Origin: Eucommia ulmoides
Taxonomy: Eukaryota > Streptophyta > Magnoliopsida > Garryales > Eucommiaceae
NCBI GenBank assembly: GCA_016647705.1
Contig: CM028329.1
Location: 54,515,231 to 54,579,230, forward strand
Length of the DNA stretch: 64,000 nucleotides
Direction: 5' to 3'
Shown: one piece after another, positions 1-64,000 of the stretch
Layout: every line of letters starts with the position of its first letter
Numbering within the stretch: position 1 is the stretch's first letter
The notes under the pieces: model-generated
The model's input: the letters and a program-made list of their open reading frames with translations, nothing else
Databases searched by the model: none
What the model was told of the DNA's origin: nothing
Made by a program: the position numbers and the translations under genes

Positions 1-1667
1 GCAACCAAAGTCGCCAGAGTATTGACGGAACTGGTGACCACTGTCGACATAAGTGCGGCGTCGCTCCCGAGCCCCATCGTCTGGAAGAGCACCGGCGCAT
101 AAAACATGATCACGTTTATTCCGGTGAATTGCTGGAAAACCTGCACATAAATTAAAACACGTTAAATCCATATACAATGAAAAAAATAAAATGTACTAAA
201 ATAATTGTCCTATTCAATTTTTTAATAGTGATTAAGTATAGTTTAATTTATTATAATATCTTCATCGAAAATCAAATAAAGAAACTGATAAAAGAGACTA
301 ATTATTTAAAATATTTTTAACTTATTTTAGAACATTTAAAAAGAGAATCTCTAATAAATTTATTAAAAATATAATATATTATACTTGTTACTACTTATTA
401 TAAAAAAAATTATAATAATTATAAGTGAATTGTTTAAAAGAAAAATATAATAAATTTCACAATTAAAAAACCAAGATTTTTTTTTTTTTATTTTTTAAAA
501 AAAAAAAAAAACTTAATACTACTTACATTATTAAAGAAAAAGTCAATGAAAAACTAATTCCAAAACAAAATAATTCAAAATTAAAAATTAAAAAAGACCT
601 GAAGAATCGCACTGCAAACTACTTGAGGGTGACTCGATCTCTTCATCAAACTCCTGAAGGGGTGATTAATCTTGTTGGCCACCTCAGTTGCATGCAATAT
701 CTCATTGAACTTGGTGTCCACGTTATGAACTCCACGGATCTTCTTGAGGATCTGGAGACCTTTTTCCTTGTGACCGCGCTCAATGAGGCTGGTGGGGGTC
801 TTGTGGATGAGGAGGGAACCAAGGCCAAGGAATATGGCCGGGATGGCGGCACCGCTGAGGGAGATCCTCCAATTGTAGGGGTGGATATTTGAGGTCACAT
901 AGTTGACTATGTTCGTGCAAAGGATTCTGACTGTGATTTTAATTTGTTAAAAAAGAGTCCAACATATATATAAGGATATAAAAATTATAAACATATAACT
1001 ATAACTAGTTGGTTACTTCGAAAAAAAAAAAACTAATTTTAAATTTCGTTTTATACTTGAATTTTAAATATTTTCTGGATTTTATTTGTTCATTTTATGT
1101 TATAGTTAGACTTTTAATTATAAGTTAATTTATTATTTAATATCATATTTTGATAATATAATTTTGATATTATAAAATTATGAGATTCAAAATTAAATAT
1201 TAAAATTGATCCAAGTAAAATAAAACTCTTATCTAGTTGAATGCAATTGAAATTTATTCGAAAGATATTAAATGAAATACTTGGTATTTATCTAGTTGAT
1301 TATATTTGAAATTTGTTTAAAACATATTTAATGAATACTCGATATTTATTACAAAATTGAAATTCAAAATTATACAAACTAAATCTATGGTTAAGATTTT
1401 GTTCATAATTATTTGATGGAAACCCCCCCTTTTTTTTTTTACCTGGTTACTGAATCTGACTCTGGCGCCGAGACAAAGCCTTCCCACGATGAGCATGGGA
1501 AGGTTCATCGCCGCGGTATTGCAAATGACACCGATGAAGAAAAAGAGGGAGGCCAACTGCATGGTGGATTTTCGGCCTAATCTCCGACGAGTCTTGGAGG
1601 CTATGAAACAACAGACAATGGCAGCCAAGTACAATGAAGACATAAAAAGCTGGAGACTGTGGTGCAT
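1..1667 (-). pseudogene. STP-type hexose transporter fragment (copy A), cut by window edge
   Basis: Copy A matches copy B closely in exons and introns, which suggests a recent tandem duplication. Visible parts on the minus strand are the first 140 bases of exon 4 (140 to the window edge), exon 3 from about 937 to 599, and exon 2 from about 1667 to 1443. Exon 1, the first third of exon 2 and the start of exon 3 are absent: relative to copy B about 82 bases spanning the intron 2 acceptor and the first ~25 codons of exon 3 are gone. What remains of exon 2 keeps the loop sequence GRKSTMQLASL, which copy B has lost, and MLIVGRLCLGA. Its right end passes directly into the 3' flank of copy B, so it has no promoter of its own. 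It should make no functional transporter. Exon 5 would lie left of the window. Confidence 0.85.
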
Positions 1668-2635
1668 TTAGGATTTTACTTTTGGAGTGCTCCCTAGGAT
1701 GATCAAATCCTAATTGACAAAAAAAAAGATATAACATTTTACCATCCAAACTAACCTTCTTGGGTATTATAATATGAAATAATTATGCACCTAAAATGTC
1801 TATGTATTCTGTATGCCATGCAGATATATTTTTACTATTACTACTATTATTATTTTTACGGTTAAAGGGTTTTATTTATTTATTTATTTATTTATTCCTC
1901 CATTATCTTTTGGATTGAAATATGGATTAATGAAATGAATATACATTTTTATTTTATTTTTTAGAATTAATTTCATTTTATTTTTGTCAAATTTAAAAAA
2001 ACCAAAACATGTTTAATGAAGTCATCTCTTAAACCCATCCTTCCAAATTCCACTCCATGGGGAATTTATTTTTCTCGTGACTCTTTTTTCTCTCTAAGTT
2101 ATCTATCAATGAGCTTTGTCCCTCAATTTTTATCTCGCACAAAATGATATTTTCTCTAAAAGTTTCCTCTCCAAGTGAAGAAAAACTCTTATTAATGATT
2201 TTTATAATTTTCCTCTAATTATAAGAAAAACAATTTTTTTGAGAAAAAAAATATATACCAAATAATTTTTCCATAAGTAAATGACCATTAAAATAAAAGA
2301 CCAAAAATAAAATATATCATCCCGTCGAAAAATAAAAAGTAAAAAAACCGATAAAAAAATATCCACAAAAAATCCAATTAATAAACACTTTTGACATTTA
2401 AATTCTTGCAACAAACGGTTCATCCATTATAATGAGCCATAATTTCGAGATGAAAGTTTTGAATGAAAGGATTGGAAAGCAGGGGCTGCTTCCTATGCTC
2501 TTTCTTCCACCCAAGAGTAGACATCCTAGATTTAGGTAATAAATGGTCTAGACCTGCTGGTTCTAACTCGCCCTCTAAGAATTTTCTTTTCTTTTCCTTT
2601 TTTAAAATGAAAATGACTAAAAAAAAAAAGAAAAA
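1668..2635. other. Intergenic spacer and 3' flank of STP copy B, no gene
   Basis: This stretch has no coding signal. From about 1737 it is the 3' flank of copy B and aligns with 53300-54240, the flank of copy C. The short segment 1668-1736 marks the junction where copy A stops. The rest is AT-rich with homopolymer runs. The short minus-strand open frame at 2202-2423 (and its counterpart at 53773-53955) is low-complexity and not a gene. Confidence 0.6.
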
Positions 2636-3790
2636 TCAAAATATCAAAGGAAAAACTACAAAACTTGATGGTTTTTTTATGTCTTCTCCCTCAACATCCA
2701 CTTCATCTGCATCGAAATAATTTTTCCAGAACCAATGCTTCTTCCATACCCTATTGTCCATCTCATCAATCAGAATACCCTTAGTCTGCGGCAGCAAAAG
2801 CGCGGCGAAAATGCCCATGATCACAATCCAGGTGGAGAAGAAGAAGAAGGTGGCGGAGTGCATGGTACAAAGCATGCTAAGAAAAGCCTGGGCGATGATG
2901 AATGTAAAGATCATGTTCGTGCTGACGGCGATGAAGAACCCGGCGGTACGTGTCTGGAGAGGGAATATTTCACTAGGGATAAGCCAGCCGAGCGGGCCCC
3001 ATGGCCAAGCAAAACCGGCAACGAAGATGCAGATCATGATGAGGACGCCGTAGGCATAAGGTTGGGGAATGACATTGCTGGATTTCAAGTGAACCGCGAG
3101 AATTCCACCAGTAATTAACTATTTAAACACACAAGAAAATAAATGTATTTCGTCATTTAATTTTCAAATAATTTAGAAAAATTATTTAAATACTTTTAAA
3201 AATATTACTAATTTAATGTTATTTGAAATTGAAAATAATTATTTTTGTGAGAAATAATTTTTATAATTTTAAAATTTTACTTTCTTGATTAGATTCTTAT
3301 AACAAAAAAATGTATGGATTACAATATTTTTGTTCAAAGAAAAAAAGTGACATTTTACTTTTAAAATTAGACCAATTAAAGGGAGAAAAATCTATTTTAT
3401 CTTAGAGTTTAATTTATTATTGTTTAAATGAGGTTGTAATAACCATAATTAAAAAAAATCTCAATTTAGGAGGCAAAGGAAAACCTAGGCAACGAGCATT
3501 TGGCAGGTGGCTTCAATAAGCAGAGTTTTCCTCCCCACTTTATCAACAAAAAATACGGCAACCAAAGTCGCCAGCGTATTGACGGAACCGGTGACCACCG
3601 CCGACATAAGTGCGGTGTCGCTCCCGAGCCCCATCGTCTGGAAGAGCACCGGCGCATAAAACATGATCACGTTTATTCCGGTGAATTGCTGGAAAACCTG
3701 AACATAAATTAAAACACCTTAAATCCATATACAATGATAAAAATAAAATGTACTAAAATTATTGTCCTATGCAATTTTTTAATAGTGATT
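1737..3790. repeat. Segmental duplication, left copy (partner about 53300-55300)
   Basis: The 3' half of STP copy B (exons 4 and 5, intron 4) and about 900 bases of 3' flank are repeated in the same orientation at about 53300-55300. The match begins at the shared stretch TTACCATC...CTAACCTT followed by GGGTATTATAATATGAAATA and runs through the 3' flank, exon 5, intron 4 and exon 4. Similarity by eye is roughly 90 percent, with small indels, clearly lower than between copies A and B. The pair now lies about 51 kb apart, with transposons between. Confidence 0.8.
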
Positions 3791-6036
3791 AAGTATAGTT
3801 TAATTTATTATAATATCTTCATCGAAAATCAAGTAAAGAAACTAATAAAAGAGACTAATTATTTAAAATAATTTTAACTTATTTTAGAACATTTAAAAAG
3901 AGAATCTCTAATAAATTTATTAAAAATATAATATATTATACTTGTTACTACTTATTATAAAAAAATTATAATAATTCTAAGTGAATTGTTCAAAAGAAAA
4001 ATATAATAAATTTCACAATTTAAAAACCAAGTATTTTATATATTTATTTCTTAAAAAAAACTTAATACTACTTGCATTATTATAGAAAAAGTCAAGGAAA
4101 AACTAATTCCAAAACAAAATAATTCAAAATTCAAAATTAAAAAAGACCTGAAGAATCGCACTGCAAACCAGTTGAGGGCGACCCGATATCTTCATCAAAC
4201 TCCTGAAGGGGTGATTAATCTTGTTGGCCACCTCAGTTGCATGTAATATCTCATTGAACTCGGTGTCCACGTTGTCAACCCCACGGATCTTCTTGAGAAT
4301 CTGGACACCTTTTTCCTTATGACCGCACTCTATGAGGCTGGTGGGGGTTTCGTGGACGAGGAGGGAGCCAAGGCCGAGGAATATGGCTGGGATGGCGGCA
4401 CCGCCGAGGGAGATCCGCCAACCGTAGGGGTGGATATTTGATGTCACATAGTTGACTATGTTCGCGCAAAGGATTCCGACTGTGATTAGGAGTAGGAAGC
4501 AGATGTTCAATCCTCCTCGGTAACGTGCTGGCGCTATTTCTGATATGAATAACGGCACCGCCTGTCATTTTAATTTGTTAAAAAAGAGTCCAACGTATAT
4601 ATAAGGATATACAAACAAGAAGTCTAGGTTTTAAAAATTATAACCATATAACTATAACTAGTTGGTTACTTAAAAAAAAATTAATTTTAAATTTCGTTTT
4701 ATACTTGAATTTTAAGTATTTTCTGGATTTTATTTGTTCATTTTATGTTATAGTTAGACTTTTAATTATAAGTTAATTTATTATTTAGTATCATATTTTG
4801 ATAATATAATTTTGATATTATAAAATTATGAGATTCAAAATTAAATATTAAAATTGATCCAAGTAAAATAGAACTCTTATCTTGTTGAATGCAATTGAAA
4901 TTTATTCGAAAGATATTTAGTGGAATACTTGGTATTTATCTAGTTGATTATAATTGAAATTTATTTAAAAAATATTTAATGAATACTCTATATTTATTAC
5001 AAAATTGAAATTCAAAATCATACAAACTAAATCTATGGTTAAGATTTTGTACATAATTATTTGATGGAAACCCTTTTTTTTTTTACTTGGTTACCGAATC
5101 CAACTCCGGCGCCAAGACAAAGCCTTCCCACGATGAGCATGGGAAGATTCATCGCCGCGGTATTGCAAATGACACCAATGAAGAAAAAGAGGGAGGGTTT
5201 TGGGCCTAATCTCCGACAAGTCTTGGAGGCTATGAAACAATAGACAATGGCAGCCAAGTACAGTGAAGATGTAAAAAGCTGGAGTCTCTGGCTGTTGTAC
5301 TTGCAATAGTTGTTATCCTTAGTGTGGTGCTTCTTCTCATACACCACCGGGAAGAATTTTATCAGGCAATCATCCATCGACGTTACTCCCCCTACAAAAT
5401 ACCAAATGATTAAAAAAAAGAACTAAAACAAGAACCGAAGATCTTGAAATTTTGAAATAAATGAGATCTAGAAAGAAAAAAAAAAAAATCAGTTTTTTAG
5501 GAGTAAAAATATAAATCTGAGAAAAAGATTACTTAATAAGCATATCAAACATATGCGTGTATATGTTGTTACAATATAAGAAATTTATTGTCTTCCATTA
5601 TTTTCTGAAACAGAAAAAATTAAAAACCAAATTCTTTTGTTACTCTTTTTTATTTTAATACAAGGAAAGTAGAAAAATATAATTTTTTGATTCTATGTTT
5701 TTGCTCTCAAAATACTAACAATATAACCAGAAAAATAGAAATCTAACCCTATGAAACCGGATTATTCGGATCTCAATATAAATCTTATTTTTTCCTTGAC
5801 TGAGATCAAGAACATTGATCATGCCCAATAAATATTAATTAACTTTTCCTTCAAAACCCTAATGGCTCAAATCTAATAACCCTAGCTTTTTCTTTTATCA
5901 TACCTGAAATACCAATTTCGTAGCCGAACATGAGGCCACCGAAAGCTGCAATAATGGTGCAGATCATCACCTGACAGCTGAGTTTCGCCGGAAAATCGGC
6001 GGCGTTGCCCGTGATGGTCATTACGGCGGCAGGCAT
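2636..6036 (-). CDS. STP: STP-family hexose/H+ symporter (copy B), five exons, with TAG as last codon of exon 4
   Basis: Predicted plasma-membrane monosaccharide/proton symporter of the plant STP family (MFS, 12 helices), closest from memory to STP6/STP8-type proteins. Minus-strand exons: 6036-5904, 5391-5087, 4561-4148, 3697-3485 and 3118-2636, all with GT donors and AG acceptors and in phase, giving 515 codons plus stop, the usual family length. Motifs seen: FGYEIGISGGVTSMDD (helix 1 and loop), [85 protein letters not shown] and LPQTKG. Start: the ATG at 6036 (MPAAVMTITG); the frame extends upstream only through a TTG. Oddities: codon 355, the last of exon 4, is TAG where relatives have CAG (Gln), and after helix 2 the usual GRK/GRR motif reads GPK with five residues missing compared with copy A. 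It may be a recent pseudogene, or be rescued by a donor nine bases upstream. Family certain, function doubtful. Confidence 0.88.
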
Positions 6037-6174
6037 GATGAAAAATTCCAATCTTAGAAGAGAATAGACTTGTTCGAGTTCGATAGATAATGAGTTCTAA
6101 GTTCTAGTCTCTAGAGAAAGAGAAAAGAAAATCGTTAAATTATGAGGATGAGATTATTGAGGATAAGTATGGGT

Positions 6175-6181
6175 TTTTATA
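6175..6181 (-). promoter_or_regulatory. Probable TATA box of STP copy B
   Basis: The minus strand reads TCTATAAAAACC here, about 140 bases upstream of the ATG at 6036. This predicts a transcription start near 6145 and a 5' leader of roughly 100 bases. Copies A and C lack this upstream region. Confidence 0.55.
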
Positions 6182-6394
6182 GAGAATGGCCGAATTTAGA
6201 TGGTGAGTTCTAGTATTAACGGTATCTACCCCTCCACCGAAAGTCACTCTACTGAAACAACTTCCCCTCCAAAGAAGGAATCCACCACATGTTTTGTATA
6301 TTTGACTAAATCTTTATCCATATATAATTGTTTAAGTAATTAATTAAATCTATTTCTTTTCTTATAATCCTTTTTGTTTTTAGTGATTTTTGTA

Positions 6395-7060
6395 TAATAA
6401 CGTGTATTAAAATATATACTAGTGTTTTTTGGGAGAGTCAAAATTAAATTAATATATTAAATAATTGAATTATTATTTCAATTATATGTAATTCAATTCA
6501 TATAATTTAATAAAATATTCTATACTCCATATTTATATAAGTTAATAAAATATTCTATGCTCCAATTTTTTGGGATTTTAACCCATAAATTCAAATAAAA
6601 ATGTAAATTATTTAGACCACAAAATCTTTTAATAAAGTTAAAAGTTGATTTAAATGTTTTATTAATATTTTTTTTTGGAACGTTATAAACATTCCTTGTT
6701 TTAAGGAGAAATAGTTACTCGAAAACTCGTATTTTGATTAATTATTTGATAACTCAATCCGATTCAAAATTTTATATAGACAAGATACACTAGTTTCTAT
6801 ATTATTGAAATCATAAAAAATCAGTTAATAAAATATCAACCTCATATTGGTTTTGAACTTAAAAAAGAAAATTGTTTTTAAAACAAAATAAAAATAAGAT
6901 TTTAAGTATTTTTGTAAAAAATAAAAAAATATCAATAATTTTCTATATATATTTTTTAGTTTTTATATATCGATGAAAATCAATTGATTAGCATCTCTCT
7001 ATCAACTTTTTGTCAATCATCTAGGTACCAAGAGATGATTTATAGGAAAATTAGCATATG
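6395..7060 (+). repeat. Dispersed AT-rich repeat R1, left copy
   Basis: This segment recurs in inverted orientation at about 62830-63980 and, split by a copia insertion, at about 11030-11135 plus 20920-21270. Shared anchors are CTAGTGTTTTTTGGGAGAGT, TTGATAACTCAATCCGATTC, GACAAGATACACTAGTTTC and TTGTCAATCATCTAGGTA. No coding sequence or clear terminal repeats are visible, so the class is unknown. Confidence 0.7.
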
Positions 7061-7099
7061 ATCTGTGTTTAAAGGCCATAATTTTTTTTTAAACTTATG

Positions 7100-8340
7100 T
7101 TTCAATATTATTAGTTTAATGTCCACATATAATTTCTCTAATTTTGATGAATTTTGTGTCTATAATTTTTGTATATTATTTTATTTTAATATTATTTTTT
7201 AATATAATTTCCGTAAATTTGATGTTTCATTATAGAAATGTGAATATATTTTTTCTATAATTTTTGTAAATTTAATATCCATAATTTTCTTATATTATGT
7301 TTTCTCTTTTATATTATTCTTTAATTTATTTTTCATAAATTTAATATTTCAATATTATTATTAAATTTAATATTAATATATTATTTCTATAATTTTTGTA
7401 AATTCGATGTCCATAGTTTTTGTATATTATATTTTTTATTTTATATTATTCCTTTAATTTAATTTCTGTAAATTTGATATTTCTATATCATTACTAAATT
7501 TAATGTCCATTCGCTATTTTTAAAAATTTCGTAAATTCAATATTCATAATTTTCATCTATTATTTTTTAATCTTTTACACTGTTTCTTTAATTTAATTCT
7601 ATAGATTTAATATTTGAGTATTATTACTAAATTTAATACGCATAAATTATTTCTATAATTTTCATGAAGTTAATGTCAATAATTTCTGTATATTATATTT
7701 CATCTTTTATATTATTCTTTTAATTTAATATTTTTTCATTATTCCTAAATTTAATGAAAATATATTATTTCTATGATTTTTGTAAATTAAAGTCCATATT
7801 TTTCATGTATTATATATTTTTATAATTTTTACTATTTTTTAATTTAATTTTTATAAAGTTTTAAGTATTATTAATAAATTTAATTCAATATACTAGTTCT
7901 ATAATTTTCGTAAATTTAATGTTCATAATTTTTGTATATTATATCTTCTCTTTCATATTATTTCTTTTGTTAAATTTCTATAAATTTAATATTTTAGTGT
8001 TATTACTTAATTTAATATCCATATATTATTTTTGTAATTTTCGATATGAGATTTTAGTATATTATATTTTTATTTTATATGATTTTTTAATTTAATTTTT
8101 CTAAATTTAATGTTTAAAATTATTACCAAATTCAATGTGCATATATTATTTGTATAATTTTTATAAATTTAATATCTATATTATTTTTATAATTTTTGTA
8201 AATTTAATATAGGTAATTTAATATCTGATATATTATTTGTAATTTTTTTGTAAATTTAATATTCATAATTTTTGTATATTATATATATATTTTTTATATT
8301 ATTTTAAATTTAATTTTCATAAATTTAGCTTTTTAAAATT
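7100..8340. repeat. Degenerate AT-rich tandem array, unit about 120-135 bp
   Basis: A phrase close to ATTATTACTAAATTTAATRT recurs near 7350, 7487, 7618, 7735, 7867, 8000 and 8117, so the unit is about 120-135 bp. Each unit also carries TTTTTGTATATTATATTTT and AATTTAATTTTCATAAATTT-like stretches. About nine diverged units are present. One to two inverted units lie beside the right R1 copy (62830-63010), so array and R1 belong together. Confidence 0.7.
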
Positions 8341-8372
8341 ATTTCTAAATTTTAAATTTTAATGATTTAGTT

Positions 8373-8555
8373 CAAGTTCAGGGGACCACTAGAGGAAAAG
8401 GTAGACCTAAGAAGACGTGCGACAAGACTATTAGAAATGATTTGGTGACATTAAATCTGACGGAGGTGATGGTTCTTGATCGATCTCTGTGGAGTAAATG
8501 GATTTATGTAGTCGACCCTACATAAATGGGACAAAGACTTAGTTGTTGTTGCACT
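8373..8555 (+). mobile_element. RTE-type LINE, 3' terminal fragment
   Basis: The frame from about 8379 to the TAA at 8523-8525 encodes the typical C-terminal tail of plant RTE-clade LINE proteins: RGKGRPKKTC, then NDLVTLNLTEVMVLDRSLW, then VVDP. A short stretch ends in GTTGTTGTTGC, like the simple-repeat 3' tails of RTE elements. It is 5'-truncated to under 200 bases, as is common after incomplete reverse transcription. It sits at the edge of the R1 tandem array. Confidence 0.75.
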
Positions 8556-8806
8556 AAATTTTAAATTTTATTGTCCATATACTAATTTTATAAATTTATA
8601 CATGTAGAAAAAATATATTATCTCTCATCAATTATACAAAAAACAATTATTCTCTCTCCTCAATCAAGTATAAGATATATAAAATTAGAAAAAAGATATA
8701 TACTTTTTATATCTATGTTAATTTTTTAGATCAACCCAAACCCTTTTTCATCTCTAAAGACAAAGAACAGCTAAAATTTATTAAGATAATTTGTGTCCAT
8801 TCATAT
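8556..8806. other. AT-rich spacer between LINE tail and copia LTR
   Basis: I see no gene, repeat boundary or structured motif in this short AT-rich stretch. Confidence 0.4.
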
Positions 8807-10737
8807 TGTTGATCCTAAGATATAATTTAACAAACAATTAAGTGTTGATATTTTGGTGGAACTAACGATTTAATTAAGTGTTTCAGTTAATTAAGTTCCA
8901 GTAATAAAGATGCGATGACAAATTATAAATGGATGCTAAATGATGATGACAAAAATGATAAGAATTAAGAGTTTGAAGAAATTAGGAAAAACAACTCAGG
9001 TGAATTTCAACTCTTAATATCCCAATTAGGAATACACACAGCACAAAAAGTTTTTATTGTTTATGTGTGTTTTGATAAGATGAAATTATTTGCTCATTTG
9101 TGTTATTGAAAAGTAATATTTGAAAATGGTTAAAATAGAATTTGAAAAAGTTAGTGGAGCTAATTGAGAAAAGAAATTAGTTAAAGGGGCGAAAACGGAA
9201 ATGAGAATGTATTAAAGACGAATTAGAGAAAAGTGTTTAGCAATGAGGAGTCGACTGATAAGTTGACCGAAGCGTATAAGACAAACTTGCTGAATTGATC
9301 AATCGACAGGTAAGTCGACCGATACAGAGAAATGAAACTCTCTGAATCTCCAAGTCGACCGATAGGTCAATCGATGGACGCAAAATATTTGGCTTGGCTA
9401 AATCCTGAATAGAGCGGTCAACTGATGGCATTGTTTCAGGATATTGAGGATTCCGAATTTATATCTAAAAGTAGCCGTTTTTTGTTGGAATTTGTGAGAG
9501 ATTTTAGGAATTTTATGATATTTAAGATATGTCACATCTATTATTTAATTCATATTGATTTGGTTATTAAGTTTGAATATTTCTCAATTTGGTGCTTAAA
9601 ATTGTTTTTATTCTATTTAATTGAGATTGAGAAATATTTAGGGGAAAGCTTTAAAAGTTGTAATTAAGTGAATTGAATAAAAAAGAAGTCATAATGATAT
9701 ACGAGGTCTAAGAGAGCATTTAAGTGTCATGATACATGGAAACTAGCCATTAGAGTGTTGATTTATTTCCTATATATATAGATTTGCGTTTTTCATATAT
9801 AAAAAACATAGATTAAGATAGCTTAAAGATTTGAGATCATATTGAGTTGTTCTAAGAGATATCATACTGAGATTTTGTGAGAGTTATTCTAAGAGACGAT
9901 CTTGAGAATCATTAGCAATTAATCTTTGCTGCAATCGGATCTGAAGTAACATCTTTCTATTTATTTTTTCTGTGGATTTCTGATGAGATCTTTCCAATTA
10001 CTTTCTATATTGCATTGCTTGTTTAATTATGGAAATTGATATTTAGAAATTGTTTCTGATTTTTATTGAAAATAATATTTTATAAATAATTTATTGAATC
10101 TGATTATGTGCTCAATTATTTCCTACCCATCTTTTGTTTAAAATTATATTTTCAATCTCACACTTTTCTATCACTAGATTTCGGATATTAATCGAGTTTT
10201 AATTTATCTGGGGTGGTAGAAGTTTCGAGTGAGATAATCTACTTATCAAATTGTATTGGAGAGTAATGTGACAGATTAAATACCGTTGGGGTATTTAATC
10301 AAAGGGTAGCCGGTTTCAGTCTCTTCCTGTAAAGAGATTGAGGTAGTAATTCTTCCTGGATAGAATTGTTTTGAGTTAATTTTGTAACGGTTCAATTCTT
10401 ACTGGGTAAAAAATCATTGTGAGAGTTTGGTTCCTACCTGTAAAAGAATCTTGAGTTTAGTGGGTGCGAATCTCTGTGGGGTTCGGAGGACTGGATTAGC
10501 CAAGAGTAGTTTGATGAACCAGGATATATTGGTGTGTACTGCATTGCTTATTTCCTTTATTTTATCTTGTGTTGTTTGGGTGTGCACCTAGAACTTATTA
10601 CACTTATCCATTACTATAAAGATAATAATTAATTTTAAGATAAAATTAATTATTTAATTTTTGAAGTGTTATTATTTGAATTAATTTTTTAGTACTACCC
10701 AATTCACCCCCCTCTTGGGTATTCCACTAGGCCAACA
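8807..10737 (+). mobile_element. Solo LTR of a Ty1-copia (Sirevirus-like) retrotransposon
   Basis: It begins TGTTGATCC and ends ...AATTCACCCCCCTCTTGGG...CCAACA, typical of copia LTRs, and aligns along its length with the LTRs of the element at 57094-62217. It is about 1.93 kb. No internal region follows, so it looks like a solo LTR. No matching 5-bp target duplication is visible, which suggests age. A cluster of GTCGACCGAT-like motifs lies at 9240-9425. Assignment to Sireviruses rests on the long LTR with a palindromic motif cluster and is an inference. Confidence 0.75.
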
Positions 10738-11135
10738 CTTTTTATTATATAAATACTAAGATATTATTTCTGCAGCAGGAAATGATTTTATTTTTTTTCT
10801 TCTGACTAAGAGTAAATTTTTGTCCAATTATTAATTTTTATTCTAAAAAGTAAGTTCAAGAAAATATTAGCAAATGATATGGTTTAAATTTTTATTTTTG
10901 CCTTTCTATTCCATATTAAATTAGCAAATGATATGGTTTAATTATCTATGATAGTTAAAAGAAAAACTCTTAGGCCTGCCCGAGCTCATAGAGCATATAA
11001 TTATTTAAGAAATTATAATTTATTTTAAACTATTTTTATTAATTTTTTATTTTTTTTTAAAGTTATATGGATTCCTGAGAGAGAAGCAATTATGTAGAAA
11101 TTCATATTGTGGTGTGAGCTAATTATTGGATAACT
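10738..11135. repeat. R1-related AT-rich segment, left of the copia insertion
   Basis: The right part (from about 11030) aligns with R1: TTTTATTAATTTTTTATTTT, GGATTCCT and ATTGGATAACTCAATTATAT. R1 resumes at about 20920 after the copia element, so the retrotransposon landed inside an R1 copy. The left part is AT-rich with a short direct repeat (TTAGCAAATGATATGGTTTA, twice). No gene. Confidence 0.5.
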
Positions 11136-11239
11136 CAATTATATAACTTTTCTTATGGGCTTGACCCCTTGACCCAATAAAGTAAATTCCTAACCCTTGG
11201 ATCTCCCACTTCTTTTATATATATGTTCTTTTATATATA

Positions 11240-12890
11240 TGTACGCTGAGGATTTACACCCTCGAAGTATATGACTACTCGTAAGTGTACGAGGTTAAAG
11301 TTTTAGTATAGTATGATCGTTAAGATCGGGTTATCCTATCCCCAGGGATTGATGTTGTTACTATCGAATACCGCGTTTGTCGTGACCTAATTTTATCTAG
11401 GTGAAAAATAAATGTATTTAATTAATTAAACTAATACTAATATAACTTAAATTAACTACACTAATTTACTAATATGTTTTAGGGTAAAGAATTGCCTAGG
11501 GATTAACGTGTTTACAAATACGTGGTCGATCTCGATTTACTCACATTTACGGTGTTCGACCTATTTGACAATCTCGGTACGTAAATTCCACCGCCACATT
11601 TCCCGAGTGTAAGACGGAAGAATACATGATTTTGAGTCAGCGAAGAAGTCCCCCTCAATGTCTTAACGACCCTAAGTCACGTGAGTCTCACTCAGCATCA
11701 TTTATTGGACACATTTCAACTCCTTCCCGGGTTATTGGATCGTCGCGTTGTATTTACCCTATCGACAATCTCCATTCTAAAACTCCCTCGTCACCTCTCC
11801 CAAGTGTAAGACGGGGGATATAACACAATTTTGAGTCAACGAAGAAGTCTCTCTCAACGTCTTAACGACCCTAGGTCACGTGAGTCTTGCCCCAACGTCA
11901 TCGATTATCCACAACCCAATTCCCTCCCAAGTTATTGAATCATGGTGTTTGTTTACCTTAAATAGAATCCGGGATTTATCAAACCCCGTATTCTCTATTT
12001 ATCTAACTAAGTATGATAAACAAACAATACGATAAACACAGTCAAACTACGAAAAACAAACATAAACGCAACACTGAAATCATCAAAACAACATATTTAT
12101 AAATATACCATTAATCCTTACTACAATCCATATTTAACTCATGGTCATAACCATATAAACAATGAAATCGAGCTAAACATGCTCACATGATCCTAAGATA
12201 AAGACATAAGAAAAAACAATCGAAGAACTTAGCCTCGTCTGAAGATAAATTACTAAAAATGCTCAACGATCGATTCTCCATCTTCTCTACTTCGAGATGT
12301 GAGCTCCACCTCTAAAATTCCTAAACCCTAGCCTAAATATAGCTTAAGGTGCCCAAATGGCTGGGGGCTTCACAAGGAGAGGAGAGGGAATGATATTTAT
12401 AGCCAAAATATCTCAAAATATCTAATAAATATCAATGCTGTGTTAGGGGTTTTCGCCTAGGTGGAGGTAAGTCAGTTAACTTTATGCCGCTTTTCCGCCT
12501 AGGCGGTCTAATTATCGCCTAGGCGAAAGAACTGTAGGTTTGCATTTTTTTTTTTACTGTAACGTCTTCATCCGAATCCCGATTGAGGTGATTTAAAAAC
12601 CTATAGAAAACTAAGAAAAAGATATACAACTTCCATGTTTTGAGTGTTTCCAAAATCAGATTACATCGTAGTCCAAAATAGCCTTGAAGTTACAGTATCT
12701 GTACCGGCTTTGCAGGTTTGGTGACCGCCTAGGCGAAGAAGTAGGCGGTGGACTTGGAATGTTTTTACTGGGGTTTCCGCCTAGCAGGAGGAATTTACTG
12801 CCTAGGCGATGGGCTGTCAGTAGCCTTTTGTCATTCTCAGCATCTTCACTGCCTAGGCAGAGGTCTGGACGCCTAGGCGGTGGGCTTCCT
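11240..12890 (-). mobile_element. LTR of the same family as the solo LTR at 37402-39081, inverted and incomplete
   Basis: Read on the minus strand this aligns with 37560-39060: palindrome-rich start, TGGAGAATCGATCGTTGAGC-like stretch, a cysteine-free non-coding body, then repeated units containing GACGTTGAGGGGGACTTCTT and ACTCGGGAGAGGTGG, and a terminal stretch TATCC...CAGGGATTG. It sits inside the split 5' LTR of the copia element and abuts the CACTA element on its right. No target duplication was recognised. The lineage is not certain; Ty3-gypsy is my guess. Confidence 0.65.
12420..12885. repeat. Cluster of CCGCCTAGGCGG-type palindromes in an LTR
   Basis: The palindromic core GCCTAGGCG or one-base variants occurs about eight times: near 12450, 12500, 12515, 12725, 12780, 12800, 12850 and 12868. 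This makes the segment GC-rich in an AT-rich window. It lies in the upstream part of the LTR copy at 11240-12890. A weaker version occurs in the related LTR near 37630-37790. Confidence 0.75.
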
Positions 12891-12894
12891 TCAT

Positions 12895-13243
12895 ATATAT
12901 GTGATGAAATTTAAAAAAAACGTGATTATTCAAACTATTTATCTCAGTTTACCTTTTTTTTTTTTTTTTTATCACATTTAAACACTGTGATAGTTTCTCA
13001 TATTTATATTAAAAAAAAATTACAAAAAAATTACAGGACCATTATTTAAAAAAATACTACCAAAAATTAAATAAAAAAATTTACAAAAATATTACAGCAC
13101 TATCATAAACTTGAATTTTGTACAAATGTCTAAAAATGGTGATTCAATCTTCATTCTTCATTTTTTTTTCATTAACTTCATCAAGGGAACCTGCAAAAAA
13201 TGCACATAGCAGTGCACAAAACAAAAATAGCTAATGAAATTTG

Positions 13244-13284
<41 letters not shown>

Positions 13285-15409
13285 ATACAATGCAAAAAAT
13301 GCAGAAATTTCAGCTCTTTTTAGCTAATGAAATTTCATCTCCTTTTAGCTAATGTAGAACAAATCAACGAAGAAATTACCTGCAGAAATCAACAAATCAA
13401 CAATGTACGGACATCCCTTAGGAGATTCAGCAGGTTACACAAATTAAACCCTGTTTGTTTAGTGTTTCTATTCCCCAAACCATAATTCTAGTATAAACAT
13501 GAGCTTTGAGAATTGAGTTTACCAACCAGCTCAATTGTCCGTGTCATCAATAATGGCCGTTGAGGATATAACAAAAGGTATATTAAACTGTCCATCCAGC
13601 ATAAATACATAGTAATGGATTAATTGTTGTCAGAATACACAACAATTGGATCACAGACGTAAAACAGAGAAACCAAAATATATTGGAAAAGAGCTAAAGA
13701 AGAACGTAATGGAGGGATACAGGATGCAAGATAACCCAAGTCTGCTTTGTGTCCTCATTAATTGATAATAAGAAGCAAAATAAGCCACTATGTAACCGAA
13801 TCTATTCGTGAGTTGACGAAGCACACACAAGCTGTTTTGGTGTACACTTGGTTTGGCATCCTCAAATCGGTAAACGTAAACTTTATTTGGAAAAAAAATT
13901 TACCCAAAAAACAAAAACATTTAAGACCCCAATTTTAATCTTTTAGAGGCAAAGCTACTAAAGAAACAGGAACACTAATTATGCATTCCATTCCATCATA
14001 TACACTACTAGGAAATTGAAATCGTTTATAAACTAAGTACTTATTTTGTACACTAAATAGAAAATCCAATTTGGAATAAAATGTAGTGAATCAAGTATCA
14101 GTAGCGAATCAAGTATCAGTTGCGATAAACAAAAATTAATTCAAAAACACACTCAACAGATTAGCAAAGAGAGAGAAAGAATGAAAACCTGGATTCAAAC
14201 CTACTACTAGACCATTGTGCTTTATAGGTAGGGGATGCTATCAACAGCTGTGCTTTGGAGGTGGCTCGGAACAAAAATAATCAGATTCATGAAGACAGTC
14301 AAATTCATAAGCTAAATCAAAATTGAAGACTAAAGCTAAACTACCATAATATAACTCATACAAACACTGAATAGATAACCTGCACCAGGTTCGTCCGATC
14401 CCCATGGACCCTATCACTTCCCCTATTGATGACATCCTTTTCCATCCAAGCATAAATTGTCATCGTTGTGGGAGAAGAGGGCCAGAATGGCTTGATAGGA
14501 TATTTAGCAGGCCAAATCTAGCCAAATCGAACCTCGATTGGCTAGATCTAGGTGAACAGCAGTGCCGACTCAACGATGCGAACAAATCTAGGATGGATTC
14601 TATGGTTAATCCATTTAGTGAGGATCAAACAATTGGGGAAGAGAGTGAGGATAGTGCAATTGGATCAACAAATCTAGGGTTAATCCAACCCTAATTAAAA
14701 AAATAAATAAATAAATAAACCTAGCAAATACAAGATAGATTGAGGAAGTATAGTTTAAATCGTTGCTTGGATCTGGTGTTTTTGCTTGAAGATCGTGCGA
14801 TTAGGAAAGCATTGGGCGACTTGGATGCAAAACTATGAGAAAGAAGAGAAGAGCGACCTCGAGATCGAGAGAGGCTAGAGAAGACGACGATGGCAGACGA
14901 TTGAAGAAGAAGACAATGGCGACAGTCAGAGAAAAGAGAACGAAATGAAAGCCAAAGACGACGATGACAATAAGGCTGAAGGCTTGGCGACAGTGATGGA
15001 GAAATCTCAGCGATTTCAAGATCGAGGGAGAGAGAGAGACTTCGACTGCTAGGGTTGAGCCTTGAGCGACGGCTAGGGTAGAGCAGGAAGAGATAATAGA
15101 GAATGATGTAAGTGCAAATGAAAAGGCAGAAGAAAATTTCAGTAGGAGCGGGAATGTGAAATTTCTAGCACCTTTTTTTGGTGGGTTAGTGCAAATACCA
15201 ATTAATCTCGATTATAAATAAGAACTGTGATAAAACCTACAACTTATTATCACGATTTTTTAAAACAGTGAGATAACAAATATTTTTTATCGCATAATAA
15301 ATTTTAAGTGAGATTAAATCTCATTCATATTATTATAATCACAGTTTATTTAAAAACCGAGATAAATTATATTTACTAAGCGTGATAAGACGTTATTTTT
15401 CTTGTAGTG
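12895..15409 (+). mobile_element. Non-autonomous CACTA (En/Spm) DNA transposon, left end missing
   Basis: The right end reads TTTTTCTTGTAGTG at 15396-15409, the inverted CACTACAAGAAAAA terminus of plant CACTA elements. The preceding 200 bases carry repeated subterminal motifs (TTATCACG, ACCGAGATAAATTATATTTA) and match the right end of the complete element at 42096-45733. The left part (12900-13140) matches 42290-42600, but the terminal ~200 bases are absent at the junction with the LTR at 12890. No transposase is recognisable. An open frame at 14404-14694 (96 residues, with CHRCGRRG) has no identified relative. Confidence 0.75.
13243..13280. repeat. Poly-A tract of about 38 bases
   Basis: Uninterrupted run of A inside the CACTA element. 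Its length is probably unstable and may be imprecise in the assembly. Confidence 0.9.
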
Positions 15410-18400
15410 ACATAATAAAATACTATATAAACTCTCAAAAACTAACTTAATTCGGTTTGAAAATACATAGGTAAATCACACCTATCAATATAGTTGTGTA
15501 TATCATTGTATTCAGTGTATCGTTTTCACAAAATCAATATATTATTCATGTTCCCTACTTCTCAATTATCTTAATATGGTATCAAAAACAAGTCTTTCTT
15601 GGACTTGTTGTTCCTAATTTTTTTTGGCAACCCTAAAGCTTCTGCCGCCACTTTCCCTTTCCTCCTGTGGATTTCGTCACTACTACAAGCCTCATCACTG
15701 CTCCGGTATCAACAACCACCACACCACCGCCTTCGTCTTGTAGAGACGAACACAACGCCACAAAAATCATAGCCACTGAATTATCTACACGCTCTCACGT
15801 GCCTCCTACAACCTGCAACACCACTAGGATTTATTGTCACTTATTTTGGTCTCAACTAGGGCTCCAAATCAATCTCACAATATACTATCAGAACCGTCTC
15901 AACGAGACGATTCTAATGACTCAAAAATCAGCTCGGTCCGATTGCTCACGTGTCCTCACACGTGGCTAGATGCTGCCTATCCTTCTCGCTTGAGATCTAC
16001 TCGCCATCACTGAAATGTTGTGCCATGTTAGCCCTAATCAGCCTAGTTAGTACCCATTCAGTATCCACATTAGCGCCACGTCAGCATTTGATTGCCACAT
16101 TATCTGTTGACCTACGACGTCATTACCCCAGTCAGAGTACTTTGCCACATCACCAGTTTATTTGAGGTAACCTTTCTTGGATCGCTTCAGGCCTTTTTTG
16201 GCCGATTTTCTACAAACTTGGTCTAGTTCCTGGGTTTTTGGACATTCTGATTCTATTTTTGGCCTTTGTTTTATAGTTTGAGGCTCACATAATATATTTT
16301 CTATTATATTCGTGTGGTTCCTACACTAGTTTACCTGTTTTTTACCCAGTTCTTGAAGATTTAATATCGGTTCCTAGACAATTTCAATATTCTAGATCTA
16401 TCTGTGATCTCCGTTTAATCAAATTCAGATTATACACTATAGTTATTTTTATATTGTTGATTCGGTTAATCACAGAGATTTGATCGGTTCATGGGGCTCT
16501 CAATTAGTTCTTTACATGTTCCTGGACAATTTCAGCGTTCTGAATCCATCTGTGAAGAAGTTTTTCTAGGTTTAACAACAATGTCTATGGGTTCTTCGCT
16601 CATTATCAATACCAAAGAGGGTTCAGTCCTACTTCCACTACTGTTACCATGTCTATTGCGGATTTGGTTTCACTCCTCCATCATATCTTCTCCAAAAATA
16701 GTACAAACATTTTTCCTACTCTCTTACTTACTGTAGTTAACTCTTCTTGGTTCTTTGATTAAGTTTGTTATAATCATATGACATTTGTTCCTAATATTTT
16801 TTTAACCAAACTCTTCGCTATGAATATTTCTAGTATACTGCTAATGGTTCTCAAATATGAGTTACTCATATCAGTCAGGTTTTCACTTCCTATCTTTATA
16901 TTCCTGACACGTATTTGATTTCGAAACTCACTTAAATATCATGTCTGTTGGGAAACTTTTTGAATTGGGATTTGAAGTTATATTTTCTAAAAGTGGTTGT
17001 CGTGCACAACATCCTTGGATATGAGAAACCCTTGGGACTGGTCATAGAATTGGAGGTCCATTCGAGCTCAGTAGTTTATATCTTCTATCTCAAACTCCAC
17101 TACCACCAAAACTACAACCACATGTCCCTTCATCAACCAATGCAACCTCACCACCACCACCACCGTTATCCTCATTCTCATCATCATCCTTATCTCCATA
17201 GCTATCAGTATTTCTATCACTATTTCAAATTTGACATTTTCAGTTAGGCCACACTTTATCTAGCCAACTCAAATCGCTTATCTCTAGCGGTCAGTTAGGT
17301 TCAGTTCAGCCTAAGTCCTTTAAATGTATCCAATGCCAACTTTCAAAATAATCAGCCCTACCTTTCAAAGAGAGTAAGTCTATTCTTCTTGCATCCTTGG
17401 GTTTAATTCATTCTGATATTTGCAGGCCTTTTCCTCATGCCTCAATGGGTAGTTTTCGTTACTTTGTTATTTTTGTGGACGATTACTCTTGATATACATA
17501 GTTGTTTCTTATGAAACATCTATCCGAATTATTCCAAATATATTATGAGATTTCTCTATGGTTCAAACTCAATTTTCTAGAAATATCAAAGTTTTTTGCT
17601 CACATAATGTAATGGAATACAAGGATCATGTCGTTCTTCACCTACTTCGCAAAAATAGCTTGCTCCTTTATCGCTCGTGTCCTAGTACATCCCAACAAAA
17701 TGGACGAGCCGAACGCAAACATAGACATATTCTTTACACAATTTGTGCTTTCCTTATTTCTTTATCATGTCTTGAGCGTTTTTGAGATAATGCTGTCTTC
17801 ACAGCTATCTACATAATAAACCGTATCCCTTCCGCTACATTCGAGAACCAGTATTCATTTGAGCATTTTTTCGGTAATCCTCTCAATTACTCTGAACTCA
17901 GAGTCTTTGGTTGCACTTATTTTGTTCTTCTCAAACTACATGAACACAACAAATTGGAACCAATGACTCGTCTGTGTTATTTTCTTGGATATAGCTTCGA
18001 ATATAAATGATATCAGTAATGGGATCCCATTTCTTAAACTCTTTGTATCTCTTGACATGTCATTTTTTGAGAACATCAAATGTTTTCTTCCTTAAGGTCA
18101 TTTGACATGTTAAACATTAACAACTCCAAATTTGTAATAATCCATCCATTGGGTTATTTCCTAAGGATACAATTTCAGGTACTGTTGAGTCCACTCCAAC
18201 ACCGCCATTGGAGCCCCGTCCTGCACCTTACGCTAAGTCCACCCTAGAACCACCAGCTGAACCTACTCCAGAACCACCAGCTAATCTCAGTACTAATTCT
18301 CTTTGAAAGGAAGTAATAGACAAAGAATTTGAGGCTCTCACCAAAACTCACACTTGGGATATTGTTGATATTCCCCTTGGAAAAACTCTCATTGGGTGCA

Positions 18401-19311
18401 AATAAGTGTTTAAGATTAAAACACTTTCTGATGGTTCTGTTGAACGATATAAAGCCCAACTTGTTGCCTAGGGATTTATTCAGGAATATGGATTTGACTA
18501 TGAAGAGACATTTGCTCCAATAGCGAGACTTACATCTGTCCGTACTATGAAGAGACATTGCTCCAATATGGATGTAAAAAATGCATTTTTCAATAACAAT
18601 CTTTTTAAGGAAGTTTACATGCATACCTCTCCTAGCCTAGTTGCCTCTCGAAATTAAGTTTGTCTCCTTCGTCGTTCCTTATATGGTTTGAAACAATCTC
18701 CACGTGCTTGGTTTGTAAAATTCAACATTACCATTCATCAGTTTTGGTTCATCCAGTGCTCATTATTCGGCCCTGTTTATTCATCAAACTAACAATGGTA
18801 TTATTCCTTTTTTATTATTTGTAGATGGCATGATTATTACTGGGGATGATATACGTGGTATTTTAGAATTCAAAAACTTTCTCAGTGGACAATTCGAGAT
18901 GAAAGATCTTGGCGTGCTCACCTATTTTCTTGGCCTTGAAGTCTCATCTGGTTTAGGTGGATATTTTCTCTCTTAGGCCAAATATGCCTTGGATATCATT
19001 TCCAAGGCTGGGATCACTGACTCAACCATTACTACTACTCCTCTCGAACCGAATATCAAACTTACTCCACTCGATAGTTCACATTTTCAAGATGACACTC
19101 TATATCGCTAACTGGTTGGGAGTTTGTATACCTCACTATCACTCGCCCCGACATTGCCTATACCGTTAATCAGGTCAGCCAGTTTTTGTCCGCTTCTCGA
19201 ACCACTCATTACTCGATTGTTCTTTGCATCATTTGGGATGTCAAGGGTACCTTATTTTACAAACTTAATTTCTCAGCTCAGTTTGGTCCCATCTTACAAG
19301 CTTATTCTGAT

Positions 19312-20273
19312 CAATGTTTTAAAAATCGAACCGGTTGAACCATCGATCAGTCGTGTTTCCGGTCTGAAAAACAACTAAAACCCGGTTACTCCTAAAAATT
19401 GTCCAACTAGTTGATTCGAACCGGTTCTACTGTGAACCGATTAACTGTTCTGATTTTTGTCAAACCGGCTGGGTTTTCATCATTTTTCATCTTGTAATGG
19501 AAAGGGTGTCAAAAGGTAACCTTGGCCAAGGGAGCGCTACAGCTGGGGTCGCGGATGATATCAGTAATCACCCCTTTGAGGTTGCCATTCCGATCATTGA
19601 AGTCAAGGTTGTGGAAGCGGGTGGTACCCTTGCGGTGGTAGTGTGGGATTTGAAGACGAAACCGACACCCTTACGTTGTGCTCTGATTACATGACCTATC
19701 TATCTCTACTCTCTTTCTTTCTCTCGTTGTGAGACTAGGGTTGTGGAACGGCTGGTTGCTGATATAGGGTTTTAAAAGAGAGAGAGAGAGCAATTCTGGG
19801 CTTTCTGCGAAATTGGGCCACGATAACCCTAAACCTAAAAGTAGGGGGTGAATAGAATATGAGAATAATTATGTTTTTATTACCAATCTTTGTCGTATTT
19901 ACACTTTATGTTTGAATGTTTTGTAACACATTGCCCCTTCGATACTTTTGAGGCCAAGCCCTGAGAGGGATAGAAATAATTGTGGTGCATTTAAAAACTC
20001 TTATTTCAAAATTAGTTTAGAAAAAAATCTTTTCAAAAATTATATTGTAATTTAGTCTATTTAAGTTTGAATCTTTAAAGTTAATAAAAAATACAATATA
20101 TATATATATATATGTATATATTGTATTTTTTATTCAAATAAATATATATAAAAATAATTAAGACGTAATTATGATGTCACTAGTTCAATCGCGGTTCACC
20201 TACCAATTAAACGGGTGACCCGTGACCTGATGACTTTTCCAGTTCGATGACCGGTCCGGTTTTAAAAATATTA
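19312..20273. mobile_element. hAT-type MITE inserted in copia RNase H region
   Basis: A 962-bp insertion flanked by imperfect 8-bp duplications ATTCTGAT (19304-19311) and ATTCCGAT (20274-20281), the size made by hAT transposases. The termini are inverted: CAATGTTTTAAAAATCGAAC on the left and, read inward on the other strand, TAATATTTTTAAAACCGGAC on the right, both followed by CCGG. The copia frame resumes directly after it. No transposase is present; the small open frame 19497-19694 is unidentified. Confidence 0.78.
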
Positions 20274-20919
20274 ATTCCGATGCCGATTGGGCCTGAGACC
20301 CCGTCCACAAACGTTTAACCACTGATTACTGTTTCTTTTTGGGTAATTCTCTCATTTCCTAACGTAGTAAGAAACAAACTGTAGTTGCTCGTTCCAGCAC
20401 TAAAATTGAATATCATGCCATGACTGATGCAACTCAAGAACTTTTCTGACTTTGATGACTACTCGTTGACGTAGGCATCTATTCTCTTATTGCTACTGCC
20501 CTACACTACGACAATAGGAGTGCTATTCAAATCGTCCATAATGATGTCTTCCACAAGCCTAAAAAACTCATTGAGACTAATTGCCACTTCATCCGTTATC
20601 ATATTCTTCAGAATACGATTTGTTTACAATCCATCAACTAAACCAATTAGATAACAGACATTTTCACTAAGGTTCATTCACCCGAAAGCTTTTACTCTCT
20701 GGTTTCCAAACTCAAGTTCACCTTCAACTTACTGCCTTGAGTTTGAGGGGGGATTTAATGTAATATATGGGTTTGGTCCACTTGACCCATTAGGACAAAA
20801 TTTAACCTTAGGGTCTTCCACTTCTTTTATAAATAGTTGTGTATATATTTGTATTCAGTATTCGTTTTCACAAGATCAATATATTATTCATGTTCCCCAC
20901 TCCTCAATTATCTTAACAT

Positions 20920-21270
20920 TCCTTATATGAATTGTTAAATTAAAATTCCAATTTAAATTTTATATGGATAGGATACACTAGTTTCAATGTTATTTTTAAC
21001 TCATAAAATTGAATTTATACAAGTTAATAAAATATTTAACCAGTAGAAACTTATAAAATTAAAAAAAGGAGATTTAAGTTAATAAAGAAGCAAAGCGCCT
21101 AGGAGTAATTTTTTTAAAAATTAAAATAAAAATTATATTTTTTAAGAACGTTTTTTTTTTCGAAAATATAAAAACAGTTGCTTTTATTTAAATTTTTTAC
21201 AGAGATCGATAAAAATCAATTAAATGGCATCTCTGCAACATTTTTTTGTCAATCATCTCGATATTTTTTT
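20920..21270 (+). repeat. R1 segment, right of the copia insertion
   Basis: Continues the R1 repeat interrupted at about 11135: GGATAGGATACACTAGTTTC, GATCGATAAAAATCAATTAA, GGCATCTCTGCAAC and TTGTCAATCATCTCGATA align with 6770-7030. It ends where the fold-back MITE begins. Confidence 0.65.
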
Positions 21271-21276
21271 AATAGG

Positions 21277-22062
21277 AAAAAATACATTTTATATCATCTA
21301 GGTATTGACACAATTCTAAATGTTGTTTCTCTGTTTGAGCATTTTATTTTAAATCCTCTACGTATCAGTATGTTTTAAATGGTTATTCTGTCAAAAAAAT
21401 CCCTCAAATCTAAAGGAATAAAGGGGCAAAATAGTCTTTTTACACATTTTAAATGTTATAATGTTTTTTTATTTTATTTTTTCTTTTCTTTTTCCTAATC
21501 TCCCGCTCAACTTTCTCTCTTCCTCATCCCCTCTTCCTCTCTTTCTCTCTTATCTCTCTCTCTCTCTCTCTCTCTCTTCCACTCAACGTTTTCTCCCTCC
21601 CTATGAAAACACCCCCGTAAGGGGATTAAACAACCCCATGGAACAAGGGGTCTGTTGCATAGGGGTATTTTACCCCCTTCGTTAAGGGGGGTGGGGTGAA
21701 AACATCCCCGAGTGTTTACCCTCTATGTGCAAAACAGGGGGTTCTCACCCCCTTAACAGGGGGTGTTCACCCCTATTGAGGCTGTGATAGGGAGGGAGGG
21801 AATTGAGCATGAGAGATAGAGTGAGAGGAGTTAAAGAAGAAAAAGAAAAAGAAAAAGAAAAAATTAAAAAAAATGATTAAAAAATGAAAAAAATATAAAA
21901 CGACAATTTTGCCCTCAAAATTCAGTTAGTTTAGATGGATTTTCTGGCAAAATGACCAAATAAAAACGTACTTATATCTAGAGAGTTTAAAATGAAACGT
22001 TCAAATAGAGAGGGACCATTTGGACTGTGGCAATACCTAGAGGGTTTAAAATGTACTTTTTT
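21277..22062. mobile_element. Fold-back MITE with about 150-bp terminal inverted repeats
   Basis: The left end (ATACATTTTATATCATCTAG, then GTATTGACAC) and the reverse complement of the right end (GTACATTTTAAACCCTCTAG, then GTATTGCCAC) match imperfectly over roughly 150 bases on each side, through stretches such as TTTCTCTGTTTGA/CCTCTCTATTTGA. The exact ends are hidden by A and T runs. The middle holds a CT-rich stretch and a run of alternating C and G blocks (21600-21780). There is no coding capacity. Confidence 0.72.
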
Positions 22063-22224
22063 TTTTTTTTTTTTTTTTGTTTTAACCGAATAGTCCTAAA
22101 AGGGGAAAGAAACAACCAATTAAACCTTCTCACATTTTCTTGCATCGCCTGATCTTTCTGCCATTTCAGTGGCGAGAATGCCCTACCTGCTACGACTCAC
22201 GCTGAACATCCCTGAAATCATGTA

Positions 22225-22545
22225 TGTAACATTTTCAATGTTACATGTAACATCTATTCACACGTTGCATACATATCCATGGTGTGCAAAAAAATAATGT
22301 TACATGTAATATTACTGAGTATGTATCCATGACAATGATTTCATACATGTTACATGTAACACTTGCATGTTGTGTCCATGCCAATAATTCCATATCCAGG
22401 GTGTGTGGGATTATAAAATATTACATGTAACATCCACGTAAACATTACTGAATATGTGTGTCCATGACAATGATACATGTAACATACTTTTTGAAACTGA
22501 GAATGTGATTGTATCTGAAAAATGTTACATATAACATTCAATCGT
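22225..22545. repeat. Palindromic 16-mer cluster 1
   Basis: ATGTTACATGTAACAT or a close variant occurs about six or seven times (near 22226, 22240, 22299, 22346, 22418, 22473, 22522), spaced roughly 50-60 bp, with TGTCCATG phrases between. Confidence 0.8.
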
Positions 22546-22849
22546 TAGTTCTTAAAATTGTCAGATTTTTCCAGTTCGTGTCTCTGAGATGCAACCCAAA
22601 CGTTACAAAGAAGTGTCAACCCACCAAAATAATAGTCTGTGCATCCAAAAATAGTTGTGTTTCATTTTACACAACACAAACAACCATACCAAGTATACCT
22701 TTCATACAAAATGAAATCTAGTTACGTATGATGTTTAAACCAAACAAAGACAGATTAAAAAGCAATTTGTTCTAATCTAGACACATAAAAACTCTGATTT
22801 TTCAGTTGTTCTATGCTTCTTCAACACGACTTGTTTCGTTATTTTTCTT

Positions 22850-24990
22850 GATTGGAAGTCATCCAAAGTCTAAGATCTGGGTGGATCAATGAGGAATTCA
22901 TGCATGAGTGCTACTCTTTCTCTTCTAAAACCTTCAATGCCATAATTAACGTTGATTTGTACGCTATTGAATATGCTCTTCATGCCATGTATTATAGCAA
23001 CACCGCAATCAACACTGCAAAATATAATATGTTAAGAGAATTCATCAATAACTGGTTGTGTTTGGGTAACATAATTAATTAGTAATAAATGAAGTGAACT
23101 TACATAGATGATCCTTGATCTGGCACATTATTGGAGTTTGAAATTTCAGCATCCAACAGCTGATATTCACCGGCTTCCTTTGACAATAATGCATCAACAT
23201 AACGAACCTACATTTGAACATGGAAAAAAAATGGTGAGGATTATTTATTCAACATTGCACTAGCAACAAAAGCTTTAAACCTATGTATTGAAACTCAAAA
23301 GTCTTTTTGCATTCTCGTAAAATCTATCAACATCTCCGGGACGTCAGAGGTTGATCGAATTGCAGTGTGTCTACTTCTGCTCCTGCTTATCACAAACAAG
23401 CAGTGTCTAGTGTCTCGTTGATGATGTCAATCTTACAGTATTTATTGGGAAATGCACGAATCTATAGTTATCGGAAAATGCTTTTATAATTTTTGGGTTA
23501 AGATTGTCAACCAATACTTTCTTGTCCCCTTGTGTAATCCAAAACTGTATATATTGTAAAACATTTCAAAAAATTAGTAACACGTATTGTGTGCATGCAA
23601 ATCAAATAAAAAACATAAAAACACATTAAAAAATGTAAAAAAAAATAAAAATGTAACAATTTGATTACCCAACAACAACTATTGATGAAATATGACCGAT
23701 TTGGCAAATCATGACCAATCCCTTTTAAAGAACTTGCAACCCTTGCTTGATCAATAGACAGCATCTCCATACATCCGTTGATGACCTAAAAATGTTTAAT
23801 TAATCACCCACATAATGTTATAATCATCTGCACATTTCTAAATAAACACAAAAAGTGTAAGTAACATGACAATTGTGTTGCATGTTACATGTAACATAAA
23901 ATTTTAGGCTTTGTTATGTTATATATAACATTGCAAAAAAAAAAAAAAAAAAAACATCGCAGGATTTAAGTAAACTATCAAATGTTACATGTAACATTAC
24001 ACCTGAATGCTACGTGTAACATCCTAGATGAAATGTTACATGTAATATTTCGCCTGTTATAACTAAAAGTGACTCACAATATTTGAGAGTTGAGTCTCTC
24101 ACAACAACCAGATCAAATCAAGAATGGATACTTGAGTAAACATCCATTTTGCTCCCCAGACAAATGCTCTGCAATAAAATGAAGAAAGCAAAACAAAAAT
24201 GATGTACATCTCATGTGTGTTGTTCCAAAATAACATATTTGACACTTAAACTTACCCACGTCCATCCTCCCATATAATCTGATTGAGTTTCTCCTAGTCA
24301 TCGTCTGCAATCATTCTTGCAATGGCATTGTTGCGTGGAGGCAATTCTTGAGGTTCATTGTCGTTTTGGGCCAATGTACTTTGTTCATTGCTCTTGATCA
24401 CATCATCCGTTCTTTGGTTATCAAGGACTGGTACATCATACGTTTTCTTCAATCGTCGCAGTTTCTTGACAGGTACATCGTATTTGTGGATTGAGTCATC
24501 ATCGGTCTTCCATGTCTTGACGTGACTCTTAACTTTTTTTTACGAGCGATGTTGGTGTCTTGGTTTCAGCCTTTGTACGCGTACTGCGCCTAAGCTTTAG
24601 TTTTGCTGGAATTGACGTCCTTGGCGGTGAATTATGGGCACCAATGATTGATGCTTGTCTGACAATCACGTTGTCTCTGTCTTTGAGCTCATACTGGTAA
24701 AACGCTGTCAGACCAGTCATTTTTTTAGCATGTTCCATCTCTTCCTCTACTGATTGCGTTACCGAATACACAAGGACTTCTTCAAGCTTTTCCACCATCC
24801 TCTTCTGTTGTGTAACATTGTGAACTTTGGCTTCTACCAAATTCTCATCTATTTTCTTTTTCTCTTCCATCAACCTCTCTATCTCATCCTGCAATTGGTT
24901 TTTCTCATCACCAATCATCTCTATCTCACTTTCCAGATGTTGAATCTCTTTTATCATTTTTCTCTTCATCTTCTTGCGCTTCACCCTCAC
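22850..24990 (-). pseudogene. Ulp1/C48 SUMO-protease-like transposon gene, decayed
   Basis: Exon-like blocks on the minus strand, in order. 24990-24529: coiled coil rich in E, K and Q, then RRSTRTKAETKTPTS. 24528-24260: TWKTDDDSIHKYDVPVKKLR and EKLNQIIWEDGRG. About 23770-23660: CMEMLSIDQARVASSLKGIG. About 23545-23280: TLLVCDKQEQ, then RPGDVDRFYENAKRLLSF. About 23200-23100: YVDALLSKEAGEYQLLDAEI. About 23020-22850: SVDCGVAIIHGMKS. Ulp1 family members (C48 cysteine peptidases) have a His-Trp before the LLV strand and DCG around the nucleophile; here the codon after His is TAG instead of TGG, and the Cys codon is at 23005-23007. A one-base shift in an A run near 24535 and further stops (one at 24298) mark it as a pseudogene. 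The upstream end is lost at about 25000. Such genes usually travel inside MULE or CACTA elements. Confidence 0.68.
23875..24055. repeat. Palindromic 16-mer cluster 2
   Basis: About five copies of ATGTTACATGTAACAT or variants (near 23880, 23915, 23983, 24008, 24033), within what would be an intron of the Ulp1-like gene. Same motif as cluster 1. Confidence 0.78.
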
Positions 24991-25016
24991 CTTATCAACC
25001 TTCTATAATAGTTTCT

Positions 25017-25055
25017 GATTAATGATATTAGATCATGTAAAATGTGCCGTGATCA
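25017..25055 (-). repeat. 3' LTR remnant of the Athila-like element
   Basis: The minus strand begins TGATCACGGCACATTTTACA and continues ATGATCTAATATC, matching the first ~40 bases of the LTR at 35247. It abuts the Ulp1-bearing block. Confidence 0.7.
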
Positions 25056-26545
25056 CACCCCTAAGCCTAAATTTTGCTAGTCCTTGAGCAAAACTAAATA
25101 TATTAATTAAATGAAAAGGCTACTTTCGTAGGGAGTACGATTGTATTTGGCGTATGCAATAACTTATAAACCCTTGGTCACCCCTCGTAGACGAGTATAG
25201 TCTTGTAAGGGTTTACAGTGATGCTACCCACAAATATCTCAAATTCCTTATTGTGCATTTTATTCATCAGTAAAGATTTATCAGTCTTGTTCAATGATAA
25301 CAAATCAAGTCAAGATTACCCATGAGTTACTGAAATAGCCATTGATCTCATAGCACGTGATTATTAACAATATTCATTTTTGTACCCATAACATACATGC
25401 AACTCTCATTTATAATGAATTTAGCACAAGTAACTAGTCAACCCTTTCTAAACAATCAAACAACTTTTTTCCGAAATAAAAAATGTATTTGTCTATATAT
25501 TTTTTTCTACATATATATTTTATATATATATATATATATATAAACCAAACATTTAAAAAAAAAAAAAAAAAAAGTGACTTGTGCAATGTTAATCCTACTG
25601 GACTTTCTAAGGTGTCCGTGTTGTGAGTGTTGGGCTAATACTCCCAATCCAGTTGGCTCAGAGCATTAGGTGTTAAGACACCCTTCAGGCTTAATAACTC
25701 GAACATCTTAGACTTTGAGGTTAACGAGTCATTTATTGTCTTAACAAATCGTTTCCCCCTTTTGACGCGAACACTCAAAGCTTACTGAGGTAAGAAACTC
25801 AGTTACTCAACACAAGTTCATCATTAAGACAAAATTATTATTATTAACACACATTTTTTTATTATTTTTTTTAGGGTTAAGTTATTCTAATGCCAAAATT
25901 TAGCAAACTAGCTCATGTACTAAATTTAGAATAAAAGAAAGTTAACATGCATGTAAGGGTTAAAAAAATAAAATATTTTTAAAAATCAGTCCTATGTTCC
26001 AATGAATATTTTAGCAAACTCAAGTTCATACCCAACAGACATGTTATCATAGGATAGAATGAAAAAATTAATTTCAAAATAAAATATCTGAAGGAATACA
26101 AGCATTTACCCCCCAAACCTAAACTTCACATTGTCCTCAATGAGATAAATACAAAACTAATTTGGTAAGGAGAGATAAAACCTGACGTAATGAGAATGCA
26201 AATCTTAACCAAATTAGTACGCAATGCTTGTAAACTTGTCTGACACAATACTCAAGGAAACTCATCAAGTCAAAAATAAAAGTAAACCCTAAAATAAGAA
26301 ATTTAAAACAACATTGGGTTGCCTCCCATTCAGCGCTAAATTTAATGTCTTCAGTCGGATGTTGAATGTCTTAAACCCCCTATCCGTAGTGGAGTAACCC
26401 ACACCTCACCTTCTGTTGAGTTACTCTTCAGTCGGTTAGGGAAGAGTTGCGGGCGACACTCACATTTCTCAACTTCTTTCCCGGATCAAATCTCTTTTCT
26501 GTGAGACGTACTTTGTGGCCTTTTTGCTAAGCCCCCAAAGAGAAG

Positions 26546-27400
26546 TTAAGTTACATCAACCCATTGAATATGAAATGAATTATCTTTGGTTAGGGTTGAC
26601 GGTTGGTCCACTACATCAAAAAGATACCCCTTAATTTTGGGATGCAGTAGCATGGGTATGATGGATGTTTTAATCATAGGGAGATAATCTAAATGTGTCA
26701 TCGATGGTTCGATCTCATTTTCTTTATGATTTTCTACCCCGACCTCCTCAATGTATGTATTCTCAACTTCTACGCTTACCAACTCACCTACACTTTTGTA
26801 TCCCACTTCTTTCTTTGCCTTACTAATCGGTGATGGTTGAGCCAAAAGCGACTCAAACTCAGTATTATAGCATTTGGGTTCCTCACCAGTTTCGCTCAGC
26901 TGTGGTACTTTTAACAACTCTTCGTTTTCAATCTCGTGCTCTAGAACACTTTCCTCAACACCTAGATAATCACTCTTTTCATTTTCCCTATTTAATATTT
27001 CAACCATTCCCTTGACTTGGGCTGTTAGTTGGTCTATCCTTTCAGTTTGCTCTTCCCAGGTTTTAAGGACTTGTTGTTCTTTTACAAGTTTAAGGATTTG
27101 TTGCAGTTCAGTGGATTGAACATTCGTATCCTCTTGGGGAAACAATGGTTGATATTGGGGTTGGTAGTAGGATTGATTGTAAAAGTGTGACCCCGAAGGC
27201 TCACTATAATATTATTGATCCCATCCATAATTATTTGAGTATTGATTATGATTGAGTGGCGGATAATATGGGTCAGAATAGGTATTATTATAGGGATATG
27301 TGGAATTTTGGTAATTGTAAAGACATTGATTAGTGAGATGGGCACGACTATGACATATGTTGCATGAATATGGGTTATGTTGCAGTCTGAAGGCATTAAG
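26546..27400 (-). mobile_element. Gag-like region of the Athila-like element
   Basis: The minus strand shows, in two overlapping frames, a CxxC region with asparagine- and tyrosine-rich sequence (CNICHSRAHLTNQC; NQYSNNYGWDQ), followed by a charged coiled-coil-like stretch (EEQTERIDQLTAQVKGMVEI) and an acidic tail (VEESVLEHEIENEELL). This resembles gag proteins of Athila/Tat elements in layout. It is a fossil and is broken. Confidence 0.5.
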
Positions 27401-27501
27401 TTGATCTATTTTTTTTTAGTACATTAGCTAACCTCCCAAAGACATCATCCATCTATTCTAGTCCCAATATTTTTTTTTTTTGCTATTTTTTTATTGTTAA
27501 A

Positions 27502-27556
<55 letters not shown>

Positions 27557-27557
27557 T
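27502..27557. repeat. (ATT)n microsatellite
   Basis: About 18 uninterrupted trinucleotide units. The poly-isoleucine open frames across it are artefacts of the repeat. Confidence 0.95.
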
Positions 27558-28780
27558 TAACTGTTACAGTTACTAATTGTTTTCTGGGGGGTTTAATATG
27601 GGCCCCAAGGCCTATACATATATTAGACTCATCACCATATGCTAATACAAATTTAATACAAAACCCAATGTTGTACCCGTGAGTTTCCAACACAGAGAGA
27701 GCGCGTGAGTGGGAGTAAAAATGGAAGGTTGTTCTTGAGAGGGAAAGTGCCAATTTTTTTGAAACAAAATACATTGCAACTGCAAATCTTCCTCCCATTC
27801 CTCTCTCTCGCCGTAGTGAAGTATCTTAAAGTATCCCGTCGTTGTTCAACAAACTCGCTGCCGTCGTCGTCGTCTTCCACGCCATTCCTGTCCTGTCACA
27901 TGCCATCGCTGTTAAGCCCAATCCCCGTCGCCGTTCCTTCAAACGCCGTCGCCATCCTGTGCTCCGATATGCTTTTTTAGTCCCCATCTATTATCCATTT
28001 TTAGATTTCAGGGATTTCGATTGTTGTGCATTAAAGATCATTGTTCGAATTTAGGGTGTGTTCACAACTGTACAAAAATTCGAATTTTGATATGTGTGTT
28101 TATTCCTTTTCAAATTTGGTTTGATGATGGTTGATATCTTGAAATATTTACTGTTTCGGTTGTTAGGATTTTTGATGTGTAGCAAGAATCACATATATGA
28201 AATCATGTTCTTTGTATTCCCCTTTGTTTGGTTAGTGTTTCTGTTCTCAATTCTTGTCCCAACGTAACAAATTTTGGAATAGTTACTGTGTAGCAATCAA
28301 TCTTGAGATTTTTATTGTACAACAAAAATCTTATAGTTAAGGTCTTGTTTTGGATTCACGTTTTGTAATGTTTTCACTGTTGATGCGGATTTTTGATTGA
28401 ATCGTTACTGTGGTGTTAGAATTGGTGTTTAGTTAATGTGTGTTAAAAAACATATATTTGATTTACAAAGATTATTACTGTGTAGCAAAAACCTATCTCC
28501 CCCGTTGTATTGTTGATATTTTGAGTGTTGAGATAGTTAATGTGCTGTAAAAATTATATATTGTTGTTGTGTTCTTGCATTTCGCTTTGGTTTTATCACA
28601 AATAGAGATGGCTATTGCTTCTGTTATCAATTTATGTTTCCAATGGAAAATTGTTGGAGCATGTTTATGACACGCCTCAGCAAAGGGTTGATTGGTAAGT
28701 GTAGATTTTTGTTTGTATTAGGTTTGTAAGAATATGCGATATCATACTCGAAATTTGTATGTTTTTTTTTTTTTTTGTAG

Positions 28781-28955
28781 ACCTGACTGTGGAGTAATTA
28801 TTACGTATATAATGAGGAAGTTCATCCTTGGGCAACAAGCAAACGTCAACCGTGAATGCGAAGCTAGAATATCAACGGTGGAAAGGGCGGATCTTATCAA
28901 GGATATAATAAATGACAAACATGGCTGTTGGGATTTTGATCCGTTTTATGCGTAG
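28781..28955 (+). pseudogene. C-terminal exon of a Ulp1/C48-like protease gene
   Basis: After a T-rich tract and an AG acceptor at 28779-28780, the frame reads PDCGVIITYIMRKFILGQQ, then ERADLIKDIINDKHGCWDF, ending at a TAG (28953-28955). DCGV with the following hydrophobic helix is the nucleophile region of Ulp1-type C48 peptidases (Cys codon 28788-28790), and a short helix with RADLIK-type sequence ends many plant transposon-borne copies. I could not recognise the upstream His and Asp exons, so this is called a fragment. It differs in orientation and sequence from the Ulp1 remnant at 22850-24990, so it is not a simple copy of it. Confidence 0.6.
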
Positions 28956-29217
28956 AGTAGTTGAGCGTAATGGGTTCATTGACAAAATGTTTTATTCCTT
29001 TTTTATATTATTTGATTAAATGATTTACTTGTTTCTAAACGTTTTGACATTTTATGATGGATGTGGTCCATGACTAATCTCGATGTGTGGGTATATTTCT
29101 TGTTACGTAATCAAGTTCGTGCATGAAATGTCTAAGTCGAATAATGTTATCGGACACAATTATTTGTTCTATTAAAAATTATTGTACATTAATTATTCCA
29201 GTGCAGTAAAAATTACT

Positions 29218-31470
29218 GTGAATTAATATTCACAGTAATTGTTGTGAGCTGATATTATTTTGCAGCCAGGGGAGGGCCCTTAGTTTTGTTGGTAAGAATT
29301 CGGATGAGAAATCAGGTGGATTGTTGCTTGCTTATATTAGTTAAATGATATATCATTTACCCTTATGGTGAACAAGTGCATGTACCTGGAGTTCCTAATC
29401 GGGGTGGTCCCGTTGAGGCCGACGAAACAGGTCAGATATTTGCTTATTTTCTTAAAAGTGTTTTTGTTAGTCCCTGCTATCGGTATTACACCACTTCCTG
29501 CAACCTCTGATCAAACAATTTTATGAGCTTAAGAAGATATTTCTCATGCCCATTTTATTCTTGGTTTCAATACTCCTTCAGGCAAAGAATTTCTTTACTG
29601 GCTTATTACTGATGATGATGCACGAGGGAATGCATTTTGGTGAGTTTCAAAGTTTATCTCCTATAATCCTCTTTCATACACAGATACTCTAAGACAATCA
29701 TATATTGTCTTTTGTTTTTTTCCCTTTCTTAAGAATCGTTGTGTTATACATGTGTATGTTAATGCCAACCTTTTTGTTTTGCATGTGTATCTTTTGTTGA
29801 ACTGCAACCAAGTTAACATCGATATCCCGTTTGAATTCATAGGACTTTGGTCGGTATGATTGATCACATTCTATTTTCATTTGGAAACAACTATCAATTT
29901 TATGTGAATTAATATTCACAGTAATTGTTGTGAGCTGATATTATTTTGCATCTTCATGTATATATATACATATATCATTTAACACTAGTTAAATGATGGA
30001 GAGACATTTTTTTTTGGGTTGGTTGTCTGTTACTTTTAACAGGTCGATATGGATACACATCTATCTATGGGGACCTTCCGGAATTCGAGTTGAATAAATA
30101 ATTACTAGGCATTAATTATGCCGCTACAATGAATATTACTGTGCAGTAATATTCATCTATTATGCATGAGCTAGTATTCTTTTGAGTTGAGTTCCAATTT
30201 GTTGGTTAAATGGTTCTCTCCAAGTGCAGCTACTAAAATTGATGGTCTGTTTGGATTTTGGATGTTGTTTAGGGGTCTTATTTGTTTTTTAATGATTTAG
30301 TTGATTGATTTGTGTATTTTTTCTTTTTTTTCTCTTCTTTTTTTTTTTTTTTTTTTTTTTAAGATATTGAGTGTGCAGTCTATAGATGGGTTTGATTCAT
30401 GTATTTTTTTCAAAGGAGTTAGTGAAGAAATATCCTAATTCCACTGGCCTTTGCCATTCGCCTCCATGGAAAGGCATAAGTCATAGTTCAAATCTGGTAA
30501 GGGGCTTCGGCTTTTTTCCATAAAACCCCAATCGTAGTATTCATATTTGAAGGGAGAAATAAGCAACTGTTAATGTTTGGAATGCAAAATAACATTTTTG
30601 CTTGGGTCAATATCTTCTTAAAGACCATGGGATCCTCATATTTCCTCATACTATGATGTAGAGAAAATGTTCTTAATTGACTTGCACATCCAGCTGCATT
30701 ACAGGTTTCCACTATCTTCTCTACTGGGCCATTCCAAAGTTCTATAGTGAATACTAGTTTGATGCAAATGCCAATTGCCAAGTAATATTCATAATCTGTC
30801 TCTTAGAAATTATGCAAAGGAATAGTGTCTCATACTTTGTAAGGATAAAGTCCGCTTTATTAAGGGACATGGGTATAATCAGTCTCTACCTCTTTCATGT
30901 TACTTGATGCATTTTTAAAATGAGGCAACTAAGTAGCCCGCATGTTTCAACAGGATGGAGAGGCTTATGGTCACATGTTAAATGTTCTTGCTCCTGAGCA
31001 CACTAATCCATCCACATTGACATTAAAAGGATCATGAGCCTGTCCTGCTTGACCCTTATGGTGAGCAAGTGCATGAACGTGGAGGTTCTCATTGAGAAAG
31101 TCCCGTTGAGGCCGACGAAATAGGTCAGCTATATCCATCTTTCTGTATATGTATATCATTTAACATTAGTTAAATGACAGAGAAAAATTTATTTTTTTTG
31201 TTGGTTTGGTTGTTTGTTACTTTTAACAGGTCGATATGGGTGCACATTTATCTATGCGGATCTTCTGAAATTCGAGTTGAATAAAAAATTACTGTGTATT
31301 AATTATTTCGCTACAATAAAAATTACTGTGAAGTAATATTCATATCGTACTCCATGGATACACGTCTATCTATGGGGGATCTTCCGGGATTCAAGTTGAA
31401 CAAAAAATTACTATGTATTAATTATTCCCCTACAATAAAATTTACTGTGAAGTAATATTCATCTATTACT
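29218..31470. repeat. Direct and inverted repeats inside the insertion
   Basis: A 45-50 bp stretch (AATTAATATTCACAGTAATT and following bases) occurs almost identically at 29218-29268 and 29902-29950. A segment with GTCCCGTTGAGGCCGACGAA recurs at about 29360-29440 and 31050-31130. A segment with TTACTTTTAACAGGTCGATA recurs at 30005-30130 and 31190-31330 and lies inverted at 32245-32300. Confidence 0.75.
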
Positions 31471-33627
31471 CCATGTTTGATTTACTTAAAGAATCATTGT
31501 ATCCTCGCCAAATCATGGCTTCTAAGCATTTAATTCATCTTTATGGTGTTCGTGTATATGTTTTTTAATTATCGATTGAATTTCGATTTTGATTGTTGTT
31601 CTAATCGATTATTCTTAAACGCAAATAAAAGTGATTAGCATAATGTACGTACATTAACAAAGAGAGAGATAGAAGAAGCTCAAATCTCTTAAGAACGTAT
31701 GAACCATAAACATGAGAAATTTAGAATGGAGGTTTTAGTATAAACTAATAAAGCCGAATGAACCAAATTGAAGTGAAATATCACAATATATGGACATTAA
31801 TGAAGTCAACAACAGACTTGAACATCAAAGTAAAATCGTTTCCACAAACAAACAACAATCACGAAAGAATATAACCAAAACATAAAATTAACATAACAAA
31901 CTAGAAAAAATGAACCTATTGATAAAACAATTCTAGTCATGAAAACATCCACAAGAATGTCGAATTTTTCAAAAATAAATAGAAACTAGTGCTCCAAAAA
32001 ATATAATGAAAGTCTAATAAATGATGTCATCTCAAATGGGTTCTTTGCATATTTTCCTGTTGTGTCCTTTCCCACCGCAGCGACTGCGCAACCCCGTATA
32101 CTTATCACAAGTATGGTCGTCCAATTTTCCATTTGCTGATCAAAATAAAAAAATATTCAACAATTATAACTATATATCAAAACAATTAACCAATTATAAG
32201 TTGTATATCAATTATTCAACTGATTGTAACTGTGCAATAATATTCATCCATATCGACCTGTTAAAAGTAACAAATAACCCAACCAAAAAAAAAAAAGTAA
32301 AAAATCGAAAAACAATTACCCAATTATAAGTTTCACAACAACTATACAACTAATTAAAACTGTACATCGATATTCAATTCATGAAATCTATGCAGTAAAA
32401 ATAACACAATTATAATCGTATAGTAATATTCAACCAATTATAATTGTACAACAACATTCAATCAATTCAACGTTGTTTCGGAATATCTATGAGGTTGTAA
32501 AACAAAAAATTCAACCAATTATAATTGAACAATAAATATTTAGTAAATTATAAATGTACAGCAATATTTAACCAATTATAAACTGTACATTAATGCATTC
32601 ACGTGCGAGCGCGTTGGGGCTAAGCTACGGATAGCCATAGCTTAGCCGAAAGAGTTAGTTAAATATTCTGATAATCAAGCTCCACAAAGTAACAATTACT
32701 GCAACTAAATTAATCTCAATGGTTCTAGTGATTTGTTCTAAAAAAAGTGGAAACCAAATAAAAACACATTTTCCCTTCATATATATATGACAGCATCTGT
32801 CATATCTATATGAACTAATAATGAAGAAGATGGTGTTCATGATTTCAAAAAGATAATCCAACCAATAGCAAAAGCAAAAATCGAGAAACGGTTCTTGTTT
32901 TATGTTCCTAATTTTTCAAAATTCGAAACAACTCTTGAAACATGGAAGGTGATTAAAGATTCAAACCTGTAACTCTTGAGCTGCTACTCAATCATGCCGT
33001 TGAATCTGTTGTCGTCGCCACCGAAGTTGTTGCCGTCACAGCCGAAGTTGCTGCCGTTGCCGCCGATTCGTCGCTGTCTTTACCTCCTGCCAACGTGGAA
33101 ATGGGTTTCACGATTTAGGCCTTTTCCTATCACCGTCCTCACCTTATTTCCAAAAATACCTAAATAGCAAGAGTAATCCAAAGCCTCGCGTGAGTCTTGT
33201 GCATGTACAAATGGGCTTTTCTCAAAATAAAACTAATTGCTTGGGTATTACATGTTATGGGCTGATTTGTTTGGGGCCCATTCAAATATCAAGTGTAGAA
33301 TTGAATGTCTAATTAAAAAATCCTTGTTTTTTTTTTTACTTTTTTTTTTCTCCAAAAATCATTGAAAAAAAAAAGAAAAAAATTTAATGTACCTCAAATA
33401 AAACAAATAAGCCAAGTTACAGTTTTATGTTTCACTGTTTTTTTCTTTGGACACTGTTTGGTTTTTTATTTTTTATTTTGTTACGGTTTCTATATTTTTT
33501 TTAATTGCTATTTCCTTTATTCGTTATTTTTAATACTACTTTTTTTAATTTAATTTTTGTTTGGTTTAATATTAAACAAGTAAGGAAAAGAAAGATATAA
33601 ATTAAATTCGATAATTAGCGATGCTGA

Positions 33628-33645
33628 TTCTCGGCAACGGTGCCA
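33628..33645 (-). other. Primer binding site, tRNA-Asp type
   Basis: The minus strand reads TGGCACCGTTGCCGAGAA, differing at about three positions from TGGCGCCGTTGCCGGGGA, the Asp-tRNA site used by Athila elements. It lies a few bases inside the end of the LTR, as expected. Confidence 0.75.
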
Positions 33646-33650
33646 AAATT

Positions 33651-35247
33651 TGATCGCTCAAATTTGATACCCTTAAATGGTACCGCGATACTGATGTAGC
33701 ACGGTGTTCAAGTAGGGTGTCGAACCATAAGGATCGGTATTGTAACTATTAAATTCAAATATTTTTCTTTCTTTTAACTAAAACAAATTTTGTTTTGAGT
33801 TTTGGGTTTTAAATATAAGGAAAATAAAATATTAATCTAAAACAAATGAAAATAGATTGTCGGGTAAGGAATTACGGGTTTCGTATTTTTGACTCATGTG
33901 GGTCTCGTATTTTATTTTTAATTCAGATTTGTGTAAACGAGTATTCTTAACTACAAGGCGAAACTCAGAAAGATTCGAATTTATTATTCTTCAGCATGAT
34001 TTATCTTCGGTATGTAATTCGTACATTACTCTAATTTAGGGTGAATTACAATCTAGGTATAAATCATTCAAATCAATAATTAAATCCCAATAATACGATT
34101 GTATGATCGTTAGATCTAGACCACAGGTACTAAATCTAACGTTTTAGAAGTAATTGAATCTAAAAATCAAAATATCTACATGAACACTTTGAAAATAAAT
34201 CCAACCATAATAAAACTATTTCGAACACAATATTCCTTATCACACAATTGTTCACACACAATTCAAAATTAAATTAAAAATACAATATTACATAAAATCC
34301 AAAATACTTACCTGAATCCTAACCTAATTGAAAAGATATTAGCCATCCATAGAGTGGTGTTTTTCCTCAATAATATTCAACAAGAGCTTAAAGAAGAATT
34401 TCCCACCAAAATACAACGCCAAAAGAGAAAAAAAATATAGAAAAAGAAAAGTCAAAAAAATGATGCCCCCTAAACCTACTGTCGAGCCTTCTAATAATTC
34501 AAAAGAAGTATCAATCTCCCCCATAACTTGTGGAATATCTTCCCATTTTTAATGGTAAATTAGTGACCATTAATTGGCCAAAGTCAGAAAGGTAATACTG
34601 AGGCCCTGATCGCACAAAAACAATGATGTTGGGCCTGCTGTTTGATGAGAACTTTGGGCCAAAGAAACAAAAATTGAAATAAAAGAGAGATTTGGGCCTT
34701 GGTTTAAAATAGGGCATTGGGTTTCGGCTTATGAAATCAAATGAATTAAAATAAAAAAGAAGATTGTGCTTCGGGAATAGAAAAGGCGCTAGGCCTCGGA
34801 AGAACAGGAGTTGGGCCTTGGCCCAACGCATTACTTGTTCAGCACATTTGGTGGAGAGATATGACCAACTTCGGACGTCTGTATCTTTCTCATTTGAACT
34901 CCAATTTTTCCATATGACTAGTCGTTGGAAAGCTCAGAGAGTCTACTTTAATGTGGAACTTGTTTCATCCCAAAAATACTAATTTTTGTTTCATCCCAAA
35001 AATACAAATGTGAAATTAGTTATGGCCAAAAGGGTAAACATATGTTTCCATTCTAGGATAAGGAACCACAACTTTTATCCGGTTGATCATTTTACTACCT
35101 ATTTTGTTTCCAAAAGTGTTTTTTTGATCCAATTCTTCAAATCTATAAAAATACATAAAATAAATCAATTCAACTAACTTAATTTATTCAAAGCAATAAC
35201 AAAACTTAGATTAACGATATTAGATCACGTAAAATGTAACGCGATCA
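33651..35247 (-). mobile_element. 5' LTR of the Athila-like element
   Basis: A 1.6 kb LTR, read on the minus strand, from TGATCGCGTTACATTTTACG to GAGCGATCA beside the primer site. The size fits Athila/Tat LTRs. Open frames at 34339-34831 are T-rich or A-rich accidents. Its first bases match the remnant at 25055-25017. Confidence 0.7.
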
Positions 35248-36375
35248 CTTCACCAGATGATGTTCGTCGACCGGGATTACAAGAGAAAGCCAGTGCTCAG
35301 AACCAACGCCGATTCTCTAATCAGGCTGTGTATTTTATGGCGTCGATTGTGAAATCGACGGCGGATCTGGAACCAACTGCAAACTAACAACACCGATTGT
35401 GAAGAAAACACCGGCAAAAATAGATAAAGCAGTTTGAAGCCAATATCCATGGAGCCATCATGTTTATTTTTTCCTCCCATGGTTTCTCTCTCTCTTATAT
35501 CTGGATTTCCAAATCTGGAAATCTAGGTCTAAAAGCACAAAATCATATGGCGTGGATGCTTCAGATCTGGATGGTGTGTGTTGCTTGGGTTCCTGACATG
35601 AGGCCTATCATGGCCTATCTTTTAATTTTCTGAATTAAATTCGACCTTCATTTTGTTTACCATTTGATTTCTCGACTTATGCAGATTATTCTCAGTTTAG
35701 AAATATAATGTTGTGTTTTTATGCTCTACTTCCCCTCTTCGAACTTTTTTTTTAAACATCCATTTTGTTGAAATTAGGGTTAAATTTGTTAATGTTTTGA
35801 GAAGCTCTGGATTTTCGAATGAGATATCTTCAAAAGATTTAGGTGTTATAGTTGATGTTTCTGTACTGGACTGGTTATTATCAAATCTGAAACTTAGTTT
35901 AGATATATATTTTTTTCTCTTTTTTTCCAAAAGATATTTGTGGTATAACAAGCATTGGAGATTGAAAAAACATGTGTTGCGATGCAACAACGTCGGCGAG
36001 TCCGTCTTACAGGTTGTTCTGTCAAAACAATTTAGCATCGTCCGCCGTTGTCTTGGCTGTCTGTTCATCTTTGCGCAGACCTGTTCTTTACCTCTTATTC
36101 TCTCTTTCTCTCTCTCTCTCATTAACTTAACACACACACATATACACACGAAAATGCTTTAATTTTAACACAGAGAAACCCAAACAATAAGAAGTTAATG
36201 CACACCCAACTTAATCACACAAACAACAAACACAGTATAATCACGTTAGTGTTAATACACAAAATCCTAAAAAATAAAGATACATTAACACCGCCTCGAC
36301 TACCTAATCAGCTCAAATACTTAGGGTGAGTAGAAAACCATGCAATCAATGCTCTACACATCTCAATCGCTTGAT
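35248..36375. other. Non-coding stretch, no gene recognised
   Basis: The segment mixes AT-rich sequence with CT-rich runs (36090-36120) and CGTCG-type stretches. Open frames at 35697-36162 on both strands overlap each other and show no domain; the minus-strand frame starts in CACACA repeats. A phrase TCTGGAAATCTAGGTCTAA near 35515 resembles one at 62236 (TCTGGAAATCTAGATCTAA), hinting at a shared repeat. Confidence 0.4.
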
Positions 36376-36751
36376 CTGATTGACAAATCGAGCCCAAATC
36401 AAGCCCTAACCCTATTACTTATTTAAGCTTGAGTGAACTCGATGATTTATAGACACTGATTTCTTACGATGGTAATTGATGGCAATGGGGATGGCAATGA
36501 TAGAACAGTGATGACAATGGTGGCGATGGCGTAGGGATAGGCATTGGGGGTGTGAATGATATGGTGTTGGGGACCTGATTGACAATTTGAGCCCAAATCA
36601 AGCCCTAACTCAAGTGAACTCGATGGATTTACAAACATCGATTTTCGGCGATGGCAATGGCAATCGCAATGGCGACGGCGACTACGATCACAACAGCGAT
36701 AGTGACGATGGAACAATGGTAGAGGGATATGGCATTGGGGGCTTGAATGGA
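36376..36751. repeat. Two-copy tandem repeat, unit about 199 bp
   Basis: Unit 1 starts CTGATTGACAAATCGAGCCC at 36376 and unit 2 starts CTGATTGACAATTTGAGCCC at 36575. Both continue through AAATCAAGCCCTAAC, GTGAACTCGATG, a GGCAATGG-rich stretch and GCATTGGGGG. The Asp/Gly/Asn-rich frames here come from GATGGCAATGG repeats, not from a gene. Confidence 0.75.
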
Positions 36752-36977
36752 ACTAACCATACTAATTAAGAGTTTAATTGAATAATAATCCACAAATTTA
36801 ATCTTGACCATTAGATCTAATCTAACCTGACGGATGAAAATTTCTATTGTATCATTCAATTTCTACCGTTAGATATTCGATATAAGGGTCTAAAATGTCT
36901 AAAATATAAAATGTCTCTAGGTATAATCTCAACCGTAAGATATTCGATCCGACGGGTCAAAATGTCTCAAAATGTAA

Positions 36978-39359
36978 GGTGGCGTTGGTAACCATTTCTG
37001 TTCCCATCCCAGCAGTAAGATAGGAATAGGATGGGATGGGATGAGATGAGAATTTTGTTTCCTTCTTGAGAGTAGAATCACGTTTGGTAACGATAATATT
37101 TTTTTTTTTTTTATTTTATTTTATTTTTTTTAGAATAGAATCGCGTTTGGTAATGATTTTATCCTAAAATAAAAAAAATAAAAAATTGTTTTGAGAATAT
37201 TTTTTTTGTTTTGGTTGGACAGCGGTAGCGGCGCTCGGTCGGTGACCAGCGGGTGGCAGGCTGGCAAATTGCCAGTGGTGCCAAAAATTGCCAGATGGTG
37301 GCTGGCGGCTGCGGTGGCCGAACGGTGGGCGGCCGGCGATGTCGGAGGTTACCTGCGACGGTTGCCGGAGATGGCTACCGGCGGCGGCGACGGATGGCGG
37401 CTGATAGGTGTGATCTACCTACGTATTTCCAAACCGATTTTGTTAGTTTTAGAGTAGTTTTATAGTTATTTTTATATGTTTTGATATGTTTCTATTCTTT
37501 TTATATTAAAACAAGTGTATGGGGTAAAAATGTATGAAATCGGAGTATAAACGATTAAATCGTATCGAGAACGGTGGAAAAATTAGCAAGGCGGCACGAT
37601 TCTGCAAACAAGCCCACCACCGCGGCGTCTAGACCACCGCCGAGGTGGTGAAGATGCTGAGAAGGCACCATTGTTGTTGAAACCTCACCGCCTAGACAGT
37701 GAACCAGCAAAATATTTTCCACAACCACCGCCTTCGCGAACCTTAACCGACATACTCCACTACCGCGGCGATGGCCTCTAGGTGGTGTTAGATATTTATT
37801 TTTGATATTTTGTCTATTTATACCCCTTTGCTCCCTACTCATTTGCACACTCTGGCCATTATAGCCCTTAAGGCTTAGTTTAGTGTATAGAGAGTGCTCA
37901 AACATATCCGAAGGAGAAGATCAACACGCGGAGAAGGAGAATCGATCGATGGACGGTTTTAACGGCTAATCTTCGGATATCAGCTAAGTTCATCTGTTTT
38001 TCCATTTATTTCTTATCTCCTATGTTTGTTTGAGCATGTTTAGCCTAATTTTAATTATATAAACAGCTATGGCCATAGGTTAAACGTGGATTATGTATGG
38101 GATTAACATATTGTTTATAAAAATGTAGTTTTGGTTGAGTTGTGTTTCTTTGATGATTGTTCTTCAATGTTTGAGTATGTTTATCATATTGTTTGTTTAT
38201 TATACTTAGAATGATAAATGGAAAATACGGGGTTTGACAAATCCTGGATTCGGATTAGAATAAACAAACGCCATGATCCAATAACCTGGTCGGGGTTAGG
38301 ATTGTGGATTATCTATGATGTTGGGGCAAGACTCACGTGACTTAGGGTCGTTAAGACGTTGAGGGGGACTTTGACGTTGACACAAAGTCATGTATTCCCC
38401 CATCTTATACTCGGGAGAGGTGGCGGGAGAGTTTTAGAAGTGAGATTATTGATAGGGTAAACACAACGCATGAAATCAATGACGTTGGGGCGAGACTCAT
38501 GTGACCTAGAGTCGTTAAGACGTTGAGGGGGACTTCTTCGTTGACTCGAAGTCATGTATTCCCTCGTCTTACACTCGGGAGAGGTGGTGAGGGAGTTTAG
38601 GAACTGAGGTTTTTTGTACAATTAATGAAGTTGGGACAAGACTCACGCAATTTAGGGTCATTAAGACGTTGAGGGGGACTTCTTCGTTGACATGAAGTTG
38701 TGTTATATCCCATGTCTTACAGTCAAGAGAGGTGGCGAATGAGTTTTAGATACCGAGATTGTCAAATAGGTCAAACACTATTATTATAAACTAAACGAAA
38801 TCAAACGCGTTTAAATAAATAAAGTTAATCCCAAGATAATCCATCTCATAACTATCTCGTATTAGTAATTAATATAGTTAAAGTAGTATTTTAGTATTTG
38901 TATTAATTAATTAAATTTCATTTTTGTTGCCTAGATAAAGTCGTGTTATGACAATCGCGGTACTCGATAGTAATCTCAACCAATCCCTGTGGATACGATA
39001 CCCGACCGAAAGGTCTACTATACTAAAAACTTGATCCGTACACTTGCGGTGAAAGTGAAAACGCATAAATTGCAGCTACCAGCGGCTGTGGATGGCGGAG
39101 GACGGTGGTCAGCCGGCGGCATGCGGCAACGGATGGCAAATATGAACAGTGGCGATGGTTTTTGGAAATGGAATGGGAATAATGAGAAACAACTTTTTTT
39201 TGTTTCTCATTTCTTTAGAAAAAAGTTGGCACAATTCTCAAATGGGAATGGAATGGGACCGGGAATAAAAATTATCAAACGCTATTCCCAAACAGAAATC
39301 TCAAAAATTTGAGAATGTGATGGGAATTTCTAGGATTGAAACGGTTACCAAACGGGACC
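36978..39359. mobile_element. MITE interrupted by a solo LTR
   Basis: The left end GGTGGCGTTGGTAACCATTT and the reverse complement of the right end GGTCCCGTTTGGTAACCGTTTC match, with GGTAACGATAAT-like sub-copies inside. The interior is GC-rich (GGCGGCGGCGACGG) and split by the LTR at 37402-39081, leaving about 700 bases of element. TSD not certain. The GC-rich open frames at 37191-37465 belong to its interior. Confidence 0.65.
37402..39081 (+). mobile_element. Solo LTR (1.68 kb) with GCGGC target duplication
   Basis: Begins TGATAGGTGTGATCTACC and ends ATTGCAGCTACCA, flanked by GCGGC at 37397-37401 and 39082-39086. It is inserted in the GC-rich middle of a MITE. It contains three diverged units of about 150-165 bp, each with GACGTTGAGGGGGACTT and ACTCGGGAGAGGTGG or variants (38350-38760), and a terminal stretch TCCCTGTGGATACGATACCC. 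Family as the copy at 11240-12890; no internal region is present. Confidence 0.82.
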
Positions 39360-40272
39360 AAAATATGTTGTAATTAAACATGTGGCCGATTTTATTTATT
39401 TATTTATTTATTGTCATTTTTTGTTGTTTTTTTTTTTTTTTCCAAAATCACTTCGTTAATTGGTAAGATTTTGAGAAATTACACGTAGTACCCCATAATT
39501 ATAAAATAATTTATATTAAATCCAATAATTACATTAAACCCCCAAAAATAATCAAATATCCTTCATATCATAAATTTACAAAACGACCAAAAATATTAAA
39601 ATAATATTTTCAAAAATATAAATTTAACATTTGACTTCAAAAATTATTAAGTATATATTAATACCACAAATTCACAAAATCGTCCTAAAACTATTAAACT
39701 TATATAAAATATTTTTTTTTTTCAAAAATATAAATTCTTAGGGTATTACATAATGCTTATAATTATGTGTTCTAATTACATGTTTATTACACATTATTAT
39801 TGTGATTAATATAAAATTTTATAATTTATTAAATGACTTTATGAATTTCATTATAAATATACATATTATAATAATATTTATGTTTATAATTAGTGATTTT
39901 ATTAATTATAATATTATGAGTATTTATTATTATAATAAGAGTTACATAATCTATACTCTATATTTATGTGTAAATGATGAAAGAAACTAAAAAAAAAAAA
40001 AAAAAACAATGATGTAGAGAAATTTAAGATAAAATAGTGCAATACTATATGATGATGGTATATGAAATAATATGTTTTTATTGAAAAATAAAAATAGAGA
40101 AATGGTATTTTGTAATATTTCATGTCTATTATATACTTGATAATTTACAGACAATAGGATTCGCGTTCGGTTTAATATAGGGATGTCCTGCTATACTTTG
40201 ACTTCCTGAATCGTTGTATCTTGGGAAATTGTTAATGTTCTTAGTTATTTAAGGAAATTGAAATTCCATATG

Positions 40273-40275
<3 letters not shown>

Positions 40276-40328
<53 letters not shown>
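40276..40328. repeat. (AT)n microsatellite
   Basis: About 26 uninterrupted AT units. Confidence 0.95.
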
Positions 40329-40332
<4 letters not shown>

Positions 40333-41084
40333 TAATTTGAATTTATATAATTATGTGAAATTTTTCCCAACAATATCTCTCAACCCGATGGGCCATATCC
40401 ATCTCTTTCCGCCTACAGCTCATTTGTCAACGCTTTCGGTCGAATGGGCCATGTCATCTTAGGCAATCCAATGGATCAATTTCAGAAGACTTGTTAAACT
40501 ATATGTCACTCGATTCTTTACAATGTCAAGATACATAAACAACTCTTTCGGATAATTGGTTGCACTTCATTCATACTTCATTTGTTCCTTTCTATCATAG
40601 CTACAATGACATTTCTCATGGAGCTAATATCTCACCGTGTAGCGTAGCGTTGGGTTGGGGGTACATTTTATATAATTTCATTGATAGAGTCCTCTGCCAT
40701 AGACAATGGCATATTTTATAGGGAAATTCCCCCAAAGGTCTCATCTCATAAAGATACCACTTTACGGGATCCTGTAACAGTAATTGTTTTACATATGAGA
40801 TAGGACCTACAAAGTGGTTTTTGAAATCTTGGGACCTCTCAAAAAGTTTTCCTATTTTATATGGGTTTCCGTTACATATTGTCGTAGCCATGGGGTGACG
40901 CACATTATATAGTTGGTTCAAAAGTATTTCAAAAATATAAAAATCTACCATTTTCAATTATTGACATCTTGAAATGTGGTACCTCATTCATATTTATAAA
41001 ATGTTGAATCTACTATTTTCAAAATATAATTTTTTTTAGAAAAAGGTATATTTTTGTCTCTTCGATTTCAAGAAAAATTATTTG

Positions 41085-41310
41085 CGTTTCTCCATATTTC
41101 AATCCAATGATATGGTTGAGGAATCTAAAATGAAACTAAATAAAATTTTATTTATGTTTCTTCATATTTCTATCCAATGGGATAATAGAGGAATATATAT
41201 ATAAAGAATCCGATTATGTTTTCTCATATTTCAATCTAATAAGGTGGTGGAGGAATGTATAATGAATATGTTTCTTTGTATTTCTACCCAATGAGACATT
41301 GCACCTCCTA
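41085..41310. repeat. Degenerate tandem repeat, four units of about 62-66 bp
   Basis: Each unit contains GTTTCTYCATATTTCWATCC followed by AATGRGAT and a GAGGAAT phrase (starting near 41092, 41156, 41218 and 41270). Confidence 0.65.
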
Positions 41311-42095
41311 TATTATCGATTCCCAATAAGAAAAAGAAAGATATATACATTCTTTGCAAATATACACTATTTATATACCTACATAGAACTTCCAATAAAA
41401 AAATTTTTCTGCTTCATCTACACCCTAAAAAAATTTAAAATACAAAAGAACAAAGTTAGACATGAAAAATTATACTGAAAAAAAAAAAGAGAAGTAACTC
41501 ATTGAAAATAACTCAAATAATTCTCACATATGAATAACTCATAAAAAAAGATAACTATTTAAGGTTATATAATTTATCACCCATTGAAATCATTAAATTT
41601 AAGAAATACCCCTTAAACATCTTAGTAAACAAAAAATATGACCAAACTAATGCAATTCTATCTCACAACAATCACGAATAAAATGTTGAATGTAATGACT
41701 ATATATCACATTCAAAAATGCACAAGAACTATTAACTACACTTGTAAGACTTGATTTTTGTTTGTGTATATTTTTATTTCTATTTTAGAACATTTAAAAA
41801 AATATTGGGTCTAATATGTTATTTAAAGTTTTAATTTAAATTTTTTGGGATTAGTATGCTAATTTTAATTTGACTTTAAAAGTTTTGGGGTTAATATGTA
41901 ATTTAAGAATTATTGGTAAGAATTTTAGAATTGAATAAATATTTATAACATTATCTTAGGATTATATATGTAATTAAAATAAAAGTATCCTTCTATTCTT
42001 ATCCATTGAAATTGAGATAAACTAAAACAAAAATATGAAATGGTGAGTGGATTTTTTTTATGAAACCACCTCAACATGAAGAAAGGATGAGAAGG

Positions 42096-45010
42096 CACTA
42101 CTAGAAAAAAAAACCTTTTTATCACGGTTAAAAACCGTGATAAAAAGGTTTTTATCACAGTTTTTGGTCCCACACCAAATCGTGATAGTATGCAATGTGA
42201 TTAAAAGTAGATTTTTTATCACAGTTAAAAACTGAGATAGAAGACTTTTTATCACAATTAAAAACCGAGACGGTAGACCTTTTATATATCTTGGTTTTCA
42301 AATGTGATCAAATTAAAAAAAAATGTGATTATTTGGGCATTATTTATCTCAGTTTTGTATCAAACCGAGATTGTTACCCTATTTTCTATCACATCTAAAA
42401 ATTGTGATAATTTCTCATATATATATTAAAAAAAAAAAAAAAACACAATTTTATAAAAATACTAAAAAAAAATAACTAAAAATGAATTTCGCATTACATA
42501 AGAATTCTACGTTAACATAAAAAACACAACATTATCTTTAATACAAAAATCATAAACTTGAATTTCTATAAATATAAATGTCTAAAATGTAAAATTAATA
42601 TCAAGTATAAAATAAATAATAATAACTAACTTATGGTGAACTAATCTATCAATGTCTCGGTCGTAGAGCATCCAAATGTGAAGTTCAACTAACTTTTGTC
42701 ATCAGGTGATTCAAAAATAAAGTCCTGCAGTTAAAAAAAACATTAAGTTAAAAAATACACTTGCAACTTAAAAAAAACACAACTAGAAAAAAAAAATTGC
42801 AGTTACAAAAACAAAATGCTTGAAAAAAAAAATCAGCTAAAAAAATGTCATTATAATCACATTTAATAAAATGCTGCATACAGAGTAAGTGGTAGATAAG
42901 AAGAAACATCATATCATGGTTGAATATAAAAGTTTACCAAACTTAGACAGCAGGCTAGTGAGGACACTAGCGATGTTCAAAACACAAGAAAAACATGAGC
43001 CAAACATATGTATTAAGCCAAACATATGTATTAAACTATCTAAATACCTAAACTTAATCACATGTTACTTCAATGTTAGGGAACATTGAAATTACTGCAT
43101 ATGAATTCATAAGAATACGAAAATGTCAAAATCATTGTCCAAATTCTTGAATAAAAACAAAATGAGAGGGTGAAAAATGAATGTTGACCCTTAATTCAAC
43201 ACAAGACAACCACGTCACAAAAACCATTTGGATTCTATAAAATCAGCCACAGCCAGGATATAATTTATTTCTAAATTCAATTCAAAATGTCAACTGCAGA
43301 AGTACAAACACAGACACATGCATACCAGTAGAGTCTGAAATGATATAGCTCATTGGACAGCTCGGCATTATTTTCCCTGCACAAGAAAATCCATAAGATT
43401 ATACAATCTCAACTTAAATCCAAAAACTGATGTATGATCATTCCTTTATTGGCTCATATATCTGATGGCAAAAGAATGGTAATTATGATAGAATAATTTA
43501 TCGCACGAATAATAATTATCATAAGTATGTTTCAGAAACTACTTTCTCATAATTATCAAGGCGATTTTTGAAGTCTCAATATCCAGCTTCAAAATCTAGC
43601 CTCTAGAACACCACCAATTACCACATAATCATCCCTAGGCATAAGAAGTCAATAATTTGAGTTCACAAACATACTCTTTAGCATAAGCTGGGCTTTGTTG
43701 AATCGTTGAGATATATATTTCTTTCAATAATCTACTTATCATTGCATATTGTCTCCAAAACAAAAAAGAATCTGTTAGGAGAAACAAAAAACCTATATCA
43801 ACTATCGCTAGAGAATTATAAGAATAAATGTAAGGAACATCTGCTGAATCAAAATCATAAGTTGAATGTAACATAAATACAAGGACAATTTCTCCTAACA
43901 GATTCTTATTTGAGACATTCAACAAGCAAGAATTCAACAGATGTTTTACTTCGGCAGACATTCAACAAGTAGCAACTAGAAGATATTAAACAAACATTTT
44001 AATTCAAAGAGCAACAATCCTAATCAAAATATGTAGAATATATTTTATTTTACATTTGATTGCAATCAATAATGTCAAAACAACTCAAATTAATTAGATT
44101 TTGTAATGACATGAACATTTTACCTCTCGGTATTCTTGATTAGCCAATTGTGCTACAAATTTCTGATAAAATTGAAAAATAAACAAACAAATTAGTAAAT
44201 TTATTAACTTCATTAATGGAACTGAGAACAGAGCAGAACTGAAACTGAGAACATAGCAAAAATAAAACAAAAATCTGGAAACATAAATTGGGAACATAAT
44301 AGAATTAGGGAACAAAACTGAGCAGAATGCTTGTCCATAGCCGCAGTAATTTCAGAACATAAAATCAAGGTCACCAAATCCATTTTCGAATCAACGATAG
44401 TATATGTTAATACGACTAATCAGAGTTAGGGTTCTAGAGGAAGGACGTACTGTATTGGGAAAAATCGAGAGAGCACTTACAGGTCGCTCTCACTCGCCTT
44501 TTCGATAACAACAAGATTTCGTCTACTTCTCCAACCTTCGATGCCTTTCCATTGTCATGCGGATGATTCGTAGTCGCAAATCGACTGGGGTCTTTCTCCA
44601 CCGTCGAAGCAATACCAAGAGCTGAGATGGAGTCTCGATTGCCTTCACCTGATCGGATTTTTTTATCAATTCAGTCGGAGGAACCCTAAATTGGTGCCAT
44701 TATATCAGTTTATGGCTGTTCAGTCGGGAAAGAGAGAAAACCTACAATGATGATAAATCGTGGAGGAGAGATAACTAGGGCTAAGCATAAGGAGCCATAC
44801 CAACTATTTCATGTATAACCGTGAATCTTAATTAGTGAGCACGGCGGCAAATCGAGTAGAGAATTGCAGTAGCCAGCGAATCGAGAGCAGCGGCGTGAGA
44901 TTTTTAGGTTTTGGCCGAGGTTAGATTGTGAGAGCAGGGAAAAGAGAGAAGGCAGAGATCGTAAGAGAGAGATCTAGAGGAATGCTTTAGTTCAGATTGG
45001 AGGCAGAGAT

Positions 45011-45043
<33 letters not shown>

Positions 45044-45733
45044 CTTCGGTTCAGATAAGAGTAGAGAACAGAAATAGGGGTGGCTGCTAGGGTTGATGAA
45101 GGAAATGGATACACGAGGAGCGGGAACACCAAATTAGACCAACGTTTTTTTTTTTTTTTTTCCGCTTGTTTTAAGTTCATTTCAGAGCTAAAAATTAATT
45201 AATTACGCTTATAAATAATAAATGTGATAAAAGCTATCAACTTATTATCATGGTTTATTAAAATAGTGAGATAAAAAATATTTTTTATCACATAACAAAT
45301 TTTAAGTGAGATTCTATCTATAGGTTAAACACACACATATATAGTAACCATCTATATATATATACACACATATGTGTATATGTAAACACTTAATAACATG
45401 GAAAGAAAAGAGTGAGAGGAGACTTACATGAGAAAGTGAGCTAGAGAGAGGGAGAGAACAAATGAAGGCTTGAGTTATAGTGAAAACACACATATATATA
45501 GATGGAAAACAAGATCCATCTCAACCCCTTTTTCTATGCATGTTTTGTTTTGGTTTTGGTTTTTTTTTTTTTTTGGCTTCCACATTCCCTCACTACAAGA
45601 AAAAAGTCTTTCTATCACGCTTACTAAATATAATTCATCTCGTCTTTCTATCACGCTTACAATCATGGTTTATTTGAAAAACGAGATGAATTATATTTAG
45701 TAAGCGTGATAGAAAGACTTTTTTCTTGTAGTG
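42096..45733 (+). mobile_element. Complete non-autonomous CACTA (En/Spm) element
   Basis: Left terminus CACTACTAGAAAAAAAAACC at 42096 and right terminus TTTTTTCTTGTAGTG ending at 45733, flanked by the 3-bp duplication AGG (42093-42095 and 45734-45736), as CACTA transposases make. Subterminal inverted motifs such as TATCACGGTTAAAAACCGTG and variants recur at 42115-42290 and near the right end. There is no recognisable transposase. The longest internal frame, 43961-43635 on the minus strand (108 residues), has no known domain. It is related to the element at 12895-15409. Just inside its right end it carries an inverted copy of its own terminus and the adjoining host DNA. Confidence 0.88.
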
Positions 45734-46005
45734 AGGGAATGTGGAAGCCAAAAAAAAAAAAAAACCAAAACCAAAACAAAACATGCATAGAAAAAGGGGT
45801 TGAGATGGATCTTGTTTTCCATCTATATATATGTGTGTTTTCACTATAACTCAAGCCTTCATTTGTTCTCTCCCTCTCTCTAGCTCACTTTCTCATGTAA
45901 GTCTCCTCTCACTCTTTTCTTTCCATGTTATTAAGTGTTTACATATACACATATGTGTGTATATATATATAGATGGTTACTATATATGTGTGTGTTTAAC
46001 CTATA
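45319..46005. repeat. Perfect inverted repeat: 324-bp arms, 39-bp spacer
   Basis: Arm 45319-45642 is the reverse complement of 45682-46005. I compared the arms base by base and saw no difference, even in a 15-base A/T run. The right arm is the last 52 bases of the CACTA element plus 272 bases of host flank. The left arm is the inverted copy, inside the element. The spacer begins with TCTTTCTATCACGCTTAC, a repeat of sequence in the left arm. The paired open frames at 45470-45854 are mirror images caused by this palindrome. Confidence 0.95.
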
Positions 46006-46084
46006 TATACATGTAGATAATATACATACACACATAGAGATATATTTAATTTATGAATAATTTAAATTAAAGAAAGAATTGTAA

Positions 46085-47105
46085 TTTTATTATAATGATA
46101 TTTTTGGTATTTCATTACCTAATAATATTCTTAATTGTTAGTTAATATTCATTCTGCAATTAAATTATTAATTTATAAATTTTATAAATTTAACTATAAT
46201 ATTTTAGTTGTAAAATTAATATTGGGTTAGGAAAATAGAACCTTTAATCTTAATAAATTTTATATAATTAAAAAATTTGGGAATGGAAAAAATTACATTT
46301 TGTTTCATACATCGCATTTCAAATTTATTTAGTTAAATTCTTAGTTTTCGCCCCTGTCGTATGTTAGGATTTCAGGAGATGTTATCTATGTTAGTTTTTC
46401 AACAGTTGCATGTTAAATTTGTAACTTTATAATGATATTTTTGGTATTTCATTGCATAGTAATATTCTTAATAGTTAGTTAATATTCTTTCTGCATTTAA
46501 ATTATTAATTTATAAATTTTATAAATTTAACTATAATATTTTAGTTGTAAAATTAATATTGGGTTAGGAAAATAGAACCTTTAATCTTAATATATTTTAT
46601 ATAATTAAAAAATTTGGGAATGGGAAAAATTGCATTTAGTTTCATACATCGCATTTCAAATTTATTTAGTTAAATTCTTAGTTTTCGCCCCTGTCGTATG
46701 TTAGGATTTCAGGAGATGTTATCTATGTTAGTTTTTCAACAGTTGCATGTTAAATTTGTAACTTTATAGTGATATTTTTGGTATTTCATTGCTTAGTAAT
46801 ATTCTAAATAGTTAGTTAATATTTTTTCTGCAATTAAATTATTAATTGATCATGATAAATTTTATAAATTTAACTATAATATTTTATTCGTAAAATTAAT
46901 ATTGGGTTGAGAAAATAGAACGTTTAATCTTAATAAATTTTATTTAATTAAAAAAATTGGGAATGAGAAAAATCGCATTTAGTTTCATGCATTGCATTTC
47001 AAATTTAATTAGTTAAATTCTTAGTTTACACCCTGTAGTATGTTAGGTTTTCAGGAGATGTCGTCTATGTCAGTTTTTTAATAGTTGCGTGTTCATTTTG
47101 TAATT
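46085..47105. repeat. Tandem repeat, three copies of a 337-bp unit
   Basis: AATGATATTTTTGGTATTTC occurs at 46094 and 46431, and with one change at 46768. Each unit then carries GTTAGTTAATATT, AAAATTAATATTGGGTT, CGCATTTCAAATTTA, GTATGTTAGG and CAGGAGATG phrases. Units 1 and 2 are nearly identical; unit 3 has diverged more. No long open frame. Confidence 0.9.
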
Positions 47106-47249
47106 ATCGATGTGAGTGTACTGTCTTCTATGTAAATTGTCAAATTATACTTTTATGCTAAATTGTGAAAAAGAAAATATTCATTAAAATGGACATTTTT
47201 TTTTAACATTACATAGGTCAGGTGAATTTTTAAATGTAGAAAGTAACTT

Positions 47250-48315
47250 TTATTATTATCCGACTATGGAATAATATGATCCCGACAGGAGGACATATCC
47301 TATAGGATGTTGTCGGTTCTAATAGGAGGACATATCATGTAGGGTATTGTGTTGTGACCTAACATGAGGTTAAGTCTTGCAGGTAGTTGATATATATTGT
47401 TATTATTGTTAATGTTATTTTTTTTTGGTTATTACATCTTTGTACTCACGCACCCGACTCACACAGACAAATGGGATTGGTGACCCATACCCATATATGC
47501 GTGGGAGGGGAATTGATCCCCGACCACAAGTGTGGGAGTTGTTGGCCATTTCCACTAGGGCCAACAACAAATCCCCGGCCATAAGTGGGGGAGTTGTTGA
47601 CGATGATGATTACCATCACTATATGGTGATTTATACTACGTGTTGGCTCAGATATTGAATGACTCTGACACTGATATCAATATTAGATTGCACAGTTGTA
47701 CATGTTACAGTACCGTTATAACTCCTGATCTTGAGGTGAAACGATCATATGGTTAGTAGGAAATATGTATGTGGTATTTTATTATATATTAAGGTAATTT
47801 GATTAGTTGATTTAAATGCATTTATTTTATTATGATGATAGTTGTGCGATTTTATTTCTACTCAGTATGCGGTTATATTTATATTTTAAAAACAGTGCTT
47901 GGAAATATGCTTGATTCATAAATTATTTTTATATTTTGAAGACAGTATACCAATAAATATTTTATCTAAGGTTCCTGAACTAGATGCGAGTCCACTACTG
48001 ATGTTAGGTAGAGTTCGAGGAAGGTGTTGTTTTATTTTTTTTAGAGTTGATCAGGAAGGGTTAGGATTTTGTACTTTTGCTATGGAATATTTTTGGATAT
48101 GTCTAATCTCAGAATTTTTATTTTATAATATTAAAATTTCAAACAGTTATGTATGTATCATTCTAGTTGGGTAACATCAAGTCGAGGGCACACCTATTAT
48201 TATTTTCATCCTAGTGGCACAGCGAAGGCGTGGTGGTGAAGTTATTTGTCTTACATCTACTTCTCCGTAATAATAAAAAGAGAGTAACCGACTGGCAGCC
48301 TTGGGATACAGGGTC
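47250..48315 (+). mobile_element. Possible Ty3-gypsy LTR fragment
   Basis: Phrases ATCCCGACAGGAGGACATAT, ACCTAACATGAGGTTAAGTC and the terminal GGGTCGTTACAACA recall LTRs of plant gypsy chromoviruses. There is no partner LTR, primer site or target duplication, so this is a tentative call. Two overlapping frames at 47387-47658 show no domain. Confidence 0.35.
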
Positions 48316-50389
48316 GTTACAACACTACAAGTGAATGACAAATTTATTTATTTTTTAGATTTTTGGACTTACACCCATTATTAATCAACATATTAAAATG
48401 GGTCTCAAGGGAAAAGCCCATACCATCTTAAACCCATTGATTTATTTATTTATTTTTAATAAAAAATCATTTTAGCGAAACACACGCACGCACTTCGATG
48501 ATGAAGAAAAACGTATCTTGCAAGACCAAAATGGAAACAATAGAACTTGAAAAATAAAATCATTTGCTCAAACAACATGAATCAAGTGTCACAAATGGAA
48601 GGGTTTACTTGATTCAATTTTTCTTTTTTATTCATATTGCCTTAAGTTGCAAAATACACCATTGTCAAATGTGTACTTATTCGGTGGAGATCAAGTATTG
48701 TGGCAGCAAGTGTTTCTTGGCAACAAGGTTCTTATGGCCGGAAAGACAGTTGATGACAAAATTTTCCAGAGGCAACGGTGTTCACGTGGAGTGTCCCGAC
48801 GGTATTTTACAGCAACGACATCTGAATTGTAAATATTTACTTTGCAACATTTTTTTTGTATGCATATAACTAAATATTTGTTACCCAATTTTTATTCTTA
48901 ATGCGAGTGTCGATATGTGATATAAAAGTTATTGTACTGTTGATAGATGATAAAAAAGTTATTGTACAGGTGTAATTACTTCAATATAGTTTAATTCATT
49001 ATTGTACAGTAAATATTTGAAAACTCGGTTTAAACATGTTGCAACATGGTTCAAGATATTGTTATACAACAAATATTAGTGATAAATGAGTTTTTGCCTA
49101 AATCAAAATGAATAATGGAGATTTTATAAAATTAATATTGAACAATGGGTCAAAATGTTTTTTTTTTTTTTTTTTTTTGTACACATGTTAGGGGAGGGCG
49201 TTGAACTCTATACGTTTCACAAAATAAATAAACTAGATATCAACAAGGCTAGAAGCCTTGGGGTAATAATAAAATTACTAATATTGCACTACTTTGGTGG
49301 AGAAATATTCAAAAAATTAAAAATAAAATCTACTAATACCTCAATTTTACCTCAACCACATTCATAGATCTCCCCCACCACAATCAAATACATCTTGCAG
49401 CCAACACGATATATGGTTTAGGGTGAGGGAGATCGAAGGGCTACAAAACATGCAATAGAGAGACAGATTGAGATAAGAGGAGGTTTAGGGTTCTTGAGGT
49501 GCGAAGGTGCATGTGAGTGAGTGAGGGAGCGTGTGAGATATTATTTTACACTGATGTCTTAAATCGTTCAAGTTAACATAACAAAAATATTAAAAGTACA
49601 CGTAAGGAAAAAAAAATTATAGCCAATAAAAGTATACTTAAAAAAAAAATTAATTTCCGACCATTCTCTTATTTTAATTCCGTTGAGGAGAAGCGGATGG
49701 AGAGTAGTGATTGCCTGTGATCGGAGGTACCTATAAGATTGATCAATCTCGGCATCTAAGGGACTCTATCCAGTGAGAGTTTGCCACGTGTTCATGATTA
49801 TTGTTTGTGCGTCCAAAAAAAGAAAAGAAAAAGAAAATCCTGGAATGTTACTTTTGCCGCTTATAATTTGTAATACAAATTCTAAGGGACTCATAATTTG
49901 CAATACAAGTTCTATTTTTATTTCAATTTGGTCCAATTATAAATCAATTTTTCATATTCTAAAATAGAAAAATTGTAGTGATATTTTATTATAACGAAAT
50001 CTATATATGATGACGACGTGGACATGACATGGAGAAAATCTTTATTTTTCACTCTCTACTTTGCTCTCTGATTTTGCCTCTGCCTTAATCTCTGACCATT
50101 TCAACGCTCCAAAATCTTTTTTTTTTTTTTTTTTCAAATATCATTGCGAGTGTGGTCGGAGATACAAAACACACAAACAAGACTAGTTTGAATAAAAAGA
50201 TAAGGCATAGAACATGTGGGGTGATTTAGATTCCATTTTTATCATTTTTAGAAAAACTTTCAAAAACATTTAACCAAAAACTTTGGAGCTTAAAATTTAA
50301 TCAAAAAAATCACTATTCATTTCTCTTGTTCGATTGTTATTGAATACCAAAAAGAATGGAATATCTATCTTAAACTACAAGGGTAAAAG
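48316..50389. other. Unassigned region, no gene recognised
   Basis: Contains repeated TTATTGTACAGTAAAT-like motifs (48920-49080), resembling the ACTGTGCAGTAA motifs at 28290-31460, so a related transposon remnant is possible. The open frame 48564-48869 (101 residues; includes GNGVHVECPDGILQQRH) and its overlapping frames have no family I recognise. Long T runs at 49158-49178 and 50117-50134. Confidence 0.35.
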
Positions 50390-50590
50390 TAAAAATTCAA
50401 TTTGATCGACAGGATGTCCCATTCAGTTGACCGATTAGATCAATACATGTAATTTAAACCCATTATTTTCAACGGTCGACTGATTTCTCAAGTTAGTCGA
50501 CCGACTTGATTAGTTTTCAAAATTTTTTACTTTACTATTTTAACCAGTTGAACATTTAACTTGTTCGATCGACTGTTTGACCTCACTTTT
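50390..50590. repeat. GTCGACCGA-motif cluster, fragment related to copia LTRs
   Basis: GATCGACAGG, GTTGACCGATTAGATC, CGGTCGACTGATT, AGTCGACCGACTTGAT and TCGATCGACTG occur within 190 bases, in the style of the motif clusters inside the copia LTRs at 8807-10737 and 57094-62217. The rest of the LTR was not recognised around it. Confidence 0.5.
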
Positions 50591-52115
50591 AAATTAAAAT
50601 TATAACAATAAAAGAAATTAAAATTATAAAAAAAAAAAAAAAAAAATGTTTTCTTTATAAAAAAAACGATATTAAAAAAAAAAAAAGTAAAATTTAAAAA
50701 AAAAAAAAAGTTTTATTTTTATTAAAAATAAAAGAAATAATGATCAAATTTTAAGAGTATAAAGTGTCAAAAATCCTTTTCATTTCACGAAACCCACTTT
50801 GTGACTTTGGCCCCTCTCTCTCCTCTCTCTCTCTCTTCATAAAGATGACTGTCTTGACGTTTTAAAAGACCATTTTAAAAGACGGGACTACTAGGTGAAA
50901 CTTAAAATAAATAAATAAAGTAATCTAGGTTTTCACAACGTCGGGACCATTCAATTAAAAAAATAAAAATAAATAATGATCACGGTGTTTGCAAAACCGA
51001 GATATTCGTATTCCGTGAATAAGTTGAAAAATACGTGTTGTTAATATATATATTTTTTTTTTTAAATTATATTTATTGCGTAAATAACTTGCCTTAAAAT
51101 AAAATATTGAAGCATGATTTTCAACACTCCACAAATTATGGACGTCTCTGCATCACATCACTCTCACTTGGTTGCTCACCTACACATAAGATTTAGAAGG
51201 TCAAAAATGTCATTTTTTATCCATTCAAACATGATTTGAGGAACTCAATATTTATGTTAAAAATCACTACATTCTTTTACATTTAAAATTACATTGACTA
51301 GTAGTATTGAATTTTTTTGGTAGTCAAAATTTATAATTTAAAAGAAAGAAAGAAAAAAACTATAAACGAATTAGGACGAAAATCAATAAGAGGGCAGATA
51401 CGTTATTTGCACGTAACAATTTGGACCTATTATCAAAAAATATAAAAAAAAATAGACTACTGATTAGAATTGTTAAATCGTTAGAATAAACGCATATATC
51501 ATGTTAGCTATATGCTATATAGCCTATATTATTTAATCAATTTAAGAGTGATATTTTTTTATTTGTTGATTTTAATAAACTTTTCTTTCAATAAATAATT
51601 AAAATGCATTATCATAATCTTTTTAATTTTAATATATTTTTTTATTTAACTTTTAAATTTCTTGATTTGGTGGGGGTGGGCTATATTCAGTGTAGCGCCG
51701 CCCCACCAAAAATTCAATTCGGGTCCCAAATACATAGTATTGGATGTGTCAGCTGGACTTATGCAGCAAAAATCATAATTACTTTGAAAATTAATTCTCA
51801 AGGTAACAAACCACTATATCTAAAATTAATTCTCAGTTAAATATAGGGAAAATTACACTTTTGTTCCCTAAAGTATGGATATTTATTTAGACCTCAAGAT
51901 TTGTTAAACTATACATTTGATCTGTTAAGTTTCACATTTATTTCAATCATACAAAATTTAATATATTGTTAATGAATTTGGAAGAAAATAGATGGTGAGA
52001 AACAAATGATTTCCCACTTATTTTATATGGATCAGGACCTTACCAAAGATTCCAAATCATCTCTGATTAATTTTCTAATGTATTCCAATATAAATATTTA
52101 TATCGAGTATTTTAA
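50591..52115. other. AT-rich stretch without a gene
   Basis: Homopolymer-rich sequence (50625-50715), a CT run at 50813-50835, and a MITE-like phrase GGGAAAATTACACTTTTGTT at 51848 with no matching inverted end found. The frame 51604-51840 shows no domain. Confidence 0.4.
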
Positions 52116-53076
52116 AGGATAAATTGCCTTTTACTCTCTTCACTTTTATAAATTATCACTTTATCCATTCTACTTTGATAAGCTAACATCGTGTTAGAAA
52201 AAGTCGAAGATGGCTCAATTATCATTTTAATTGGAATAAAAAAGACAATACTAATCCCGTTATAATTTTTTTTTTCCTTTTTTCCACTCTTTATTCCCCC
52301 CTCTGATTTGCAACCTGATCTGGGCTGCGTATCCTCTTTTAACGCTGATTAATTTAACAACGCAAAAGGTCTGCAACTATGGTGCTACTGTGTTGGTGCA
52401 GACGAATATCGACTACGACGACAATGAGGCTAAGGGGATGATAGAGACGACACTTTCCATATGCTCTTTCTACAGGAAGATGGTAAAGGATACCAGCGGT
52501 GAGGTTGAAGAGAGAGATCCAAATCGATAAAAATCCAAATCATTCACCCAAATCGCAAACCCCAAAAAGGACAAAAATAAATTGCAAATCCAAAATTGAA
52601 TTGAAAGAACAATCAAAATAGCAAACCTAGAATAAAAAAAATGTGTTGGATAGGTGGTGGCAACAATAGTTGTAGTGGGAGTGGATCGATAGCAAGCAAA
52701 GGAAACAATGACAGCGAGCACAGGAATGGCAACTAAAGTAGTAGAGGTAGTACGGTCATACTCTACTGGCACAACAATATGGTTCTCAGTAATAAAAAAT
52801 GAAGAAAAGCATAAGAATAAGAAGTGATGCAAGAGGAAAAGAAGAAAGAAAAGAAAAAAAATTAAAAAAAATAAAACAAAAATTAAAAAGGGGTAATTTT
52901 GTCTAGTTGCAGAAAAAAATCGATGGAAAATTTTATTCCATACATTACTAAGAACATTCAGAGAAAGTTAATTTCTCACTTTAATGTTGGGAGAAGGGAG
53001 TAAAATATAGCTGTTTAAAATGCATGGGATAAAATAATCATTAATAAAAGTAAAAGGGGGTAAAAGGCAATTTACC
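52116..53076. mobile_element. Mutator-like MITE with 9-bp target duplication
   Basis: A 961-bp element with inverted termini: AGGATAAATTGCCTTTTACT on the left, and GGTAAATTGCCTTTTACCC when the right end is reversed, with imperfect matching for about 70 bases. The flanks are GTATTTTAA (52107-52115) and GTATTCTAA (53077-53085), nine bases with one difference, the length made by Mutator-like transposases. The 120-residue minus-strand frame at 52832-52470 lies in its interior and has no known domain. Confidence 0.78.
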
Positions 53077-53299
53077 GTATTCTAAAACTTATGTAGAGAA
53101 CTATTGAGAATTGTAAAGTTTTTTGGATGGCTCTAAAATATTTTAGAAACTTGTAAAAATCAAGAGTTTCCCTTCCCGTCTTATATGTATGTCTTGCCTT
53201 CTCCACTTTCAATGCATGATTTCTTTCCCCCATAGTCTCAATCAAGCCTATATGCTATTTAGAGTTGATTAAGTAGTTTTTTTGTTTTTTTTTTTATTC

Positions 53300-53541
53300 C
53301 TTTACCATCAAGACTAACCTTGCTGGGTATTATAATATGAAATAATTATGCATTTAAAGTGTCTATGTATTCTGTATGCTGTGCAGATCTAATTTTACAA
53401 CTACTACTATTATTATTTCTTAGGTTAAGAGTTTATTTATTTTTTTCGTACATTATCTCTTTAGATTGAAATATGGATTAATGAATTGAATATACATTTT
53501 TATTTTATTTTCAAGAGTTAATGTAATTTTTTTTTTGTCAA

Positions 53542-53575
<34 letters not shown>

Positions 53576-55300
53576 AATGAAGTGATCTCTTAAATCCATC
53601 ATTCCAAATTCACTCCATATGGGGAATTTATTTTTCTCAGGAATCTTTTTCTTCTTTAAGTTATCTCACAATGAGTTTTGCCCCCCAATTTTTATCTCCC
53701 ACAAAATGATATTTTCTCTAAAAGTTTCCTCTCCAAGTAAAGAAAAACTCTTATTAATGATTTTTATAATTTTCATCTAATTATAAGGCACAATTTTTTG
53801 AGAAAAAAAATATAAACCATATAATTTTTCCACAAGTAAATGACCATTAAAATAAAAGACCAGAAATAAAATATATTATCCAGTAGAAAAATAAAAAGTA
53901 AAAAAACCGATAAACAATATCCACCAAAAATCCAATTAATAAAAACTTTTGACATTTAAATTCTTGCAAGAAATGGTTCATCCATGATAATTAGCTACAG
54001 TTTCGAGATGAAAGTTTTGAATGAAAGGTTTGGAAAGTAGGGGCGGCTTCCTATGCTCTTTCTTCCAACCAAGAGTAGACAACCTTGATGTAGGTAATAA
54101 ACGGTCTAGACCTGCTAGTTCTAACTTGCCCTCTTAGAACTTTCTTTTCTTTTTTTTTCTTTTTTTAAAATGAAAATGACTAGAAAAAAATCAAAATATT
54201 ATAGGAAAAACTACAAAACTTGACGGTTTTTTATGTCTCCTCACTCAACATCAACTTTATCCGCATCGAAATAACTTTTCCAAAACCAATGCTTCTTCCA
54301 TACCCTGAATTCTATCTCGTCGATCGAAATACCCTTAGTCTCTGGCAGCAAAAACACAGCAAAAGTGCCCATGATCACGATCCAAGCGGAGAAGAAGAAG
54401 AAGGTGGCAGAGCGTATAGTACAAAGCATGCTAAGGAAAGCTTGGGCGATGATGAACTTAAAGATCATGTTCGTGTTGAGGGTGATGAAGAACCCAACGG
54501 TGCTAATCTGGAGAGGGAAGATTTCGCTAGGGATAAGCTAGTTGAGCAAGCCCCATGACCAAGCAAAACCGGCAACGAAGATGCAGATCATGACGAGGAC
54601 GTCGTACGCATGAGGTTGGGGATTGACATTGCTGGATTTCAAGTGAACTGCCAGAATTCCACCGGTAATTAACTATTTAAACACACAAGAAAATAAATGT
54701 ATTTCCTCATTTATTTTTCTAATAATTTATAAATATTTTTTAAATACTTTTGAAAAATATTACTAATTTATTGTTATTTCAAATTGAAAGTAATTATTTT
54801 TGTGAGAAATAATTTTTATAATTTTAAAATTTTACTTTCTTGATTAGATTCTTATGACAAAAAGGTGTGGATTAAAATATTTTTGTTCAAAGAAAAAATA
54901 TGATATTTACTTTAAAAATCAGACCAATTTGGGGTATAATTGAAGGGAGAAAATATGTTTTATCTTAAAGTTTAATTTATTATTGTTTAAATGAGGTTGT
55001 AATAACCATAATTAAAAAAGCTCAATTTAGGAGGCAAAAGAAAACATGGGCAACGAGCATTTTGGCAAGCGGCTTCAATAAGCAGAGTCTTCCTCCCCAC
55101 TTAATCAAAGAAAAATACAGCAACGAAAGTCGCCACCGTATTGACGGAACCGGTGACCACCGCCAACAAAAGTGCGGCGTTGCTCCAGAGCCCCATCGTC
55201 TGAAAGAGCACCGGCGCATAGAACATGATCACATTTATTCCTGTGAATTGCTAGAAAACCCGCACAAATTAATGCACTTTAAATCCGTATACAATTTAAA
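53300..55300. repeat. Segmental duplication, right copy (partner about 1737-3790)
   Basis: Same orientation as the left copy; it holds the last two exons of STP copy C, intron 4 and the 3' flank. It fades out in intron 3 near 55300, followed by a second short copy of the exon 4 start. Confidence 0.8.
54241..55259 (-). pseudogene. STP hexose transporter 3' fragment (copy C)
   Basis: Only exon 4 (about 55259-55040) and exon 5 (54672-54241) remain, matching copy B. Exon 5 gives LITGGILAVHLKSSNV, MICIFVAGFAWSWG and SAWIVIMGTFAVFLLPETKG, clearly STP helices 9 to 12. Several lesions make it a pseudogene: the intron 3 acceptor reads CG instead of AG; the third codon of exon 4 is TAG (Gln in copy B); an extra A shifts the frame near 55066; the Trp codon of the conserved PLGW in exon 5 is a stop; and a TGA removes the last 13 residues. 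Exons 1-3 are absent. It is more diverged from copy B than copy A is, so it stems from an older duplication. Confidence 0.88.
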
Positions 55301-55479
55301 AAAATTCAAATGTACTAATAGTGATTATAACTTGATTACGTTTATTCCTGTGAACTGCCAGAAAATATGCACACAAATAATTTCACTTCAAATGTTTGAT
55401 GTAAACCCTATAGTCAATCTTGTTATATTACATTTAAAACTTGTATATGTAAAACAATCTCAAGTATGAATAAAATATA

Positions 55480-56160
55480 TTCTTGATATTATTCTTATAA
55501 TTGTAACATTTTCATTGTAGACCTTAGATGTTGATTAGAATATCCGGTTATTTAATATGACCAAATAGGAAGAGACTATAGACGTTTTGTAACTTGATAT
55601 TCTAACTTAGGCTACCTTGATCCGATGTTCTTTCTTTGAGAGTGGTGAGTTCTAATCCATTAGTATGAGATACTAAAACAACTGCAATTGGAGTCACTAA
55701 AAGTAGTGAGAGACCGGATGTGATCATTCTTGATATCCTATGTAGCAGTTTTGCTCAAGTCAAAATAGAATATATGAGGTGTGATTGTATTCTTGACATT
55801 TGGACTTGAGGTACTATATATCACTTATATGAGTTCTTATATTTTGACAGCACTTAGTTGTTGTAAAAATCAACTCCCGCCGCATTGTGAATTAAAATAT
55901 TTTCATAAGATGAATTATTAATTTCTTATCGCCGTCACATTATAAATTTACCCGATGTTATGGAATAAAAATTCGGTCAATCGGTTTTGGAATAAATTCT
56001 CCAATGAGAGAAATCGAGTGACAGTCCTAAGAAACCGGGTTGTTACATTGTGGCTCATAATATTTAAAAATATAAATGTTTGGGTATTACAATACTCCTC
56101 ACAAAAATTATAAAAAAGTCTTCGATAAATGCCTCCCAATTTATTTTTATTTACGAACCA
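55480..56160. other. Unassigned stretch upstream of STP copy C
   Basis: No exon of the transporter is present here. A phrase CCGGGTTGTTACATTG at 56035 resembles LTR ends of gypsy elements but stands alone. Otherwise nothing recognisable. Confidence 0.35.
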
Positions 56161-56500
56161 TGCTATTGGAACTTCTGTATAAATGTTCACTATTTCAGAA
56201 TCATTATTAGTTCATCCAAATAATGATTTACATGTTTTGTGTCAATATTCACTTAAATTTTTAGAACAAATTTTTTAATTCACTCAATTTCTACTCAAAC
56301 AATGATTCATACGTTATGTGTGAATATTTACTTAGTATTTCAAAAATAATTATTTTATTTCACTCAAATATTTTCACTCAAACAATGGTTCACATTTTTT
56401 GTGTGAATGTTCACTCGAATATTTCAGAATAATATTTTGGTTCACTTAAAAATCACTTAACAATAGTTCACATGTTTTATATGAATGTTCAATTAATATT
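56160..56500. repeat. Four-unit tandem repeat, about 81 bp
   Basis: CAAACAATGRTTCAYATGTT and TGTGTGAATGTTCACT-like phrases recur near 56216, 56297, 56377 and 56458. Confidence 0.75.
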
Positions 56501-56506
56501 TGAGAA

Positions 56507-57005
56507 ACGGTCAAAACACATCGGTGAATAAACATAAACTCTACAAAAATTAACAAAAAAATTCACATAAACATTCACACTACTATTTAAATAGTTATGA
56601 ATGTTTAGGGGAGAAAATATAAAATAAAATTAAAAAATTAAAACAAAAACGTAAAAAGGGACGAATGTAAAATATAATGAAAATTAAAACTTCAACCAAA
56701 AAAGGGAGAAAAATTAATTAATAACCCCCTTATCATTCCATTCACGAAACATTCACATGAACATTTACGCAAAACGATCAAAACACATCGGTGAATAAAC
56801 AAAAACTCTACAAAAATCAACATAAAAAATTCACATGAACATTCATACTACTATTTGAATAGTTGTGAATGTTTAGGGGGAAAAATATAAAATAAAATTA
56901 AAAACTTAAAACTAAAAAAGAAGGAGGCAAATGTAAAATAAAATTAAAAAAAAAAAAAAAATCAACCAAAAAAATGGAGAAAAATGTAATTAATACCCTT
57001 TTCCA
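56507..57005. repeat. Direct duplication of about 260 bp
   Basis: CAAAACACATCGGTGAATAA starts at 56513 and recurs at 56779, and both copies continue through TTCACAT, GAATAGTTRTGAATGTTTAG and AACCAAAAAA. Found immediately left of the copia element. Confidence 0.8.
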
Positions 57006-59085
57006 TTCCCATCCCTGTTTTCACCTTTGTTATCCAGTCCTTGTTAGAGGTGGTGGTCCAGGCTTTGTTACCGTGGTTATGTACGAATGTGTGTGTTGAT
57101 CCCAAGATTTTGATAGACAATTAAGTGGTGATGTTTTTAGTGGAAATAATGAGTTTATTAAGTATTTCAGTTTAAAGAGTTCTAATCAAGATGACATTAT
57201 GAAGAAATTGTAAATGATATAGAGACAGACATTAAGAGATTGAAGATTCTGAAGAATTTAGGTGAAAACAACTCATATCTATTTTACTCTTAATGTATCA
57301 TGATTAGGATCACATAGGACAAAAAAATAATTTATATTTATGTGTGTTTATATTAGGGTCCTAAGTAAGTTCAATTAACAAAAATGATTTATATTTATAT
57401 GTCTTTATATTAGGGTCTAAGCAAGTTCAATTATTTGCTCAAATTTGAAACTGAAAAAGAAAAATTGACCTAAGCAAGATTAGTGTTTAAAATTGATTAA
57501 TAATGTCAATTTAGTTAATTGAGAAAAAAAATCGGTTAAAGAGTCGAAAACATCGAAGATTTGGAGTTGAAATAATTTGAGAAAAGTTTGTTTAACAGTG
57601 ATCGGTCAACCGACCATAAGGGATCGATCAATGGATAGGCATAGGCTAGAAAAATGTGAAGTCTTTGAATCGATCGGTCAACCAATGGCTAATAGTTAAA
57701 CTCTCTGTATCGATTGGTCAACCTACCAAGGCTGAAAATTGACCTGAGAAGCATCCTAAATCGATCGGTCAACTAACCCATGGGTGATTAGTCAACCATC
57801 TGTCGTTTGAGATTGGCTTGGCTAGAAACCTAGATTCATCGGTCGACCGATGGGCAGAGGTTAGTCAACTGACTAGGCTATTTTAGATTTTGAGAATTTT
57901 CGGGATTTGATCAAAACTAACTATTAACTAGTCATTATTTGCTCACCTGATTGAGATATCTTAGGGATTTGGATATATTGAAGATATGTTACTTCTATTT
58001 GGATATGCCTATAGATATAGTACATTAAATTAAAATGTTTCTTAATTTAGTTCATTTAATATTTTCAATCTTTACAATTTGAGAATGAGAAATAATTTGT
58101 GAACTAAATTAAATATTTTAAAATCCATATTTAAGTCAAATGTACCATGAATGAAAGGTAATGATATATGGGGTCTATAGGTACCTTTTAAAGGCCTATC
58201 ATTTGAAAACTAACCGTTGAAGGGTTTGTTCTAATTCCTTATATATAAACCTACGAATTTTGAATATTTGTCATCCCAATCAATCAAGAACTAAGTGTTC
58301 CAGAGCTTTTTAAGAGTTGTTATTCTGATAATATATTTGAGAGATCAATTGTGCGATAAGTTCTTGAGTTAAAGCGCTAATTGTGTTGACATCACCGATT
58401 TGAGCTGTCTAGCGTTTCAATCTATAATCTTTCAATGTTATCCTGATGAGATCATCTAAGTTATTAATCTTTATTGCATATTCATTTTTCTATATTTGTT
58501 TGGTATATTCTTAAATTATTTTTGGTGAGGTTTGATTCTTAACCTAAGGTATAAAAGAATTAGGTTTGATTCTTAGCCTATGAAAGAATTAAGTTAATTT
58601 TTAATCTGATAAAAAGATGAGGTTCTTCATTAGTCTAGAAAAAAGATAATTGTAAAGGTTGATTCTAAGTCTGGTAAAAGAATCGGTGTAAGGGTTTGGT
58701 TTCTACCTGTTAAATAAATCTAGAGTTTAGTGAGTGCGAATCTCCGTGGGGCCCGGAGGACTAAATTAGCCAAAAGTAGCTTGGTGAACCAGGATATATC
58801 CTTATGTGCTGCATTGATTTACATTATTTATATTTTTGTTATTTGGATGTACACCTAGTATTAATAACACTTATCCACTGTGTTATAAAGATAAATAATT
58901 GATTTCGAATTAAATTAATTATTTGGTTATTTAAGTGTTGAAAGATATAAAATTTGTTTAATTTTTTATAACTACCCAATTCACCCCCTCTCTTCGGTAG
59001 ATCATTGTGCCAACAGTTAGCATCAGAGTTGGTTTTATCTCAATTAGACTTAACATCCTAACTAAACCGGTTACGCGCACACACC

Positions 59086-59876
59086 ATGGATGATGTTTTT
59101 TGTGTATCCTCTTTTGATGGTGATAAATTTGTAGATGATAATGTTATTTATAATTTTTTTGGAATTAGTGGTGGTGGTGAAGATGATGATAATGAAAATG
59201 TCTATATTTTCATGGAAAAATTACTTTCTCTCACACTGCTTTTTGCTACAGAAAACTTGATTTTAAAAAGAAAATTTGATTTTTTTGAAAATGGAGAAAA
59301 AAGTGTTCAAAAATCTAACTTGCATTTGGATGACTATTGTGGATCAAAAGAGTTTTTGGATGTTATTTTGGAAATTAATAATTTTCTCTCTAAAGTGAAT
59401 TCTCTTGAAAATGAAAATAGAGTTTTAAAAAATAATTTTGACAAGATTTCCAAGCAAATGTCAGATCTTGAATAAAAAATCGATTTATTTAAGAAAATCT
59501 TTTGAAAAATCAAAATCCAACTTCAAGTCTATTTCAAGAGCTTCTGAAAATGTTTTCATTATCTTTTGAAATAATCTATGGAAGTGGATATATTTTTTCG
59601 TCTCATCCTTCATCACTAACTAATGATTGTAATGTTGCTATTTTTAAAAATTATTCATACTTTACATCTCGTGCTTTCTATAATAAACAATCGAAATTGA
59701 GATGTTATTATTGTAATAGGGTTGTACTTTTTAAAGTATCATGTCCGTTTAGGAATCCTAAGTTTATTTCTAATAAGAATAGATCCAAAATTAAATGGAT
59801 ACCAAAGAGAGATATTGAAATGTCTTTTGCAAATTTACATAATGTCGGGACTAGACCGGAAGGAACAAACAAATAA
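59086..59876 (+). mobile_element. Gag-like region of the copia element
   Basis: Starts MDDVFCVSSFDGDKF, followed by an acidic stretch (GGGEDDDNENV), a coiled coil (SKVNSLENENRVLKNNF), and a CxxC-containing zinc-knuckle-like region with CPFRNPKF and KIKWIPKRD. This order is usual for copia gag with coiled coil and zinc knuckle. It is a fossil and is broken. Confidence 0.6.
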
Positions 59877-60431
59877 GTTATATCAAAACCAAGACAAGAA
59901 GTCACCAAGGATCCACAAGCAATGCGTGCAAAGCAAAAAGATTTACCAAAACCAAGATGTGAAGTTACAAAGAATCCATAAGAGACATGTGCAAATAGAA
60001 AAAAAATGTATCAAAACCAAGATGTAATATCACCAGGAAGCCACAAGAGACACGTGCATAGGGAACCATTAGTGAATCAAATGACAAAAATCAAAGACTT
60101 AGAGGATATAAATAGGTCAAGAGAAATTGTGCACCCAAACCAATCATTAGTACAAATGAGGTAAAAAGTAAAGTCGTCACTAAGGATATAAAAGGTACTC
60201 CTAACCCTTTACAATTTAAATTCATTAAATTTGTCAAAGAAGGAGGTGTTCGACTTGCTAAATAGGTAAGTTGGTACTGGTTTCTAAGATTTATACCAAA
60301 TGATGTGTTTGATTATTGTCTTAGAAATAGTGCATGGTGATTTTGAGAATCACATTTAGTTAATGGGTATTAACATATATATTTATGTGCTTATATCAAG
60401 TAGTGATCATATGTTTAGTTTTAAAACAGGT

Positions 60432-62217
60432 TATGTGAAGTCTCTGAATTGATCGGTCAATTGATGGCTAATAGTGGAACTTTCTGTATCGATCGGTCAA
60501 CCGACCATCGATGATCAGTCAACCGACCAGGGCTAATCGATCGATCAGCCGATTGTCGTTTGAGATTGGCTTAGCTAGCATCCTGCATTCATTGGTCGAC
60601 CAATGGGCAGAGGTCGGTTAACCAACTGGGCTATTTCAGATTTTGAGGATCTTCGAGATTTGATCAAAATTAACCGTTATCTAGTTATTATTTGCTTACT
60701 TGATTGAGATATCTTAAGGATTTGGATATATTGAAGATATGTTACTCCTATTTGGATATCCCTATAGATATGATACATTAAATTAAAGTGTTTCTTAATT
60801 TACTTTATTTAATACTTTCGATTTTTACAATTTGAGATTGAGAAATAATTTGGGAACTAAATTTAATATTTTAAAAGTCATATTTAAGTCAAATATATCA
60901 TGAATAAAAGGTAATGATATATGAGATCTATAGGTGCCATTTAGAGACCTATCATTTGAAAACTAGCCGTTGGAGGTCTTGTTCTAATTCCTTATATATA
61001 AACCTACGAATTGTAAATATTTTTCATCCCAATAAATCAAGAGCTAAGTATTCCTGAGCTTTCTAAGAGTTGTTATTCTGATAATATTTTGAAAGATCAA
61101 TTGTGCGATAAGTTCTTGAGTTAAAGTATTGATTGTGTTGGCATCACAAATTTGAGTTATCTAGTGTTTCAATCTATAATCCTTCAATGTTATCCTGGTG
61201 AGATCTTTCCAAACTAGTAATCTTTATTGCTTATTCATTTTTTTATATTTGTTTGGTTGATAAGATCTTGATAAAATCGTTTTTTAACTTTAAAGAGTAT
61301 AAAAATTCTTTTAAAATGATTTTTATATTAATCTAATCATGTGCTCAATTTTGTATTATTTGCTTATTTTATAATTAGATTTTGAATTTCACACGTAAAT
61401 TCTATCACTAGTAATTTCAGGACATTAAATGAGTTTAATTGATTTGAGGTGGTAGAAATTCCGAGTGAGAAGAAACTTATTGATTCTTGTAATTGGTGAG
61501 TTTGTGTAGTTAAATACTATTGAGAGTATCTAGTCATGGATAGCTTGAGTTTCAATCTTTTCCGGAAAAAAGATTGAGATTTGATCTTTACCTAAAGTAC
61601 AAAAATGTTAGATTATTTTTTTCTCTTGAAAAGAATTATGTTTGATTCTTCCTGATTAAAATTATTTGCAGTGATTTGTAAAGTTTTCATCTTTACTTGG
61701 AAAAAAGATACTTAAAGTGTTTTTGGCGAGATTTGATTCTTAACCTAAGGTATAAAAAAAAATTAAGTTTGATCATTAGCTTGTGAAAAAATTAGGTTAG
61801 TCTTTAATCTGGTAAAAATATAAGATTCTTCCGTAGTCTGGAAAAAAGATAATTGTAAAGATTGATTCTAAGTCTGCTAAAAGAATCGATGTCAGAGTTT
61901 GGTTCCTACTTGTTAAAATAATCTTCAGTCTAGCCGGTATGAATCTCCGTAGGGCTCGAAGGATTGGATTATCCAAGAGTAACTTGGTGAACTAGGATAT
62001 ATCCTTGTGTATTGCATTGATTTACATTATTTATATTTTTGTTATTTTAGTGTGAACCTAAAATTAATAACACTTATCAGTTACGTTATAAAGATAAATA
62101 ATTGATTTATGATTAAATTAATTATTTGATTATTTAAGTGTTGAATGGTAAAAAATTTATTTCAATTTTTATAACTATCTAATTCATCCCCCTCTAGGGT
62201 AGATCACTTGGTCAACA
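60432..62217 (+). mobile_element. 3' LTR region of the copia element
   Basis: Aligns with 57653-59015 of the 5' LTR and with the solo LTR at 8807-10737. It includes the GTCGACC motif cluster (60440-60620), a TATATAAACC promoter-like stretch near 61000, and the AATTCATCCCCCTCTAGGG end. Confidence 0.78.
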
Positions 62218-62222
62218 GTGTG

Positions 62223-62516
62223 GAAAGTTTTCAGATCTGGAAATCTAGATCTAAGAGAGAGAGAGAAGAAGAAGATCCGATGAGACAGGATGACAGTGAT
62301 GGAAGAACATCTAGTGAGAAGTGAAGGTGAAATCATCGGCGAGACGAAGCAGCGACGATCGATATGAACGGCGGCGAGGGCAAGAGGTGATCTGACGATA
62401 GCGAGGGCTAGATGACGACGAATGCGTCTGAATGATTGTAAGAGTAGATGAAGATCTGGACGACGGTAATGGACAGACGACGGCGAAATAGGGGCTGGAA
62501 CGGCTCTGAACAACTC

Positions 62517-62577
<61 letters not shown>

Positions 62578-62635
62578 AGAGAGACGCTAATCGGCTAAGA
62601 AGTGATGAGATTAGGGTTTCTTCAATTCAATTCAC

Positions 62636-62640
<5 letters not shown>
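62223..62640. other. Purine- and repeat-rich stretch, no gene
   Basis: Follows the copia target duplication. Contains GAGAGAGAGA and GACGACG-type runs and a (GT)n/(GA)n block. The 109-residue minus-strand frame (62513-62184) is arginine- and serine-rich, runs into the LTR, and is not supported as a gene. Confidence 0.5.
62517..62579. repeat. Compound (GT)n(GA)n microsatellite
   Basis: About 20 GT units, interrupted by two TATG phrases, followed by eight GA units. Confidence 0.93.

Positions 62641-62667
<27 letters not shown>
62640..62667. repeat. (TA)n microsatellite
   Basis: About 14 uninterrupted TA units. Confidence 0.93.
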
Positions 62668-62670
<3 letters not shown>

Positions 62671-62829
62671 AGTATAAATGTCTCTTTGTTAAATTGGTTA
62701 ACGGTCAATGACTAAATAATAACAATATTTCACATAAAAGATTACATTATAACATAACTGTTTAAAAAGAATTTTTTTTTACTAAAGTAACTCTTGAATA
62801 AGGGTTAAACAATAAAACTTCAAAAAATT

Positions 62830-63980
62830 ATGGATATTAAATTTAAGAAAATTATAGAAATAATATATTGATAGTAAACTTACTAATACTAATGAAATAT
62901 TAAATTTACGAAAATTAAATTAAAAAATAATATAAAGAGAAAATAATATACAAAAATTATGAACACTAAATTGATGAAAATTAGAAAGATAATGGGTGGA
63001 CATTAAACTAATAATACTGAAACATTAGTTTATAATAATAGAATTAAATAAATAATACATTCATTAGTTTCAATTTTTTTCTTACAGCCTTCGGGTCCTA
63101 CACTATAAATCATCTCATACTACCTAGATGATTGACAAAAAAATTGACAGAAAGATGCTAATCAATTAATTTTCATCGATCTGATATAAAAACTAAAAAA
63201 TATATATAAAAAATTATTGATATTTTTTTATTGTTTAAAAAAATACTTAAAACTTATTTTTTATTTTGTTTTTACTATTAAAAACAGTTTCTTTTTTAAG
63301 TTCAAAACAAATGTGAGTTCAATATTTTATTAACAGATTTTTGATGATTTCAATAATATAGAAACTAGTGTACTTTATCTATATAAAATTTTGAATTGGA
63401 TTGAGTTATCTAATAATCAGTCAAAATACGAGTTTTCACGTAACTATTGCTCCTTAAAACAAGGAATATTTATAACGTTCCAAAAAAATAAATTAATAAA
63501 ACATTTAAATCAAATTTTAACTTCATTAAAAGATTTTGTGGTCTAAATACTTTACATTTTTATTTGAATTTGTGCGTTAAAATCCCATAAAATAGGAGCC
63601 TAGAATATTTTATTAAATTATATAAATATGGAGTATAGAATATTGGGTTAATTAAAGTTGTGGTTTGTATATCGCCACTTAACCCTCTGTAATTAGGTTT
63701 TGTTGCACTTTACCACTTGATGTAGGCATAATCACAGGGAGCAAAGTGCTTACGAGAGGGGTAAAGTAAAACAAATGTCTAATCATAGGAGGGTAAGTGA
63801 TGACGTTCAAACTATAGGAGAATAAAGTGCAAATGAGTCAATCCATAGGGATAAAGTTTAATTAACCCCAGAATATTTCATTACATTATACGAATTGAAT
63901 TACATATAATTGAAATAATAATTCAATTATTTAATATATTAGTTTAATTTTGACTCTCCCAAAAAACACTAGTACATATT
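62830..63980 (-). repeat. Dispersed repeat R1 with tandem-array units, inverted right copy
   Basis: Read on the minus strand it aligns with 6395-7350, starting at CTAGTGTTTTTTGGGAGAGT, passing TCAATCATCTAGGTA and ending in one to two units of the AT-rich array (62830-63010). It is interrupted by a small MITE at 63645-63869. The last ~20 bases of the window (from TTAATAGGGTTAATAGC) no longer match R1 and may begin another insertion. Confidence 0.78.
63645..63869. mobile_element. 225-bp hAT-type MITE in R1
   Basis: Termini GGGTTAATTAAAGTTGTGG on the left and ATAAAGTTTAATTAACCCC on the right are inverted repeats, flanked by the exact 8-bp duplication AGAATATT (63637-63644 and 63870-63877). The left R1 copy has the empty site near 6515-6525, confirming an insertion. 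Confidence 0.85.
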
Positions 63981-64000
63981 TTAATAGGGTTAATAGCACT

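Follow-up and report, generated by a model that had tools for sequence, protein, structure and literature searches.

How did the end of a CACTA-like transposon, together with the host DNA beside it, come to be copied in inverted orientation into the transposon itself? The question is raised by a locus within a 64,000-nt stretch of Eucommia ulmoides DNA (C5:54515231-54579230), which was analysed as a whole and is referred to as the window.

The inverted repeat and its CACTA-like element

Positions 45320-45643 are the exact reverse complement of 45681-46004, with 324 of 324 nucleotides paired and a loop of 37 nt separating the two arms (Table 1). An additional complementary pair outside the arms, 45319/46005, is the junction base common to both sides. 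The identical 324-bp inverted repeat of a preliminary description of this DNA is therefore real; its division of the arm into 52 + 272 bases and its spacer of 39 become 53 nt of transposon plus 271 nt of host DNA and 37 nt, respectively. The spacer does repeat a stretch of the arm, as had been noted, over 17 nt (45644-45660, the last four, TTAC, being native) instead of 18. The lengths of the 324-nt arm and of the 17-nt spacer repeat exclude a chance match.

The window was scanned for exact inverted repeats of at least 40 nt, and the best eight were examined. The next-best has 50-nt arms 57 kb apart (a perfect match between 6450-6499 and 63892-63941) and the rest belong to one AT run; this run aside, no second short-spaced repeat of that kind was present among the eight. 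A chance or AT-rich palindrome was ruled out for the 324-nt repeat by its 324/324 match.

Table 1. Coordinates of the features at the inverted repeat (window positions).
Feature	Position	Strand	Remark
CACTA-like DNA transposon, apparently non-autonomous	42096-45733	+	left end CACTACTAGAAA, right end TTTCTTGTAGTG
AGG target-site duplication, left copy	42093-42095	.	
AGG target-site duplication, right copy	45734-45736	.	
Near-perfect palindrome, 26 bp	45267-45292	.	24 of 26 paired; 27 bp left of break
Left junction, CTATCT	45314-45319	+	1 shared base T, within TATCT/TATAT match, 4 of 5
Left arm, new inverted copy of 45681-46004	45320-45643	-	without counterpart in L009, L010, L011, L020, L021
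Left arm, host-flank part	45320-45590	-	
Left arm, CACTA right-end part	45591-45643	-	
Second templated patch, inverted copy of right-end sequence	45644-45656	-	13 nt; 17 nt including native TTAC 45657-45660
Native element sequence TTACAATCATGGTTTATTTGAAAA, now part of hairpin loop	45657-45680	+	from alignment with relatives
Right arm, original	45681-46004	+	in all three filled paralogs; flank part in empty sites fetched
Right arm, CACTA right end	45681-45733	+	53 nt
Right arm, host flank	45734-46004	+	271 nt

The element has the CACTA...TAGTG termini of the CACTA (En/Spm) group, and its right terminus, TTTTCTTGTAGTG, finishes at 45733. It measures 3638 bp with the insert and about 3312 bp before the insertion. 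The same element is present at three paralogous sites (L009-L011) and at two sites in other parts of the genome, L020 and L021, and the copies are bordered by 3-bp target-site duplications: AGG here, TCA at L020 and AAA at L021. Intact ends and an AGG duplication, as described earlier, were confirmed for 42096-45733. Neither of the two interior open reading frames scanned (43635-43961 and 44434-44670) gave a Pfam match, and the element is probably non-autonomous. Within it, the stretch 44400-45140 is richer in GC (45% vs 32% for 42096-45319) and on the minus strand has, by eye, the look of a plant 5' leader, GA run included; were this leader real, the element's promoter would point away from the inverted repeat. 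The window also holds a second, diverged right end of the same CACTA family with comparable subterminal sequence at 15200-15409 (end 15398-15409, 83-87% alike), and a weaker match at 12899-13082 (73% alike).

At the site of the insert, the sequence of the siblings is GTGAGATTATATCT-CATTCATATTG-TTACAATCA, apart from single-base differences between them, and the window reads GTGAGATTCTATCT, the 324-nt arm, CTTTCTATCACGC and TTACAATCA. The net change is 337 nt in place of 11 bp. Five close copies have 11 bp in the replaced stretch, between TATCT and TTAC, where the preliminary description had placed about 40 bp between its anchors; even in its own comparison element at 15.3 kb, about 20 bp lie between those anchors. 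The junctions overlap by 4 nt (TTAC), 2 nt (GT) and 1 nt (T). Summed, this microhomology of 7 nt compares with an expected mean of 4.3 for random joins in the same region (P about 0.05), and as evidence for a mechanism it is weak. A match of 6 of 7 at the left junction was discarded, direct comparison giving 4 of 5. Six nucleotides from that junction, position 45314 is C in the window and A in six of six relatives, which could reflect either an error of repair or ordinary divergence. The 26-bp palindrome also forms a hairpin in the predicted fold of the ancestral copy L009, and another family copy, L061, carries a perfect 25-nt version of it; the palindrome is a possible fragile site.

Ancestral state, age and occurrence in the genome

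A search of the 947-Mb genome yielded 369 candidates, of which 40 were scored. The arm and its flank recur at C5:54463403, 54362185 and 54665567, roughly 100 kb apart, and these three loci align with the window across several kilobases. All three are filled with the same CACTA insertion and none of them has the inverted left arm. The right AGG is the same at each; the left AGG is seen at two, as the L010 stretch begins inside the element. Both unlinked copies of the element, L020 and L021 (C10 and C9), likewise lack the left arm. Matches to the flank without an element end were found in at least 13 places among the candidates scored; at all eight of those fetched the two flanks are joined directly, and the uninterrupted sequence is AAGGGAA in seven and AAGTGAA in L016. 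Filled paralogs without the arm, together with the empty sites, indicate that the CACTA insertion came first, that the locus then multiplied, and that the inverted copy was added later at the window's locus. Judged by this comparison, the inverted copy is derived, not ancestral. The absence of the left arm from all three paralogs with the same insertion also bears out the earlier view that the left arm was copied from the right one.

From 54.30 to 54.67 Mb, C5 consists of a series of units in which CACTA-filled and empty sites alternate. A Pfam scan of 20 open reading frames in the window gave four matches to Sugar_tr above the cut-off, all sugar transporter frames on the minus strand (1317-4564 and 54241-54537), the closest of them some 8 kb away from the repeat; for the remaining 16 there was no match above a curated cut-off. 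Adjoining the right arm, 46090-47103 comprises three tandem 337-bp units, the first two 97% alike, and sequence related to them occurs in the filled paralogs as well as in the empty sites L017 and L018.

The arms are identical to each other, the A15 run and the TA/CA runs included, and jointly carry two states private to the window, the A15 run and one G, that are absent in three of three paralogs (the count of private columns is eight, of which five are trimmed ends and two the A run). Because both arms share these states, the copying is later than the states themselves. Divergence between the paralogs and the window is 2.4-2.9% for the right flank and 0.9-2.2% for the arm. At 2.4%, the probability of zero differences in 325 nt is 0.0003; as it reaches 0.048 at 0.93%, the private states are the firmer argument for age. 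If plants are assumed to accumulate between 7e-9 and 1.3e-8 substitutions per site per year, the age has a 95% upper limit of 0.36-0.66 million years, provided that the arms have not been homogenised by conversion. Identical arms and private states common to both thus indicate that the event is recent, in line with the very recent origin first proposed.

A genome-wide pattern search for exact matches found two facing CACTA ends 116-145 bp apart at this site only. Searched with a tolerance of three mismatches, a 35-nt pattern of the right end gave 124 matches, 122 of them outside the window; by eye, among the 100 matches listed of the 124, the window's two form the only close pair on opposite strands. 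Forty-five of the 122 outside matches were examined (40 surveyed and five close copies), including L031, in which no end is recognisable within one mismatch. The initial survey applied a low-complexity filter and considered the three best repeats of each locus; without any complexity filter, exact inverted repeats with arms of 25 nt or longer overlapped a CACTA end in 0 of the 45 loci. A recurrent trait of this CACTA family was rejected on that count. The 143-bp stretch between the facing ends has no other copy among the scored candidates or as an exact genome pattern, and no mobilised copy was found. A single occurrence in the genome, as seen, is what would be expected of a repair accident.

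Some of the loci examined carry repeats away from their ends. These are the 25-nt palindrome in L061 and four in a 1.3-kb insertion in the same CACTA element of L010 (L010:320-1630; inverted repeats of up to 88 nt exact). The ends of this insertion show a 9-bp overlap, and it is probably another transposon.

Origin of the inverted copy

We favour, with somewhat better than even confidence, fold-back repair of one broken end as the event that made the inverted repeat. The old CACTA insertion would have suffered a double-strand break, or a collapsed fork, in its right subterminal region; resection of the right-hand end would follow, and the 3' strand of that end would fold back on itself. Its 3'-terminal GTAA would pair with TTAC about 40 nt upstream (minus strand) and prime the copying of 13-15 nt; the new 3' end would then slip and re-pair by 2 nt (AC on GT) nearer the loop, and about 325 nt would be copied outward, across the transposon end and the AGG and on through the host flank. 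The extended end, once released, would be joined to the left break end by 1 shared base with a loss of 11 bp, and the end product would be a perfect inverted repeat with a 37-nt loop. The break as initiating event, the strand direction and the polymerase (fold-back synthesis of the Pol theta or Pol delta type) are presumed in this scheme, the product alone being no proof of the direction of synthesis. If synthesis stopped on reaching the start of the resected complementary strand, the length of the arm would be a measure of the resection tract.

What the sequence provides in this respect is an insert that is an inverted copy of the DNA adjoining the break, with priming matches of TTAC/GTAA (39-nt loop) and then GT/AC (37-nt loop). 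Fold-back synthesis simulated on the native right strand reproduced the observed sequence letter for letter; the pairing sites were chosen by hand, which makes this a demonstration that the three-step path is sufficient, not that it is unique. By chance, 302 of 900 positions in the region have a 4-nt fold-back partner within 60 nt. Against fold-back stands the requirement for a single strand of at least 350 nt. The preliminary description had the other strand being copied and the spacer repeat arising as template-switch filler; both proposals hold, a single fold-back strand accounting for every base.

The main rival is an inter-strand template switch at a replication fork (four-point model, order 1-4-3-2), by which a rightward nascent strand would leave 45319, copy the opposite strand from 46004 to 45681, slip once and return 11 bp ahead of the point it had left. 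It would yield the same product, its order is one of two majority types in great apes (PMC7954356), and the near-perfect palindrome is only 27 bp away. We nevertheless regard it as unlikely: a single nucleotide would have to prime the first switch, onto a site some 360 bp further on in the ancestral sequence, and the 4-nt pairing, the strongest of the three, would be left to the end, whereas fold-back has the strongest pairing first and no distant jump, a difference that is not decisive. Aborted transposition, put forward in the preliminary description, would take the form of gap repair after CACTA excision, with a gap refilled from the sister and tracts misjoined with template switching. A break close to the element terminus would suit this course, as would the filler DNA reported for 58 of 94 putative rice excisions (mean 13 bp, 1-123 bp; PMC4423477). 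Yet the break lies 78-88 bp inside the element, away from the transposase cut, the loss amounts to no more than 11 bp (0.3% of the element) and both ends are intact; Tan et al. 2021 treat small gaps as transposition-independent (PMC8277862). Excision sites in rice and other grasses, moreover, have an excess of mutations within 3 kb (PMC5023962). Right beside the junction no such excess was found relative to the two nearest paralogs, in a comparison that covered 43927-45319, 45661-46080 and 47110-49500: the window has 14 private substitutions in 43927-45319, vs 13 in L009 and 15 in L010, and three in 45661-46080, vs one and three. In L011, a more distant paralog, the numbers are higher (62 and six). 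Farther out, 47110-49500 has 23 in the window vs 18, 22 and 42 in the paralogs, and a single bin, 47110-47499, does favour excision repair, with nine vs two (L009), five (L010) and 12 (L011). Transposase involvement is unlikely, and gap repair after excision we consider improbable; since fold-back of one broken end accounts for everything, excision is not required.

More improbable still is an assembly or library artefact, in which a chimeric fold-back read was built into the contig. Arms that are identical even in the A15 and TA/CA runs would be explained in this way, but a fold-back read has one junction and a mirror that does not return, and the locus has three junctions, an 11-bp replacement and a correct return; a chimera would also have to dominate the consensus. 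We attach hardly any credence to a separate inserted element, either a hairpin MITE or a second CACTA, in place of a copy of the flank. The left arm does hold sequence resembling a CACTA left end at 45591. Its 271 nt of host flank, however, are also present in the eight fetched element-free sites, the right arm is native, which leaves no target duplication around a separate insert, and other exact copies of the arrangement were not found in the genome. An independent element was accordingly rejected on flank identity, the native right arm and single occurrence.

Relation to known systems and possible consequences

Fold-back of one broken end, our preferred explanation, has a counterpart in yeast. 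The fold-back insertions at double-strand breaks described in PMC11724301 have a 41-nt loop, an imperfect 10-bp priming match and 0-5 nt (median 2) at the other end, and are mostly 5-34 bp, some just over 150. The event described here resembles them in its nearby short inverted match, its loop of about 40 nt, its self-copying and its end joining over a few nucleotides. It differs in being primed by 4 and then 2 nt and in the copying of about 325 nt; its arm exceeds most yeast fold-backs about tenfold in length, and the insert of 337 nt lies outside their length range, which is no strict definition, so that the event works like the yeast class without being assigned to it. Two terminal base pairs suffice for human Pol theta to start stem-loop synthesis in vitro, and the enzyme may switch to other pairings (PMC11292364). 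Two-pair priming, re-pairing and an inverted repeat in the product are shared with the present case; that study concerns the human enzyme in vitro and short synthesis, whereas here Pol theta is a candidate only. Short-range template-switch mutations, too, produce a perfect inverted repeat and hairpin in one event (PMC7954356, PMC8794818), but are far shorter, the largest such pattern in the RNA-gene study being 59 bp.

The locus is a nascent gap-filled 'Pack' CACTA. Host DNA (45320-45590) is captured between transposon ends, and the capture-free element is ancestral at the same site, as found in three of three filled paralogs. As in the gap-filled single-copy Pack-TIRs that Tan et al. describe in animals, where microhomology has a median of 2 bp, adjacent host DNA was captured after an internal break with microhomology and a small gap (PMC8277862). 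In contrast to these, the present case is from a plant, its filler consists of the directly adjoining flank and the element's own end in inverted orientation, and the break is close to the terminus; at 78-88 bp from it, in an element of about 3.3 kb, it departs from the interior breakpoints of Pack-TIRs, which are a tendency and no rule. Pack-CACTAs may also form by aberrant excision of tandem CACTAs (Catoni 2019, via the 2026 review PMC13317346). That route likewise gives a CACTA host DNA, but the present capture is inverted, leaves both ends in place and requires no second element. In the open-licence papers searched we found no report of inverted duplication of a plant transposon via sister-chromatid gap repair.

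A transcript across the repeat is predicted to pair almost completely (-573 kcal/mol over 687 nt), and no Rfam match was found in 44800-46600. Of 305 exact 21-mers of the arm, 225, 211 and 160 are shared with the filled sites, 8-109 with the eight empty sites, and 12 and four with the unlinked element copies. Hairpin-based silencing by the locus, with the small RNAs suggested in the preliminary description, is no more than a possibility. A comparison is offered by Mu killer, an inverted duplication of part of a transposon with its terminus, proposed as a source of hairpin RNA (PMC3440606). The arms here are 324 nt vs about 2 kb (half of a hairpin of about 4 kb), no transposase gene is included, and the locus is known from its sequence only. 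We think it improbable that a single long fold-back event has created a young plant hairpin locus whose small RNAs methylate both the CACTA family and the flanks in the sugar-transporter array, and a second transposase end in addition. If true, this would be a Mu killer caught at birth, with read-through transcription as the source of small RNAs, and the inverted internal terminus at 45591 would be a second, misoriented end and a substrate for rearranging transposition.

Tan et al. left gap filling open for plant Pack-MULEs (PMC8277862). At base resolution, and with paralogs nearby that retain the ancestral form, the locus presents a plant transposon that gained host DNA and a perfect hairpin, apparently in one repair event without transposition. 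The length of its arms suggests that fold-back synthesis at plant breaks can run for hundreds of bases; if so, young inverted-repeat loci supplying small-RNA pathways could arise in a simple way.
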